Assembly (NCBI RefSeq): GCF_009671205.1
Contig: NZ_CP045309.1
Coordinates: forward strand, 3,658,001-3,722,000
Length of the DNA stretch: 64,000 nt
Reading direction: 5' to 3'
Source: Micromonospora terminaliae
GTDB lineage: Bacteria; Actinomycetota; Actinomycetes; Mycobacteriales; Micromonosporaceae
The position numbers were made by a program, and so were the translations under genes. Below the pieces are notes generated by a model that worked only from the letters and a program-made list of their open reading frames with translations, did no database searches and was not told where the DNA came from. Below are positions 1 through 64,000 of this stretch, one piece after another. The first letter of the stretch is position 1. Each line of letters opens with the position of its first letter.

Positions 1-151
1 CGTCGGCCGCGGCGGCGAGCGGCTGCGGGTGGTGGGGGCGCCGGGCGAACTGGTGCTGTTCCTCTCCGGCCGGCAGCGGGTGGCCCGGGTCCAGGTGGAC
101 GGCCCGGCCGAGCCGGCGGAGCGGTTGCGGGCGGCCGGGCTGGGCTTCTGA
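1..151 (+). CDS. C-terminal end of a TIGR03085/maleylpyruvate-isomerase-like protein (partial)
   Basis: Only the last 49 codons are in the window; the frame starts at base 2 and ends at a TGA at 149-151. The tail reads GAPGELVLFLSGRQ followed by a short beta-rich segment with VQVDG and a final LRAAGLGF. This pattern (APGEL, hydrophobic strand, GR, then DGP) resembles the C-terminal domain of actinobacterial TIGR03085-type proteins, which carry a mycothiol-dependent maleylpyruvate isomerase metal-binding N-domain. That N-domain lies outside the window, so the family assignment is inferred from the tail only. Confidence 0.5.
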   Translation, partial: VGRGGERLRVVGAPGELVLFLSGRQRVARVQVDGPAEPAERLRAAGLGF

Positions 152-237
152 CCGAGCGCGCCCACCCGGTCACGGGACCGCGTGGACCCGCTTCGGCCCA
201 GCGACGGGAGCCGATGCCAGCTGCCGTACGCTCCTGA

Positions 238-264
238 CCCGCCGCCCAACCCCGGGGCGGCGGG
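238..264 (+). other. GC-rich hairpin just upstream of the terpene synthase start
   Basis: Ten perfectly complementary bases (CCCGCCGCCC at 238-247 with GGGCGGCGGG at 255-264) around a 7-base loop. A TANNNT hexamer (TACGCT, 227-232) lies just upstream and the terpene synthase ribosome site (GGGGAG) just downstream. The hairpin may end the preceding gene, or may form the 5' end of the terpene synthase mRNA. Confidence 0.45.
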
Positions 265-278
265 ACAAGGGGAGACGG

Positions 279-1229
279 ATGCGAGGCTTCGCGCTCTCGG
301 CACTGCACGAACCCCCCTTCCCGACGCGCCGGCACGCCGCCGTCGAGCTGGTCGCCGGGGAGAGCGCCGGGTGGGTCGTCGACGTGGGCCTGATCGACAG
401 CCCGGCCGGGCTGCGCCGGCTGGCCGGCGCCCACCCGGTGGAGCTGGCGGGGCGGGCCTGCCCGGATGCGCCGGTCGACGGCCTGCGTCTGCTCGCCGAC
501 CTGATCAGCTGGCTGTTCGTCATGGACGACGCGTGCGACGAGGACGGCCTGGGCGCCAGCCCGACGCGGCTCGCGCCGACCGTGGCGGCCCTGCTGGAGG
601 TGCTCGACCGGCACGGCGATCCGGCCGCGCCGCCCCCGACCGGGGCCGGCCCGCTGGCCGTGGCGCTGGACGACCTGTGCCGGCGGGTCCGCGACCGGCG
701 GCGGCCGGCGCTGCTGCTGCGCCTGGTCAGCCAGTTGCGCGAGTACCTGCTGGCCCTGCTCTGGGAGGCGGCCAACCGGGAGCACCACCGGGTGCCCGGG
801 GTGGCCGAGTACGTGCAGATGCGCCGGCACACCGGCGGCGCCCGGCCCAGCTTCACCCTGACCGACCTCGCCCACCCGGAGCTGCCCGGCCCGGACCGGC
901 GGGCCGATCCGGCGCTCGCCGCCCTGGACGCGCTCGCCGCCGACCTGGTCTGCTGGTGCAACGACCTCTTCTCCTACGACAAGGAGCGGGCGACGGCCCC
1001 GGACGCGCACAACCTGGTCACCACGATCGCCGGCGAGGCCGGGCGGGGCGAGGAGGCGGCGTTGCGCGCGGCGGCCGCCCGGTTCAACGAGAGCCTGGCG
1101 GCGTACGCGGAGCGGGACGCGGCGCTGGCCGCGACGGGCGACGAGGGCGTACGGGCCTTCCTCACCACCCGGCGGAACTGGATCCGGGCCACCTACGACT
1201 GGTCCCGCGCCGCCACCCGGTACGCCTGA
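279..1229 (+). CDS. Class I terpene synthase
   Basis: 316 residues, the usual size for a single-domain bacterial class I terpene cyclase, which ionises a prenyl diphosphate and cyclises the carbocation. The metal-binding motifs are visible: DDACD at residues 83-87 (DDxxD type), the NSE triad as N228-D-L-F-S232-Y-D-K-E236, and a terminal Arg-Tyr pair at 314-315. Arg182/183 may be the pyrophosphate sensor. Start ATG has GGGGAG 6-7 bases upstream. No prenyltransferase, P450 or methyltransferase lies next to it, so the pathway and product cannot be named; substrate (C10, C15 or C20) is unknown. The next gene is an acyl-CoA ligase in the same direction but 141 bases away, so co-transcription is uncertain. 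Confidence 0.88.
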   Translation: MRGFALSALHEPPFPTRRHAAVELVAGESAGWVVDVGLIDSPAGLRRLAGAHPVELAGRACPDAPVDGLRLLADLISWLFVMDDACDEDGLGASPTRLAPTVAALLEVLDRHGDPAAPPPTGAGPLAVALDDLCRRVRDRRRPALLLRLVSQLREYLLALLWEAANREHHRVPGVAEYVQMRRHTGGARPSFTLTDLAHPELPGPDRRADPALAALDALAADLVCWCNDLFSYDKERATAPDAHNLVTTIAGEAGRGEEAALRAAAARFNESLAAYAERDAALAATGDEGVRAFLTTRRNWIRATYDWSRAATRYA

Positions 1230-1370
1230 ACCGCGTTCCACCTCCCGGGACCGTGGTCGCCGCAGGCCAGAAGGGCTAGCCGCTGCCCGGGTACAGGCAA
1301 TACTCTTCGGTAACCGCAGATCGGCGTGACCCCCGTCACGCCCCTCCACCCTCTGAAGGCGGCTACAGCG

Positions 1371-3197
<1,827 letters not shown>

Positions 3198-3212
3198 CGC
3201 CCCCGCACCGCC

Positions 3213-3250
3213 CGGCGGCCGTGCCCCTCCGTCCCGGGGCACGGCCGCCG
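3213..3250. terminator. Bidirectional terminator hairpin
   Basis: Fifteen perfect base pairs (3213-3227 with 3236-3250) around an 8-base loop, placed between two convergent genes, the acyl-CoA ligase and the LtrA-type gene. No T-tract follows, as is usual in high-GC actinomycetes. Confidence 0.8.
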
Positions 3251-3257
3251 CACCGGT

Positions 3258-4565
3258 TCAGAGGTGCTCGCGGCGCCAGCGGCTCTGGTCCGCCTCCAGG
3301 GCGAGCTGCTCCTCCAGCGCGAGCTGCCGGATCCGGCTCCGCCGGCCGTCCTCCCGGACCGTCTCCACAGCCACCCCGACGGTCACGAGCACCGCCAGCA
3401 CGAGGAGCGACGCCAGCTCCGGGATCGAGGCGACCACGGGGGCGACGACGGCGAGGGCCACGACCGTGATCAGCAGCGGCCAGTGCACCTCCCGCAGCGC
3501 CACCAGCGCGCAGCCGACGAGGCTCAGCAGGTAGAGGCCCGCCCCGCCGAACAGGATCGCGACCCAGAAGCCGCCCAGCGGCGGCCCCCACGTGGGGGTG
3601 TCCGGGCTGGCCGCGTCGGCCAGCAGGTCCTTGAGGCCCAGGGCGAAGAGGATGGTCCCGGCGATCAGCGGCAGGTGCAGGAACGTGTAGACGTCCCGGC
3701 AGAGCCGGAGCCGGGCGGCCGGGTCACGGGCGTGATGCAGCGCCTGCTCCAGCGCGTACGCCAGGGTGTCGAAGTACGCCCACCAGAGCACCGCCACCAC
3801 CAGGACGCCGAGCAGCGCGGCCACCGCCACGGGGCCGGTGAGCGGCAGCCCGGTCTTCGGGCCGAGCCCCAGCGCGATGATCGACTCACCGAGCGCGATG
3901 AGCACCATGAGGGCGTGCCGTTCCGCCCAGTGGCCCGCGGAGAGCACCACCCACCGCGCTGAGGCGAGGGTCACCCCACCGACGTACTCGACAAGCAGCG
4001 CCACGGTCCAGAGAGCCAGTTGCAGCGCCACGGCGTACGGCCGGTCGCCGAGCCGCTGGGGCACCGTGCCGGCGACCACCAGCAGGACGGTGGCCACGGT
4101 CGGCAGCAGCGCGCGCAGCAGCAGCCGCCGGCGCCGGAGCGGATCCGACCGGTCCAGCCAGCCGAAGACCACGAGCTGGGTCATCCGGATCGCGAAGTAG
4201 CAGCCCGCGAAGACCAGCGGGCCGTTCAGCCCGCCGGGACGGTCGGCGAACGCGCTCGGCACGCTGAGCACCAGCAGGAAGGTGGCCGCCACCGTGACGA
4301 CGCCGATCACCGGCAGCACACCCTGGTCGGCGCGGACCGCGTTGCCGAGCCGGGCGAAGCCGGTCCACGACCACCAGAGCAGCGCCAGCACCAGCAGGCA
4401 CCGGTAGAGGTTGGCCGGGCTGAGCAGGGTAGCGGTCAGGGTGGTGACGTTGATGAACGCGAAGACGAAGACCAGGTCGTAGAAGAGTTCGAGGCGGGTG
4501 GTCCGGGAACCGGGCGCGCCGGGCCACACGACGCGCGACCACCGGGCACCCCCGCCGTTCCCCAC
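3258..4565 (-). CDS. Low temperature requirement protein A (LtrA) family membrane protein
   Basis: 435 residues and about a dozen hydrophobic segments, so an integral membrane protein. It opens with the LtrA-family signature RLELFYDLVFVFAF near residues 24-37 and contains the conserved ERHALMVLIALGESIIALG segment. LtrA was named from a cold-sensitive Listeria mutant; its biochemical role is unknown. The start is a GTG. The charged C-terminus looks cytoplasmic. It lies 67 bases downstream of a second copy of the same family in the same direction, so the two may form a pair made by duplication or a heteromeric unit (inference). Confidence 0.85.
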   Translation of the reverse strand: MGNGGGARWSRVVWPGAPGSRTTRLELFYDLVFVFAFINVTTLTATLLSPANLYRCLLVLALLWWSWTGFARLGNAVRADQGVLPVIGVVTVAATFLLVLSVPSAFADRPGGLNGPLVFAGCYFAIRMTQLVVFGWLDRSDPLRRRRLLLRALLPTVATVLLVVAGTVPQRLGDRPYAVALQLALWTVALLVEYVGGVTLASARWVVLSAGHWAERHALMVLIALGESIIALGLGPKTGLPLTGPVAVAALLGVLVVAVLWWAYFDTLAYALEQALHHARDPAARLRLCRDVYTFLHLPLIAGTILFALGLKDLLADAASPDTPTWGPPLGGFWVAILFGGAGLYLLSLVGCALVALREVHWPLLITVVALAVVAPVVASIPELASLLVLAVLVTVGVAVETVREDGRRSRIRQLALEEQLALEADQSRWRREHL

Positions 4566-4632
4566 CCGGGCAGTGTCCGCAATCCCCGCGCCGTGCCGGT
4601 GCCGATCGGCGGATCCGTACCGGAACGGGCGC

Positions 4633-5910
4633 CTACCGCCCGGGCGCGCCGCCGGCGCCGTGCCCGGCGAGGAACTCGTCGCGCAGCGCGCGACGCGCCG
4701 GGCCGAAGAGCACCACCTCGGCCACCACCATGCCGGCGCAGACCACGGCGAGCAGCCCCAGCGCGGCCAGCGCCGGCAGGTGGTCCGCCACCGGCAGGAG
4801 CAGCACCAGCAGCACCGTGGTGGCCAGCCGCGGCCGGTTGACCGAGCGCATGTTGCGCAGCCGGAAGCCCACGTGCCCGAGCAGGTAGAGGATCACGCCG
4901 CCATAGAGGGCGAGCAGGCCGAGCCCGTGCAGGGGGTCGGTGAGCCGGTGGTGGGACTCGTCGCCGACGTAGGACAGCACCTTCTTGAAGCCCAGGGCGA
5001 GCAGGATGATGCCGGTGACCATCGGCAGGTGCAGGTAGGTGTAGGAGTCCCGGCCCAGCGCGGCCCGCTCGGCGCCCCGCGCCCGGGCCAGGACCCGCTC
5101 GGCGGCGATCGAGACCACGTCGAAGTACGCCCACCACAGCGCCCCGGCGACGGTGACACCGAGGAACGAGGCCACGATGATCGGCCAGGAGATCGGCAGC
5201 GCGATGATCCCGACGCCGATGGCGACCAGCGACTCCCCGAGCGCCACGATGATGATGAGGCCGTGCCGCTCGGTCCAGTGCGCGGCCGAGAAGATCTGCC
5301 AGCCCGCCGCGCCGATCGCCATGATGCCGCCGTAGTCCACGACGAGGGCGAGCACCCAGAGCAGGGTGCGCAGCGTGAGGACCCGGTCGGGGTCGTCGGT
5401 GAGGTACGGCGGCAGCAGCGCGGCGGTGAAGAGCAGCAGCGCCCCGCCCAGCATCGGCAGGGCGGCCCGCACCAGCTGCCGGCGCAGCCCGGCGTCGCCG
5501 CGGGCGGCGTACCAGTAGATGGTCAGGTGCAGCACCCGGACGGTCAGGTAGCAGGCCGCGAAGACGACCGGGCCGGACAGCCCGCCGGGCAGGTCGACGA
5601 AGGCCTCCGGGATCGTCGCGGCGACCACGAACATGGTGGCCACGACCGCGAAGAGGACCACCCGCACCACGCCCTCGTCGGCGCGGACCGTGTTGCCGAG
5701 CCAGGCGTAGCAGCACCAGCACCACCAGAGCAGGGCCAGCACCAGCAGGCCCCGGCCCAACCCGGGCCAGGTCAGGTCGGCTGCCATCAACGCGGTCACC
5801 TGGGTGAGCGCGTAGACGAAGACCAGGTCGAAGAAGAGCTCCAGCGGGGTGACCGAGGCGCCCTCGGTCATCACCCGCATCCGCGGCGCGTGCCGCCTGC
5901 CGTCCGTCAC
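4633..5910 (-). CDS. Second LtrA-family membrane protein
   Basis: 425 residues, same architecture as its downstream neighbour: LELFFDLVFVYALTQV near residues 23-38 and ERHGLIIIVALGESLVAIG in the middle, with multiple membrane segments. The two proteins align along their length but are clearly diverged, so the duplication is not recent. The GTG start has CAGACT seven bases upstream and no clear Shine-Dalgarno, compatible with a leaderless mRNA. Function unknown beyond the family name. Confidence 0.85.
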   Translation of the reverse strand: MTDGRRHAPRMRVMTEGASVTPLELFFDLVFVYALTQVTALMAADLTWPGLGRGLLVLALLWWCWCCYAWLGNTVRADEGVVRVVLFAVVATMFVVAATIPEAFVDLPGGLSGPVVFAACYLTVRVLHLTIYWYAARGDAGLRRQLVRAALPMLGGALLLFTAALLPPYLTDDPDRVLTLRTLLWVLALVVDYGGIMAIGAAGWQIFSAAHWTERHGLIIIVALGESLVAIGVGIIALPISWPIIVASFLGVTVAGALWWAYFDVVSIAAERVLARARGAERAALGRDSYTYLHLPMVTGIILLALGFKKVLSYVGDESHHRLTDPLHGLGLLALYGGVILYLLGHVGFRLRNMRSVNRPRLATTVLLVLLLPVADHLPALAALGLLAVVCAGMVVAEVVLFGPARRALRDEFLAGHGAGGAPGR

Positions 5911-5974
5911 GGCGGACAGTCTGGCAGCCGGGTGGCCGGGGTGGTGTCCCTCGTGCGCCCGGCGCGCCGCGCGG

Positions 5975-7432
5975 TCAGGCGATGACGGAGGGCTCCCGCC
6001 ACTGCGGGCGGCCGACCCGGTCCAGGTCGTAGCGGACCGCGGCCAGCCGGCCCACGGCCTCCTCCAGGTCGGCGGCGGGCAGCGTGAAGGGCAGCCGGAG
6101 GAACCGCTCCAGGGTGCCGTCCAGGCCGAACCGGGGTCCGGGCGCCAGGCGTACGCCGACCTCCTCGGCGGCCCGGGCCAGCGCGCTGGAGATCGGACCG
6201 TCCAGCTCCACCCAGAGGGTCACGCCACCGCGGGGCACGGTGACCCGCCAGTCGGGCAGCCGGTCGGCCATGGCCTTCACGAGGGCGTCCCGCTGGGCGG
6301 CGAGCTGGATCCGCCGGTCGATCACGATGCCCGGCCCCTGGGCCAGCAGGTGCACCGCCACGAGCTGGTCGAGCACAGGGCTGGCCATGTCCACGCCGAC
6401 CCGGGCGGCGGCCAACCGCTGCACCTGCGGCGCGGACGCCCGGACCCAGCCGATCCGCAGCCCACCCCAGTACGGCTTGCTCATGCCGCCGATGCTGATG
6501 ACCCGGGAGTGCCGGTCGAACGTGGCCACCGGCGGCGGCAGGGGGGTGCCGTCCAGCGGCAGGTCCACGAAGGACTCGTCCACGACCAGATCGGTTCCGG
6601 CGGCGTGCGCCGCGCCGACCAGCCGCTCCCGCAGGTCGGCCGCCATGAGGTGACCGGTCGGGTTGTGGAACTCGGGGATCACGTAGGCGAGCTTCGGCCG
6701 GGTCTGCCGGATGCTGCCCAGCAGCAGGTCGGCGTCCCAACCGTCCCCGTCGGCGGACAGCCCGTGGGTGGTGATCCGGGCCCGCCGGGCCGACAGCGCG
6801 GCCAGGGCGTTCGGGTAGGTGGGTGACTCCACCAGCACCCCGCCGCCGGGCGACAGGGCGAGCCGCAGCACCAGGTCCAGCGCGTGCTGCGTGCCGCTGG
6901 TCACCATGATCTGCTCCGGGCTGGTGGGCAGCCCTCGCTCGGTGTACACGCGGGCCACCGCCTCGCGCAGCTCGATGATCCCGGTCGGGTGGTAGCCGGC
7001 CCCGCCGAGGTAGCGCGGCAGGTCCTCGGCTGCGGCCCGGGCCGCCGGCACGAGCTGCGCCGGGGCGGAGAGGGCGGCCACCCCAAGGTCGATCATGTCC
7101 CGGTCGTCGAGCGGGGTCCACAGCCCGGTGCTGGCCACCCGGTGGGTGCCCGGGAGCATGGTCCAGCTCCCGGCGCCGCGCCGGCTGGCCAGGTGGCCGG
7201 TCTCGCGCAGCTCCCGGTACGCGGCGGTCACCGTGGTCCGGCTGATCCGCAGCGCCTCGGCCAGGTCCCGCTCGGCCGGCAGGCGTACCCCGAGGGGGAG
7301 GCGGCCGTCGGCGAGCAGCCCGCGGACGGCGGCGGCGAGCGCGGCGTAGTCGGGGCTGCGCCGGCGGCCCGGTAGGGCATGCCACTGCCCGAGGAGGCGA
7401 GCCAATTGGACGCCGCGTACCTGACTCGTCAT
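5975..7432 (-). CDS. MocR-type transcriptional regulator (GntR domain fused to class I aminotransferase domain)
   Basis: 485 residues from ATG 7432, chosen because AGGAGG lies 7-8 bases upstream; an in-frame start at 7507 would overlap the divergent gene. The N-terminal ~80 residues form a GntR winged helix (LPAERDLAEALRISRTTV recognition region). A linker leads to an aminotransferase-like domain with the cofactor motifs of the family, including GGMSKPYWGGLRIGW, whose Lys is the expected PLP-binding residue. MocR proteins bind DNA as PLP-sensing regulators and normally lack free aminotransferase function. It is divergent from a YczE-type membrane gene, the same pairing as ycxD-yczE in Bacillus, so it probably controls that gene. 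The ligand or effector amine is unknown. Confidence 0.88.
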   Translation of the reverse strand: MTSQVRGVQLARLLGQWHALPGRRRSPDYAALAAAVRGLLADGRLPLGVRLPAERDLAEALRISRTTVTAAYRELRETGHLASRRGAGSWTMLPGTHRVASTGLWTPLDDRDMIDLGVAALSAPAQLVPAARAAAEDLPRYLGGAGYHPTGIIELREAVARVYTERGLPTSPEQIMVTSGTQHALDLVLRLALSPGGGVLVESPTYPNALAALSARRARITTHGLSADGDGWDADLLLGSIRQTRPKLAYVIPEFHNPTGHLMAADLRERLVGAAHAAGTDLVVDESFVDLPLDGTPLPPPVATFDRHSRVISIGGMSKPYWGGLRIGWVRASAPQVQRLAAARVGVDMASPVLDQLVAVHLLAQGPGIVIDRRIQLAAQRDALVKAMADRLPDWRVTVPRGGVTLWVELDGPISSALARAAEEVGVRLAPGPRFGLDGTLERFLRLPFTLPAADLEEAVGRLAAVRYDLDRVGRPQWREPSVIA

Positions 7433-7447
7433 GGCCACCCCTCCTGA

Positions 7448-7505
7448 ATTGGCTCTGTCGCGGATCAGATTGGCCCCTAGGGTGGCACTCATGGCACGAA
7501 TTGGC
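7448..7505. promoter_or_regulatory. ATTGGC direct repeats and yczE -10 element (putative MocR operator)
   Basis: ATTGGC occurs at 7448-7453, 7469-7474 and 7500-7505, spaced 21 and 31 bases, close to two and three helical turns. The first two lie in the short divergent region between the MocR gene and the YczE gene. TAGGGT (7478-7483) is seven bases before the YczE ATG and could be its -10; no -35 is visible, as expected for an activated promoter. MocR regulators such as GabR and PdxR are known to bind spaced direct repeats. That these are the sites here is inferred. Confidence 0.55.
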
Positions 7506-8168
7506 AATCTCGGGTACCGGCCGACCCGGCGGCTCGTCCAGCTCTACGCCGGGCTCGCCCTCTACGGGATCAGCATGGCGCTGATGATCCGCTCCGGGCT
7601 CGGGCTCGATCCGTGGGACGTGTTCCACCAGGGGCTCGCGCGGCAGACCGGCCTCTCCTTCGGCACGGTCACCATCGCGGTGGGTGCCATGGTGCTGCTG
7701 CTCTGGATCCCGCTGCGGCAGCGCCCCGGCCTCGGCACCGTGAGCAACGTGGTGGTCATCGGGCTGGTCGTCGACGCCACCCTGGCCCTGCTGCCACCCG
7801 GCGAAGGCCTGCCGCTGCGTGCCACCCTGCTGGTCGTCGGGATCGTCGCCAACGGCGCCGCCACCGGTCTCTACCTGGGCGCCGGTCTCGGCCCCGGCCC
7901 GCGCGACGGCCTCATGACCGGCTTCACCGCCCGCCGGCCCCGCTACTCGATCCGGCTGGTCCGGACCGTCATCGAGGTGACCGTGCTGAGCCTGGGCTGG
8001 CTGCTCGGCGGCACCGTGGGCCTCGGCACCGTGGCGTACGCGCTGGCCATCGGGCCGCTCGCCCAGCTGTTCATCCCGATCTTCGCGGTGCCGGCCCCGC
8101 CGGCCGGCGAGCCCGCCGCCGATCCGGCGCTCCCCCGCGCGCCGCGCCCGGCCGGCGAGGCCGCCTGA
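7491..8168 (+). CDS. YczE/YitT-like integral membrane protein
   Basis: 225 residues from ATG 7491. Five or six hydrophobic segments, with the YczE-like N-terminus RRLVQLYAGLALYGIS followed by GLGLDPWDVFHQGL and, near the middle, NGAATGLYLGAGLGPGPRDGLM. YczE proteins are poorly characterised; in Bacillus yczE sits beside a MocR regulator and has been linked to surfactin production. The start has TAGGGT seven bases upstream and no ribosome site, so translation may be leaderless; an upstream in-frame ATG at 7431 would read through the operator. The C-terminal ~25 residues are Pro/Ala-rich and cytoplasmic in appearance. Transport substrate unknown. Confidence 0.8.
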   Translation: MARIGNLGYRPTRRLVQLYAGLALYGISMALMIRSGLGLDPWDVFHQGLARQTGLSFGTVTIAVGAMVLLLWIPLRQRPGLGTVSNVVVIGLVVDATLALLPPGEGLPLRATLLVVGIVANGAATGLYLGAGLGPGPRDGLMTGFTARRPRYSIRLVRTVIEVTVLSLGWLLGGTVGLGTVAYALAIGPLAQLFIPIFAVPAPPAGEPAADPALPRAPRPAGEAA

Positions 8169-8309
8169 CCCGCCGCGCGATCACGCAGCGTCACGCACAC
8201 CGCGCCGACCGCCATCCGGCGGGACGGGACGGACCCCGCTGAGCTGCGGCGACGTCCGGGAGCGAAACCGGGTGTTTTCTCCGCCGTCGCGGCCGGGCAT
8301 CATGCGTGC

Positions 8310-8771
8310 ATGGGCGAGAACGGTTGGCGTTGGAGTGACGCCTGGATCTTCGTCTCACTGGTCATCGCGAGCGGCGCCGGCCGGCACCGCCGGGCCGCCG
8401 CCACCCGGCGCCCGGAGGGCGTGCGCCTCGCCGACGTCCTCTCCACCGCCGACCACCTCAACCAGGCCATCCCCGAGCGGCACGAGGTGGAGGGCGCGGT
8501 CCGCCGGCTGGTGAGCGCCGGGCTCGTCAGCGTCAGCGACGGCTGGTTCCGGGTGACCCCGGACGGCGAGCACCTCTGGCGCACCCGGCCCAGCGCCGGG
8601 CTGGGCACCACCGTCGACGCCGTGCAGGGCGTGCTGAGCCGCGGCCCCGCTCCGGACGAGTCCGACTGGCGGCTGCCCGAGGACGACCACGCCGCCGCCG
8701 TGCAGGAGTACGTGGTCCGTTCCATCCCGATGCCGCGCCGCTCCCCCGAGGGCCACTCCGGCCGCCCCTGA
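8310..8771 (+). CDS. Small conserved-looking protein with a possible winged-helix segment
   Basis: 153 residues, function not recognised. Residues 40-90 (LADVLSTADHLNQAIP, then EGAVRRLVSAGLVSVSDGWFRVTPDGEHLW) read like a helix-turn-helix followed by a beta wing, as in small MarR/PadR-like domains. A hydrophobic stretch WIFVSLVIASGAG precedes it. No Shine-Dalgarno is evident; CATCAT lies six bases before the ATG. It ends 23 bases from the convergent hisF gene. Confidence 0.6.
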   Translation: MGENGWRWSDAWIFVSLVIASGAGRHRRAAATRRPEGVRLADVLSTADHLNQAIPERHEVEGAVRRLVSAGLVSVSDGWFRVTPDGEHLWRTRPSAGLGTTVDAVQGVLSRGPAPDESDWRLPEDDHAAAVQEYVVRSIPMPRRSPEGHSGRP

Positions 8772-8794
8772 CCCCCGCGCCGGCGGGCGGCGGA

Positions 8795-9562
8795 TCAGCG
8801 GACCGGGTGGCCGGCGCCCCGCAGGGCGTCCTTGACCTCGCCGACGGTCAGCTCACCGAAGTGGAAGACGCTGGCCGCGAGCACCGCGTCGGCGCCCGCG
8901 CCGATGGCCGGCGGGAAGTGGGCCACCTGGCCGGCCCCGCCGCTGGCGATCACCGGCACGTCCACGACCGCGCGGACCGCCTCGATCAGCGGCAGGTCGA
9001 AGCCGGCCTTGGTGCCGTCGGCGTCCATCGAGTTGAGCAGGATCTCCCCGGCGCCCAGGTCGGCGCCGCGCGCCGCCCACTCGACCGCGTCCAGGCCGGT
9101 ACCCCGACGCCCGCCGTGGGTGGTCACCTCGAAGCCGCTCGGGGTGGTGCCGGCCGGCGCCCGGCGTACGTCGAGGGAGAGCACCAGCACCTGCCGGCCG
9201 AACCGGTCGGCGATCTCGGCGATCAACTCGGGGCGGGCGATGGCCGCGGTGTTCACCCCGACCTTGTCCGCGCCGGCGCGGAGCAGGGTGTCGACGTCGG
9301 CGACCTGGCGGATGCCCCCGCCGACGGTGAGCGGGATGAAGACCGACTCGGCGGTGCGCCGCACCACGTCGAGCATGGTGCCGCGGTCGCTGCTGGAGGC
9401 GGTGACGTCGAGGAAGGTCAGCTCGTCGGCGCCGGCCCGGTCGTACGCGGCCGCCAGCTCGACCGGGTCGCCGGCGTCGCGCAGGTCGAGGAAGTTGACC
9501 CCCTTGACCACCCGCCCGGCGTCCACGTCCAGACACGGGATCACCCGTACCGCCACCGTCAT
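8795..9562 (-). CDS. hisF: Imidazole glycerol phosphate synthase, cyclase subunit HisF
   Basis: 255 residues, a (beta/alpha)8 barrel. With HisH it converts PRFAR plus ammonia into IGP and AICAR in histidine synthesis. The N-terminus [20 protein letters not shown] carries the catalytic Asp at residue 12; LTVGGGIR and the phosphate-binding IASGGAG segments are intact. It is the last his gene and is separated from ridA-priA by the ohr module. It therefore seems to have its own promoter: TAGGCT lies six bases before the ATG with no ribosome site. Confidence 0.96.
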
Positions 9563-9568
9563 GCCGCG

Positions 9569-9574
9569 AGCCTA
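9569..9574 (-). promoter_or_regulatory. -10 element of hisF (leaderless start)
   Basis: TAGGCT on the minus strand, six bases before the hisF ATG. This spacing would start the mRNA at or next to the start codon. No convincing -35 is seen. Confidence 0.45.
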
Positions 9575-9639
9575 TCCAACGCGCACAGGGACGGTGACCG
9601 GCACGTGACGCCGGCCACCGCCCTGCATCGGATCGGGAC

Positions 9640-10638
9640 TCACACCCGGACGAGCATCTTGCCGATGTTCTCGCCGCGCAGCAGGCCGAGGAAGGCCTCC
9701 GGGGCGTTCTCGATGCCGTCGACCACGGTCTCGTCGTAGGAGATCCGGCCGTCCCGCAGCCAGCCGGCCATCTCCTGGACGAACTGCTCGCGCAGGTGCC
9801 CGTGGTCGCCGACCAGGAAGCCGCGCAGGGTGAGCCGCTTGCCGATGAGCAGCGCCAGGTTGCGCGGCGCGGCCGGCGGCTCGGTGGCGTTGTACTGCGC
9901 GATCATGCCGCAGATCGCGGCGCGGCCGTGCAGTTTCATGGCCCCGATGGCGGCCTCCAGGTGCTCGCCGCCGACGTTGTCGAAGTAGACGTCGATGCCG
10001 TCCGGGGCGGCGGCGCGGAGCTGGTCGCGGACCGGGCCGTCGTGGTAGTCGAACGCGGCGTCGAAGCCGAGAGCCCGCAGCCGTTCGACCTTGGCCGGGG
10101 AGCCGGCGCTGCCGATCACCCGGGCGGCGCCGCGCAGCTTGGCGATCTGCCCGACCATGCTGCCGACCGCGCCGGCCGCGCCGGAGACGAAGACCGTCTC
10201 GCCCGGCTTCATGGCGGCCACGTCGAGCAGCCCGGCGTACGCGGTCAGCCCGGTCATGCCGAGCACGCCCAGGTAGGCGGTGACCGGCGCCAGGTCCGGG
10301 TCGACCGTCCGCGCGCCCTTGGCGTCGACCAGCGCGTACTCCCGCCAGCCCAGGCCGTGCAGCACGATGTCGCCGGGCGCGAAGCCCTCGGCCTCGCTGG
10401 CCACCACCTCGCCGACGGCGCCGCCGTCGAGCGGGGCGTCGAGCGCGAACGGCGGCACGTACGACTTGACGTCGTTCATCCGCCCGCGCATGTACGGGTC
10501 GACCGACATGAACCGGTTGCGGACCACGAGCTGACCCGGCCCCGGGGTGGGCACCTCGGTGGTGACCAGCCGGAAGTTGTCGGCGGTCGGCCAGCCCTGC
10601 GGCCGGGAGGCCAGGTGGATCTCCCGGTTGGCCGTCAT
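9640..10638 (-). CDS. NADP-dependent oxidoreductase, zinc-independent MDR family (CurA/LTB4DH-like)
   Basis: 332 residues. The N-terminal GroES-like domain contains the family segment [15 protein letters not shown] (residues 41-55). The Rossmann part has [16 protein letters not shown] and later [15 protein letters not shown], typical of medium-chain reductases that reduce double bonds of enones and enals without zinc. Its ATG overlaps the ohr stop by four bases (ATGA), so it is translationally coupled to ohr and belongs to the hydroperoxide-response operon. A plausible role is reduction of reactive carbonyls made from oxidised lipids; that link is inferred from context. Confidence 0.88.
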
Positions 10639-11060
10639 CGGGCGTCCCGGACGGTCAGCGTGACCTCGATGTTGCCCCGGGTCGCGTTGGAGTACGGGCA
10701 GACCTGGTGGGCCGCCTCGACCAGCTGCTGAGCGGCGGACCGCTCGACGGCGGGCAGGTCGACCACCAGGGTGACCGCGAGGCCGTAGCCGCCGCTGCCG
10801 TTCGGGCCGATGCCGACCTCGGCCTCGACGACGGAGTTCGCGACGTCCGCCCGGGCCTTGCGGGCGACCAGGCGCAGCGCCGAGTGGAAGCAGGCGGCGT
10901 AGCCGGCCGCGAAGAGCTGCTCCGGGTTGGTCGCGCCGCCGGCGCCGCCCATCTCCTTCGGCACGGCCAGGTCCAGGTCGAGGCCGCCGTCGGAGGTGCG
11001 GACGTGGCCGTCCCGGCCGTCGCCGGTGGCCTGCGCGGACGCGGTGTAGAGCACCTGCAT
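10635..11060 (-). CDS. ohr: Organic hydroperoxide reductase Ohr
   Basis: 141 residues, the standard Ohr length. Ohr is a thiol peroxidase that reduces organic hydroperoxides using a reactive and a resolving Cys. Both are present: Cys57 in [12 protein letters not shown] and Cys121 in [15 protein letters not shown], with the family N-terminus [16 protein letters not shown]. Start ATG 11060 has AAGGAG about 11 bases upstream, inside the end of ohrR. ohrR ends five bases upstream, and the next gene overlaps by four bases, forming a three-gene operon. Confidence 0.95.
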
Positions 11061-11065
11061 GGTGG

Positions 11066-11512
11066 TCACTGCTCCTTCTGTCGGTGGATCGTCTCGGTGA
11101 CCCGGGTGAGGGTGTCGCGAAGGGCGACCAGCTCGGCCTCGGTGAGGCCGGTGGCGCAGGCCACCTGGCGCGGCACCTCGTTCATCCGCTCCCGCAGGGC
11201 CCGGCCCTGCGGGGTGAGGCCGACCTCGACCCGGCGCTCGTCGGCAGCCGAGCGGGTGCGCACCACCAGGCCGGCCGCCTCCAGCCGCTTGAGCAGCGGG
11301 GAGAGCGTGCCGGAGTCGAGCCGGAGGCGCGCGCCGAGTTCGGAGACGGTGGGGGCGTCGTCGCCGCGCTCCCAGAGCACCAGCAGCACGAGGTACTGCG
11401 GGTAGGTCAGGCCGTGCGCGTCGAGGATGGGCCGGTAGACGTCGGTGAGGGCGCGCGACGCCGCGTAGAGGGCGAAGCACACCTGCCGGCGCAGCACCAG
11501 ATCATCGGTCAC
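11066..11512 (-). CDS. ohrR: MarR-family peroxide-sensing repressor OhrR
   Basis: 148 residues from GTG 11512. MarR winged helix with the OhrR sensor Cys at residue 12 in [12 protein letters not shown], followed by the dimerisation helix, the recognition region [16 protein letters not shown] and the wing [13 protein letters not shown]. OhrR releases DNA when this Cys is oxidised by organic peroxides. I prefer GTG 11512 to the in-frame GTG at 11545: the latter lies within a perfect palindrome, whereas 11512 sits six bases after a TACGGT hexamer that has a TTGTGC -35 seventeen bases upstream, giving a leaderless mRNA. It heads the ohrR-ohr-oxidoreductase operon. Confidence 0.92.
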
Positions 11513-11518
11513 GGGCAA

Positions 11519-11549
11519 ACCGTAGCGTCCAATTGAGTTGTGCACAACT
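11519..11549 (-). promoter_or_regulatory. ohrR promoter with overlapping palindromic operator
   Basis: On the minus strand, TTGTGC (11547-11542), a 17-base spacer and TACGGT (11524-11519). A perfect 14-base palindrome, AGTTGTGCACAACT, covers 11536-11549 and thus the -35; CAATTG (11530-11535) adjoins it. Palindromes with TTGT...ACAA arms are the known type of OhrR site, so autorepression is likely. Confidence 0.7.
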
Positions 11550-11593
11550 GATCGGGCCGCGAGGTGGCCGCCGCCACAGCTCCGGGCCGGCCG

Positions 11594-12037
11594 TCAGCGG
11601 TCGCCGAGCCACGCCTCCAGCTCGACCTCGACCAGGTGGTCCGGGTCGATGAGCCCGGCCACCACGACCATGGTGGCCACCGGGCGGACCGCCCCGAACA
11701 CCGCGTTGTGGGCCCGGCCCACCTCGTCGGCGTACACGCGGTCGGTCACGTACATCCGGGTGCGCACCACGTCGGCCGGCCCGGCGCCGACCTCGGCGAG
11801 CGCGTCCAGGCCGATCCGGATCGCCTGGGCGGTCTGCGCGGCGGCGTCGCCGACGTGGGCCACCCGGCCGTCCACCGTGGAGGTGCAGCCCGCCGTGATC
11901 GCCGACTGCCCGGCCCGGACCACCCGGCTGTAGCCGTAGAGCGCCTCCCAGGGGCCGCCCGACCCGAGCCGGGTGACGGCGGCGTCACCCGGCCGCTCCG
12001 GCTCAGTGCGGGAGTCGTCGCCCGCGACGGCGGTCAC
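11594..12037 (-). CDS. RidA/YjgF family protein
   Basis: 147 residues of the RidA superfamily (enamine/imine deaminases that protect PLP enzymes). Visible family features: a beta-rich N-terminus around [15 protein letters not shown], the [10 protein letters not shown] segment and the terminal [10 protein letters not shown]. The Arg expected to bind carboxylates is the one in VVRTRMYV. The start overlaps the priA stop by four bases, so it is the next gene of the his operon; the same place is common in actinobacterial his clusters. Its exact substrate is not readable. Confidence 0.9.
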
Positions 12038-12762
12038 TCCCCGGCCCGCAGGGTGGCGAGCGCCTCGGCCACGGTGAACGCCCCGGCGTAGAGCGCCTTG
12101 CCGGCGATCACACCCTCCACGCCCACCGCCTCCAGCGCGGACAGCGCGCGGAGGTCGTCCAGGGTGGAGACGCCGCCGGAGGCGATCACCGGCGCGTCGG
12201 TGCGGGCGCAGACCTCGCGCAGCAGGTCGAGGTTGGGCCCGCGCATGGTGCCGTCCTTGGTGATGTCGGTGACCACGTACCGGGCCGCGCCGGCCTTGTC
12301 CAGCCGGGCCAGCACCTCGTAGAGGTCACCGCCGTCGCGGGTCCAGCCGCGCGCCGAGAGGGTACGGCCGCGCACGTCCAGCCCGATGGCCACCCGGTCG
12401 CCGTACTCGCCGCACACCCGGTCGCACCACTCCGGGTCCTCCAGCGCCGCCGTGCCGATGTTGACCCGGGCGGCGCCGGTGCCCAGGGCCGCCTCCAGCG
12501 ACTCGTCGTCCCGGATGCCCCCGGAGAGCTCGACCTTCACGTCGAGCTGGCGGACCACCTCGGCCAGCAGGTGCGCGTTGGTGCCCCGGCCGAACGCCGC
12601 GTCGAGGTCGACCAGGTGGATCCACTCCGCCCCGTCCGACTGCCAGGCGAGGGCGGCCTCCAGCGGATCCCCGTACGCGGTCTCGCTGCCGGCGGCGCCC
12701 TGGACCAGCCGGACGGCCTGGCCGTCGGCGACGTCCACGGCGGGCAACAGGGTGAGGCTCAC
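12034..12762 (-). CDS. priA: Bifunctional phosphoribosyl isomerase A (HisA/TrpF activity)
   Basis: 242-residue (beta/alpha)8 barrel. In actinobacteria PriA isomerises both ProFAR (histidine) and PRA (tryptophan). The catalytic pair is present: Asp10 in [10 protein letters not shown] and Asp170 in [14 protein letters not shown]. Arg138 and Trp140 in [10 protein letters not shown] correspond to the residues that give PriA dual substrate use, which argues for priA rather than plain hisA. No trpF occurs in the window to test this. It follows a small membrane-protein gene and overlaps ridA. Confidence 0.93.
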
Positions 12763-12781
12763 AGGTCTTCTCCTCGCATCT

Positions 12782-13102
12782 TCAACGACGGTCCAGGGCG
12801 ATCACCACGACCGCGGGCAGGACCAGCAGCAACAACACGACCAGCGCCAGCCGCAGCGCCAGGTCGTCCACGAAATTCCAGATGCCGGCCACCGCCGCGC
12901 CGGTGAGCAGCACGATCGCCGCCCGCTCGCCCCGGCTGTGCCGGCGCAGCCGCCCGGTGCGGCCCCGCCGCACCGAGGGCGTCAACCGGCGTACGACGGC
13001 ACGCCGCCGGTCCCGGCGCGCCACCCGGCGGGCACGGACGGCCCGTTCCCGCTCCAGCTCGGCCTGGCGCGCCTCCCGCCGCCGGGCCCGCTCCTTACTC
13101 AA
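12782..13102 (-). CDS. Small basic membrane protein in the his operon
   Basis: 106 residues, family not recognised. The first ~60 residues are extremely Arg-rich (about half are Arg or Lys); two hydrophobic stretches follow ([18 protein letters not shown] and [19 protein letters not shown]). Likely a membrane protein with a positively charged cytoplasmic N-terminus. It overlaps the 3' end of hisH by eight bases and lies 19 bases before priA, so it is co-transcribed with histidine genes, though nothing links it to histidine synthesis. Confidence 0.7.
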
Positions 13103-13721
13103 GTGTGCCGAGCCAGTTGCGCAGCAGAGCGGCGCCCGTGTCGGCCGACTTCTCCGGGTGGAACTGGGCCGCCGACAGGGCGCCCCGCTCGACCCCGGCC
13201 ACGAAGTCCGCGCCGTGGTGGGCGGTGGTGACGGTGGCCCCGGCGGCGGCCAGTGCGCTCGGCGCGGTCACCCCGTAGGAGTGGACGAAGTAGAACCGCG
13301 CGTCGGCCGGCAGGCCGGCGAAGAGCACCGAGCCGGCCGGGGCCTGCACGGTGTTCCAGCCCATGTGCGGCAGCCGCGGCGCGGGCAGCCTGGTCACCCC
13401 GCCGGGCAGCAGCCCGAGCCCCTTGGTGACCACGCCGTGCTCGTCGCCGTGCTCGAAGAGCACCTGCATGCCGACGCAGATGCCGAGCACCGGGCGGCCC
13501 GCGGCGACCCGGTCGGCGATGACCGGGCCGGCGCCCAGCGCCTCGATCCCGGCCATGCACGCGGCGTACGCGCCGACGCCCGGCACCACCAGTCCGTCGG
13601 CCTCGGCGGCGGCGGTCAGGTCGGCGGTGACGGTCACGTCGGCGCCGACCCGTGCCAGGGCGCGCTCGGCCGAGCGCAGGTTGCCCGACCCGTAGTCGAG
13701 CACCACGACCCGCCGGCTCAC
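13095..13721 (-). CDS. hisH: Imidazole glycerol phosphate synthase, glutaminase subunit HisH
   Basis: 208 residues from GTG 13721 (GGGGGAGG just upstream). Class I glutamine amidotransferase: nucleophile Cys82 in LGICVGMQVLFEHG, and the His/Glu of the triad in AQFHPEKSADTG near the C-terminus. It supplies ammonia to HisF. The start codon overlaps the stop of the 56-residue gene upstream (GTGA). Confidence 0.96.
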   Translation of the reverse strand: MSRRVVVLDYGSGNLRSAERALARVGADVTVTADLTAAAEADGLVVPGVGAYAACMAGIEALGAGPVIADRVAAGRPVLGICVGMQVLFEHGDEHGVVTKGLGLLPGGVTRLPAPRLPHMGWNTVQAPAGSVLFAGLPADARFYFVHSYGVTAPSALAAAGATVTTAHHGADFVAGVERGALSAAQFHPEKSADTGAALLRNWLGTLE

Positions 13722-13888
13722 GCGCCCTCCCCCGGCAGCAGCCAGAGCAGCCCACCGGCGGTGGCCAGCACGGCCAGCAGCCCGGTGACCACCACGGCGC
13801 CCCGGCCGGCGCCCTGCTTGTACAGCGACCAGGTGCCGCCCACCAGCACCCCGGCCAGGATCAGCAGCAACGTCGGCAGCACCCGCAT
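13718..13888 (-). CDS. 56-residue membrane protein between hisB and hisH
   Basis: A short gene: ATG 13888, TGA 13718-13720. The product begins MRVLPTLLLILAGVLVGG, then has WSLYKQGAGRG and a second hydrophobic stretch ending LLWLLPGEGA, so two membrane helices with a short charged loop. AAGGG lies about 9 bases before the ATG, and the stop overlaps the hisH GTG by four bases, which supports a real, translationally coupled gene. A hypothetical gene in this place is common in actinobacterial his operons. No function is suggested by sequence. Confidence 0.75.
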   Translation of the reverse strand: MRVLPTLLLILAGVLVGGTWSLYKQGAGRGAVVVTGLLAVLATAGGLLWLLPGEGA

Positions 13889-13946
13889 CAGCGCCACCCT
13901 TCATTCGCGACCGCGGTACTCCGCTGCGCCGCGTTCCTCGCGCTCA

Positions 13947-14558
13947 TCAGAGCGCGCCCTTCGTGCTGGGGATCGCGCCGGCGGCCCGCGGGTCGATCGA
14001 GGTGGCCTCGCGCAGCGCCCGGGAGACCGCCTTGAACTGGGCCTCGACCACGTGGTGGGCGTCCGGGTGGCCGCCGGGCCGGGCCGCGCGCAGCACGTCC
14101 ACGTGCAGCGTGACCCGGGCCGCCTGACCGAACGACTCCCAGATGTGCCGGGTCATGCTGGTCGCGTAGACCGGCCCGATGTACGGCGCGAGCAGCGGCT
14201 CGTCGTGCACCACGTACGGCCGGCCGGACAGGTCGACGGCGGCCCGGACCAGCACCTCGTCCATGGGGACGGTGGCCGAGCCGTATCGCCGGATGCCGGC
14301 CTTGTCGCCCAGCGCCTGGTCGAACGCGGCGCCCAGGGCGAGCGCGGTGTCCTCCATGGTGTGGTGGGCGTCGATCTCGAGGTCGCCGACGGTGTGGACG
14401 GTCAGGTCGAAGCCGCCGTGCCGGGCGATCTGGTGGAGCATGTGGTCGTAGAAGCCGACGCCCGTCTCGATGTCGGCCTTGCCGGTGCCGTCGAGGTCGA
14501 TCTCGACGAGGACCTTGGTCTCCTTGGTGATCCGCTCCACCCGGGCGGTCCGGCTCAT
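13947..14558 (-). CDS. hisB: Imidazoleglycerol-phosphate dehydratase
   Basis: 203 residues, the monofunctional actinobacterial form without a phosphatase domain. It dehydrates IGP to imidazole acetol phosphate. Manganese-binding motifs are intact: [19 protein letters not shown] near residues 34-52, and [15 protein letters not shown] near 62-76, plus a second [12 protein letters not shown] near 165-176. The ATG overlaps the hisC stop (ATGA). Confidence 0.97.
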
Positions 14559-15682
14559 GACAGCTTCTCCATTGCAGACAGAAAGGCGTCGGTCTCGGCG
14601 GGGGTGCCGGCGGTGACCCGCAGCCAGCCCGGCAGGCCGACGTCGCGGACCAGCACACCGGCGGCGAGCAGCGTGCGCCAGGCGGCGGCCTGGTCGACGG
14701 CTCCGGGTCGGGGCGCGGCGTCAGACGCGCCGAGCCGGAGTTGTCGGTCGCCGCCGACCTCGAAGAGCACGAAGTTGGCGTCGCTGTCGGCCACCCGGTG
14801 CCCGCGTGCGCGCAGCTCGGCCACGATCCGGTCGCGCTGCTCCATGATCGCGCTGACCGTGCCGAGCAGGGCGTCGCGGTGGGCCAGCGCCGCGCGGGCG
14901 GCGGCCTGGGTGAGCGCCGAGAGGTGGTACGGCAGCCGGACCAGCTGCACGGCCTGCACCACGGCCGGGTCGGCGGCCAGGTAGCCGAGCCGGCCGCCGG
15001 CGAAGCCGAACGCCTTGCTCATGGTGCGGGTGACCACGAGCCGGGGGTGCCCGGGCAGCACGGCCAGCGCGCTGACCGTGCCCGGCCGGGCGAACTCGGC
15101 GTACGCCTCGTCGACGACCACCATGCCGGGCGCCTCGGCCAGCACGGCGGCGACCACGGCCGGGTCGAGCGCCGTGCCGGTCGGGTTGTTCGGCGAGCAG
15201 AGGAAGACCACGTCGGGCCGGTGCGCCCGGACCTGGGCGACCGCGTCGGCAACGGTCAGCCCGAAGTCCGCGTCGCGGGCGCCCGGGATCCAGGCCGTGC
15301 CGGTGCCGAGCGCCAGCAGCGGGTGCATCGAGTACGCCGGGGTGAAGCCCAGCACGGTACGGCCGGGCCCGCCGAACGCCTGGAGCAGCTGCTGCTGGAT
15401 CTCGTTGGAGCCGTTGGCCGCCCACACCTGGTCGGCGGTGAGCCCGTGGCCGAGATAGTCGGCGAGGTCGGCGCGGAGCGCCACGGCGTCCCGGTCGGGG
15501 TAGCGGTTGAGGTCGCGCAGCTCGGCCGCGACGGCCTTGCCGATCGCCTCGACCACCGGCTCGGGCACCGGGTAGGAGTTCTCGTTGGTGTTCAGCCGCA
15601 CCGGCACGTCGAGCTGCGGGGCGCCATAGGGCGACAGCCCCCGCAGGTCGTCGCGGATCGGCAGGTCGTCGAGGGTGGTCAC
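14555..15682 (-). CDS. hisC: Histidinol-phosphate aminotransferase
   Basis: 375 residues from GTG 15682, which overlaps the hisD stop. Fold-type I PLP aminotransferase: [10 protein letters not shown] near the N-terminus, [36 protein letters not shown], and the PLP-Lys in [18 protein letters not shown]. It converts imidazole acetol phosphate and glutamate to histidinol phosphate. Confidence 0.96.
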
Positions 15683-17001
15683 GGGGTCTCCCCCGGGAAG
15701 CGGGCGCTGACCGCCTGGCCGTGCGCCGGCAGGTCCTCGACTCCGGCCAGGGTGACCACGTGCGGGGCCACCTCGCGCAGCGCCTCCCGCGTGTACTCCA
15801 CGAGGTGGATGCCGCGCAGGAAGGACTGCACCGACAGGCCGGAGGAGTGCCGGGCGCAGCCGCCGGTGGGCAGCACGTGGTTGGACCCGGCGCAGTAGTC
15901 GCCGAGCGACACCGGCGACCAGGCGCCCACGAAGACGGCGCCGGCGTTGCGCACCCGCAGCGCCCACTCGCGGGCGTCCTCGGTCTGGATCTCCAGGTGC
16001 TCGGCCGCGTACGCGTCGACCACCCGCAGCCCGGCTTCGAGGTCGTCGACGAGGACCACGCCGCTCTGCTCACCGTGCAGCGCGGTGCCGATCCGGTCGG
16101 CGTGCTTGGCGGCCGGCACCTGCCGGGCCAGCTCGGCGTCGACCGCGTCGGCGAGCGCCGTCGACGGGGTGACCAGCACGCTCGCCGCGAGGGGGTCGTG
16201 CTCGGCCTGGCTGATCAGGTCGGCGGCGACGTGCGCCGGGTCGGCGGTGTCGTCGGCCAGGATGGCGATCTCGGTGGGCCCGGCCTCGGCGTCGATGCCG
16301 ACCACGCCGCGCAGCAGCCGCTTGGCGGCGGTGACCCAGATGTTGCCCGGGCCGGTGATCATGTCGACGGGCTCGCAGCGCTCGGCGCCCACCGGGTCGA
16401 CGGTCGCGCCGTACGCCAGCATGGCCACCGCCTGGGCGCCGCCGACCGCGTAGACCTCGTCGACGCCGAGCAGCGCGCAGGCGGCGAGGACCCGCTGGTC
16501 GGGCAGGCCGCCGTTGTCCTTCTGCGGCGGGCTGACCACCACCAGCGAGCGGACCCCGGCCGCCTGGGCGGGAACCACGTTCATGACCACGGTCGACGGG
16601 TACATGGCCAGGCCGCCGGGGACGTAGAGGCCGACCCGGTCGACCGGCACCCAGCGCTCGGTCACCGTGCCGCCCGGCACCACCTGGGTGGTGTGGTCGA
16701 CACGGCGCTGGTCGGCGTGCACCTTGCGGGCCCGCGTGATCGACTCCAGCAGCGCCGCGCGGACCTGCGGGTCGAGGGTGTCCTCGGCCGCGCGGATCAC
16801 CTCGACCGGCACCCGCAGCCGCTCCGGGGAGACGCCGTCGAACCGCTCGCTCGCCTCGCGGATCGCCGGGTATCCATGCTCCCGGACCGCCTCCACGAGG
16901 GGGCGGATCCGCTCGACGGCCACGGAGACGTCGAGTTGGGCACGGGGCAGCAGGCGGCGCGGGTCACGGGCCCCACCGCGCAGGTCGATCCGGTTCAACA
17001 C
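15679..17001 (-). CDS. hisD: Histidinol dehydrogenase
   Basis: 440 residues from GTG 17001. It oxidises histidinol to histidine with NAD+ and a zinc ion. Motifs include [48 protein letters not shown] and AEHLEIQT, with the Zn/catalytic residues expected in GNIW...AEH. An upstream in-frame start would add 80 Arg/Pro-rich residues unlike the family. GTG 17001 lies seven bases after TAGACT, giving a leaderless first gene of the his operon and no room for a peptide-leader attenuator. Confidence 0.96.
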
Positions 17002-17008
17002 CCTTGCG

Positions 17009-17014
17009 AGTCTA
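17009..17014 (-). promoter_or_regulatory. -10 element of hisD (his operon)
   Basis: TAGACT on the minus strand, seven bases before the GTG of hisD. No clear -35. Confidence 0.5.
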
Positions 17015-17095
17015 GGCCGCCGGCCCGCACCCCGGCCGGAGCCGCCCGTACGCCGGGACGGTGAGCCGGGACACGCCCCCGGGACGAGATCGGGA

Positions 17096-17101
17096 TACGC
17101 T
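17096..17101 (+). promoter_or_regulatory. -10 element of the Lon-N-domain gene
   Basis: TACGCT seven bases before the GTG at 17109. Same leaderless arrangement as the divergent hisD. Confidence 0.45.
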
Positions 17102-17108
17102 CGATCAC

Positions 17109-17813
17109 GTGACCGCACGGCTGCCGGTTTTCCCGCTCGGGACGGTCCTCTTCCCGGGGCTGGTCCTCCCACTGCACATCTTCGAGGAGCGCTACCGGGC
17201 GCTGGTGCGCCACCTGGTCGGGCTGCCCGAGGGCGCGCCACGCGAGTTCGGGGTGGTGGCGATCCAGGCCGGCTGGGAGGTCGCGCCGGCCGGGCCCCCG
17301 GGCCGGCCGGGGCCGGTCGGCGGCGACGTCACCCTGCACGAGGTGGGCTGCACCGCCGAGCTGCGGCAGGTCACCGAGCTGGCCGACGGCGGGTTCGACA
17401 TCGTCACGGTGGGGCGGCGGCGGTTCCGCATCGCCGGGGTCGACGACGCCGCCGCGCCCTACCTCACCGCCGAGGTCGAGTGGCTGCCCGAGCCGACCGG
17501 CAGCGACGAGGTGGCGGACCTGCTGGCCGCCCGGGTGATCTCGGTCTTCCGGCAGTACCTGGGCCTCGTCCGGCCGGACCCGCAGGAGATCTCCGAGCAG
17601 CTGCCGGAGGATCCGACGGTGCTGTCGCACCTGGTCGCCGCGACCGCGGCGCTGACCGTCGACGACCGGCAGCGGCTGCTCGCCATCGACGACACCGCCG
17701 GCCGGCTCCGGGCCGAGCTGCGGCTGCTCCACCGGGAGACGGCCCTGCTGCGCGAGGTCCGGGCGGTCCCCGTGCCGCTCAGCGAGCTGGCTGGTCCCCC
17801 GGCGCCGAACTGA
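17109..17813 (+). CDS. Lon protease N-terminal substrate-binding domain protein
   Basis: 234 residues from GTG 17109. It starts with the LonN signature: [26 protein letters not shown], followed by [18 protein letters not shown] and the [13 protein letters not shown] strand. There is no AAA+ or protease domain, so it is a free-standing LonN (PUA-like) protein whose partner is unknown. A start further upstream (17061) would add 16 charged residues. Its 3' end overlaps the convergent DUF2567 gene by 35 bases. Confidence 0.88.
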
Positions 17814-18690
17814 TCCCCGGCCCGCCCGGCGCCCAGCCGCCGTCCCACTCCGGCTCCGGCCGCAGCGAGGGCCACCTCGACCAGCCGGCCAGCAGGGTGT
17901 ACGTCACGGCCGCGCCGAACGCCGCCAGCAGCAGGTTGCCGTGCGGCACGGGCAGCGGCCCGTACCAGTCGACGCCACCGGCGCGCAGGTCGGCGGGCTT
18001 GGTGAAGTCGGTCCCGGGGGGCGCGGTGTCCAGCAGCCGCTGGTAGGTGCCGAGGCCGATCCGGCGGCCGACCTGCCAGGCCACGACCGCCGCGCCGAGG
18101 CCGCCGAGCGCCCCGGCGACCAGGCCGGCGGGGCCGCGCCGCCGGCGCAGCACCACCCACAGGGCGATCGCGGCGAGCACGCCGAAGCCGAGCCCGAGCA
18201 GGCTGAACCAGCCGTCCGCGGCGATCGGCTGCTCCGGCTGCGGGGTGGCGTACACGGCGCCCTCGTCGGTCATCTGCACCGGCGTGCCGGGTGCCGCCAG
18301 CGACCAGAGCAGGCCCAGCGGCGCGCCGAGCACGGTCAGCAGCAGCGCCGCGGCGAGGGCGGTCCCGGCGGCCCGGCCCCCGCCCCGCCGGGTGGCGGAC
18401 GGCGCGCCGGGCACGGCGCCCACGACGCCCGGGTAGCCGGCGAGCGGGTCCGCGCCGGGCGCGGTGACCGGGGTGCCGGCCGGCACCGGCAGGCCGCCGG
18501 GCCAGCCGGGCACGTCCTCCCCGCTGCTCGGGGAGCGGTCGGGCCGCTCTCCCGGGTCCGGGGCCCCGTGGGGCGGGGCGGCGTCGGTGGGCCGGTCGGG
18601 GCGCGGGGAGCTGTCCGCGCCGGCGGGCGGGCGGCCCGCGTCGCCGGGCCCGCCGGCGGCCCGCTCGGGATCAGGGGTGTCCGGACTCAC
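17779..18690 (-). CDS. DUF2567-type membrane protein
   Basis: 303 residues. The first ~100 are Pro/Asp/Gly-rich and disordered; about four hydrophobic segments follow (AAGTALAAALLLTVLGAPLG, FSLLGLGFGVLAAIALWVVL, and two more). The region VGRRIGLGTYQRLL and a periplasmic-looking DWYGPLPVPHGNLLLAAFG tail match the actinobacterial DUF2567 pattern as I know it. GTG start with GAGAGG about 9 bases upstream. Function unknown. It is the last gene of the run lspA-rluD-unknown-MinD-like. Confidence 0.65.
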   Translation of the reverse strand: MSPDTPDPERAAGGPGDAGRPPAGADSSPRPDRPTDAAPPHGAPDPGERPDRSPSSGEDVPGWPGGLPVPAGTPVTAPGADPLAGYPGVVGAVPGAPSATRRGGGRAAGTALAAALLLTVLGAPLGLLWSLAAPGTPVQMTDEGAVYATPQPEQPIAADGWFSLLGLGFGVLAAIALWVVLRRRRGPAGLVAGALGGLGAAVVAWQVGRRIGLGTYQRLLDTAPPGTDFTKPADLRAGGVDWYGPLPVPHGNLLLAAFGAAVTYTLLAGWSRWPSLRPEPEWDGGWAPGGPGISSAPGDQPAR

Positions 18691-18737
18691 CCGGTGATCC
18701 TCTCAGGCGACGGGGCGGCGCGGGGCGGCGGTGGCGG

Positions 18738-20369
18738 TCAGCGGGTGAACGGTTCCAGCATCACGGCGGCCGCCTTGAGCCAGCCCTGCCGGGTCTCCGC
18801 CTGGAGCTGGTGGTACTCGATCGAGGAGCCGGTCTCCAGCGCCGGGTCGTAGGGCACCACGGCCACGGCCCGGGTCCGGGTGGCGAAGTGCCGCTCCAGG
18901 TCGTCCTGGAGGGCGGTGCGACCGGGGGTGGGGCAGGAGATGAGGGTGACCGCGTTGTCGGCGAGCTCGCCCATGCCCTCCTCGTGCAGCAGGTCGAGCA
19001 TCCAGTCCGCGCTGAACGCGGCGTCCTCGCGGGGCACCGTGGTCACCACGAGCTGGTCGGCGGCCTGCATGACGGTGCGCCAGTTGGGGCTCTCGACGTT
19101 GTTGCCGGTGTCCACGCAGACCACGTCGTGGGTGCGGCGCAGCAGCTCCAGCACGCGCTTCACGGTGAACTGGTCCAGCCGCTGGGCGAAGCGCGGGCTC
19201 TCCTCGCCGGCCAGCACGTCGTACGAGCCGTCGGAGGCGTGCCGCAGGTAGTCGTCGAGGTGCTCCAGGAGGGTGGCGTCCTCCAGGATCTCGATCTGCG
19301 CCAGGTCGTGGATCAGGTGCCGGATGGTGCGGGCGTGCCGGGCGCTGCCGGCGCGCAGGCCCAGGGTGCCGCGCAGCTCGTTGTCGTCCCAGGCGAGCAC
19401 CCCGCGCCCCCGGACGCTGCCCACGGTGGCGGCGGCGAGCACGGTCGCGGTGGTCTTGTGCACCCCGCCCTTCGGGTTGGCGAAGGCGAGCACCCGGGGC
19501 CCGCCCAGCTCCCGGCGGAGCACCCCGGCCGCCCGTTCCAGGTCGGTCTCCGGCTCCGGCGCGCGCCACTCCACCCGGGCCGGCTCGATCCGCGCGGGCT
19601 CGATCCGCGCCGGGTAGCCCTCGGCCGGCGCCGGGTGGCCGGGGGCGAGCGGGGCCGGCTCGGGGGCGGGGTGGGTCTCCGGCCGGTAGCGGCCCCGGTC
19701 CAGCAGCGCGTAGCGGGACTCCGCCGGGGCCGGGTCGGGCTGGTAGCCGCCGTCGAGCAGGGCGTAGCGGGACTCGACCGAGGCGGTGCCCCGGCCGCGT
19801 GCCTGCGGCTCCGGATAGCTCGGCTCGGGCGGGCGGACCGGCTCGGCCCGCCAGGCCGGCTCGGCGCGGGGCTCCAGCTCGCCGCGCCAGGACGGCTCGG
19901 CGCGGGGCTCCAGCTCGCCGCGCCAGGACGGCTCGGCGCGGGGCTCCAGCTCGGCGCGGTAGGACGGCTCGGCGCGGGCGTCCGGCTCACCGCGGTAGGA
20001 CGGCTCGGCGCGGTAGGCGGGCTCGGCCCGGTAGGCGGGCTCGCCGCCGTGGCGCGGGTCGGCCCGGTAGGCCGGCTCCACCCGGTAGGTCGCCTCGGCG
20101 CGGTAGGCCGGCTCGGCGCCGAAGGACCCGTCGGCGGGGCGGACGACGGCCTGCGCCCGGCCCGTCCAGCCGGTGCCGGCGGCGCGCCGGGGCAGCGGCT
20201 CCGGGGGCGGTGGGGGCTCCTCGGCGCGGTGGTCGGTGTCGGGGTGCTCCGCGCCGCGACCGCCGAGCCGGGCCCGGTCGAGCAGCGCCCGCCACCGTGG
20301 TGCCGGCTCAGACTGCCGACCCCAGCCGGTTTCGCTGCCGTCCAAGGCCTCGCCCCTCCCCCAGCCCAT
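18738..20369 (-). CDS. MinD/ParA-like ATPase with repeat-rich N-terminal region
   Basis: 543 residues. Residues ~1-270 are low-complexity: Pro/Glu/Arg-rich with tandem [AS]YRAEP-type hexads and three ELEPRAEPSWRG-like 12-mers. Residues ~290-543 form a ParA/MinD P-loop ATPase with deviant Walker A NPKGGVHKTT, a Walker-B-like VVCVDTGNN and the switch-like LAWDDNELRGTLG. Position 5 of the Walker motif is His instead of Gly, but both Lys remain. Such proteins position membrane, polar or secretion structures; the target here is unknown. ATG 20369 has GGAG five bases upstream. The repeats could act as a protein-binding or polar-targeting arm (inference). Confidence 0.8.
   Translation of the reverse strand: MGWGRGEALDGSETGWGRQSEPAPRWRALLDRARLGGRGAEHPDTDHRAEEPPPPPEPLPRRAAGTGWTGRAQAVVRPADGSFGAEPAYRAEATYRVEPAYRADPRHGGEPAYRAEPAYRAEPSYRGEPDARAEPSYRAELEPRAEPSWRGELEPRAEPSWRGELEPRAEPAWRAEPVRPPEPSYPEPQARGRGTASVESRYALLDGGYQPDPAPAESRYALLDRGRYRPETHPAPEPAPLAPGHPAPAEGYPARIEPARIEPARVEWRAPEPETDLERAAGVLRRELGGPRVLAFANPKGGVHKTTATVLAAATVGSVRGRGVLAWDDNELRGTLGLRAGSARHARTIRHLIHDLAQIEILEDATLLEHLDDYLRHASDGSYDVLAGEESPRFAQRLDQFTVKRVLELLRRTHDVVCVDTGNNVESPNWRTVMQAADQLVVTTVPREDAAFSADWMLDLLHEEGMGELADNAVTLISCPTPGRTALQDDLERHFATRTRAVAVVPYDPALETGSSIEYHQLQAETRQGWLKAAAVMLEPFTR
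19830..20125 (-). repeat. In-frame tandem repeats in the MinD-like gene
   Basis: Three adjacent 36-base copies at 19858-19893, 19894-19929 and 19930-19965 (the last diverges at its end). Related 18-base units continue to about 20125, encoding [AS]YRAEP-like hexads. All units keep the reading frame, so copy number can change without a frameshift. Confidence 0.85.
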
Positions 20370-20486
20370 CGATCTCCGCCTGACAGGCTACGAACGAAAC
20401 CCTATTCGGACCACACCCCGGTTCGCACATCCCCCGGTGGCCCTCCTCACCGCCCGGCCGGACCGTACGCCACCCACCACCGCGTC

Positions 20487-21347
20487 TCAGGAGGTGGGAG
20501 CCGGATTGGGCGGTCCCGCCCCGGCGGCGGGCCGGCCGGTGGCCGGTGAGGATCCGGTCACCGTCGGTGCGGATTCCGACGAATCGGCCATACCAGGGCT
20601 CGGCGCGAGCCCGGTGTCGGCCGGCGGCCGGGCCACGTCCCGCTGCTCCGGCAGCGGCGGGGTGAACACCGTGCGGTCCAGCCGGGTCACCTCCGGGGCG
20701 GGGTCGACCGCGCGGACCCCGGACCGGGCGGCCAGCGCCCGCAGGGTGTCCGGGGCGTCCCGCACCACGGCGGCGTACACGCAGGCGCAGGCCGCCCGGT
20801 AGCCGGCCGCCTCCCGCGCCGCCACGTCGGCCCCGGTGTCGTACACCCGGCGCAGCCCGGGGTCGGCGGTGGCCGCGGGGGCGGCGGCGCGGGCCCGGTA
20901 GTCGGCGGCCTCCCGGTCCTTGCGCACGGCCACCTCGGCCATGCCGGCGACCACGTCGTCCGGGACGCGCAGCGCGGCGATGCGGACGATCTCGGTCTGC
21001 CGCCCGGGCACCGGCACCCGGGCCAGCACGGCGGAGACCGGGGCGCCGCCGAGCGCCGTGGCCACCTGCGCCGGCGTCAGGTACGCGCCGAACGAGACCA
21101 GGGCGTAGCTGCCGGGCGCCGGGGCGTCGAGCCGGGCGAGTTCGTCGGCGGCGGCGCGCAGGTAGGCCGGGACGGACGCGCCGTCGGCCACGCCGACCCG
21201 GGTCACCTCGCCCACCGTCTGGTCCCCCACCGGCCGGTCCCGCCGCTGGGCGACGGCGACCACCAGCACCACCAGCGCGCAGGCCAGGGCCAGCCAGGTG
21301 AGCGCGGCGGAGCGCGACCGGCGCGGCGGCTCGGTGTCGGTGCTCAT
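20487..21347 (-). CDS. Unrecognised single-pass membrane protein
   Basis: 286 residues. A charged N-terminus (PPRRSRS) is followed by one membrane helix (residues ~14-33, LTWLALACALVVLVVAVAQ); the rest would be extracytoplasmic. The middle contains YALVSFGAYLTPAQVATAL, a Cys pair in RAACACVYAAVV, and a Pro/Ser/Thr-rich disordered tail. I do not recognise a family. It begins seven bases after rluD and precedes the MinD-like ATPase, so it may work with that ATPase at the membrane (inference from order only). Confidence 0.65.
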   Translation of the reverse strand: MSTDTEPPRRSRSAALTWLALACALVVLVVAVAQRRDRPVGDQTVGEVTRVGVADGASVPAYLRAAADELARLDAPAPGSYALVSFGAYLTPAQVATALGGAPVSAVLARVPVPGRQTEIVRIAALRVPDDVVAGMAEVAVRKDREAADYRARAAAPAATADPGLRRVYDTGADVAAREAAGYRAACACVYAAVVRDAPDTLRALAARSGVRAVDPAPEVTRLDRTVFTPPLPEQRDVARPPADTGLAPSPGMADSSESAPTVTGSSPATGRPAAGAGPPNPAPTS

Positions 21348-21354
21348 CGGCGGG

Positions 21355-22299
21355 TCAGTCGCCGAGGATCTCCAGCGCCCGGGCGAGGTCGTCCGGGTAT
21401 TCGCTGACGAAGGTGACCTCGTCGCCCGTGCGCGGGTGCGCGAAGCTCAGCGAGCGGGCGTGCAGCCACTGCCGGCTCAGCCCGAGCCGGGCGGACAGGG
21501 TCGGGTCGGCGCCGTAGGTGAGGTCGCCCACGCAGGGGTGCCGCAGCGTCGAGAAGTGCACCCGGATCTGGTGGGTACGCCCCGTCTCCAGCCGCACGTC
21601 GAGCAGGCTGGCCGCGGGGAACGCCTCGAGCGTGTCGTAGTGGGTGATGCTCGGCTTGCCGCCGGAGACCACCGCCCAGCGGTAGTCGTGGTGCGGGTGC
21701 CGGTCGATCGGGGCGTCGATGGTGCCGCGCAGCGGGTCCGGGTGGCCCTGCACCACGGCGTGGTAGCGCTTCTCCACCTCGCGGTACTTGAACGCCCGCT
21801 TCAACGCGGTGTACGCCTGCTCGCTCTTGGCGACCACCATGATCCCGGTGGTGCCCACGTCGAGCCGGTGCACCACGCCCTGCCGCTCGGCCGCGCCGCT
21901 GGTGGAGATCCGGTGGCCGATGCCCGCGAGCCCGCCGATCACGGTGGGGCCGGTCCAGCCCGGGCTGGGGTGGGCCGCCACCCCGACCGGCTTGTCCACC
22001 ACCACGATGTCGTCGTCGGCGTAGACCACGGTGAGGCCGGGCACGGCCTGCGGCACCACGGTCGGCGGGGCGGCCGGCGCGGGCAGCGTGACCTCCAGCC
22101 AGGAGCCCGCCTTGACCTTGTGGGAGTTGGGCCGGACCGTGCCGTCGACCAGCGCGTCCCCGGCGTCGACCAGCGCCGCCGCGGCCGTGCGGGACAGCCC
22201 GAAGAGCCGGGACACGGCCTGGTCCAGCCGCATGCCGTCGAGCCCGTCCGGGACGGGCAGGGAGCGGTGGTCGCCGCCGGCGGCGAAGGCGGAGGTCAC
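21355..22299 (-). CDS. Pseudouridine synthase RluD family
   Basis: 314 residues from GTG 22299, overlapping the lspA stop by four bases. An N-terminal S4 RNA-binding domain ([25 protein letters not shown], ~23-47) precedes the catalytic domain with Asp147 in [18 protein letters not shown] and the conserved [12 protein letters not shown]. RluD makes pseudouridines in 23S rRNA helix 69; this homologue follows lspA, as in many Gram-positives, so the family is clear but the exact target uridines are not. Confidence 0.93.
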
Positions 22300-22898
22300 G
22301 CGGCCTCCCGCTGCCCGGCGGGGGTCTGCTCGCCGGACCGCTCGGCGGTGGCCCGGGAGCCGTCCCGCTGCCGGCCGGTCAGCTCCAGGAACACGGCCAG
22401 CAGCACGCCGCACACCAGCGAGCTGTCGGCCAGGTTGAACACCGGCCAGACCTGCCCGTACGGGTCGAAGAGGCTGACCATGTCGACCACGTGGCCGACG
22501 AAGTGCCCGGGGGCCCGGAAGATCCGGTCGGTGAGGTTGCCCAGCGCCCCGCCCAGCACGAGCCCGAGCGACACGGCCCAGGGCAGCGACCGCAGCCGCA
22601 GCGCCATCCAGGCGATCCAGGCGACCACGCCGATGGTGATCAACGGGAAGACCCAGGTGTGGTCGGAGCCGATGCTCCACGCGGCGCCGCTGTTGCGGGT
22701 CAGGCTGAGATAGACGGCGCCGCCGAGCAGCGACACCGGGCCCCGCCCGGTCAGCTCCGACAGCGCGAGTTGCTTGGTGACCAGGTCGGCGACGAGCGAG
22801 GCCAGGGCCACGCCGAGCAGCAGGCCGGTCGCCTTGCGGCGGGGCGTGCCGGTGCCCGGCTCGGCGGTGCCGGACCCGGCGGGCGGTGCTGCGGTCAT
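22296..22898 (-). CDS. lspA: Lipoprotein signal peptidase (signal peptidase II)
   Basis: 200 residues from ATG 22898 (GGGGAG upstream; preferred to a GTG at 22934). Aspartic membrane protease that removes the signal peptide from prolipoproteins. Four hydrophobic segments and both catalytic Asp are visible: Asp124 in [11 protein letters not shown] and Asp158 in [21 protein letters not shown] is also conserved. The C-terminal ~30 residues are a charged cytoplasmic tail. Confidence 0.96.
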
Positions 22899-22965
22899 CT
22901 GCTCCCCATCGACGCTCGCGACGGTGGCGGTCACCGTCTGCCGTTCGGCCGCCGGGGAAGGGACG

Positions 22966-23385
22966 TCAGCGCCGCTCCTCCAGCTGCTTGCAGCTCACGC
23001 AGAGGGTGGCCGACGGGAAGGCGGCGAGCCGCTCCACCGGGATCGGGTTGCCGCACCGCTCACACCAGCCGTAGCCACCCTCGTCGAGCCGCTCCAGCGC
23101 GCGCTCGACCTGCGTGATCCGTTCCTTGATGCTGTTGGCGAGTGAGATCTCCTGCTCGCGCTCGAACGTCTTGGTGCCGGTGTCGGCCTGGTCGTCCCCG
23201 GCCGAGTCGGTCAGCCGGTCGCGCTGCAGCTCGGTGATCTCGCTCAGCGTCTGATCGTACTCGGCGTTGAGCTCGTCCCGTCGTGCCGCCAGGGCGGCCC
23301 GGATCTTCTCGGTCTCCGCGGCGCTGCGGGTGGCCTTCGCCACCGGCTTGCGGCCGGCGGTCCTGGTGTCGGCTGGCTTCGCCAT
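22966..23385 (-). CDS. DksA/TraR-type zinc finger protein
   Basis: 139 residues. A Lys/Arg-rich N-terminus precedes a long coiled-coil region (EKIRAALAARRDELNAEYDQ through ERITQVERALERLDEG) and a C4 zinc finger near the end (CERCGNPIP ... CVSCKQLEE). The layout matches DksA/TraR proteins that enter the RNA polymerase secondary channel. The DksA coiled-coil tip acidic residues cannot be assigned with certainty, and actinobacterial members of this family are little studied. It lies 67 bases upstream of lspA and may lead the operon. Confidence 0.85.
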   Translation of the reverse strand: MAKPADTRTAGRKPVAKATRSAAETEKIRAALAARRDELNAEYDQTLSEITELQRDRLTDSAGDDQADTGTKTFEREQEISLANSIKERITQVERALERLDEGGYGWCERCGNPIPVERLAAFPSATLCVSCKQLEERR

Positions 23386-23470
23386 CGTCAGCTCCCTCAG
23401 CCGCGTACCGCGGCGGTCAACGTGCCTGGGCGGGGATCGCCGCTACGGCGTCCCCGGGTACAGAACGGGC

Positions 23471-23522
23471 GCGCGGCAGCCAGGCCGCGCACTCCGGAGG
23501 GTGGCAAGAATACGGAACGTAT
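23471..23522. promoter_or_regulatory. Hairpin and short dyad upstream of the DksA/TraR-type gene
   Basis: The 220-base gap 23386-23605 holds no gene. It contains a GCGCGGC/GCCGCGC hairpin (23471-23490) and the perfect dyad ATACG-GAA-CGTAT (23510-23522). The dyad is AT-richer than its surroundings and may be an operator; the hairpin may terminate transcription. The first is 125 bases before the DksA/TraR-type start. Confidence 0.4.
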
Positions 23523-23605
23523 CGGCGTCCGACAACGTGCCGCACCGTCGCACCGCGTTTCAGCCCCGAACAGCCACCAATTGGGGCAAAGGGAACGCTA
23601 GCAGA

Positions 23606-25111
23606 TCAGCCGGTCCGGTCCTCGCCGTACTCGCCAAACCACCGGGCCAGTCGACCCCGGCGGCTCACCGCCCGCAGCCGGCGCTCCGCCTCGTCCCGCA
23701 CCTCCGCGGTGGCCACGATGAGCAGGCTGTCCCCGACCTTGAGCCGGGTGTCCGGGCCGGGCACGAAACCGGCGCCGTCGCGCAGCACCAGCGTCACCGA
23801 GGCGCCCACCGGCAGCCGCAGCTCGTCCACGTGCACCCCGCCGAGCCGGGAGCCCGGCGGCACCTCCAGCTGGAGCAGGTCGGCCCGCATCCGCTCCAGC
23901 GGGGCCGTCTCCAGCAGGATCTCGGCGGCCTCGGCCGGCGCGGTCACCCGGAGCCGGCGGGCCGCCGGCGCCAGGGTCCCGGCCTGGAGCAGCGTGAAGA
24001 TCACCACCAGCACGAAGACCGCGTCGAAGAGCCGGTCGGCGCCCGGCACCCGCAGCGAGAGCGGGATGGTGGCCAGCACGATCGGCACCGCGCCCCGCAA
24101 CCCGGCCCAGGAGAGGAACAACTGCTCGCGCAACCCGATCCGGAACGGCAGCGCCGAGACCGCCACCGACAGCGGCCGGGCGAGCAGCAGCAGGGCCAGC
24201 CCGGTGACCACCGCCGGCAGCACCGCCGCGTCCAGCCGGCTCGGCGAGACCAGCAGGCCGAGCAGCACGAACAGGCCGATCTGGGCCAGCCAGGCCAGCC
24301 CGTCGGCGAAGCCCAGGATGGCCTGCCGGTGCGGCAGCCGGGCGTTGCCGAGCAGCACGCCGGTCACGTAGACGGCGAGGAAGCCGGAGGCGTGCAGCAC
24401 CGAGCCGGCCGCGTACGCCAGGACCGTGAAGCCCACCACCGCGATCGGGTAGAGGCCGGCGGACGGCAGGGCGGCCCGGCGCAGCACGTACCGGCCGGTG
24501 ATGCCGGCGGCCACCCCGACCGCCGCGCCGACGCCCAGCTCGTAGCCGACCAGGAGCACCTCGTACCACCAGGGGTGGGCGGCCTCCACGCCGGCGCGGG
24601 ACAGCAGCAGCACGAGGATGACGACCGGGGCGTCGTTGATCCCGGACTCGGCCTCCAGGGTGGCCACCAGCCGGGGCGGCAGGCGCAGTCGCCGCAGGGT
24701 GGCGAAGACGGCCGCCGCGTCCGTGGAGGAGAGCACCGCGCCGTAGAGCAGCGCCAGCCGCCAGTCCAGGCCGAGCAACAGGTGCACCACCACGCCGACG
24801 ACCAGGATGCTGACCGCCACGCCGACCGTGGAGAGCGCCGTGGCCAGGCCGAGCACCGGCCGCAGGGTGCTCCACCGGGCGCTCAGCCCGCCCTCCGCGA
24901 TGATCACGATGAGCGCGCAGAAGCCGAGCACCCGGGTCAGCTCGACGTCGTCGAAGCGGATGCCGAGGCCGGCCTCGCCGATGGCCACCCCGAGCGCCAG
25001 GTAGGCCAGGAGACTCGGCACGCCGAGCCGGGTGGAGAACCGCACGGCGCCCACCGCCACGAGCAGGACGGCCGCGCCGACCAGCAGCGCGACATCGAGC
25101 CCCGGCGTCAT
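23606..25111 (-). CDS. Potassium/proton antiporter, CPA1 type (NhaP2-like)
   Basis: 501 residues. Residues 1-~395 have about 12 hydrophobic segments of a Na+/H+ exchanger domain; key segments are LLYGAVLSSTDAAAVFATL and ESGINDAPVVILVLLL, containing the acidic and polar ion-path residues, and LFLSWAGLRGAVPIVLA. Residues ~410-480 form a TrkA-C (RCK_C) domain that would sense a cytoplasmic ligand (GGVHVDELRLPVGASVTLVLRDG). This combination is typical of K+/H+ antiporters with NhaP2-like layout. Ion preference is inferred. Confidence 0.88.
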   Translation of the reverse strand: MTPGLDVALLVGAAVLLVAVGAVRFSTRLGVPSLLAYLALGVAIGEAGLGIRFDDVELTRVLGFCALIVIIAEGGLSARWSTLRPVLGLATALSTVGVAVSILVVGVVVHLLLGLDWRLALLYGAVLSSTDAAAVFATLRRLRLPPRLVATLEAESGINDAPVVILVLLLSRAGVEAAHPWWYEVLLVGYELGVGAAVGVAAGITGRYVLRRAALPSAGLYPIAVVGFTVLAYAAGSVLHASGFLAVYVTGVLLGNARLPHRQAILGFADGLAWLAQIGLFVLLGLLVSPSRLDAAVLPAVVTGLALLLLARPLSVAVSALPFRIGLREQLFLSWAGLRGAVPIVLATIPLSLRVPGADRLFDAVFVLVVIFTLLQAGTLAPAARRLRVTAPAEAAEILLETAPLERMRADLLQLEVPPGSRLGGVHVDELRLPVGASVTLVLRDGAGFVPGPDTRLKVGDSLLIVATAEVRDEAERRLRAVSRRGRLARWFGEYGEDRTG

Positions 25112-25133
25112 GCCCGGCCCGTCCGGAGGGTCC

Positions 25134-25442
25134 TCACCCGGCCGATCCGTCGCGGAGGCGCCGGAGCACGTCGGGCAGCCCGGGGGCCGGGTGCGCGACC
25201 AGGAAGAGCTTGTCCCGGCTGGCCGCGCCGGCCCGCAGGGAGACCGCCGCCGGCCGGACGCCGAGCGCGTCGGCCAGGGCCCGGCGGGCCGCCTCGGTGG
25301 CCCGGCCGTCGACCGCCGGCGCGTTCACCGCCACGACCAGGGCCGGCCCGTGCGGCCCGTCGAACCGGCCGCCGACGCGGGCCCGCGAGGCGCCGGGCTT
25401 CACGCGTACGGCGACAGTGAGCGCGTCGTCCATGGTCACCAT
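25134..25442 (-). CDS. DUF167 (YggU) family protein
   Basis: About 102 residues. The DUF167 core is clear: TVAVRVKPGASRARVGG, LVVAVNAPAVDGRATEAARRALADALG and VSLRAGAASRDKLFLV. Small alpha/beta domain of unknown function found in most organisms. The start is uncertain: ATG 25442, two bases after the upstream stop, or ATG 25433; both keep the domain. It lies between the antiporter and a zinc-ligand-bearing membrane protein. Confidence 0.85.
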   Translation of the reverse strand: MVTMDDALTVAVRVKPGASRARVGGRFDGPHGPALVVAVNAPAVDGRATEAARRALADALGVRPAAVSLRAGAASRDKLFLVAHPAPGLPDVLRRLRDGSAG

Positions 25443-25444
25443 GA

Positions 25445-26161
25445 TCAGCGCGGCCGGGCCTCGGCGAGCAGCGTGGTCGCCGGTGCGCAGCGACCGCACG
25501 GGGTGAAGCCCAGCTCGACCGCCTCGGCGACCGGCAGCGGCTCGTCGGCCCGGCCCACCAGCTGGGCGCAGCCGGGCAGGTGGAAGCGGGGATGGCCGTC
25601 GACCACGCGGACCTCGCCGTCGAGCCGGACCAGCCGGGCGACCTCCCCGTCGGTGAGGAACTCGGCGGGCGGGTCACCCTCGAACGGGCCGTCGGGCGCC
25701 GGTGACGTGGGCGCGGGCCCGTCGAACGCCGCCTCGGCACGGGACGGCTCGCGCGGCGTGGGCGGTGAGTAGGGCTCGGCCGGCGGATCGAACGCGGCCG
25801 CCGGCGCGTAGGGCTCGGGCGGCGAGTACGGGTCGGACGCGGTCGGCGGGTCGGTCACCGGTGGACCGGGTGGTTGCCGCCACCCCGGTCCACCGGTGCC
25901 CGTCGTCGACGTGTGGTGCGGGACCGCGAACTCCGGCTCGTCCGGGGACGGGCCGGTCGGCGCGGTCCGGCGGCGCGGCCCGGTCTCCCGGCCCGCCGCT
26001 GCCCGGGCGGCGGCCGCCCGGCGGGTGCCCGCCACGAGGGCGACGGCGGCCAGCAGGCTGGTCGCGATCGAGATGATCAGCAGCGGGCTCGACCCACTGG
26101 CCAGCCCGGCCACCAGGAGCACGACGGCGACGAGGATGAGCGGGACGCTGGCTGCTGTCAC
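25445..26161 (-). CDS. Membrane protein with Pro-rich linker and C-terminal HxxxC/CxxC motif
   Basis: 238 residues. Two N-terminal membrane helices (residues ~5-22 and ~26-45), an Arg-rich loop, a long Pro/Asp/Tyr-rich linker (70-165), then a small folded domain. That domain carries His194 and Cys198 in PRFHLPGCAQLVG and Cys222/Cys225 in GFTPCGRC. The pattern resembles the metal-binding fold shared by Ada N-domains and small 'H-x3-C ... PC-x2-C' modules attached to nucleases, so a single zinc site is likely. Its position beside wag31 suggests a cell-envelope role (inference). GTG start. Family not recognised. Confidence 0.7.
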   Translation of the reverse strand: MTAASVPLILVAVVLLVAGLASGSSPLLIISIATSLLAAVALVAGTRRAAAARAAAGRETGPRRRTAPTGPSPDEPEFAVPHHTSTTGTGGPGWRQPPGPPVTDPPTASDPYSPPEPYAPAAAFDPPAEPYSPPTPREPSRAEAAFDGPAPTSPAPDGPFEGDPPAEFLTDGEVARLVRLDGEVRVVDGHPRFHLPGCAQLVGRADEPLPVAEAVELGFTPCGRCAPATTLLAEARPR

Positions 26162-26237
26162 GGCTCACCCCCGGCCGCGTCGTGTCGGTCGTCGGTGCGG
26201 TCGGTGGCCGCCGCGGGGACGGCCACCGACGGCGGGA

Positions 26238-27044
26238 TCAGCGGCCGGACTCGAGCGAGCCCGTGCGGCCCCCGCCGTAGGAGCCGGCGAGGCCGGCGGT
26301 GGCGAGGCCGTTGCTGCCGCCGGCGGCACGGGTGCCCTCGGAGCGGTTCATCTCGACCTCGAGGCCCTGGCCGCGACCGTCGAGGTCACGCAGCTGGCTC
26401 TCCAGGTAGGCCTTGAGCCGGGTGCGGTACTCGCGCTCGAACTGCTTGAGCTCCTCGATGTGCTTCTGCAGCGCGGTGCGCTTGGCGTCCAGGCCGCCCA
26501 TGGCCTCCTGGTGCCGCTGGCGGGCGTCCCGCTCCAGGGCGTCGGCCTTGGCGCGGGCCTCGCGGGTGACCTCCTCGGCCTTGGAACGGGCCTCGGAGAG
26601 CAGCTGGTCGGCCTCGCGCCGGGCGTCGGACACGTGGTCGTCGGCGGTGCGCTGGGCCATCATGAGCACCCGCAGCGCCTGCTGCTCGCCGTCGGCGGCG
26701 GAGGTCGCCGGGCCACCCTGGGCGCGGACCTGCTCGAGCTCGGCCTGCATCGCCCGTGCCGCCTGCTCGGCGGCCGCCTTGTCGCGCTGCACCCGGTCGA
26801 GCTGGGCCTTGACGTCGTTGAGCTCCGCCGCGAGGCGGGCGTCGCCGCCGGGGCCGGCGGGAGCCCCGCCCCGACCGCCGCGCTCCACCTGGGCGCGCAG
26901 CTCGTTGTTCTCCTCGATCAGACGGGCAAGCTCGCGCTCGACCTCGTCCAGGAAGGCGTCGACCTCCTCCTCGTCATACCCCCGCTTGCCGATCGGCGGC
27001 TTTTTGAAGGCGACGTTGTGGACGTCGGCCGGGGTCAGCGGCAT
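26238..27044 (-). CDS. wag31: DivIVA-family polar growth protein Wag31
   Basis: 268 residues. The N-terminal ~60 residues are the membrane-binding DivIVA domain ([35 protein letters not shown]); then a Gly-rich break and a long coiled coil (~100-220) of heptad-like Ala/Glu/Arg repeats, and a Gly-rich tail. DivIVA/Wag31 binds negatively curved membrane and organises tip growth in actinomycetes. ATG 27044 has GAGGAG upstream. Essential in relatives. It ends the dcw-linked run after yggT. Confidence 0.94.
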
Positions 27045-27085
27045 CGAAACTCCTCGGGTCAGTTGCGGCCGCGAAAGCGCTCTGG

Positions 27086-27391
27086 TCAGGCAAAGGCCAG
27101 GATCAGGCGCCTAAACACGAACTCCATCAGCACGAACAGGATAACCAGGAGCACAAGGGAGGCCAGGTCGATGCTCACGGTACCAATTCGCAGTGGTGGG
27201 ATCACACGCCTCAACGCTCGCAGGGGCGGATCAGTGACGCTCCACACGACTTCCAATCCTGCCGATGCTCCACGGCCCGGTTGCCAGCGGCGACCGTAGG
27301 CCAGAACGGCGCCGAGGACAAATCGGGCCAAAAGCACAAGCAGGAAGAAATACAGGAGCAGATAGAGCACCTGGAACAGGATCGACAACAC
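27086..27391 (-). CDS. YggT-family membrane protein
   Basis: 101 residues with two hydrophobic blocks ([22 protein letters not shown] and [16 protein letters not shown]) separated by the YggT segment [21 protein letters not shown]. Function unsettled; homologues sit between sepF and divIVA in most Gram-positives, as here. GTG start. Confidence 0.92.
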
Positions 27392-27418
27392 GGCAGGCGA
27401 GTCCCTCGGTCGCGCGGG

Positions 27419-28114
27419 CTAGCTCAGGCTGAAAAAGCCGCCCTCAGCGATCTTGGCCTTGTCCTCCGCGGTGACCTGGACGTTGGCCGGTGAGAGCAGG
27501 AACACCCGGTTGGTCACGCGCTCGATCGTACCGCGCAGGCCGAACGCGAGCCCGGCAGCGAAGTCGACCAGACGGCGGGCGTCCGCCTCGTCCATCTCGG
27601 TGAGGTTGATGATCACCGGCACGCCGTCGCGGAAGTGCTCACCGATGGTGCGCGCCTCGCGGTAGGTCGTCGGGTGCAGCGTGGTGATCTGGTAGCGCTG
27701 CTCGTCCTCGGGCACCACGGCCCGCTCGCGCGGCTGGGCCTGCGGCGCCAGGGCGAGGTTGTCCCGGGTGTGGTAGGTCAGCGCGCCGGAGGTCTCGCCC
27801 GCGCCGGAGCGGGTGATCGACCGGACGCTGGACCGCTCGGTCCGCTCCGGCCGCTCCACCTCGGCACGGTCGGTCTCGACGGCGCGGCTCGACGCGCGCT
27901 CGGTCAGCCGGCCGCGGTCGCCCGTCCGCCCACGGGTCGCCGGCGGCTCCTCGGACTCGTCGTCCTCGTCGTCGGCGAACTCCTCCGCGTATCGGCTCGA
28001 CCGGTAGCGCGACTCGCGGTAGCCACCCTTGTCGTAGCCACCGTCGTCGTACGCCCGCTCATCGTCCTCCTCGACGAGACCGAGCCAGACCCCCGCCTTG
28101 CGCAGTGCACCCAT
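27419..28114 (-). CDS. sepF: Cell division protein SepF
   Basis: 231 residues from ATG 28114, chosen because MGALRKAGVWLGLVEEDD is the conserved membrane-binding N-terminus. An acidic/Arg-rich linker (~20-130) leads to the C-terminal FtsZ-binding domain (TTLHPTTYREARTIGEHFRDGVPVIINL, DEADARRLVDFAAGL, VTNRVFLLSPANV). SepF tethers FtsZ to the membrane, replacing FtsA in actinobacteria. The FtsZ here ends in a DVPDFLK motif that would be its partner. Confidence 0.95.
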   Translation of the reverse strand: MGALRKAGVWLGLVEEDDERAYDDGGYDKGGYRESRYRSSRYAEEFADDEDDESEEPPATRGRTGDRGRLTERASSRAVETDRAEVERPERTERSSVRSITRSGAGETSGALTYHTRDNLALAPQAQPRERAVVPEDEQRYQITTLHPTTYREARTIGEHFRDGVPVIINLTEMDEADARRLVDFAAGLAFGLRGTIERVTNRVFLLSPANVQVTAEDKAKIAEGGFFSLS

Positions 28115-28308
28115 CCCCGCGCCCTTCCGTCCGCCGTGCGGCACGCGCCCCCGTGCCGTGTCGCTTGATCACGAGTGGACAACGATGCCCACCGGACCGG
28201 ATCGGCAATCCCCGGGCGAGCGATTCGCGGTCCGCTCGCCACGGCCCCCGGCTACGGGAATGCCGTTCCTGAACAACACTGATGTAATTTGCTTCTTTCG
28301 CGGTCAGG

Positions 28309-29055
28309 CTACCGCAGCGTGGGGCGCATTCCGAGCAACGCGCTGCCGACGCGGACATGTGTCGCGCCGTATCCGATCGCGATTTCCAGATCGCCGCTCA
28401 TTCCCGCGGAGAGCACCGTCGCGCCGGGATGGTCGGCGCGGAATCGCGCCGCCACCTCGGCCAGCCGGCCGAACGCCCGCTCCGGTTCCCAACCCAGCGG
28501 GGCGACCGCCATGAGGCCGGCGAGCCGCAACGCGCCGGCTCCGGCCACCGCCGCGGCCACCGCACCGAGGCCCCGGTCCGGGTCGGCCGCGTCCGGCAGC
28601 GCACCGCCGCGTACCGGATCGCCGTCGACGCTCACCTGCACGAGCACGTCCAGCGGCCGGTCCCGGGCGGCGGTCGCCGCGCCGTCCAGAGCGGTCGCCA
28701 GCCGCACGCTGTCGACCGACTGGACCACGTCGGCGTAGCGGACCACCGAGCGGGCCTTGTTGCGCTGGAGCTGGCCGATGAAGTGCCAGCGCGGCACGGC
28801 ACCGGCGGCGGCCGCCTCGGCGGCCTTCGGTGCGGCCTCCTGGTCGCGGTTCTCCCCCACGTCGGTCACCCCGAGCCCGGCCAGCGCGACCACGTCGGCG
28901 GCCGGGTACGTCTTGGTCACCGCGACCAGCGTGACCTCGCCCCGGTCCCGGCCCGCCGCCGCACAGGCGTCGGCGATGCGGGCCCGGACCCGGGCGAGGC
29001 CGGCCGCGAGCTCGGCGCGACGGTCGGGTCGCACCGTGGTCGGTGAATCGGTCAT
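28309..29055 (-). CDS. YggS-type PLP homeostasis protein
   Basis: 248 residues, a single-domain alanine-racemase-like PLP-binding barrel. Lys48 in TLVAVTKTYPA is the expected Schiff-base Lys; VGENRDQEA, WHFIGQLQRNKAR and LSAGMSGDLEIAIGYGATHVRVGSALLG are the family signatures. It binds PLP and regulates its level rather than catalysing a known reaction. Ten bases separate it from ftsZ; the pgeF gene usually found between them in Streptomyces is absent. A 194-base gene-free gap precedes sepF. Confidence 0.93.
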   Translation of the reverse strand: MTDSPTTVRPDRRAELAAGLARVRARIADACAAAGRDRGEVTLVAVTKTYPAADVVALAGLGVTDVGENRDQEAAPKAAEAAAAGAVPRWHFIGQLQRNKARSVVRYADVVQSVDSVRLATALDGAATAARDRPLDVLVQVSVDGDPVRGGALPDAADPDRGLGAVAAAVAGAGALRLAGLMAVAPLGWEPERAFGRLAEVAARFRADHPGATVLSAGMSGDLEIAIGYGATHVRVGSALLGMRPTLR

Positions 29056-29064
29056 CGGCGCGGC

Positions 29065-30180
29065 TCAGGACCCGTTCTTGAGGAAGTCCGGCACGTCGAC
29101 GTCGTCGAAGAGCACCCGGCGCGGCGACTGCTGCGGCGGGGGCACGGCGGCCGGCGGCGCGACCGGCGGATTCGGCTGCGCCGGCTGGTTCTGGTTGCTC
29201 TTGCGGGGCGCGTCGGCGGCCTTGTACGCCGGCATGCCACCGTCGAAGCCCGCCGCGATCACGGTGACCCGCACCTCGTCGCCGAGCGCGTCGTCGATGA
29301 CCGCGCCGAAGATGATGTTCGCCTCCGGGTGGGCCGCGTCGGTGACCAGCTGCGCCGCGTCGTTGATCTCGAACAGGCCCAGGTCGGAACCGCCAGCGAT
29401 GGAGAGCAGCACGCCCCGCGCGCCGTCCATGCTCTGCTCCAGCAGCGGGCTGGAGATGGCCGCCTCGGCCGCCTCCACGGCGCGGTTCTCACCGCGGGCG
29501 CTGCCGATGCCCATGAGCGCGCTGCCGGCGCCGCTCATCACGCTCTTCACGTCGGCGAAGTCCAGGTTGATCAGACCCGGCGTCGTGATCAGGTCGGTGA
29601 TGCCCTGGACACCGGAGAGGAGCACCTGGTCCGCGGTGCGGAAGGCGTCCATCATGGAGATGTTCCGGTCGCCGAGCGCGAGCAGCCGGTCGTTCGGGAT
29701 CACGATGAGCGTGTCGCACTGGTTGCGCAGCTCCTCGATGCCGGACTCGGCCTGCACCTGGCGGCGCTTGCCCTCGAACGAGAACGGCCGGGTGACCACG
29801 CCGATGGTGAGCGCGCCGAGCTTGCGGGCGATGTTGGCCACCACCGGCGCGCCGCCGGTGCCCGTGCCGCCGCCCTCACCGCAGGTCACGAAGACCATGT
29901 CGGCGCCCTTGAGCACCTCCTCGATCTCGTCGCGGTGGTCCTCGGCGGCGTTCTTGCCCACGTCGGGGTTGGCGCCGGCGCCCAGGCCGCGGGTCAACTC
30001 CCGGCCGACGTCGAGCTTGACGTCGGCGTCGCTCATCAGCAGCGCCTGCGCGTCGGTGTTGATCGCGATGAACTCGACGCCCTTGAGCCCAACCTCGATC
30101 ATCCGGTTGACGGCGTTCACGCCGCCGCCCCCGATGCCGACGACCTTGATGACCGCCAGGTAGTTGTGCGGAGGTGTCAT
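29065..30180 (-). CDS. ftsZ: Cell division GTPase FtsZ
   Basis: 371 residues from ATG 30180 (AAAGGACCGGAG just upstream; the in-frame ATG at 30222 lacks a site). Tubulin-like GTPase forming the Z-ring. The nucleotide site is intact: [13 protein letters not shown] near 15-27, the tubulin signature [12 protein letters not shown] (101-112), and the T7-loop [11 protein letters not shown]. The C-terminal linker is Pro/Gln-rich and the end [12 protein letters not shown] carries the motif bound by SepF/FtsW. It has its own promoter at 30284-30312. Confidence 0.97.
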
Positions 30181-30283
30181 CTCCGGTCCTTTCCCTTCGA
30201 GATTGGCATGGGCCGACCCCACACGGCTTTGCCAGACCAGCGGCGGAGCATTTCCCAGCTGTTCCGACGGCTGAAACCCTCAC

Positions 30284-30312
30284 CCTCTACTAGAGGCTTA
30301 GAGCGATGTCAA
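30284..30312 (-). promoter_or_regulatory. ftsZ promoter with a palindrome over the -10
   Basis: On the minus strand: perfect -35 TTGACA (30312-30307), 17-base spacer, -10 TAGAGG (30289-30284). The perfect 13-base palindrome CCTCTAGTAGAGG (30296-30284) covers the -10 and may be an operator. The predicted leader before ftsZ is about 95 bases. The surrounding gap 30181-30418 holds no gene. Confidence 0.7.
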
Positions 30313-30418
30313 CCACTGATCTCTTCGGGGCAACGTATGCGCCGCCGCGCGCTGAGCCAAGGACCTTTCCGGCGTGTCGCCCGGGGAGCGGGCCGGCTCA
30401 CGTCGCCGCACCGGCGGA

Positions 30419-31237
30419 TCACTGGAAGGTGACCACGTCCGGTGCGCTGACGTCGATCGTGTCGGCCTTCCGACCGAGCAGGGCGGTGGCCACCTTGGAC
30501 TTGTCCGGGCTGCGGGTCGCGTCGCCCCAGACCACCTTCCGGTCGTCGCGCAGCAGCAGGGTGATCCGGGCCAGCCCGGCCACGTCCACCGCGACCAGTT
30601 CGGCGCGCAGCTTCGGGCTGAGCGCGGCGAGCACGTCCAGCCCCGCCCGGGTACCGGGATCGTCGGGAGCCGGCCGGCCGACCCGGACGAGCGGCAGCCC
30701 GGCGGGCGCCTGGTCCAGGGTCTGGAAGACCACGCCGGCCCGGTCGACGACCGCCCAGCGCTCGCCCTGCGGCACCGCCGCCACCGGGGTGCGTTCCACC
30801 ACCCGGATCACCAGGGTGCCCGGCCAGTCCCGCTCCACCGTGGCCCGCTCCACCGGAGCGAGCGTGCCGACGCGGCGGGCGGTCGCGGCCAGATCCACCC
30901 GGGCCAGCGGGGCCTCGTCGGGCACGGCCGCGGCGTCGCGTACCTCGACCGGGGTGACCAGCGTCGCGCCGACCACCCGCACCTCCCGGACACCGAAGAG
31001 GCCGGTGCCCAGCACGGTCCAGGCGACCAGCCCGGCGACCGCCAGCACGGCGACGGTGACCGCCCAGGGCAGCGCGGCGCGCATCCGCCGCTGCCGGGCC
31101 CGGGCCATGAAGCGCCGGGTGGACGGGGGTACGGCGTCCGCGCCGGCCCGGACCAGCTGCCACCGCCGGGCCGGGTTGCGCCGGCCGGCCCCGCCGTCCT
31201 GGCCGGGGGTGCGGCCGCGGGCCGGGCCGGGGCTCAT
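30419..31237 (-). CDS. ftsQ: Cell division protein FtsQ
   Basis: 272 residues from ATG 31237, overlapping the murC stop. A ~70-residue basic cytoplasmic N-terminus, one membrane helix (~76-98), a POTRA domain (FGVREVRVVGATLVTPVEVRDAAAV, ~100-170) and the FtsQ beta domain (ERTPVAAVPQGERWAVVDRAGVVF). FtsQ recruits FtsL/DivIC to the divisome. The final VVTFQ is short, as in many actinobacteria. Confidence 0.93.
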   Translation of the reverse strand: MSPGPARGRTPGQDGGAGRRNPARRWQLVRAGADAVPPSTRRFMARARQRRMRAALPWAVTVAVLAVAGLVAWTVLGTGLFGVREVRVVGATLVTPVEVRDAAAVPDEAPLARVDLAATARRVGTLAPVERATVERDWPGTLVIRVVERTPVAAVPQGERWAVVDRAGVVFQTLDQAPAGLPLVRVGRPAPDDPGTRAGLDVLAALSPKLRAELVAVDVAGLARITLLLRDDRKVVWGDATRSPDKSKVATALLGRKADTIDVSAPDVVTFQ

Positions 31238-32715
31238 CCGGCCGTGGCCGCCGCGCCGTCCGGGTCGACGCCGGTGCCGATCGCCGCGGCGCCACCGGTC
31301 CGGGCCAGCAGGGCGTCGAGCAACTGGTCGCCCATCAGCGAGATCGGCGGCGCGCCCATGGTCACCACCACGTCGCCCGGCCGGGCCCGGCGGGCCACCT
31401 CGGCCGGCACGTCGTCCCACGCCTCGACGAAGACCTTCCGGTCGGGCGGGAGCGGCACCACCGACAGCAGCGCGGCCGAGCCCTCGCCGGGCTGGCGCAG
31501 CTCGCCCGGGCCGAAGACCTCCAGCAGCACCAGCTCGTCGGCGATGCCGAGGGCGGCGGCGATCTCCGCCTGGAGGTCCCGGGTGCGGTAGAGCCGGTAG
31601 GGCTGGAAGACCACGATGAGCCGGCCCTCGCCGGCCACCTCGCGCAGCGTCTGCAGCGCCAGCGTCATCGAGGTCGGGTGGTAGGCGTACTCGTCGTAGA
31701 CCAGCACGCCGTCGGCGACGCCCTTGCGCTCGAAGCGCCGCCGCACGCCGGGGAACGCGCCGAGCGCGGCCTCCGCCGCCGTGATCGGCAGCTCCATCAG
31801 GTACGCGGCGAGCACCGCGGAGGCGCTGTTGAGCCCCATGTGCCGCCCCGGCACCGGGAGCCGGATCTCGCCGAGCGACCGGCCCTCGATCTCGGCCAGG
31901 TAGCGCACCCCCTGCGCGGAGGACGCCATCCCGCTGAGCTTCAGGTCGGCGTCGGCGGACTCGCCGTACGTCCAGACCCGGCGGCCCTCGGCCCGCAGCG
32001 TCTCGGCCAGCCGGCGCCCGCCCGGGTCGTCGGCGCAGGTGACGATGAAACCCTCGGGGTCGGTGAGCCGGGCGAACTCGGCGAACGTCGCCTCCAGGTT
32101 GGCCAGGTCGCCGTAGGTGTTGAGGTGGTCGGCCTCGATGTTCGTGATGATCGACACGTACGGGCGGTAGATGAGGAACGAGCGGTCGCTCTCGTCCGCC
32201 TCGACCACGAAGTACTCGCCGGTGCCGTGGTGGGCGCCGGAGCCGACCTCGGAGATCTCGCCGCCGATCACGAAGGACGGATCGGCGCCGGCCTGCTGGA
32301 GCACCATGGTGACCATCGAGGTGGTGGTGGTCTTGCCGTGGGTGCCGGCGACGGCCACGGTGCGGCGGCCGGTCATGGCGGCCGCGAGGGCCTCCGAGCG
32401 GTGCAGCACCCGCAGGCCGCGGCGGCGCGCCTCGACCATCTCCAGGTGGTCCTGCGGGATGGCCGACGAGTAGACGACTGTGTCCACGCCGTCGAGGTTG
32501 GCCGCCTCGTGGCTCATGTGGATGGTGCCGCCGAGCGCCCGCAGGCCGGCCAGGGACGGCCACTCCCGCAGCTCGCTGCCGGAGACCGGCAGGCCCCGGG
32601 TGAGGAAGAGCCGGGCCAGGCCGCTCATGCCGACGCCGCCCACCCCGATGAGGTGGATCCGGCCCAGGTCCTCCGCGGTCATCGTGCCGGCGGGGGTGAA
32701 CTGCGCGGTGTTCAT
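31234..32715 (-). CDS. murC: UDP-N-acetylmuramate--L-alanine ligase
   Basis: 493 residues. Adds L-Ala to UDP-MurNAc. IHLIGVGGVGMSGLARLF is the N-terminal UDP-binding motif, AVAGTHGKTTTTSMV the ATP P-loop (~112-126), and the E...H...N motifs of Mur ligases are present (VVEADESDRSFL; GRHMGLNSASAVLAAY). ATG 32715 has GGAAGG seven bases upstream. The murC-ftsQ junction is an ATGA overlap. Confidence 0.97.
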   Translation of the reverse strand: MNTAQFTPAGTMTAEDLGRIHLIGVGGVGMSGLARLFLTRGLPVSGSELREWPSLAGLRALGGTIHMSHEAANLDGVDTVVYSSAIPQDHLEMVEARRRGLRVLHRSEALAAAMTGRRTVAVAGTHGKTTTTSMVTMVLQQAGADPSFVIGGEISEVGSGAHHGTGEYFVVEADESDRSFLIYRPYVSIITNIEADHLNTYGDLANLEATFAEFARLTDPEGFIVTCADDPGGRRLAETLRAEGRRVWTYGESADADLKLSGMASSAQGVRYLAEIEGRSLGEIRLPVPGRHMGLNSASAVLAAYLMELPITAAEAALGAFPGVRRRFERKGVADGVLVYDEYAYHPTSMTLALQTLREVAGEGRLIVVFQPYRLYRTRDLQAEIAAALGIADELVLLEVFGPGELRQPGEGSAALLSVVPLPPDRKVFVEAWDDVPAEVARRARPGDVVVTMGAPPISLMGDQLLDALLARTGGAAAIGTGVDPDGAAATAG

Positions 32716-32746
32716 GCGACGTACCTTCCGGTCGCGGCGGCCGCCA

Positions 32747-33853
32747 TCAGCGGCTCACCGCCTCGTAGACGAAGTTCAGCAGGGCCACGTCGCCGTCGCG
32801 GCGGCCGTACGCGGCCGCGGCGGCGCCCATGGCGGCGAGCCGCTGCGGGTCCCGGATCAGCGGGATCACCGTGCGCTCCACCCAGGCCGGGGTCACCTCG
32901 GCGTCGTCGACGAGCAGCCCCCCGCCCGCCTCCACCACGGGCAGCGCGTTGCGCTTCTGCTCCTGGTTGCTGTGCGGGTACGGCACGTAGATGGTGGGCA
33001 GGCCGATGGCGGCCACCTCGGCGCAGGTCATGGCGCCGCCGCGGCCCAGCATGAGGTCGGCGGCCGCGTAGCCCAGCTCCATCTCGGACAGGTAGGGCAG
33101 GGTCACGTACGGCACCGGCAGGTCGGTGGGGACGGAGACCGGCTCGTTGCGGGCGCCGATCACGTGCAGCACCTGCACGCCGTTGCGGGCCAGTTCCTTG
33201 GCCGCCCCGGAGACCGCCAGGTTGATCGAGCGGGCGCCCTGCGAGCCGCCGGCCACGAAGAGCACCGGAAGGTCGGGGCGGAGGCCGAAGTGGGCGCGGG
33301 CGGCGTTGCGCACGGCGGCCCGGTCCAGCCCGGCGATGCCCCGGCGCAGCGGAACCCCGACCACCCGCGCGTCCCGCAGCGACTCGGCCTGCGCCGGCTG
33401 GTGCGGGAAGCCGACCGCGACGTTCTTGGTGAACTTCATGCCGAGCCGGTTGGCCACGCCCGGCGGCACGTTCACCTCGTGGATGACGATGGGCAGCTCG
33501 CGCCGCCACGCGGCCAGGTAGCCGGGGACCGAGACGTACCCGCCGAAGCCGATCACGACGTCGGCGCGTACCTCGTCGAGGATCTTGCCCGCGGCGCGGG
33601 CGGCCTTCCACATCCGGTCCGGGGTGCGCACGAGGCTCATGTTGACCGAGCGGGGCAGCTGGTAGGCCGGGATCTGGCGCAGGTCGTAGCCGGCCGGCGG
33701 GATCAGCTCGTTCTCCAGCCCCTTGGGTGTGCCGAGGCAGGTGATCCGGACGCTCGGGTCGTGTCGGCGCAGGCAGTCGGCGAACGCGAGCAACGGGTAG
33801 ATGTGCCCACCCGTGCCGCCTCCGCAGAGCACCACCGAACGCAGCGGACCCAT
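32747..33853 (-). CDS. murG: Lipid II synthase MurG
   Basis: 368 residues from ATG 33853. Peripheral GT-B glycosyltransferase that adds GlcNAc to lipid I. N-terminal GGGTGGHIYPLLAFAD, HEVNVPPGVANRLG in the middle, and the UDP-GlcNAc site VAGGSQGARSIN plus LGRGGAMTCAEVAAIGLPTIYVPYPHSNQEQKRN region (shown here in parts: GRGGAMTCAE, PYPHSNQEQ). It overlaps the ftsW stop by one base (TGATG). Confidence 0.96.
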   Translation of the reverse strand: MGPLRSVVLCGGGTGGHIYPLLAFADCLRRHDPSVRITCLGTPKGLENELIPPAGYDLRQIPAYQLPRSVNMSLVRTPDRMWKAARAAGKILDEVRADVVIGFGGYVSVPGYLAAWRRELPIVIHEVNVPPGVANRLGMKFTKNVAVGFPHQPAQAESLRDARVVGVPLRRGIAGLDRAAVRNAARAHFGLRPDLPVLFVAGGSQGARSINLAVSGAAKELARNGVQVLHVIGARNEPVSVPTDLPVPYVTLPYLSEMELGYAAADLMLGRGGAMTCAEVAAIGLPTIYVPYPHSNQEQKRNALPVVEAGGGLLVDDAEVTPAWVERTVIPLIRDPQRLAAMGAAAAAYGRRDGDVALLNFVYEAVSR

Positions 33854-35376
33854 CAGCGTCTCCTCTCGCTCGCCGTGCCGGCGCGAGCCCGGTCGGACCG
33901 GGCGCCGCGGGCCGCGGCCTGGTCGTCCTGCCGCCGCTGGCGGGACCGGGGCACGGACCCTCGGTCCGCCGGTGGCGACGCCGGTCGGCGGCGCCGGCCG
34001 GGAAGCGGCGGCAACGGGGCCCACACTAGTCGGACCCACCGGGCCGGCGGACGGGCATGCAGGGCCCGGGCGGCGTCGGGCTCGGCGCGGGCGAAGGAGG
34101 CGAGCATCCCGACCGCGGCCAGGGTCACCACGAGGGCGCTGCCGCCGTCGGAGATGAACGGCAGGGGTACGCCGGTGAGCGGCAGCAGCCCGGTGACCCC
34201 GCCGATGTTGATGACGGCCTGGCCGACGAGCCAGGCGGTGACCCCGGCGGCGGCGAGCCGGCGGAACGGGTCCTCCACCCGGCGGGCGATCCGCAGCCCG
34301 GTGTACGCCAGCACGGCGAAGAGCACGAGCACCACCGTGCAGCCGACCACCCCGAGCTCCTCGGCGATCACCGCGAAGATGAAGTCGTTGTGGGCCTCGG
34401 GCAGCCAGCCGAACTTGGCGCTGCCCTTGCCCAGCCCGACGCCGAACCAGCCGCCGTGCTCGATGGCGTTTCGGGCCTGCACGATCTGGTAGCAGCCGGT
34501 CTCGGCGCAGCCGGACGGGTCGGACTGGTTGAGCCAGGCGCTGAACCGGCCCAGCCGGTAGTTCTCGGCACCCCGCTCGCCCGAACCGGCGCCGAGGGAG
34601 GCCGCGGCGATCAGCAGACCCACGCCGAGCAGCCCGACGGCGGTGAGCGCGGCGAAGACCTGCAGCCGCACACCGGCCGCCCAGAGCAGGCCGACCACCA
34701 GGGCTAGCAGGCAGAGCATGCTGCCCAGGTCGTTGTAGCCGACCAGCACGAAGAGCAGGCCGACCACCGGGAAGAGGGGGGTGGCCAGCTCCTTCCACCA
34801 GCCGAGCGCGGCGCCCTTGCGGACCAGCACGTGCGCGCCCCACAGCACCAGCGCGAACTTGGCCACCTCGACCGGTTGCACCGAGATCGGGCCGAGGTAG
34901 AGCCAGAGCAGCTCGGCCTTCAGCGGGCCGATGGACTTCACCCGGAGCAGGGCCTCCAGCGCGACCAGCAGGTTGAGCAGGAGCAGCAGCACGACCGCGA
35001 GGCCGAGCGCGGGGCGGCTGCCGGCCCGGAACGTCTTCGCGGGCAGCCGCTGGCAGGCCCAGAACGCCACGACGCCGATCACCGCGAAGATCGTCTGCTT
35101 GACCAGGGACGCCGTGGCGTTCCCCTCCTCGGCGTAGTCCTTCACGCTGGTCGCCGAGAAGACCATGGTCAGGCCGATGAGCAGCAGCAGGCCGGCGCTG
35201 GAGAGCAGCAGGTAGTAGGAGGCCAGCGGCCGGGCCAGCAGGCCACGCAGCGCGGCCAGCCCGCCGGCCGCGTCCAGCCCGAGCAGCGGCCCCGGCGGGT
35301 CGGCCGGGCGGGTCGCCGCGGGCGGCCGCCGGGCCTGCGTGTCGGTGGCGCCCTCGGTGTCTCGTCCCTCCCCCAC
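33853..35376 (-). CDS. ftsW: Peptidoglycan glycosyltransferase FtsW (SEDS family)
   Basis: 507 residues with about ten membrane segments. SEDS polymerase for septal peptidoglycan. Conserved pieces: LIGLTMVFSATSVKDY, KFALVLWGAHVLVRKG, YNDLGSMLCLLALVVGLLWAAGVR, the catalytic-loop region YQIVQARNAIEHGGWFGVGLGKG, HNDFIFAVIAEELG and TGVPLPFISDGGSAL. The ~45-residue N-terminus and ~75-residue C-terminus are disordered, Arg/Pro-rich. GTG start. murD, usually just upstream, is missing; instead a 123-base gap with a strong hairpin separates it from mraY. Confidence 0.95.
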   Translation of the reverse strand: MGEGRDTEGATDTQARRPPAATRPADPPGPLLGLDAAGGLAALRGLLARPLASYYLLLSSAGLLLLIGLTMVFSATSVKDYAEEGNATASLVKQTIFAVIGVVAFWACQRLPAKTFRAGSRPALGLAVVLLLLLNLLVALEALLRVKSIGPLKAELLWLYLGPISVQPVEVAKFALVLWGAHVLVRKGAALGWWKELATPLFPVVGLLFVLVGYNDLGSMLCLLALVVGLLWAAGVRLQVFAALTAVGLLGVGLLIAAASLGAGSGERGAENYRLGRFSAWLNQSDPSGCAETGCYQIVQARNAIEHGGWFGVGLGKGSAKFGWLPEAHNDFIFAVIAEELGVVGCTVVLVLFAVLAYTGLRIARRVEDPFRRLAAAGVTAWLVGQAVINIGGVTGLLPLTGVPLPFISDGGSALVVTLAAVGMLASFARAEPDAARALHARPPARWVRLVWAPLPPLPGRRRRPASPPADRGSVPRSRQRRQDDQAAARGARSDRARAGTASERRR

Positions 35377-35445
35377 CCGCCCATCATGGCGGCTCGACCC
35401 GCCCGCCCGTGGCGCAACCGCCCGGTCGGCGTGTCGGAACGCGGA

Positions 35446-35483
35446 ACGGCGGGACCCCTGGTAACGCCCAGGAATCCCGCCGT
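35446..35483 (-). terminator. Long hairpin between mraY and ftsW
   Basis: Outer stem ACGGCGGGA (35446-35454) with TCCCGCCGT (35475-35483), inner stem CCTGG/CCAGG, 6-base loop. Placed between mraY and ftsW, where murD is normally found, so it may end one transcript of the dcw cluster. There is no T-tract. Confidence 0.5.
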
Positions 35484-35499
35484 GACGCAGGGGCAGCGG

Positions 35500-36624
35500 T
35501 CAGCTCACCGCGGCGAGGAACTCGCTGTAGAACAGGCCCAGCGCGATGGCCACGCCGATGCCCGCGATGATCCAGAACCGGACCACGATGTTGACCTCGC
35601 TCCAGCCGGCCAGCTCGAAGTGGTGCTGGAGCGGCGACATCCGGAACACCCGCTTGCCGGTGGTGCGGAACGAGATGATCTGGATCACCACGGACATCGT
35701 GATGATCACGAAGAGGCCGCCGATGATCGGCAGCAGCAGGATGGTCCGGGTGGACATCGCCATGCCGGCGATGAGGCCGCCGAGGCCCAGCGCGCCGGTG
35801 TCACCCATGAAGATCCGGGCCGGCGACGTGTTCCACCACAGGAAGCCGACGCACGCCCCGGCCGCCGCGCCCGCGATCAACGCGATCTCCAGCGGGTCCC
35901 GGACCGTGTAGCAGTACGCCTCGGTGTAGTTCGGGTCGGCGCACCAGTGCCGGTACTGCCAGAAGGCGATCAGCGCGTACGCGGCGAGGACCATGACCGA
36001 GGCGCCGGTGGCCAGGCCGTCGAGGCCGTCGGTGAGGTTCACGCCGTTGGTCGCCGCCATCACCACCAGGATGATGACGATCACCGCGCCGATCTTGCCG
36101 ATCTCCAGGGCCGGGATGTCCCGGATGAAGCTCAGCATCGTGCTGCCGACCGTCTCGGTGTTGGTCGCGTTGCCGCGCACGTCGGTCATGCTGCTCGGGA
36201 AGTAGAGCGCCACCACGCCGAAGATCGCGCCGACCAGGATCTGGCCGGCGAGCTTCCCGCGCTTGTTGAGGCCGCCGCTGTGCCGCTTGCGGACCTTCAG
36301 GAAGTCGTCGATGAAACCGACCGCACCGGAGAACACCATGAGCCCCAGCAGCACCAGCGCCGTGATGGTCGGCTCGACCTGGGCGATCTGCGCGTCCGGC
36401 AGGGTGGTCAGGGCCAGGTGACCGGCGACGTACGCGATCACCGTGGCCAGGATGAAGACCACGCCGCCCATCGTCGGCGTGCCCTTCTTGCCCTGGTGCA
36501 TGGCCGGGCCCTCGGCGCGGATCGGCTGGCCGGCCTTGAGCCGGGTGAACACCTTGATCGCGATCGGGGTGCAGAAGAGCGAGATCAGGAAGGCGACCCC
36601 GATGGCGACGATCACCGCCCTCAT
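35500..36624 (-). CDS. mraY: Phospho-N-acetylmuramoyl-pentapeptide transferase
   Basis: 374 residues, ten membrane segments. Transfers phospho-MurNAc-pentapeptide to undecaprenyl phosphate (lipid I). Signature segments: [29 protein letters not shown] and [12 protein letters not shown] with the catalytic Asp residues, and the HHHE-like [13 protein letters not shown]. The ATG overlaps the murF stop by four bases. Confidence 0.97.
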
Positions 36625-38018
36625 GCAGCCGACTCCTTCTCGGCGTCCGCGCGCAGCGCGTCGGCCACCTCCCAGGTGCGGTACCGGGAGCCCTTCACCA
36701 GCACCACGTCACCGGGACGTAGCTCGCTCCGCAGCACCTCGACGGCCGCCGCCTGATCGGTGAGCAGCACCGACTCTCCTCCCCAGTTGCTTACCGCTGT
36801 CGCGCCTTCGTGGATCGGCGCCGCCGGCTCGCCCACCACGAGCAGCCGGTCGACCCCCAGCTCGGCCGCCAGGCGGCCGACCTGCTGGTGCCCCTCCCGT
36901 TCGAAGTCGCCCAACTCGGCCATGTAGCCGAGCACCGCGACGGTACGCCCCGTACCCCGCATGCTCGCCAGTGCCCGCAGCGCCACGCCCGTGGAAGCCG
37001 GGTTGGCGTTGTACGAGTCGTCGATCACGGTCACCCCGTCGGGACGCTCGAACACGTCCATCCGGCGGGTGGAGACCAGGCCCAGCTCGCCCAGGGCCAC
37101 CGCCAGGTCGGCCAGCGGCAGGCCCAGCTCCCGGGCGACCGCCGCGGCGGCCAGCGAGTTGGACACCTGGTGCCGGCCGGTCAGCCCGAGCCGCACCGGC
37201 GCGCTCCCCTCCGGCGTGACGAGGGTGTACGACGGGCGGCCGCGCCCGTCCAGCGTCACGTCGACCGCGCGCACGTCGGCCCGCTCGGACTCGCCGTAGC
37301 GCACCACCCGGGCCACGGTGCGCGCCGCCATGGCGTCGACCCGCGGGTCGTCGGCGTTGAGCACGGCCAGCCCGTCGGCGGGCAGCGTCTCGACCAGCTC
37401 GCCCTTGGCCAGCGCGATGGTCTCCACCGAGCCGAACTCACCGATGTGCGCCACCCCGACGTTGAGCACCACGGAGATCCGGGGCGGCACCACCTCGCAC
37501 AGGTAGCGGACGTGCCCCACCCCGCGGGCGCCCTTCTCCATCACGAGGTAGCGCGTCTCCGAGCCGGCCTGCAGGGCCGTGTACGGGTGCCCCAGCTCGT
37601 TGTTGAACGAGCCGGCCGGGGCCACGGTCGGACCGAGCCGGACGGCGAGCTGGGCGATCAGGTCCTTGGTGGTGGTCTTGCCGGAGGAACCGGTCAGCCC
37701 GATGACGGTCAGCCCGGGCAGCCGGTCGACCACCGCGCGGGCCAGCCGGCCCATCGCGTCGAGCGCGTCGCCGACCAGCACCATCGGCACGCCGGGGACC
37801 TCGCGGGTGCCGAGCACGGCCACGGCGCCCGAGTCGACCGCGTCGGCCGCGTAGTCGTGCCCGTCCACCTTCTCGCCGGGGAAGGCGACGAAGAGGCCGC
37901 CGGGGGTGACCTTGCGGGAGTCGAACTCCACCGAGCCGGTCACCCGGGCGTCCGGGTCGGCGGCGACGAGCCGGCCGTCGACGGCGGCGGCCACCTCGGC
38001 CAGGGTCAGCGGGATCAT
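36621..38018 (-). CDS. murF: UDP-MurNAc-tripeptide--D-Ala-D-Ala ligase
   Basis: 465 residues. Adds D-Ala-D-Ala to the UDP-MurNAc tripeptide. Mur N-domain [30 protein letters not shown]-loop [14 protein letters not shown], and the motif [12 protein letters not shown]; the C-domain has [17 protein letters not shown] and [12 protein letters not shown]. Its ATG overlaps the murE stop (ATGA). Confidence 0.97.
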
Positions 38019-39538
38019 CGCTGCCCCACCAGGTCGCCGAAGCGGGCGCGCAGCGCCTCCGCCAGCTCGACCCGGTCGTCGAACGGCAGCACCTCGCCGT
38101 TGATCTCCTGGCCGCGTTCCTGTCCCTTGCCCAGCAGCGCCACGATGTCCCCCGGTTCCGCCACCCGGACCGCCTCCTCGATGGCGGTGCGCCGGCCCGG
38201 CGCCTCGATGATCCGCGCGCCGGTGCCCGCCGCGTACGCGCCGGCCAGCACCTCGGCCCGGATCGCGGTCGGGTCCTCGGTGCGCGGGTTGTCGTCGGTC
38301 ACCAGCACCACGTCGGCGCCCCGCGCGGCGGTGGCGCCCATCACGGGCCGCTTGCCCCGGTCCCGGTCGCCGCCGGCGCCGAGCACACAGATCAGCCGGC
38401 CGCCGGTGAGGCCGCGCAGCGCCGTCAGGACCGCCTCGATGGCGTTCGCCTTGTGCGCGTAGTCGACGACCCCGCGTACCGGGGCGTCACCGCTGACCAG
38501 TTCCAGCCGGCCGGGCACGCCGCCGCAGGCGGCCACCCCGCGGGCCGCGGTGGCCGGGTCGACCCCGGCGGCCACGAGCGTGGCGACGGCCAGGAGCGCG
38601 TTGGCCACGTTGTGCCGGCCGGGCAGGGCCACGCCGGTGGGCAGGGTCACCCCGTCCGGGCCGTGCACCGTGAAGTGCTGCGCGTACCCCTCGCCGCCGA
38701 CGCCGTCGGCCCACCAGGTGGCGGCCGGGTCGCCGGCCGCCGAGTAGGTCACGGTCGCCGGCTTGAGCAGCGGCCGCAGCGCCGGGTCGTCGTGGTTGAG
38801 CACCTCGACCCGGCAGCGCCCGTCGAAGAGCTTCGCCTTGGCGGCGAAGTAGTCCGCCTCGTCGGCGTGGAAGTCCAGGTGGTCGGAGCCGAAGTTGGTG
38901 TAGCCGCCGACGTCGAACCGCACGCCGCCGACCCGGCCCATGGCCAGGGCGTGGCTGGAGACCTCCATGACCACGGTGTCCACCCCGCGCTCGCGGGCCA
39001 CCGCCAGCATGGCGTGCAGGTCGGTCGCCTCGGGCGTGGTCCGGACGCTGTCGATCACCAGGTCGCCGAGCCGGGTCTCCACGGTGCCGATGAGGCCGGT
39101 GGTGTGCCCGGCGGCGCGCAGCCCGGACTCGATGAGGTAGCTCGTGGAGGTCTTGCCGGCGGTGCCGGTCACGCCGATCATGGTCAGCCCGGCGGTCGGG
39201 TCGCCGTAGACGGTGGCGGCGACCTCGCCGAGCACCGCCCGGGGGTCGTCGACGACCAGCACGGGCAGGCCCGCTGCGGCGGCCAGCGCGACGCCGGCCG
39301 GGTCGGTCAGCAGGGCCACGGCGCCGGCCCCGGCCGCGGCGGCGGCGAACTCCGCGCCGTGCCGGCGGGCTCCGGGCAGGGCGGCGTACAGGTCGCCGGG
39401 GCGGACCTCCTGGCTGGCGTGGGTCACCCCGGTGACGGCCACCTCGGCGGCCCCCTCCGGCGGCGCGACGGCCAGCCGGGCGGCGAGGTCGCCGAGCCGG
39501 ACGGGATTCACGGTGGCGGGTCGTGGATTGCCGGGCAC
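38015..39538 (-). CDS. murE: UDP-MurNAc-L-Ala-D-Glu--diaminopimelate ligase
   Basis: 507 residues from GTG 39538; an in-frame GTG at 39511 is an alternative. Mur ligase with P-loop GVTGTAGKTSTSYLIE, MEVSSHALAMGRV, FTNFGSDHLD-type segment, and the meso-DAP-specificity motif DDNPRTEDP (the DNPR loop), so it should add meso-diaminopimelate, in line with actinomycete walls. TAGGGT lies eight bases before GTG 39538, so murE may also be transcribed from a leaderless promoter in the 91-base gap after ftsI. Confidence 0.95.
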   Translation of the reverse strand: MPGNPRPATVNPVRLGDLAARLAVAPPEGAAEVAVTGVTHASQEVRPGDLYAALPGARRHGAEFAAAAAGAGAVALLTDPAGVALAAAAGLPVLVVDDPRAVLGEVAATVYGDPTAGLTMIGVTGTAGKTSTSYLIESGLRAAGHTTGLIGTVETRLGDLVIDSVRTTPEATDLHAMLAVARERGVDTVVMEVSSHALAMGRVGGVRFDVGGYTNFGSDHLDFHADEADYFAAKAKLFDGRCRVEVLNHDDPALRPLLKPATVTYSAAGDPAATWWADGVGGEGYAQHFTVHGPDGVTLPTGVALPGRHNVANALLAVATLVAAGVDPATAARGVAACGGVPGRLELVSGDAPVRGVVDYAHKANAIEAVLTALRGLTGGRLICVLGAGGDRDRGKRPVMGATAARGADVVLVTDDNPRTEDPTAIRAEVLAGAYAAGTGARIIEAPGRRTAIEEAVRVAEPGDIVALLGKGQERGQEINGEVLPFDDRVELAEALRARFGDLVGQR

Positions 39539-39546
39539 GGCGTCAG

Positions 39547-39552
39547 ACCCTA
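39547..39552 (-). promoter_or_regulatory. Possible -10 element of murE
   Basis: TAGGGT on the minus strand, eight bases before GTG 39538. No ribosome site is evident between it and the start. Confidence 0.35.
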
Positions 39553-39629
39553 CCCGGTCGTCCGGTTCCGACCGCACAGCCGCCCCGGTGGTTCGTCGCC
39601 ACTCACCGATGATGTCCCGCCCTCCCGGC

Positions 39630-41834
39630 TCAGTGCGGAAAGACCTCGAACTTCGGGGACTTGTTGGTCGCCGAGGGCGGCACCCGGTAGTGCCGGAGAG
39701 TGAAGGACATGATGTCCCGGAAGGCCGGCGAGGCCAGCGCCCCACCCTCGCCGCCCGGGCTCCAGACGAAGACCGCCACCACGTACCGCGGCTTCTCGGC
39801 GGGGGCCATCCCGATGAACGAGGCGACGTCGCCGGGCTGGCGCTTGCCGTTCTCGTAGCGCAGGCCGGTGCCGGTCTTGCCGGCCACCCGGTAGCCGGGC
39901 ACCGCGGCGGGCAGGCCGGTGGCCCGCCCGTCCGGGCCGTCGACCGTGGTGACGGCCTCCAGCATCCGGCGCAGCGCGGCCGCGTTCGCCGGGCTGAGCA
40001 CCGAGCGGGTGACCGGGGCGGCACCGGGCTTCTTCTTCCCGTCCGGGCCGATCACGTTCTTGATCAGGTGCGGCTGGACGTACGTGCCGTCGTTGGCGAT
40101 CGCGGCGTACGCGGCGGCCATCTGCAACGGGGTGGCGTCCACGCTGTGCCCGATCGGCACCGACCCGTACGACGAGTCGCTCCACTCGCCGGCGGGGAGC
40201 AGCCGGCCGGTGGCCTCCCCGGGCATGCCCTCGCCGGTGGGCTGCCCCAGCCCGAACCGCTTCTGGTAGTCGATCAGCCGGTCCCGGCCGAGCTTTTCGG
40301 CGATCTCGATGGTGCCGACGTTGGACGAGAAGGCGAGCATCCCCGGGATGCTCATGGTCCGCCCGTTGGCCGGGTGGGTGTCCGTGAAGGGCACGTCGCC
40401 CTTGGTGACGCTGTTGGCCACCGGGAAGGTCGTGTCCGGCGTGATCACACCCTCCTGGAGGGCGGCGCCGTAGGTGATCGCCTTGTGGATCGAGCCCGGG
40501 TCGACGATGAAGCTGGTGGCGGCGTCCTCGCGGTCGGCCGGCGAGTTGACCTTGGTGGGGTCGGACGCGTTGTAGGTGGGGTAGCTCGCCTGGGCCAGCA
40601 CGTCGCCGGTGCCGACCTCGATGACCACGGCGGCGCCGACGCTGTTCCGCGTCTGGGCCATCGCGTCGGACAGGATCCGCTGGGTCTTGAACTGGACGTC
40701 GCGGTCGACCGTGAGCTCCAGCGAGCTGCCCGGCTGGGCCGGGGTGGTCTGGCTGTAGCCGCCCGGGATGGGCGCGGCCAGGTCGCCCTGCCCCACCTCG
40801 TACCGCTTCCGGCCGGGCTTGCCCTCGAGCACGTCGTCGTACTTCGCCTCGAGCCCTTCCAGGCCGTTCATGTCCTGGCTCACGAAACCGAGCAGGTTGG
40901 CGGCGAGGTCACCGCCGGGCACCTCGCGCCGCTCGTCGCGGTGCACGCCGATCCCGGCCACGTCCAGCGCCATGATCTGCTTGGCCCGGTCGATGTCGAC
41001 GCCGCGGGCCAGGTACTCGAACTGCGACCAGCCGCCGCCGGGCAGCTTGCGGGGCTTCATCTTCCCGGTCAGCTCGGAGGCGGGCACCCCGAGCAGCGGG
41101 GAGAGCAGCCTGGCGGTGGCGACCGGGTCCTTGACCTGGGTGGGGTCGGCGAACACGTACCGCGCCTCGACGCTGTGCGCGAGGGGGGCGCCCGTGCGGT
41201 CGTAGATCGCCCCGCGTGGGGCGGGCAGCTCGACCACGGCGAGCCGGTTGGCGAGCCCGCCGTCGGCGTACGCCGGGGTGCTCACGGTCTGGAGGAAGAC
41301 CAGCCGGATGCCGATGCTGGTGAAGAGCGCCAGCACGAGCAGTGTGCCGAGCCTCAGCCGGCGGCGCGGGTCGGCGAGCTTCGGCGGGCGGCGCGGCTTG
41401 CGGACCGGCCGCCGGGCCGCGGCCGGACGCGCGGGGCGCCGCGGACCGGGCCGGCGCCGGGGCGGCGGCGCCTCGTCGTCGTCGAACGGCTCGCGCACCG
41501 GCCGGGCGGAGACGGTGCGCACCACGCCGGCCCGGCCACCGGCCGCGGTCTCCCGGCGGCCGGTACGGGTCGCCCCGGTACGGCCGCCGTCGAGCACCTG
41601 CAGGGCCGGACGGAACGGGTCACCGGAGCGGCTGCTGCGCGGGGTACGCCGCTGCTCGGCGCCCCCACCGGTCCGGGCGGCGCCGCCGCCCTCCCGGATG
41701 GTCCGGCCTCGCGGCGTGTACGCCCGGGCGTCGGAGATCCCGCCGACGCCCGGCTCCCGGTGCTCCGCGCCCCGGGACGAGCCGCGCCGGGAGCCCGTGG
41801 CGTCCCGGCGCGGATCCTCCGATCTCGGCGGCAC
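39630..41834 (-). CDS. ftsI: Septal penicillin-binding protein (transpeptidase) FtsI/PBP3-like
   Basis: 734 residues. The first ~155 residues are a long basic, disordered cytoplasmic tail; one membrane helix at ~160-183; a pedestal domain opening with PAPRGAIYDRTG (205-216); transpeptidase domain with SxxK as Ser448-Ile-His-Lys451, SxN as Ser503-Ser-Asn505 and KTG at 653-655. It cross-links septal peptidoglycan and pairs with FtsW. GTG 41834 has GGAGG about 6 bases upstream. The N-terminal tail is much longer than in most FtsI proteins, which may reflect actinomycete-specific partners. Confidence 0.94.
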   Translation of the reverse strand: MPPRSEDPRRDATGSRRGSSRGAEHREPGVGGISDARAYTPRGRTIREGGGAARTGGGAEQRRTPRSSRSGDPFRPALQVLDGGRTGATRTGRRETAAGGRAGVVRTVSARPVREPFDDDEAPPPRRRPGPRRPARPAAARRPVRKPRRPPKLADPRRRLRLGTLLVLALFTSIGIRLVFLQTVSTPAYADGGLANRLAVVELPAPRGAIYDRTGAPLAHSVEARYVFADPTQVKDPVATARLLSPLLGVPASELTGKMKPRKLPGGGWSQFEYLARGVDIDRAKQIMALDVAGIGVHRDERREVPGGDLAANLLGFVSQDMNGLEGLEAKYDDVLEGKPGRKRYEVGQGDLAAPIPGGYSQTTPAQPGSSLELTVDRDVQFKTQRILSDAMAQTRNSVGAAVVIEVGTGDVLAQASYPTYNASDPTKVNSPADREDAATSFIVDPGSIHKAITYGAALQEGVITPDTTFPVANSVTKGDVPFTDTHPANGRTMSIPGMLAFSSNVGTIEIAEKLGRDRLIDYQKRFGLGQPTGEGMPGEATGRLLPAGEWSDSSYGSVPIGHSVDATPLQMAAAYAAIANDGTYVQPHLIKNVIGPDGKKKPGAAPVTRSVLSPANAAALRRMLEAVTTVDGPDGRATGLPAAVPGYRVAGKTGTGLRYENGKRQPGDVASFIGMAPAEKPRYVVAVFVWSPGGEGGALASPAFRDIMSFTLRHYRVPPSATNKSPKFEVFPH

Positions 41835-41837
41835 TGC

Positions 41838-42440
41838 TCAGCCTCCGTTGCCCTGCTGGCTGGTGATCGCGGGCGCACCCTCGACCGGGTGCGGGACGCC
41901 GATCACCTTCCCGTCCGGGAGCCGGATGTAGGCCAGCTCGTCGGAGTCGACCAGGCCCAGCTTGCGGGCGTTGGCGGTCAGGTTGCCGGGCGCCTTCTGG
42001 TCGGCGATCTCCTTCTCCAGCTGCTGCTGGTCGACGTCGAGCTTGGCCTGCTGCTGCTGGAGCTTCTCCAGCTTGAACGCGTTCTCGTTGATCTTGGTGT
42101 TGACCGCCAGGATGCCGAGCACCCCGCCGACCACGAGCACCAGGATCAGCCCGACGAACGGCGCCCGCGGCACGCGGACCGGCGGCGGCGGGGCGACCCG
42201 CAGCCGCGGCGAGCTGCCGCCGGTGGTCCGGGCGCGCTCGGCCGGCTTCAGCGCGGCGCTGCCCTGCGTGGGGAACTCGCGCGCCCCCCGGGCACGAGTC
42301 TCCCCCCGGCGGTCCGGCCGGTCGGCCGCCACCGTCGACGTGCTGCCGCGCGGGGCACGCTGCGCCGCGGTCCGGCCCCCCGACCGCGGTGCGCGCTGCC
42401 CGATGCCGGTGTCCCGGCCGTCGCGCTGGTTGACGTTCAT
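41838..42440 (-). CDS. ftsL: FtsL-like divisome protein
   Basis: 200 residues from ATG 42440 (GGGAGGGG upstream; overlaps the rsmH stop). A ~100-residue Arg-rich disordered N-terminus, one membrane helix (~107-126), then a heptad coiled coil ([29 protein letters not shown]) and a short C-terminal domain. Place between rsmH and ftsI plus this topology identify FtsL, although FtsL sequences are poorly conserved and DivIC-like proteins share the layout. Confidence 0.85.
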
Positions 42441-43546
42441 GTCCCCTCCCCCTCTTCGTCCGTCCCGTTCCCGTCCCCCGGCGCCGACCGCGGGTCCGTA
42501 CCGGACCCCGGTGACCCCGTCCCCGGTTGGTGCATCGCCTTCACCCGGCGGCGGTACCGTTCGCGGTCGGTACGCCCCTGCCGGGCCGCCTCCGGATCGA
42601 GCCGCTCCGCGGCCCGCAGCCGCACCGAGGCGGCGCGCGGGTTCGCGGCGACCTCGGCCTCCCCGGGCAGCTCCGCGCCCCGGCTGAGCAGCCGGAACGT
42701 CGGACCCGACCCGGGCAGTTCGACCGGGAGGTCGACCGGGCCCTTGCTGCGGACCCGGTCGGCGAGCGCCTGCTTGGTGAGCCGGTCCTCCAGCGAGTGG
42801 TAGGACAGGACCACCATGCGGCCGCCCACGGTGAGCTTGTCCAGGGCGGCCGGCAGCGCCGTCTCCAGCGCTGCCAGTTCCCTGTTTACCTCGATCCGTA
42901 AAGCCTGAAACGTTCTCTTTGCCGGGTGTCCCCCGGTTCGTCGGGCTGGTGCCGGAATGCTCTCCCGGACCAGCTCGGCCAGTCGCGCCGACGAGGTGAT
43001 GGGCGCCCGCTCGCGCTCCCGGATGATCGCCGAGGCGATCTTCCCGGCGAACTTCTCCTCGCCGTACACCCGCAGCACCCGGGCCAGGTCCGGGTGGGAG
43101 TAGGTGTTGACCACCTCCTCGGCGGTCACCCCCCGGGTCTGGTCCATCCGCATGTCCAGCGGCGCGTCCTGCGCGTAGGCGAACCCGCGGTCGGGCGCGT
43201 CCAGTTGCAGGGACGAGACCCCGAGATCGAAGAGGATCCCGTCGATGGCCGGGTAGCCGAGCCGGTCGAGCACCTCGGGCAGCTCGTCGTAGACGGCGTG
43301 CTCCAGGTGGATCCGGTCGGCGAACCGGGCCAGCCGGACCCGCGCGTGGGCGAGGGCCTCGGTGTCCCGGTCCAGGCCGATGAGCACCGTGTCCGGGTGC
43401 GCCTCGAGCACCGCCTCGGCGTGCCCGGCCAGGCCGAGCGTGGCGTCGACGTGAACGGTGCGGCCGGGCCGGCCCAGTGCGGGGGCCAGCAACTCGAGAC
43501 ACCGCTCGAGCAGCACCGGCACGTGCGTGCCGCGTAGCTCCCCCAT
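42437..43546 (-). CDS. rsmH: 16S rRNA (cytosine-1402-N4)-methyltransferase RsmH
   Basis: 369 residues from ATG 43546, the conserved start [16 protein letters not shown]-dependent methyltransferase: [40 protein letters not shown], and [14 protein letters not shown] near 211-224. It methylates C1402 of 16S rRNA. Codon 216 is TTA, the only in-frame TTA I noticed in the window; it sits in a short AT-rich patch (about 42880-42920) with the dyad TTTAC-N8-GTAAA. The next gene, ftsL, overlaps by four bases. Confidence 0.96.
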
Positions 43547-43675
43547 CTCGACCCCCACTGGTTGAATCCCGCTTCCGTCCCTGTGTCCGTCGTCGCCACG
43601 ACGCCTCGCCATACCGCCAGATCCCCATCCGCTCCCGCCCGCCGGAGGCCGCGGCCCTCCGTATCGGATCGTGCG

Positions 43676-43701
43676 CCTGGCACCGGGGAAGGGGTGCCAG
43701 G
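43676..43701 (-). other. Hairpin between mraZ and rsmH
   Basis: CCTGGCACC (43676-43684) pairs perfectly with GGTGCCAGG (43693-43701) around an 8-base loop, inside the 204-base gap after mraZ. It could attenuate or process the transcript between the regulator and the rest of the dcw genes. Nothing else is seen in the gap. Confidence 0.5.
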
Positions 43702-43750
43702 AACTCGAAAGCGGCTGGAGATCTCGCAGTACGTCGGGCGCCGTCACGCC

Positions 43751-44182
43751 CTACAGACCGCCGGGCAGCACCCCCTCCTCGATGTCGGCGAAGTCGTCTT
43801 CGCTCTCCGCGAGGTAGGCCTCCCAGGCCGCCCTGTCCCAGATCTCCACCCGGGTGCTCGCCCCGATCACGACCAGGTCGCGCTCGAGGGCGGCGTACGA
43901 CCGGAGGTGCCCGGGGATGGTGACCCGTCCCTGCTTGTCCGGCACCTCGTCGTGCGCGCTGGCGAAGAAGACCCGGCTGTAGGCCCGGGCCGCCTTGCTC
44001 GTCATCGGCTGCGCGCGCAACTGGTCGGCGATCCGCTGGAACTCGGGCATCGGGAAGACGTAGAGGCAGCGCTCCTGCCCTTTGGTGATCACGACACCCC
44101 CCGCCAGCTCGTCCCGGAACTTCGCCGGAAGGATCAACCGGCCTTTGTCGTCCAGGCGCGGAGTGTGGGTGCCGAGGAACAT
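43751..44182 (-). CDS. mraZ: Transcriptional regulator MraZ
   Basis: 143 residues from ATG 44182 (GAGGGGG nine bases upstream). Two SpoVT/AbrB-like halves: [25 protein letters not shown] and, in the second half, [20 protein letters not shown], each with the DxxGR motif. MraZ forms a ring that binds spaced GTGG/TGGG repeats and controls the dcw operon. Three such repeats lie in its own promoter. Confidence 0.96.
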
Positions 44183-44267
44183 CGGCCCAACCCCCTCGCC
44201 CTGAGCGGCGTTCGCGGCGCCGCTGACCCCCCGGGCCGGTGCGGCCCTCCCGGCCTCACCATCGCGC

Positions 44268-44298
44268 CCCACTCTACTCCACTTCCCTCCACCCGCAA
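44268..44298 (-). promoter_or_regulatory. mraZ promoter with three MraZ-type direct repeats
   Basis: Minus strand: -35 TTGCGG (44298-44293), 16-base spacer, -10 TAGAGT (44276-44271). Within it are GTGGA (44292-44288), GTGGA (44282-44278) and GTGGG (44272-44268), each exactly 10 bases apart. Spacing and motif fit MraZ boxes known from other bacteria (TGGG-type, 5-base gaps). Position across spacer and -10 suggests repression. Predicted mRNA leader about 80 bases. Confidence 0.75.
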
Positions 44299-44323
44299 CC
44301 AGAAACGCCCGCGTGGCGTGGCG

Positions 44324-44337
44324 TTTGCGCGCGCAAA
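44324..44337. promoter_or_regulatory. Perfect 14-base palindrome in the mraZ/murT divergent region
   Basis: TTTGCGCGCGCAAA, fully self-complementary, midway between the two triple-repeat blocks. It may bind a regulator; nothing identifies which. Confidence 0.35.
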
Positions 44338-44354
44338 ACCGCACGTCAACGCGG

Positions 44355-44378
44355 GTGGGGCGGAGTGGAGGGGCGTGG
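44355..44378 (+). promoter_or_regulatory. Second triple GTGG repeat, oriented towards murT
   Basis: GTGG at 44355-44358, 44365-44368 and 44375-44378, exactly 10 bases apart on the plus strand, a mirror of the mraZ operator. Unlike that block it does not sit on recognisable -35/-10 hexamers, and it is 145 bases before the murT start. GTGG is common in this GC-rich DNA, so chance is possible. Confidence 0.4.
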
Positions 44379-44509
44379 CGCGCCCCCACCGGGGTCCGCT
44401 TCCCGACATTGATCGACTCCGTCCGGCGGAACGCGCGCTGGCCGTCCGCCGCACCTCCCCAGCCGAACGGATCGCCGTCGGCGGCGATCTGGGGGGCACG
44501 GTGGTCCGG

Positions 44510-44515
44510 TAACCT
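44510..44515 (+). promoter_or_regulatory. -10 element of the murT-gatD operon
   Basis: TAACCT seven bases before GTG 44523, with no ribosome site; suggests a leaderless first gene. Confidence 0.5.
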
Positions 44516-44522
44516 CGCTCGG

Positions 44523-45785
44523 GTGACGGACGCGAAGATGCCCCTGCGGGCAAAGGTGGCCAGCTCCGTGTCGCGGACCGCCGCGGCGCTGTCGCGGGCC
44601 GCGGGCCGCGGCGACGGCTCGGTCATCGGCGGCTGGATCGGCCTCAAGATCGACCCGGACCTGCTCGCCCACCTCTCGGCCGGGCGGGCCATCGCCCTGG
44701 TGTCCGGCACCAACGGCAAGACCACCACCACCCGGCTCACCACGGCCGCCGTCGGCGTGCTCGGCCGGGTCGCCACGAACTCCTTCGGCGCCAACATGCC
44801 CACCGGGCACACCTCGGCGCTGGCCAAGGCCGGCAGCACCCCCTACGCGGTGCTGGAGGTGGACGAGCACTACCTCGCCCAGGTGCTCGAGGCCACCGAG
44901 CCGCACGTGGTGGCGCTGCTCAACCTCTCCCGCGACCAGCTCGACCGGGCCAAGGAGGTCGCCATGATGGCGCAGCTCTGGCGCGCCGCGCTGGTCCGGC
45001 ACCCCGACGTGCGGGTGGTCGCCAACGCCGACGACCCGATGGTGGTCTGGGCGGCCACCCCGCCGGCCGACCCGGCCCAGGGCCACATCCCGCCGCACGT
45101 CACCTGGTTCAGCGCCGGCCAGCGCTGGCACGACGACTCCTGGGTCTGCCCCGAGTGCGGCTCCACCATCCAGCGCTCCGGCGAGCAGTGGTGGTGCACC
45201 GGCTGCCCGCTGCGCCGCCCGCAGCCGCAGTGGACGGTCGAGGACGACGGCGTGCTCGACCCCACCGGCGCCTGGCACAAGGTGCAGCTCCAGCTCCCCG
45301 GCAAGGTCAACCTCGGCAACGCGGCCACCGCCCTGGCGGTCGCCGCCGAGTTCGGGGTACGCCCCGTGGACGCGGTCTCCCGGCTCGGGGTGGTCACCTC
45401 GGTGGCCGGCCGCTACGCCCAGGTCGACCGGGACGGGCGCAACATCCGGCTGCTGCTGGCCAAGAACCCGGCCAGCTGGCTGGAGGCGTTCGACATGGCC
45501 GACGTCGCGCCCACACTGCTCTCCATCAACGCGCGCGACCCCGACGGGCTGGACACCTCCTGGCTCTTCGACGTCGACTTCTCCCCGCTGGCCGGCCGGC
45601 AGGTGCTGATCACCGGCGACCGGGCCTACGACCTGGCCGTACGCCTCGACGTCAACGGGGTGCCGTTCCAGCACGTGCGGACCTTCGACGACGCGGTCCG
45701 CGCGGTGCCGCCGGGCCGGCTCGAGGTCATCGCCAACTACACCGCCTTCCAGGACATCCGAGCGGAGCTGGACCGTGTCAACTGA
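44523..45785 (+). CDS. murT: Lipid II isoglutaminyl synthase, MurT subunit
   Basis: 420 residues from GTG 44523; a longer frame from 44313 would translate the regulatory region. Mur-ligase-like: P-loop [13 protein letters not shown] at ~60-72, [16 protein letters not shown], and the MurT-specific four-Cys insertion (Cys209, Cys212, Cys225, Cys228 in CPECG ... CTGC), likely a zinc ribbon. The C-terminal DUF1727 part follows ([13 protein letters not shown]). With GatD it amidates D-Glu of lipid II to iso-Gln. It overlaps gatD by 11 bases and is divergent from the dcw cluster. Confidence 0.93.
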
Positions 45786-46497
45786 GAGCCTGCGCATCGT
45801 CTGGATCTATCCCGACCTGCTGTCGACCTACGGCGACCGGGGCAACGCGCTGATCCTGGCCCGCCGGGCCCAGCTGCGCGGCATGCCGGTCGAGGTGCTG
45901 GAGGTCCGCTCCGACCAGCGGCTGCCCGCCACCGCCGACATCTACCTGATCGGCGGCGGCGAGGACGGCCCCCAGGCGTTGGGCGCGCAGCGGCTCATCG
46001 CCGACGGCGGCCTGCACCGGGCGGTGTCCCAGGGCTCGGTGGTGTTCGGGGTCTGCGCCGGCTACCAGCTGCTCGGCACCTCGTTCTTCGCCAAGGGCAC
46101 CCGGTGCACCGGCCTGGAACTGCTGGACATCTCCTCCGACCGAGGTCCCACCCGGGCGGTCGGCGAGCTGGCCGGCGAGGTCGACCCGCGGCTGGGCATC
46201 CCGTACCTGACCGGGTTCGAGAACCACGGCGGGCGGACCCACCTCGGGCCCGGCGTGTCGCCGCTGGCCCGGGTGACGGCCGGGGTCGGCAACGACGGGA
46301 CCACCGAGGGCGCCTGGCGCGGCAAGCTGCTCGGCACCTATTCGCACGGCCCGGCGCTGGCCCGCAATCCCGCCCTGGCCGACCTGCTGCTGCGCTGGGC
46401 GACCGGCGTGCACCAGCTCCCCCCGCTCGACGACACGTGGGCCGACCGGCTCCGGTCCGAGCGCCGCACCGCGGTGGCGGACGCCGCGAGGGCATGA
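45775..46497 (+). CDS. gatD: Lipid II isoglutaminyl synthase, GatD glutaminase subunit
   Basis: 240 residues, CobB/CobQ-like class I amidotransferase. It releases ammonia from glutamine for MurT. IGGGEDGPQ (59-67) contains an oxyanion-loop segment; the nucleophile is Cys94 in FGVCAGYQLLG and His191 in LGTYSHGPALARNP completes the pair. The Gly-Gly-rich ENHGGRTHLGPG is typical of GatD. The stop overlaps the next gene by four bases. Confidence 0.93.
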   Translation: MSTESLRIVWIYPDLLSTYGDRGNALILARRAQLRGMPVEVLEVRSDQRLPATADIYLIGGGEDGPQALGAQRLIADGGLHRAVSQGSVVFGVCAGYQLLGTSFFAKGTRCTGLELLDISSDRGPTRAVGELAGEVDPRLGIPYLTGFENHGGRTHLGPGVSPLARVTAGVGNDGTTEGAWRGKLLGTYSHGPALARNPALADLLLRWATGVHQLPPLDDTWADRLRSERRTAVADAARA

Positions 46498-47207
46498 CCG
46501 GCGCCGCCCGGCCGTGGCGGCGACGATCCCGCCGGTTCGCCCGGCTGCTCCGGCAGCCGTCGGCGCGCCGGTTCGCGCTGCTGCTCCTGCTGCTCGCCGG
46601 GTTCGGCGTCGCGCTGCTGCTGGTCCCCCGCCCGGACCCGGGCGACCTGCCCCGGCTGGCCGACTCGCTCGGCGGGTACGCGCCGGTCGCCGCCGTGGTG
46701 GGCGGCGCGCTGCTGCTCGTGGCGCTGGTCCCGCGTACCTTCGTCACGCTGGCCGCCGGGGCGATCTTCGGTCCGGTGCAGGGCGCCGCCTACGCCCTCG
46801 GCGCGGCGCTGCTCGCGGCGGCGCTCGGCTTCGCGGTCGGCCGCCTGCTGGGCCGGCAGTTCGTCGCCGAACGGGTCCGCGGCCGGCTGGCCCGCCTGGA
46901 CGGCTGGTTCGCCCGGCAGAGCGTGTTCGGCGTGATGACCGTCCGGCTGCTGCCGATCGCCGGGTTCGGGCTGGTCAGCTACGGCTACGGCACCACCGGG
47001 GCGCGGGTGCTGCCGTTCCTGGCCGGCAGCGTGATCGCCGCGGCCCCCACCGCGATCGGCTACGCGGCCATCGGCGCGGCGGTCAGCTCCCCCGACTCCA
47101 TCAACTGGTACGCCGCGGCCCCGGCCAGCCTCGGCCTGATCGCCAGCGCGCTCATCATCCACCGCTGGTGGCGGGCGGAGCGCCACCGCCGGCTGGGCCC
47201 GAGCTGA
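46494..47207 (+). CDS. TVP38/TMEM64 (DedA-like VTT domain) membrane protein
   Basis: 237 residues from ATG 46494. An Arg-rich N-terminus, one helix, then the VTT domain: LVPRTFVTLAAGAIFGPVQG, GFAVGRLLGRQF, and VMTVRLLPIAGFGLVSYGYG. VTT-domain proteins such as TVP38 and DedA are implicated in lipid scrambling and undecaprenyl phosphate recycling; coupling to murT-gatD makes an envelope-lipid role plausible here. Four-base overlap with gatD. Confidence 0.85.
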   Translation: MTGAARPWRRRSRRFARLLRQPSARRFALLLLLLAGFGVALLLVPRPDPGDLPRLADSLGGYAPVAAVVGGALLLVALVPRTFVTLAAGAIFGPVQGAAYALGAALLAAALGFAVGRLLGRQFVAERVRGRLARLDGWFARQSVFGVMTVRLLPIAGFGLVSYGYGTTGARVLPFLAGSVIAAAPTAIGYAAIGAAVSSPDSINWYAAAPASLGLIASALIIHRWWRAERHRRLGPS

Positions 47208-47208
47208 G

Positions 47209-47633
47209 GTGACCGACCTGTCGCCGAAGAACACCGTCTACCGGGACTCGCCGGCGGGGCCCTGCTGGTGGCGTTCCTGGACTGGGACCTGGCCGGGCCG
47301 GGCCGGCGGATCGAGGACGTGGCGTTCGCCGGCTGGCACTGGAGCGCGCTGGGCGGCGAGGCCGACCCGGCCGAACTGGCACGGCGCTGCCGGCTGCTGT
47401 GCGACGCCTACGAGGTGGCGGCCCCCGGGGTGTCCCTGCCGCGCGGCGACCTGGTCGCCGTCATGCTCGACCAGCTCGACGGCACCTGGCGGGGCATCGA
47501 GGCCGGCGCCGACCGGGACGAGCCGGGCATGCGCCGGCTCCGCGCGGCGGGCGCGGTCGACACGGTACGCGGCTGGCACGGGTGGTTGCGCCGGCACCGC
47601 GCGACGGTCGAGGCGGCGCTCGCCGCCACCTGA
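47209..47633 (+). pseudogene. Decayed aminoglycoside-phosphotransferase-family gene (3' fragment, frameshifted)
   Basis: Starts one base after the TVP38-type stop. Read in two frames it gives DLSPKNTVYRDSPAGP, then after an apparent one-base loss near 47258-47262, LLVAFLDWDLAGPGRRIEDVAFAGWHW and a helical C-terminus ending at a TGA at 47631. This is the catalytic loop and Mg-binding DxD region of the APH/choline-kinase-like fold. The ATP-binding N-lobe is absent and the catalytic His of the HxD loop is replaced (VTDLSPKN). A GTG at 47268 could still start a 121-residue fragment, but without active-site parts. Confidence 0.72.
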
Positions 47634-47694
47634 CGGCGCCCGCCGCCCGTCCACCGATGCCCAGCGGCAGAGCCGACCAGGTGTCCGCGAGCGC

Positions 47695-47750
47695 CTGTCG
47701 AGCTGACATCAGCAGCAACTCATGAGTCGCTGACGACATCAGCTCGACAG
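47695..47750. repeat. 56-base near-perfect palindrome between convergent genes
   Basis: Both halves share one centre at 47722/47723: 23 of 28 base pairs match. The outer 12 are perfect (CTGTCGAGCTGA with TCAGCTCGACAG) and the core ACTCATGAGT is perfect. It is noticeably AT-richer than its surroundings, and GACATCAGC occurs twice inside, 30 bases apart. It lies between the decayed phosphotransferase and the end of leuS, so it may be a terminator, or a dispersed palindromic element. The rest of the 234-base gap holds nothing recognisable. Confidence 0.75.
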
Positions 47751-47867
47751 CGACGCCGAGACGACCGCCGGGGTACCGGAAAGTGCCGACCGCCGGCGGG
47801 AACCCTGGCCGGAACGCGCCGGAGGCGCGCCCCGGACCCGGGACGCGCCTCCGCCGCACCGACCGCC

Positions 47868-50708
<2,841 letters not shown>

Positions 50709-50760
50709 GGCGTCTCCTCGGCGCAGGTATGTCGGATATCGGAGGTCTGCTGCGGGCATG

Positions 50761-50785
50761 AAAAAGCCCCTCGCGCAGGAGGGGC
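50761..50785 (-). terminator. leuS attenuator: intrinsic terminator
   Basis: Minus strand: GCCCCTC (50785-50779), loop CTGCGC, GAGGGGC (50772-50766), then TTTTT (50765-50761). A stem with a T-tract is unusual for this GC-rich DNA and lies 53 bases before leuS, inside its leader. Confidence 0.85.
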
Positions 50786-50787
50786 CG

Positions 50788-50820
50788 CCGTGCTGTCGCG
50801 CTCTCAGCGCATCAGCACGG
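50788..50820 (-). promoter_or_regulatory. leuS attenuator: pause hairpin
   Basis: CCGTGCTG (50820-50813, end of the leader peptide) pairs perfectly with CAGCACGG (50795-50788); inside it GCGCT/AGCGC forms a second stem with loop GAG. An alternative pairing, GCGCTGAG (50810-50803) with CTCCTGCGC (50781-50773), would break the terminator and is a candidate antiterminator. Confidence 0.7.
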
Positions 50821-50850
50821 CTCGGTAAGAAGCAGGAAGACTCCGGCCAT
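50812..50850 (-). CDS. leuS leader peptide (12 residues, three Leu codons)
   Basis: ATG at 50850, TGA at 50814-50812; the product is [12 protein letters not shown]. The codons at residues 6-8 are CTG, CTT and CTT; CTT is rare in such GC-rich genomes. TACACT (50863-50858) lies seven bases before the ATG, so translation would begin at the very 5' end of the mRNA. Stalling at the Leu codons when charged tRNA-Leu is scarce would mask CCGTGCTG and favour readthrough into leuS. This follows the classical trp/leu attenuation logic; it has not been tested here. Confidence 0.82.
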
Positions 50851-50857
50851 GACCGGC

Positions 50858-50863
50858 AGTGTA
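50858..50863 (-). promoter_or_regulatory. -10 element of the leuS leader transcript
   Basis: TACACT on the minus strand, seven bases before the leader-peptide ATG. No strong -35. Confidence 0.6.
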
Positions 50864-51133
50864 CCCCGTCGGCGGCTCGCGCCGGTCGCCCGCCGCCCGC
50901 AACGTGGGACGGCGTCGGCCGCTTCCGGCCGCCTCGGCACGGAAACCGGGACCCGGCTACCCGCCCGCGCGGCGGCCACACGTCCCCCGGTCCGGCGAAT
51001 ATTCCGGGCGTAACCGGCCGACCGGCTGCGGGGGTCGGCGACAACGAGAAACATGGTTAGCCTGAGAGGCCAGTGAGATTTTTGCGGCAGACGAGGCTCG
51101 GCGTCGCGAACCCAACGGCGGGTCCAGGTGCTC

Positions 51134-51139
51134 TATACA
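51134..51139 (+). promoter_or_regulatory. -10 element upstream of moxR
   Basis: TATACA, about 30 bases before the GTG at 51171, followed by the ribosome site GAGGAGGAGG. The gap 50864-51133, between this and the leuS leader promoter, holds no gene I can support. Confidence 0.5.
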
Positions 51140-51170
51140 GAGCTGCCGTCCGGCGACGAGGAGGAGGCCC

Positions 51171-52226
51171 GTGACACAACAGACCTGGGACGAGGTGGGC
51201 GGTCTGCTGCCGCACGACGAGTTCCGCGCCGCCAGCGAGGCCATCGTGGCCAACATCGAGCAGGTCATCGAGGGCAAGACGGCCACCGTCCGGCTCGCCC
51301 TGGCGGTGCTGCTCGCCGAGGGCCACCTGCTGATCGAGGACGTGCCCGGCGTCGGCAAGACGAAGCTGGCCAAGGCCATGGCCCGGTCGATCGACTGCTC
51401 GGTGCGCCGGATCCAGTTCACCCCCGACCTGCTGCCCAGCGACGTCACCGGGGTCAGCGTCTACAACCAGGAGACGCACGACTTCGAGTTCCGGCCGGGC
51501 GCAGTCTTCGCCAACCTGGTGGTCGGCGACGAGATCAACCGGGCCTCGCCGAAGACCCAGTCGGCGCTGCTGGAGTGCATGGAGGAGCGGCAGGTCACCG
51601 TCGACGGCGTGACCTACCAGCTGCAGACCCCGTTCATGGTGATCGCGACACAGAACCCGATCGAGATGGAGGGGACCTACCCGCTGCCGGAGGCGCAGCG
51701 CGACCGGTTCACCGCCCGGATCGCCATGGGCTACCCGGACCCGGGCGCCGAGCTGGCCATGCTGGACGGCCACGGCGCCACCGACCCGCTGGACGGGCTG
51801 CGGCCGGTCTCCGACGCGGCCACCGTCCGCCGGCTGATCGGCCACGTCCGGCAGGTCCACGTCGCCGACGCCGTCAAGCAGTACGCGATCGACCTGGTCA
51901 CCGCCACCCGCGAGGCACCCGACCTGCGGCTCGGCGCGTCCCCGCGGGCCACCCTCCAGCTGCTGCGCACGGCCCGTGCGGTGGCCGCCCTGGAGGGCCG
52001 CGACTACGTGCTGCCGGACGACCTCCAGGCCCTCGCGGTGCCGGTGCTGGCGCACCGGATCATCCCGACCGCCGACGCGCAGCTGGCCCGGCGCACCACC
52101 GACGCGATCGTCGCCGAGCTGGTGCACCGCCTCCCGCTCCCGCACGACCGCAAGCGCTCCCCCTACGACACCCGGCCCCCGGCCCCCAACAACGGGCGCG
52201 GGCCGTACGAGCCGCGGAGGCCGTGA
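51171..52226 (+). CDS. MoxR-family AAA+ ATPase
   Basis: 351 residues from GTG 51171 (GAGGAGGAGG upstream). Walker A in EDVPGVGKTKLAKAMA (~56-71), Walker B NLVVGDEINRASPKTQSALLEC, sensor 1 PFMVIATQNPIEMEGTYPLPEAQRDRF (shown in family order), and a C-terminal lid with ASPRATLQLLRTARA. MoxR proteins act as chaperone-like ATPases with VWA/DUF58 partners. Its stop is two bases before the DUF58 gene, and a transglutaminase follows: a widespread three-gene module of unknown client. Confidence 0.93.
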   Translation: MTQQTWDEVGGLLPHDEFRAASEAIVANIEQVIEGKTATVRLALAVLLAEGHLLIEDVPGVGKTKLAKAMARSIDCSVRRIQFTPDLLPSDVTGVSVYNQETHDFEFRPGAVFANLVVGDEINRASPKTQSALLECMEERQVTVDGVTYQLQTPFMVIATQNPIEMEGTYPLPEAQRDRFTARIAMGYPDPGAELAMLDGHGATDPLDGLRPVSDAATVRRLIGHVRQVHVADAVKQYAIDLVTATREAPDLRLGASPRATLQLLRTARAVAALEGRDYVLPDDLQALAVPVLAHRIIPTADAQLARRTTDAIVAELVHRLPLPHDRKRSPYDTRPPAPNNGRGPYEPRRP

Positions 52227-52227
52227 G

Positions 52228-53526
52228 GTGCGCGACGGGCTGCGTGGGCTGACCACCCGCGGCCGCTCCTTCCTTGCGGCCGCGGTCGCCGCCGCGATCT
52301 CCGCCGCCATCCTCGGGGAGAAGGACCTGCTCCGGGTGGCGGTCCTGCTCGCCATCCTGCCGCTGCTCGCGGCGGCCTACGTCGGGCGCAGCCGCTACAA
52401 GCTCGCCTGCAACCGGTCGCTGGAGCCGCACCGGGTGCCGGTCGGGGCCAGCTCCCGGGTGGTGCTGCGGCTGCAGAACCTGTCCCGGCTGCCCACCGGC
52501 ACCCTGCTGCTGGAGGATCGGCTGCCCTACGCGCTCGGCAGCCGGCCGCGGGTGGTGCTGGAGCGCCTCGGCGCCCACCAGGCCAGCTCGGTGGCGTACA
52601 CGGTCCGGGCCGACGTGCGCGGCCGCTACGAGGTCGGTCCGCTGGTGATCCGGCTGACCGACCCGTTCGGGCTCTGCGAACTGAGCCGGGCGTTCCCCAG
52701 CACCGACCACCTGACGGTGATCCCGCAGGTCACCCCGCTGCCCCCGGTCCGCCTCCCCGGCGAGTACGCGGGCAGCGGCGACAGCCGGGCCCGCTCGGTG
52801 GCGGTGCACGGCGAGGACGACGCGGCCACCCGGGAGTACCGGATGGGTGACGACCTGCGCCGGGTGCACTGGAAGTCGACGGCCCGCACCGGCGAGCTGA
52901 TGGTGCGCCGGGAGGAGCAGCCCTGGGAGAGCCGGGCCACCGTGGTGCTCGACACCCGCGCGGCCGGCCACCGGGGTGAGGGGCCGACGGCGAGTTTCGA
53001 GTGGGCGGTCTCGACGGCCGCCAGCATCGCGGTGCACCTGCGCCAGGCCGGCTACAAGCTGCGCCTGGTCACGGGCAACGGCGCGGACGTGGACGCCACC
53101 GAGGCCGGGGGCGAGGGCGTGCTCCTCGACCACCTCGCCGAGGTGCACCTCGACAAGCGCGGCGAGCTCGCCTCGCTGGTGCAGCAGGTGCGGCAGCGGG
53201 CCGACGGCGGCCTGATCATCGCGCTGCTCGGCACGCTGAGCACCGCCGAGGCCGAGCTGCTGGCCGGGCTGCGCAGCAGCGGCGCCACCTGCGTGGGCTT
53301 CCTGCTCGACAGCAACACCTGGCTGAACCTGCCGCCGAAGGCGCGGGCCGAGGCGGAGCACGCCCACGCCGCCGCAGTGCTCGCCCTGCTGCAGAGCGGC
53401 TGGCGGGTCATCGGGGTGGAGCACGGCAACCGGCTGCCGGTGCTCTGGCCGCAGGCGGCCCGCGGGTCGCAGGGCTTCGCGCTGCGGGCGGCGCTGGCCG
53501 AGACGGTGGCCGGAGGCGTGCGATGA
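52228..53526 (+). CDS. DUF58 domain protein (MoxR partner)
   Basis: 432 residues from GTG 52228. Two N-terminal membrane helices (~12-45), an Ig-like beta region (VVLRLQNLSRLPTGTLLLEDRLP), then DUF58: REYRMGDDLRRVHWKSTARTGELMVRREEQPWE near 208-240, a VWA-like fold. TVVLDTRAAG and IIALLGTLSTAEAELL belong to that domain. Such proteins sit on the membrane and work with MoxR ATPases. Confidence 0.92.
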   Translation: MRDGLRGLTTRGRSFLAAAVAAAISAAILGEKDLLRVAVLLAILPLLAAAYVGRSRYKLACNRSLEPHRVPVGASSRVVLRLQNLSRLPTGTLLLEDRLPYALGSRPRVVLERLGAHQASSVAYTVRADVRGRYEVGPLVIRLTDPFGLCELSRAFPSTDHLTVIPQVTPLPPVRLPGEYAGSGDSRARSVAVHGEDDAATREYRMGDDLRRVHWKSTARTGELMVRREEQPWESRATVVLDTRAAGHRGEGPTASFEWAVSTAASIAVHLRQAGYKLRLVTGNGADVDATEAGGEGVLLDHLAEVHLDKRGELASLVQQVRQRADGGLIIALLGTLSTAEAELLAGLRSSGATCVGFLLDSNTWLNLPPKARAEAEHAHAAAVLALLQSGWRVIGVEHGNRLPVLWPQAARGSQGFALRAALAETVAGGVR

Positions 53527-53542
53527 CCCGAAGGGTGGACCC

Positions 53543-56011
53543 GTGACCGCGCACCGCAACCTCGGCTTCGTCGCCGCGGCGGCGACCCTGCTGGCGGCGG
53601 CCCCGCTGTCGGCGATCTTCGAGCGGTGGACCTGGCTGATCCAGGCGGCCATCGTGGTCGCCGCGGTGGCCGGGGCGGCCGCGCTGAGCCGGCTGGGCCG
53701 GGCACCCCTGTGGGGTCAGGTGCTGGCCATGCTGGCCGGTCTCACGCTCGCCCTGACCTGGGTCTTCCCGGGCGGCACCGAGTTCTTCGCGTTCGTGCCG
53801 ACCCCGGCCACCTTCGCCCACTTCGGTGACCTGCTGAACGCCTCGCTGTCGGACATGCGCTCCTACGGCGTGCAGGTGCCGGACGTGGACTCGCTGCTGT
53901 TCATCGCCGTGCTCGGCATCGGGGCGGTGGCCGTGGTGGTCGACGTGCTCGCCGTCGGGCTGCGCCGGCCCGCGCTGGCCGGGCTGCCCATGCTGGCCAT
54001 CTACTCGGTGCCGGTCGCGGTCTACGTGGACAGCGTCCCCGCCACCCCGTTCGTGGTGGGCGCCTGCGGCTACCTGTGGCTGCTGGTCACCGACAACGTC
54101 GACCGCGTACGCCGGTTCGGCCGGCGGTTCACCGGTGAGGGGCGCGACGTCGACGTCTGGGAGGCGTCGCCGCTGGCCGCGGCGGGCCGCCGGCTCGCCG
54201 TGGTCGGTGTGGTCCTGGCGGTGGCCCTGCCGCTGGCGGTGCCCGGGATGACCGGCGGGCTCATGAGCGCCGTCGGCGACGGCACCGGCACCGGCAACGG
54301 GCGGCCGGGCCAGGGCGGCAGCCCCGGCCGGATCGACCTCTTCGCCGCGCTCAGCGGCCAGCTCAACCAGAGCGAGGTGACCGAGCTCGTCAAGGTGACC
54401 ACCAACGAACCGGCCCCCTTCTACCTGCGCTTCGGGGTCGCCGACGAGCTGCTGCCGACGGGCTTCCGGGTGCGGGTGCCCTCGGGGAAGCCGGCCAACC
54501 GCAACCTGCCGGACCCGACGGAGCGCTCCGGCCGGGGCGTGACGCAGCAGCGGTACCGGGCCAGCGTCGAGGTGAGCAAGAACCTCACCATGCCGCTGCT
54601 GCCGGTCTACGCGGAGCCGGTGAAGACCGAGGACCTGAGCGGCAACTGGCTCTACGACGCGAACCGCCAGATCGTGTTCTCCAACCGGGAGAACTCCCGG
54701 GGCAAGCGCTACGCGTTCGACTACGTCCGCTCGACGTTCAGCCCGACGGCCCTGCGCGCGGCGCCGTCGCAGCCGGCCGACGACCCGGTGCTGGCGCAGC
54801 AGACCGTCACGCCGTCCGTCCGGGCGGTCGACCGGCTGGTCGACCAGCTGGTGAAGGGCCGCACGAACGACTACGACAAGGTCCGGGCGATCTACGACTA
54901 CTTCTCGGTCGAGAACGGCTTCAGCTACTCGCTGGCCACCCGCAGCGGCACCAGCGGCGACGACATCACCAACTTCCTCAACACGAAGGTGGGCTTCTGC
55001 CAGCAGTACGCGGCGGCGATGGCCTGGCTGGTGCGGTCGGCCGGCATCCCGGCCCGGGTCGCGTTCGGCTTCACGAACGGCAGCAACTCCGGCGACGGCA
55101 CCTACGTGCTGACGAACAAGAACCTGCACGCCTGGACCGAGGTCTTCTTCGGCGACATCGGCTGGGTGCCCTTCGACGCCACCCCGGCGGGGAGCGTGCA
55201 GGGGTCGGTCCGGTCGGCCTGGGCGCCGGACACCGACGCCCCCGAGGAGGTCACTCCCGTGCCGGGGAGCACGGCCGCTCCCGGCGGGGTCGACCCGTCG
55301 GCCGGCGCGGAGGACCCGGACCGTCTCGACAAGGACGCCGACCAGGGCCTGGCCGTCGGCGACGGCGGCCCGGCCCGGCAGAGCCCGGTGTGGCCGTGGT
55401 GGGTGGGCGGGGTGCTCGCCCTGCTGGCGCTGCTCGCGGTGCCGGCCCTGCGTCGTTCCGCGCTGCGCCGGCGCCGGCGCGCCCGGGCCAGCGTGCCCGC
55501 GGCGACCACCATGGCCGCCGTGCCGGGGCAGCGGGGCGAGGCCCGCGAGATCGTCGTCGGTGTGGACGCCGACCGGGCCCGCGCGGACGCGCACGCCGCC
55601 TGGGACGAACTGCTCGACACGCTTGTCGACTTCCACGTCCGGGTGGATCTGACGGAGACGCCCCGGACCACTGCCGAGCGGCTGACCCGGGAGACGCTGG
55701 CCGAGGACGCCGCCGCGGTGACCGGGGTCCGGCTGCTGGGCCGGGCCGAGGAGCGGGCCCGCTACGCCCGCGATCCGCTGACCGGCGAGGAGCTGCACCC
55801 GGCCCTGCGGTCGGTGCGCGGCGCCCTCGCGGCCCGGGCGAACCGGCGCACCCGGCTGCTGGCGGCGCTGCTGCCTCCGTCGGTGCTGCTGCGCTGGCGT
55901 ACCGCCCTGACCGAGCGCTCGACCCGGCTGGTCACCACGACCGGGCAGGTGCGGCAGCGACTGTTGCGCTGGAACCCGCGTCGTCTCCTGGCGGGCCGGC
56001 CGGCCCGCTGA
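53543..56011 (+). CDS. Membrane-anchored transglutaminase-like protein (DUF3488 / transglutaminase / DUF4129)
   Basis: 822 residues from GTG 53543 (AAGGG seven bases upstream). Five or six N-terminal membrane helices (1-235), an extracytoplasmic transglutaminase-like domain with Cys486 in NTKVGFCQQYAAAMAW, His529 in NLHAWTEVFF and Asp545 in WVPFDATP, then one membrane helix (~614-635) and an Arg-rich cytoplasmic DUF4129-like tail. The catalytic triad is complete. It may cleave or cross-link an envelope protein; substrate unknown. Confidence 0.92.
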   Translation: MTAHRNLGFVAAAATLLAAAPLSAIFERWTWLIQAAIVVAAVAGAAALSRLGRAPLWGQVLAMLAGLTLALTWVFPGGTEFFAFVPTPATFAHFGDLLNASLSDMRSYGVQVPDVDSLLFIAVLGIGAVAVVVDVLAVGLRRPALAGLPMLAIYSVPVAVYVDSVPATPFVVGACGYLWLLVTDNVDRVRRFGRRFTGEGRDVDVWEASPLAAAGRRLAVVGVVLAVALPLAVPGMTGGLMSAVGDGTGTGNGRPGQGGSPGRIDLFAALSGQLNQSEVTELVKVTTNEPAPFYLRFGVADELLPTGFRVRVPSGKPANRNLPDPTERSGRGVTQQRYRASVEVSKNLTMPLLPVYAEPVKTEDLSGNWLYDANRQIVFSNRENSRGKRYAFDYVRSTFSPTALRAAPSQPADDPVLAQQTVTPSVRAVDRLVDQLVKGRTNDYDKVRAIYDYFSVENGFSYSLATRSGTSGDDITNFLNTKVGFCQQYAAAMAWLVRSAGIPARVAFGFTNGSNSGDGTYVLTNKNLHAWTEVFFGDIGWVPFDATPAGSVQGSVRSAWAPDTDAPEEVTPVPGSTAAPGGVDPSAGAEDPDRLDKDADQGLAVGDGGPARQSPVWPWWVGGVLALLALLAVPALRRSALRRRRRARASVPAATTMAAVPGQRGEAREIVVGVDADRARADAHAAWDELLDTLVDFHVRVDLTETPRTTAERLTRETLAEDAAAVTGVRLLGRAEERARYARDPLTGEELHPALRSVRGALAARANRRTRLLAALLPPSVLLRWRTALTERSTRLVTTTGQVRQRLLRWNPRRLLAGRPAR

Positions 56012-56091
56012 CCCGGTTCCGCCCGCCGGCGCTCCCCCGCCGGCGGGCCGGACCGGGTCCCCGGAACTCCACCCACGGCGTCGACAGGCGC

Positions 56092-56151
56092 GTCGATCAA
56101 GAGGTTTGCGTCAGGAAACGGGCGCACGCCGACGCAAACCTCTTGGTCAAC
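56092..56151. terminator. Long inverted repeat between convergent genes
   Basis: Arms 56092-56112 and 56131-56151 match at 19 of 21 positions (core AAGAGGTTTGCGTC); loop 18 bases. It lies between the transglutaminase and the convergent DUF3040 gene and is AT-richer than the flanks. Probably a bidirectional terminator, or a dispersed palindrome. Nothing else is recognisable in 56012-56291. Confidence 0.7.
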
Positions 56152-56291
56152 CCGGCGTGGGGCGTGCGCGAGGCGTGCGTGGGGCGGCGTGAGCTCGGGC
56201 GGATCGGGGCGTGCGGAAGCGGCCGCGCTCGCCGGTTGGTGCCCGGCGAGTCGCCGTCGCTACGGCCCGCCCGTTCAGGGGCGGGACGGGC

Positions 56292-56687
56292 TCAGCGGTG
56301 GCCCTCCGGGCGCTGCCGCCAGCGGTCCTCCATCCGGTCCAGGAAGGAGCCCCGGCGGCCGCTGCGGCCACGGGGACGACGACGGCTCGTCGTGCCGCCG
56401 ACCACGTGCAGGTCGGGCGACTGGGATCGGCGGTGCGACTGCACCGCGTAGCCCAACGAGGCCAGCATGACGACGAAGCCCGCCACGGCCAGCGGGGGCG
56501 TCTTGATCACGGCACCGTAGATCAACAGGGCCAGACCAGCGATGACCACGCCGGCAGCGACGAGCACGCGACGCCGCGCGTGGAAACGCGGGTCGCTGGC
56601 GCGCACGGCCGAGGCGAACTTGGGGTCCTCGGCAAGCGACCGCTCGATCTGCTCGAACAGCCGCTGCTCGTGCTCCGAGAGCGGCAC
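56292..56687 (-). CDS. DUF3040 membrane protein
   Basis: 131 residues. MPLSEHEQRLFEQIERSLAEDPKFA is the DUF3040 signature; two membrane helices follow (~42-60, ~65-83) and an Arg-rich C-terminus. Common in actinobacteria, function unknown. ATG 56687 is preceded by a GAGG-containing site. Confidence 0.93.
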   Translation of the reverse strand: MPLSEHEQRLFEQIERSLAEDPKFASAVRASDPRFHARRRVLVAAGVVIAGLALLIYGAVIKTPPLAVAGFVVMLASLGYAVQSHRRSQSPDLHVVGGTTSRRRPRGRSGRRGSFLDRMEDRWRQRPEGHR

Positions 56688-56802
56688 GGCACTCCTCCCC
56701 GGTCACGTTGGTCGGCCCGGACGGGCCGACAGACCGTGGCAGCCAACCGGCTGCTTACCCGCAAGTCTACGAGGGGGCTCGCGCGTCGGAAAGCGGGACG
56801 AC

Positions 56803-58062
56803 CTACGGCCGGGTCGGTTTTTCCACTCGCCGGGGATCACGCTTCCCGAGAAGACTGGCCGGACCTATGACGGAACGCCCGAATCGGGCGGCCGCGGCGT
56901 CCGCGGCAGCCTCCGCCTCCCGCCATCCGCGCTCGGGCGCGCCCAGGGTGAGCTGCTGCGGCGTCTCCTCCGCCGCGGCCAGCCCCTCCATCCGGACCCC
57001 GACGAGGCGGACCGGCTCGCCGGGGGCCAGGGCGGTCCAGAGCGCCCAGGCCGTGTCGAACATCTCCCGGGCGGTGTCGGTGGGCACACCCAGCGTGCGG
57101 GAGCGGCTGACCGTGCGGAAGTCGGCCAACCGCACCTTGAGCGACACGGTGCGCCCGACCTGCCCCGCCGCGCGCAGCCGGGCGCCGGCCTTCTCGGCGA
57201 GAGCGAGCAGCGCGCGCCGGATCTCCGCCGGGTCGCTGACGTCGGTGTCGAAGGTGACCTCGGCGCCGATCGACTTCTCCACGTGCTCCGGGGTCACCCG
57301 GCGCGGGTCCCGCCCCCAGGCCAGCTCGTGCAGGTGGGCGGCGGACGCCTCGCCCACCGCCCGGCGGAGCAGGCCCGGCGGCGCCTCGGCCAGGTCGCCC
57401 ACGGTGCGCAGGCCGAGCCGTTGCAGCGCCTCGGCGGAACGCTCCCCCACCCCCCACAGCGCACCCACCGGCAGCGGGTGCAGGAACTCCAGCACCCGGG
57501 CGGCGGGCACCACGAGCAGGCCGTCGGGCTTGGCCCGGGTCGAGCCGAGCTTGGCCACGAACTTGCTCGGCGCCACCCCGACCGAGCAGGTCAGCTCCTG
57601 CTCCTCGGCCACCCGGCGGCGGATCAGCCGGGCGATCTCGGTGGGGGTGCCGAAGAGCCGCCGGGCCCCGGCCACGTCGAGGAACGCCTCGTCCAGCGAG
57701 AGCGGCTCCACGAGCGGGGTGACGTCACGGAAGATGCGCATCACCGCCCGGGAGGCGGCCGAGTACTGCGTGAAGTCCGGTGGCAGGTAGACCGCGTGCG
57801 GGCAGAGCGCCCGGGCCCGGGCCGTGGGCATGGCGCTGCGGACGCCGAAGCGGCGGGCCTCGTAGCTGGCCGAGCTGACCACCCCGCGCGGGCCGATGCC
57901 GCCCACCACCACCGGCTGGCCGCGCAGCTCGGGGCGGCGGCGCACCTCCACCGAGGCGAAGAACGCGTCCATGTCGACGTGCAGGATCGGGCAGCCGGTG
58001 TCGTCGGCGTCCGGCCCGAAGCGCGGATCACCGCCCCGGGGCAACGACTGGCTGCGGCCCAT
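56803..58062 (-). CDS. dinB: DNA polymerase IV (Y family)
   Basis: 419 residues. Translesion polymerase: catalytic Asp30/Asp32 in LHVDMDAFFASVE and Asp124/Glu125 in LSLDEAFLDV; HhH region LWGVGERSAEALQRLGL; little-finger domain from ~255. A clamp-binding-type motif QQLTLG at 369-374 precedes a 45-residue tail. The stretch before residue 27 is longer than in most DinB. It lies apart from, but near, imuB-dnaE2. Confidence 0.95.
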   Translation of the reverse strand: MGRSQSLPRGGDPRFGPDADDTGCPILHVDMDAFFASVEVRRRPELRGQPVVVGGIGPRGVVSSASYEARRFGVRSAMPTARARALCPHAVYLPPDFTQYSAASRAVMRIFRDVTPLVEPLSLDEAFLDVAGARRLFGTPTEIARLIRRRVAEEQELTCSVGVAPSKFVAKLGSTRAKPDGLLVVPAARVLEFLHPLPVGALWGVGERSAEALQRLGLRTVGDLAEAPPGLLRRAVGEASAAHLHELAWGRDPRRVTPEHVEKSIGAEVTFDTDVSDPAEIRRALLALAEKAGARLRAAGQVGRTVSLKVRLADFRTVSRSRTLGVPTDTAREMFDTAWALWTALAPGEPVRLVGVRMEGLAAAEETPQQLTLGAPERGWREAEAAADAAAARFGRSVIGPASLLGKRDPRRVEKPTRP

Positions 58063-58107
58063 CCCCGCAGGTTAGCCGCCCGGTCCGACAATCCCGCCCG
58101 GAGCGGG

Positions 58108-59271
58108 TCAGCCGCGGACGACCAGCAGCGGGATCGTCATCTCGGCCGCGGTGTCCGCGCCGTGGTACGCCACCAGCCGCGACGCCATCGGCGGCTCCGA
58201 GCGGGTGGCGACCACGGCGTACGTGTCGCGGCAGACCACCATCACGTCGCCGATCCGGCCCAGGTGCGCCTCCGGCACCGGCCCGAACCAGCCGGTGGCC
58301 ACCGCCTCCTCCCGGGTCAGCACCCGGGCCGCGCCGTCCAGCACAGCCGACCAGGCGGCCACCACGTCGGCGGTGGCGCCCGGCTCGACGTGCAGGTAGC
58401 GGACCCGGGGCTCGCCGGCCACCACCCGGACACCGGCCCGCAGCCGGGGGTCGGTGTCCAGGTCGATCCGGTGCCCGTCGGGCACGTTCAGCTGCCCGTG
58501 GTCGGCGGTGACCAGCAGGGCGGCGTCCGGCGGCAGCCCGTCGACCAGCCGGGCGAGCAGCCGGTCCACCTCGGCGGCGGCCAGCCGCCAGGGCGCCGAG
58601 TCCACGCCGGTGAGGTGCCCGTGCCGGTCCAGGTCGGGGTGGTAGCCGGAGACCAGGGTCGGCCCCGGACCGGCGGCCAGGGCGGCGAGCATCCGCTCGG
58701 CGAGCGGGTCGGCGCCGGCCGCGCCCCGGTAGTCGCCGCCCCGGTTGGCAGCCAGGGTGAGGCCGCTGCCGGCGAACTCGGGGCGGCTGACCACAGTGAC
58801 CGCCACACCGGCGGCGCGAGCGCGCTCGTACCAGGTCGGGACCGGCTGCCAGGCGAACGGCTCGGGGTCACCGGCCCAGTCGACGTGGTTGAGCACCCGG
58901 TCGGTGCCGGGCACCCGGACGGTGAAGCCGAGCACGCCGTGCGCGCCGGACGGGGTGCCGGTGCCGAGGCTGACCAGACTGGTCGGGGTGGTGGAGGGGA
59001 AGCCGGCGGTGAGCGGGACGCCGACCGTGGCGGCGAGCCCCGCGAGGGTCGGCGCGTACGGGGCGGCGGTGGGGATCTGGTACCAGCCGAGCCCGTCGAC
59101 CAGCAGCACGGCGACCCGGCGCACCCCGGCCAGCCGGGGCGTCAGGTCGAGCAGGTCGGCGGCGCCGGGCACGCCGAGCAGCGCGAGCGCGCTGGGCAGC
59201 ACGTCGGCCAGGCTGCCGCCGCCGTAGCGGGGCGCGACCCGGTCGAGCGGACCCACCGCGGGGCCGGTCAT
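58108..59271 (-). CDS. Alkaline-phosphatase-fold phosphodiesterase/pyrophosphatase (NPP-like)
   Basis: 387 residues. Metal-binding and nucleophile motifs of the superfamily: VAVLLVDGLGW (Asp), FPSTTPTSLVSLGTG (nucleophile Thr), YHPDLDRHGHL, LLVTADHGQLN, and a late His in VAYHGADT. No signal peptide, so probably cytoplasmic. Bacterial members act on nucleotide or lipid phosphodiesters; substrate unknown. Its ATG overlaps the stop of the methyltransferase gene by four bases. Confidence 0.88.
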   Translation of the reverse strand: MTGPAVGPLDRVAPRYGGGSLADVLPSALALLGVPGAADLLDLTPRLAGVRRVAVLLVDGLGWYQIPTAAPYAPTLAGLAATVGVPLTAGFPSTTPTSLVSLGTGTPSGAHGVLGFTVRVPGTDRVLNHVDWAGDPEPFAWQPVPTWYERARAAGVAVTVVSRPEFAGSGLTLAANRGGDYRGAAGADPLAERMLAALAAGPGPTLVSGYHPDLDRHGHLTGVDSAPWRLAAAEVDRLLARLVDGLPPDAALLVTADHGQLNVPDGHRIDLDTDPRLRAGVRVVAGEPRVRYLHVEPGATADVVAAWSAVLDGAARVLTREEAVATGWFGPVPEAHLGRIGDVMVVCRDTYAVVATRSEPPMASRLVAYHGADTAAEMTIPLLVVRG

Positions 59272-59999
59272 GCCGGGCGGCGGGCGAACAGGTGCAGCTG
59301 GGCGGCGAGGTCGCGGTACGGCGGCCGGGCGGCCAGGGCCCGTTCCAGCTCGACCAGGGCGGCCGGCTGGCCGTCCGCCACGGCGGCCGGGAGCAGGTCG
59401 GCGAGCACGCGTACCCCGTGGATCTCCTCGACGGTGAGCCCGGCGGCGGCGAGCAGCGCGGTGGCGCCGTCGGCGTCGTAGCGGCGGCGCAGGGTGTCCC
59501 GGGGGCCGGCGGTGCCGGCCGGGTCGGCGGCGAGCGTGGCCGCCACGTCCAGGTGGCCGTTCACGGCCCGGGCCAGCACGGCGGCGGCCCGGCCGGCGAC
59601 CAGCACGCTGGCCGCGCCACCGGGGCGCAGGGCCGCGGCCAGCGCGGCGACCACCGGAGCGGGATCGTCCACGACCTCCAGCACCGAGTGGCAGAGCACC
59701 AGGTCGGCCGTTGCCGGCTCGACCAGCCCCGCGAGCGCGTCGCCGTCGCCCTGCACGGCGCGTACCCGCTCGGCGACCCCGGCCTCGGCGGCCCGGCGGG
59801 TCAGCGCGGCGAGCGCGTCGGGGCTGGCGTCGACCACGGTGACGCGGTGGCCGGCCTCGGCGAGCGGGACGGCGAAGCCGCCCGTCCCGCCGCCGACGTC
59901 GAGCACGGTGAGCCGTTCACCGGCCCGCCGGTCCAGCTCGGCCCGGAGCACCGCCCAGATCACGGCGGTGCGGGGGGTGAGGGTTCGGGTCAGCTCCAC
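59268..59999 (-). CDS. SAM-dependent methyltransferase
   Basis: 243 residues from GTG 59999. Motif I VLDVGGGTGGFAVPLAEAG, then VTVVDASPDAL, AVQGDGDAL and DLVLCHSVLEVVDDP, of the class I fold. I chose GTG 59999 because TAGGCT lies seven bases before it and VELTRTLTPRTAVIW fits homologues; GTG 60017 is an alternative. Target unknown. Confidence 0.88.
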   Translation of the reverse strand: MELTRTLTPRTAVIWAVLRAELDRRAGERLTVLDVGGGTGGFAVPLAEAGHRVTVVDASPDALAALTRRAAEAGVAERVRAVQGDGDALAGLVEPATADLVLCHSVLEVVDDPAPVVAALAAALRPGGAASVLVAGRAAAVLARAVNGHLDVAATLAADPAGTAGPRDTLRRRYDADGATALLAAAGLTVEEIHGVRVLADLLPAAVADGQPAALVELERALAARPPYRDLAAQLHLFARRPA

Positions 60000-60006
60000 G
60001 CCGCCG

Positions 60007-60012
60007 AGCCTA
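60007..60012 (-). promoter_or_regulatory. -10 element of the methyltransferase gene
   Basis: TAGGCT on the minus strand, seven bases before GTG 59999. Confidence 0.4.
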
Positions 60013-60031
60013 GTCACCCCCGGCCCTCAGG

Positions 60032-60220
60032 TCAGGACTCGCCACCGCCGGCCGGGTCCTCCTCGGCGCGGGAGCGCTGGGCGTTGGCCACCGGCCCGTC
60101 GGTCACCTGGTATTCCCGCGGCTCCACCTCGTGGGTGGGCGCCCAACCGGCGCCCAGCCGGGTCCGTCGGGCGTTCGCCACGCCACCGGGGTACGTGCTG
60201 TGAAAGGTCATCTGGTTCAT
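60032..60220 (-). CDS. 62-residue unrecognised protein
   Basis: ATG 60220 (or 60211), TGA at 60034-60032. The product starts [20 protein letters not shown] and is rich in Arg, Glu and Gly, with no hydrophobic segment. [11 protein letters not shown] and [11 protein letters not shown] look like two copies of a VANAxR unit. It lies downstream of dnaE2 in the same direction. The start region GGGTATGGGGG could serve as ribosome site. Moderate confidence that it is a real gene. Confidence 0.55.
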
Positions 60221-60309
60221 CCCCCATACCCGGGTGGGCCACTCTGCCCAACCCGTGCCGGGAGTCTCCCGCCTCCGGGGCCGGGAAACCGTAATGTGGA
60301 TCACTAAGC

Positions 60310-63300
60310 TCAACGGAAATCCCGGGACGCCGGCGTGACGGGCGGCTCGATCGCGTCCAGCCGGTCCGCGGTGAGGCTCGTGACGCCCTCGTGCCGCTGC
60401 AACCGGCCCCGCACCACCAGCGCGCCGCTGGTGCGGGCGATTCGACGGTAGCGCTGCCAGAGCCCCGGGGAGCAAGTGACATTGAGCATGCCGGTCTCGT
60501 CCTCCAGGTTGAGGAAGGTGACCCCGCCGGCGGTCGCCGGGCGCTGCCGGTGGGTGACGATCCCGCCGACCCGGATCCGCTGCCCGGGCTCCACCCGGCC
60601 GAGCCGGGCGATCGGCACCGCCCCCAGGGCGTCCAGCCGGTCCCGGATGAACCGGGCCGGGTGGCTCTCCGGGGACAGGCCGGTGGCCCAGACGTCGGCG
60701 ACCAGCCGGTCCACCGCCTCCATCCCGGGCAGGGTGGGCGGGGCCGTGCCGGTCACCGTGCCGGGCAGCCGGCCCGGCCGGTCCTGGGCCGCCGCGCCGG
60801 CGGCCCAGAGGGCCTGCCGGCGGGTCAGCCCGAAGCAGGCGAAGGCGTCCGCGGTGGCCAGCGCCTCCAGCTGCGCCGCGGTCAGCCCGACCCGGCGGGC
60901 CAGGTCCGGCATGTCCCGGTACGGCCCGTGGGCCGTCCGCTCCGCCTCGATCCGCTCGGCCACGTCGTCGCCGAGGGTACGCACGCTGCCCAGCCCCAGC
61001 CGGACCGCCGGGCCGCCCAGCCCCCAGGCGTGCGGCGGCTCCCCCGGCTGGCTCCCCCACCGGGTCTCCGGGGTGGACTCCAGCACCGCCTTGGCGCCGC
61101 TGGCGTTGAGGTCCGGCCGGCGGACCTCGACGCCGTGCCGGCGGGCGTCGTCGACCAGGGTCTGCGGCGAGTAGAAGCCCATCGGCTGGGCGTTGAGCAG
61201 CGCGGCCAGGAACGGGCCGGGGTGGTAGCGCTTCAGCCAGGAGCTGGCGTACACCAGGTAGGCGAAGCTCATGGCGTGGCTCTCCGGGAAGCCGTAGCTG
61301 GCGAAGGCGGTGAGCTTGCGGTAGACGTCGTCGGCCAGCTCGCCCGTGATGCCCCGCTCGGCCATCCCGGCGTAGAGCCGGTCGGCGATCTGCGCCATCC
61401 GCTCCACCGAGCGCTTCGCCCCCATGGCCCGGCGCAGCTGGTCGGCCCCGGCCGCGTCGAAGCCGGCCAGGTCGATGGCGAGCTGCATGAGCTGTTCCTG
61501 GAACAGCGGCACGCCGAGGGTCTTCTCCAGCGCGTTGCGCATCAGCGGGTGCGCGAAGGTCACCGGCTCCTGGCCGTTCTTGCGCCGGATGTACGGGTGC
61601 ACCGAGCCGCCCTGGATGGGGCCGGGCCGGATCAGCGCCACCTCCACCACCAGGTCGTAGAACTCGCGGGGCTTGAGCCGGGGCAGGGTGGCCATCTGGG
61701 CGCGGCTCTCCACCTGGAACACCCCGACCGAGTCGGCCCGGCAGAGCATGTCGTAGACCTCGGGGTCGTCCAGGGTCATGTCGCCCAGGTCCAGGCTCAT
61801 CCCGATCAGGTCGTAGCCGTAGTGCAGCGCGGAGAGCATGCCGAGGCCGAGCAGGTCGAACTTGACCAGGCCGACGGCGGCGCAGTCGTCCTTGTCCCAC
61901 TGGAGCACGCTGCGGCCGGGCATCCGCCCCCACTCCACCGGGCAGACCTCGATCACCGGCCGGTCGCAGATCACCATGCCGCCGGAGTGGATGCCCAGGT
62001 GCCGGGGGAAGGTCTGCAGCTCGTTGGCGTACGCCACCACCTGCTCGGGGATGTCCTCGACGTCGACCGCCGCGACCGAGCCCCAGCGGTCGATCTGCTT
62101 GCTCCAGGCGTCCTGCTGCCCGGGCGAGAACCCGAACGCCTTCGCCACGTCCCGCACCGCCGACCGCGGCCGGTAGGAGATGACGTTGGCGACCTGGGCG
62201 GTGTGCTCCCGGCCGTACCGGGCGTAGACGTGCTGGATCACCTCCTCCCGGCGGTCGGACTCGATGTCCACGTCGATGTCCGGCGGGCCGTCCCGCTCCG
62301 GGGCGAGGAACCGCTCGAAGAGCAGCCGGTGCCGCACCGCGTCCACGTTGGTGATCCGCAGCGCGTAGCAGACCGCCGAGTTGGCCGCCGAGCCCCGGCC
62401 CTGGCAGTAGATGTCCTGCTCGCGGCAGAACGCGACGATGTCGTAGACCACCAGGAAGTAGCCCGGGAAGCCCAGGTCGTCGATCATCCGCAGCTCGTGC
62501 TCCAGCTGCGCGTACGCCTCCGGGTGCGCCTCGGGCGGGCCGTAGCGCTCCCGGGCGCCGGCCATGGTGAGGTGGCGCAGCCAGCTCATCTCGGTGTGCC
62601 CCGGCGGCACCGGGTACGCCGGCAGCTGCGGCGCGACCAGTTGCAGGTCGAAGGCGAGTTCCGCGCCGAACTCGGCGGCGCGGGCCACCGCACCCGGGTA
62701 CGCGGCGAACCGCGCCGCCATCTCCGCGCCGCTGCGCAGGTGGGCGGTGGCGGCGGCGGGCAGCCAGCCGTCGATCTCGTCCAGGCTGCGCCGGGCCCGC
62801 ACCGCCGCCACCGTGGTGGCCAACCGGCGCCGCCCCGGGGTGGCGTAGTGCACGTTGTTGGTGGCCACCGTGGGCAGCCCGGCCGCGGCGGCCAGCTCGG
62901 CGAGGGCGTCGTTGCGGTCGGCGTCGAGCGGGTGGCCGTGGTCGGTCAGCTCCACCGCCACCGTCTCGGCGCCGAAGAGCGCGGTGAGCCGGTCCAGCTC
63001 CCGGGCCGCCGCGTCGACGCCCTCGGTGAGCAGCGCGGCGGGCACGTGCCCCTTGCGGCAGCCGGTGAGCACCAGCACGTGGTCTTTCAGTTCGGCGGCG
63101 ACCTCCTCCAGCTCGCCGTAGACCGGGCGGCCCTTCTCGCCGCCGCGCAGCTGGGCCCGGGCGATGGTGGCGGCGAGCCGGGCGTACCCCTCGTGGCCGT
63201 GGGCCAGCACCAGCAGGTGCGCGCCGTACGGGTCCGGCTCGCCGTTCTGCGGGCCGGGCAGCCCCAGGGAGAGCTCCGCGCCGAAGACCGTCGGCAGGTG

Positions 63301-63687
63301 CAGCGCGCGGGCCGCCTCGGCGAAGCGCACCACGCCGTAGAAGCCGTCGTGGTCGGTGACGGCGAGCGCGGTGAGCCCCAGCCGGGCGGCCTCCTCGGCC
63401 AGCTCCTCGGGGTGGCTGGCGCCGTCGAGGAAGCTGAAGTTGGAGTGCGCGTGCAGCTCCGCGTAGGGCACCGCGTCGTTGGGGCGGGGCAGCTCGGGCG
63501 GCGCGTACTCCTGCCGCTTGCGGCTCCACGCCGGGGAGTCGCCGCCGTCGGCGTCGACCGCGAGCGGGTCCACCACGTGCAGGTGCCGCTCACCCTTGGG
63601 GCGGCCCTTGCCGGACCGCCCGCCGGGCCGCCCGGAGAGCACCTGCTCCAGCTCCGACCACGGCATCTTCGGGTTGTGGAAGCTCAT
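60310..63687 (-). CDS. dnaE2: Error-prone DNA polymerase DnaE2
   Basis: 1125 residues from ATG 63687 (GGGGGAG upstream). C-family polymerase: N-terminal PHP domain ([22 protein letters not shown] from ~85), polymerase with catalytic carboxylates in [12 protein letters not shown] near 467, PHP-like [28 protein letters not shown], and a C-terminal OB fold ([33 protein letters not shown]). It lacks a C-terminal clamp-binding end like that of DnaE1. With ImuA' and ImuB it makes the DNA-damage mutasome; imuB lies immediately upstream. Confidence 0.95.
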
Positions 63688-63714
63688 CCCGCACTCCCCC
63701 ACCCTTGGTCCGCC

Positions 63715-63766
63715 GAGATCTTGGAAGCTTTCGGCCCCCGGGTGGGCCACGAACTTCCAAGATCTC
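63715..63766. repeat. Inverted repeat between imuB and dnaE2
   Basis: GAGATCTTGGAAG (63715-63727) pairs perfectly with CTTCCAAGATCTC (63754-63766); loop 26 bases. It occupies the 190-base gap between imuB and dnaE2 and is AT-richer than the flanks. It may end imuB transcripts or be a dispersed palindrome. Confidence 0.7.
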
Positions 63767-63877
63767 CGAAGGCGGCGGGGCACGGCGATCCGTCCGCGCC
63801 ATCACGTTCGTGCGCTCTGTCGGGTGAAGGCCGGCGCGGCACGGCGGCACACCACGGGGTCGGGAGATGCCGCTCAG

Positions 63878-64000
63878 TCATAGATCGCCTCCACCAGCCA
63901 CTGCCCGCCCTCGACGGCGAGCAGCAGGGCGGCGCCGTCGGCCAGGCAGACCTGGAACCGGGCGCGGCGGCGCGCCTCGGCCGGCGCCCACCAGCGCTCG
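63878..64000 (-). CDS. imuB: C-terminal end of ImuB (DNA polymerase Y-family-like protein), partial
   Basis: Forty residues plus a TGA at 63880-63878; the rest lies beyond the window. The end reads ERWWAPAEARRRARFQV, then LADGAALLLAVEGGQWLVEA and a final IYD, the conserved C-terminal ImuB pattern (RWW, DG, GG, W, EAxYD). ImuB is a catalytically inactive Y-family polymerase that links DnaE2 to the beta clamp. Position just upstream of dnaE2 agrees. Confidence 0.82.
   Translation of the reverse strand, partial: RALVGAGRGAPPRPVPGLPGRRRRPAARRRGRAVAGGGDL

Follow-up and report, generated by a model that had tools for sequence, protein, structure and literature searches.

Classical attenuators ahead of leuS were predicted in Streptomyces avermitilis and Streptomyces coelicolor in 2005, together with a LEU element before leuA (PMC1262725). 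In Streptomyces lividans TK24, the leader leuL2, which encodes the peptide MRAVRLLLSEPR before leuS and is followed by a hairpin and a U-stretch, was reported in 2021, on RNA-seq data, to be leaderless (PMC8079986). Among other leaders, that of ilvB1 in Mycobacterium tuberculosis, which is described as attenuated, is the source of an abundant RNA some 120 nt long (PMC13236596). Codon substitutions in the ilvB leader of S. coelicolor left regulation unaffected (PMC1262725), therefore actinobacterial leaders need not work in the classical manner.

Here we analysed a stretch of 64,000 nucleotides from Micromonospora terminaliae (contig NZ_CP045309.1, positions 3,658,001 to 3,722,000), referred to as the window, in which leuS is preceded by a short leucine-rich frame. 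The first-pass annotation of this stretch had proposed a leucine attenuator and regarded it as unfamiliar for an actinomycete synthetase gene, a view at odds with the two Streptomyces predictions of 2005 (PMC1262725). The features, in order of transcription, are as follows.

50858..50863, minus strand: −10 box TACACT, 7 nt ahead of the leader ATG, without a −35 match (from sequence).
50812..50850, minus strand: leader peptide frame, ATG to TGA, 12 codons (from sequence).
50827..50835, minus strand: leucine control codons CTG-CTT-CTT, codons 6-8 (from sequence).
50827..50829, minus strand: last Leu codon CTT, 5 nt ahead of hairpin 1, rare and nearly invariant.
50787..50821, minus strand: hairpin 1 (the 1:2 hairpin), −25.9 kcal/mol, with the leader stop codon within it.
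50765..50786, minus strand: intrinsic terminator hairpin, 8 bp, −15.1 kcal/mol, adjoining hairpin 1.
50761..50765, minus strand: terminator T-tract, five T (from sequence).
47868..50708, minus strand: leuS, leucine--tRNA ligase, 946 aa (TIGR00396, 870.7 bits against a cut-off of 548.4).

Most of what had been annotated was recovered on re-examination, i.e., the TACACT box (50863-50858) with an ATG 7 nt on at 50850, the 12-codon peptide with CTG-CTT-CTT (50850-50812), the terminator with its T-tract before leuS (50786-50761), and leuS itself, which scores above the TIGR00396 cut-off. The general picture also holds, with a leucine leader peptide sitting where a leaderless transcript would start and a 1:2-type hairpin and an intrinsic terminator following before leuS. 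The pause hairpin does begin inside the peptide as proposed, and only its size needed correction, from 8+5 bp to a slightly longer 9+6 bp. It spans 35 nt, its stem having 9 bp and 6 bp separated by a 1x1 internal loop and closed by a GAG loop.

The leader lies directly upstream of leuS, with 103 nt from its stop codon and 52 nt from the end of the terminator to the leuS ATG. The fold of the 93-nt leader beats all 200 dinucleotide shuffles (0/200; z −3.98). When both strands of the window were scanned for the complete anatomy (TAnnnT, 6-7 nt, ATG or GTG, a frame of 7-26 codons with LL, and a terminator) exactly one match was obtained, the leuS leader, and there were none in 40 shuffled windows. 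No two-hexamer promoter was found at the leader by a sigma-70 scan. Likewise, no second copy of the leader was found in the genome by model R1, built from 100 leaders, with the next matches at E 0.24, which is the antisense of the leuS leader's own hairpin, and E 2.4. The closest named relatives of the LeuS N-terminus are from Micromonospora species, at 97% identity or less. Divergent from leuS lies a frame (51171-52226, plus strand) which resembles a MoxR-type ATPase; its NCBIfam matches of AAA-ATPase type are all sub-threshold.

Very likely, the leuS leader attenuates transcription by a ribosome-mediated mechanism, through which leuS responds to charged leucyl-tRNA. RNA polymerase would start at or beside the ATG at 50850, and the ribosome would load on the 5' AUG without a Shine-Dalgarno sequence. 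The spacing of 6-7 nt between the −10 box and the ATG of family leaders fits leaderless transcription, and the leader frame probably starts at or beside the first transcribed base. With ample charged tRNA-Leu, the ribosome would read CUG-CUU-CUU, reach the UGA inside hairpin 1 and leave; hairpin 1 and then the terminator could form, and a leader RNA of about 90 nt would be released. With charged tRNA-Leu scarce, the ribosome would stall at the Leu codons. Going by the size of the ribosome footprint, a ribosome with the last CUU in its A site should have its leading edge over about the first five bases of hairpin 1. Hairpin 1 would then be weakened, and its freed 3' arm could compete for the loop and 5' arm of the terminator, allowing read-through into leuS. 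The peptide frame, the Leu run, the −10 spacing and both hairpins are borne out by sequence comparison; the exact start, the stalling and, above all, the antiterminating pairing are what we infer.

The alignment of relatives that had been suggested as a check favours the attenuator, given that the leader is conserved in 247 of 249 loci of the family (Micromonosporaceae) and that both hairpins covary. A leader was counted as a frame with a Leu run and a nearby TAnnnT box, and a run of LL or longer was present in 247/249 family loci, LL being itself a criterion of the family search, which the common position and sequence were not. These loci comprise 167 of the 169 family genomes read and all 80 of the Micromonospora, Verrucosispora and Salinispora loci, two sets that partly overlap. 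The family search gave 147 leuS matches, all of which were read (three of the 150 genomes had no leuS match), while the genus genomes read were L007-L058, from 101. The 247 family leaders represent 186 distinct sequences, and the peptide is 12 aa long in 207 of them all (207/247). In every one (247/247) the TAnnnT box stands 6 or 7 nt ahead of the leader start, where the finder required 4-9 nt and tried 6 and 7 first.

Two family genomes are without the leuS leader frame (L165 in G129 and L211 in G152); L165 keeps a terminator-like stretch, a G-run and then a T-tract.

Beyond the family, a class-wide sample gave 139 places, of which three were of the window's own genus and already counted; 93 of the remaining 136 were read. 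The leader was present in 54 of these 93 further loci, 11 of the 54 lacking four consecutive T within the searched stretch. It was found in all loci read of f17 (32/32), f18 (9/9) and f10 (2/2). A leader of the leuS type was not found in the loci read of f2 (0/18), f16 (0/8) or f13 (0/4). The group f2 belongs to the same order as the window's genome, yet its leuS has no detected leader. In f24, three leuS leaders with Leu codons (L278, L339 and L341) have CTC in place of the last CTT and no four-T run downstream, and perhaps have a different output.

In a phylum sample of 296 genomes, searched at E 0.01 with filters under which weak matches drop out, model R1 matched 29. All matches with E < 1e-9 precede leuS, and this holds down to a LeuS identity of only about 40%. 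Weak matches in distant Actinobacteria, all of them read except L379, had other genes downstream, namely leuA-like (L372, L378 and L381), leuC-like (L376) and ilvB-like (L374), names that come from reading the translations and not from a family search. The Leu frames at these five loci end in CTTA, some with a terminator; L373, L375, L377 and L380 were left without interpretation.

The stems themselves vary in a coordinated way. Alignment A2 holds 100 of 119 representatives. The other 19, which carried long insertions or unusual terminators or nearly duplicated other f17 rows, were dropped by hand, and the pair counts of A2 may look better for it. Across both hairpins 97.0% of cells are paired, against 40-55% in slid controls, and 7 of 15 hairpin pairs have changed on both sides, where shuffles average 2.5. 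In hairpin 1, 96.3% of cells are paired and five of the nine pairs have changes on both sides; in the terminator 98.0% are paired over six pairs, two of which have changed on both sides. One variable pair of hairpin 1 is T-A in 72, C-G in 24 and T-G in 4 of the 100 sequences. Of the 82 family rows, 72 have T-A, 6 C-G and 4 T-G at this position; the 18 outgroup rows all have C-G. The signal of a mutual-information scan peaked at the hairpin 1 pair 65-132, and some was found at terminator pairs.

Because the hand removal of rows may flatter the A2 counts, hairpin 1 was rechecked in all 186 distinct family leaders free of any alignment, while the terminator counts rest on A2. The 7-base 5' arm of hairpin 1 is fully complemented downstream in 185 of the 186, and the arm complement was found in all 41 distinct outgroup leaders with a T-tract. 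Folded without constraint, 182 of the 186 leaders formed hairpin 1 and 176 formed the terminator. The peptide's conserved end (EPC or EPR) was considered as an arrest peptide and rejected, since 32 of the 247 leaders stop ahead of it. In these 32 leaders the frame is closed early by a TAG that overlaps hairpin 1 by one base, its G being the first of the hairpin, so that the residues EPC are not made, and the stem sequence is kept. This indicates that the conserved peptide end is an RNA stem read as codons.

Two pairings that could act as an antiterminator were examined.

50773..50810, minus strand: antiterminator of the first-pass annotation, GCGCTGAG (50810-50803) with CTCCTGCGC (50781-50773); not supported by comparison.
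50772..50793, minus strand: possible 2:3 antiterminator, the 3' arm of hairpin 1 with the terminator loop, −4.7 kcal/mol, weak.

The pairing of GCGCTGAG with CTCCTGCGC can be drawn in the window (−6.4 kcal/mol), and a fold of this kind appears there once bases 1-37 are kept from pairing while the terminator still lacks its 3' arm. As a conserved feature it was rejected: it falls in a variable loop and shows no covariation, only 63.3% of cells are paired, a percentage that 26 of 500 shuffles reach, and it lies within or near the shuffles on all measures. It is the sole item of those listed by the first-pass annotation that comparison leaves unsupported. The 2:3 pairing joins GCRCGG in the 3' arm of hairpin 1 to CUGYGY in the terminator loop. 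On A2 86.6% of its cells are paired, with no covariation detected, and the pair 132-151 is broken in 49 of the 100 sequences. Its mean energy is −7.9 kcal/mol in f17 leaders and −5.1 in the family, with the terminator at about −11. When terminator loops were permuted, the mean rank of the 2:3 pairing was 0.42 (72 combinations) or 0.44 (35 distinct arm/loop pairs), where chance gives 0.5; a rank this near chance gives no sign of selection on the pairing. By these energies it would be the natural antiterminator in the f17 leaders, which we judge from the leader peptide to be Streptomyces-like. No run of adjacent pairs fitting an antiterminator was found in the mutual-information scan. With the start of hairpin 1 blocked, as by a stalled ribosome, the minimum-energy fold still has the terminator in 185 of the 186 distinct leaders. 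Such folds ignore the order of synthesis, therefore the missing support for an antiterminator is no disproof, and we infer an antitermination that would be exclusive with the terminator.

These results also speak for a constitutive terminator, with which the frame would be translated, leucine supply would alter read-through little, and the leader would set a low basal level of leuS. The antiterminator is unsupported, the terminator survives the simulated ribosome block, and of the two family genomes without the leader frame one keeps a G-run and T-tract like those of the terminator. Even so we consider this account improbable, as a Leu run beside hairpin 1 (247/249) and a fixed Leu codon (245/247) are hard to explain without leucine decoding. 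In a further account the Leu codon run, when untranslated, would itself base-pair with GAGGGG in the terminator's 3' arm, and regulation would depend on the exposure of the codon run. Over six columns CTYCTT and GAGGGG are indeed paired in 96% of cells, and in the leuA LEU element the Leu codons have been proposed to pair with the Shine-Dalgarno box (PMC1262725). We rejected this pairing as a candidate and find such regulation very unlikely: where the arm became CTGGGG or CAGGGG, in the sub-lineage g11, the last codon stayed CTT, so the change went uncompensated; CTC, a better pairing partner than CTT, hardly ever stands as the last codon; and the terminator's own 5' arm is always nearer.

There is hardly any likelihood that a T-box or other riboswitch controls leuS and that the small frame is incidental. 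T-boxes do control most synthetase genes in Firmicutes (PMC1262725). However, no Rfam family reached threshold in the window, a permissive scan of 50600-51000 gave neither a T-box nor another riboswitch, and the conserved part consists of the frame and the two hairpins. A ribosome-mediated attenuator remains the reading that we prefer, and the leuS leader is a real, conserved and probably functional leucine attenuator matching the published one.

The last Leu codon of the leader is nearly invariant. Located by its constant spacing from a GCCG anchor, it is CTT in 245 of the 247 family leaders (184 of the 186 distinct ones), the exceptions being L204, with CTC, and L198, which reads TTA owing to an extra base and has CTT one base farther. 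The codon before it is CTT in 85, CTC in 77, CTG in 4 and out of frame in 1 of the 167 family genomes with a leader. In outgroup leaders the last codon is CTT in 50 of 53, a count biased upwards by a bonus for CTTA frames in the finder; one of the 54 outgroup leaders had no GCCG anchor, and the family finder and the reading of leuA-type leaders carried no such bonus. CTT is otherwise rare, making up 17 of the 1689 Leu codons (1.0%) in the 37 CDS-like frames of the window, and leuS codes for Leu by CTG throughout (66/66).

The same codon was found in leaders of leuA type, which were located by the LEU hairpin with the codon left unnamed. Sixty loci were read from the pattern matches, and 51 of these had a leader run of Leu, Ile, Val or Met; among the other nine, eight had no such upstream frame and L461 gave no readable match. 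The last Leu codon is CTT in 50 of the 51, a set that includes many close relatives and three Ile-Leu rather than Leu runs, and in which most loci are named by the hairpin alone. The one exception is L420. The last CTT sits 4 nt ahead of the hairpin, with an Ile codon after it in three. CTT is followed by A, G or C, therefore the constraint lies on the codon and not on a longer motif. The window's own genome has such a leader as well, with a −10-like TAGGGT 9 nt ahead of its ATG.

L387:1251-1295: leuA leader of the same genome, MWRAFLLLGCRDEA, with CTT-CTT-CTT and the LEU element hairpin, 250 nt upstream of a TIGR00970 match.

Among the Leu codons of six Streptomyces genomes, CTT alone lacks a tRNA gene of its own; the GAG tRNA, which reads CTC, serves it as well (PMC4932002). 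For the present genome, no tRNA-Leu gene was found among the 26 tRNA loci scanned, of 30, and a D-arm pattern for tRNA-Leu gave one place, outside the tRNA matches. Since one tRNA should read both CUU and the common CUC, a lock on CUU would act through slow wobble decoding and not through a special isoacceptor. We propose, tentatively, that actinobacterial Leu leaders share one sensor with a synonymous-codon lock. Under this lock the last Leu codon must be CUU, for which Streptomyces has no Watson-Crick tRNA, at 4-5 nt from the switch hairpin, whether the leader finishes with a terminator, as before leuS, or has none, as before leuA; to us this is slightly more likely to fail than to hold.

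The attenuator is not new in kind, and the features first thought unusual are already in print. Its nearest counterpart is S. lividans leuL2, with which it shares the place upstream of leuS, a 12-aa peptide, LLL at codons 6-8, a hairpin and a T- or U-stretch (PMC8079986). All 32 f17 loci carry the leader, 22 with exactly the leuL2 peptide and 10 with one residue changed, and the leuS leader can be aligned with them in A2 over LLL, hairpin 1 and a CCCCTCCTGYGYGAGGGG-type terminator. It differs from the Streptomyces leuL2 type in a shorter hairpin 1, in the start of the peptide and in the stem arms, GCCGTGC/GCACGGC here against GCCGCGC/GCGCGGC there. The LEU element of leuA (S. lividans leuL1) has likewise a Leu-run frame ending in CTT and a GCCGCG.. 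hairpin 4 nt on. However, its leader is described as having no typical intrinsic terminator (S. lividans leuL1, PMC8079986), its output is proposed to differ, by a pseudoknot and Shine-Dalgarno pairing (PMC1262725), and only part of the leuA-type leaders have a TAnnnT box 4-9 nt before the start. The leuS leader is not itself a LEU element: its stem differs from the GCCGCGACGAG hairpin, it has a terminator, and leuA of the same genome has a LEU leader separately.

Mycobacterial leaderless poly-cysteine frames were reportedly found by Canestrari in 2020 to be amino-acid-responsive. They differ in the amino acid, cysteine, and in that no conserved terminator was seen, according to the account in PMC1262725.

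The enteric leu attenuator, like the leuS leader, has hairpins and a terminator. In the enteric leader, however, translation starts from a Shine-Dalgarno site, there are four Leu codons and the antiterminator is defined, and what it controls is biosynthesis and not a synthetase. Both leaders draw their Leu control codons from those rare in the genome, CUA in the enteric case (PMC1183508). The explanation for CUA lies in the isoacceptor, and a CUU lock would differ from it by acting via wobble decoding. The selective-charging account explains the choice of isoacceptor (PMC1183508) and should not alone separate CUU from CUC if one tRNA reads both.

Apart from the papers cited here, full-text searches of a collection thin on subscription journals gave no title or abstract opening that deals with this family or with a fixed CTT; the main text of PMC1262725, figures aside, has no CUU, CTT, rare codon or Micromonospora, and that of PMC8079986 no CUU, CTT or rare codon. 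What this analysis adds is, in part, an extension of the Streptomyces attenuator, predicted and supported by RNA-seq, to a whole family with evidence from covariation. The terminated leuS leader and the leuA LEU element would carry the same kind of sensor, and the locked CTT common to these two leader families is the part for which we found no description. With a nearly invariant CTT, the question of why attenuators favour given synonymous codons becomes testable, cheaply and by single-base changes.
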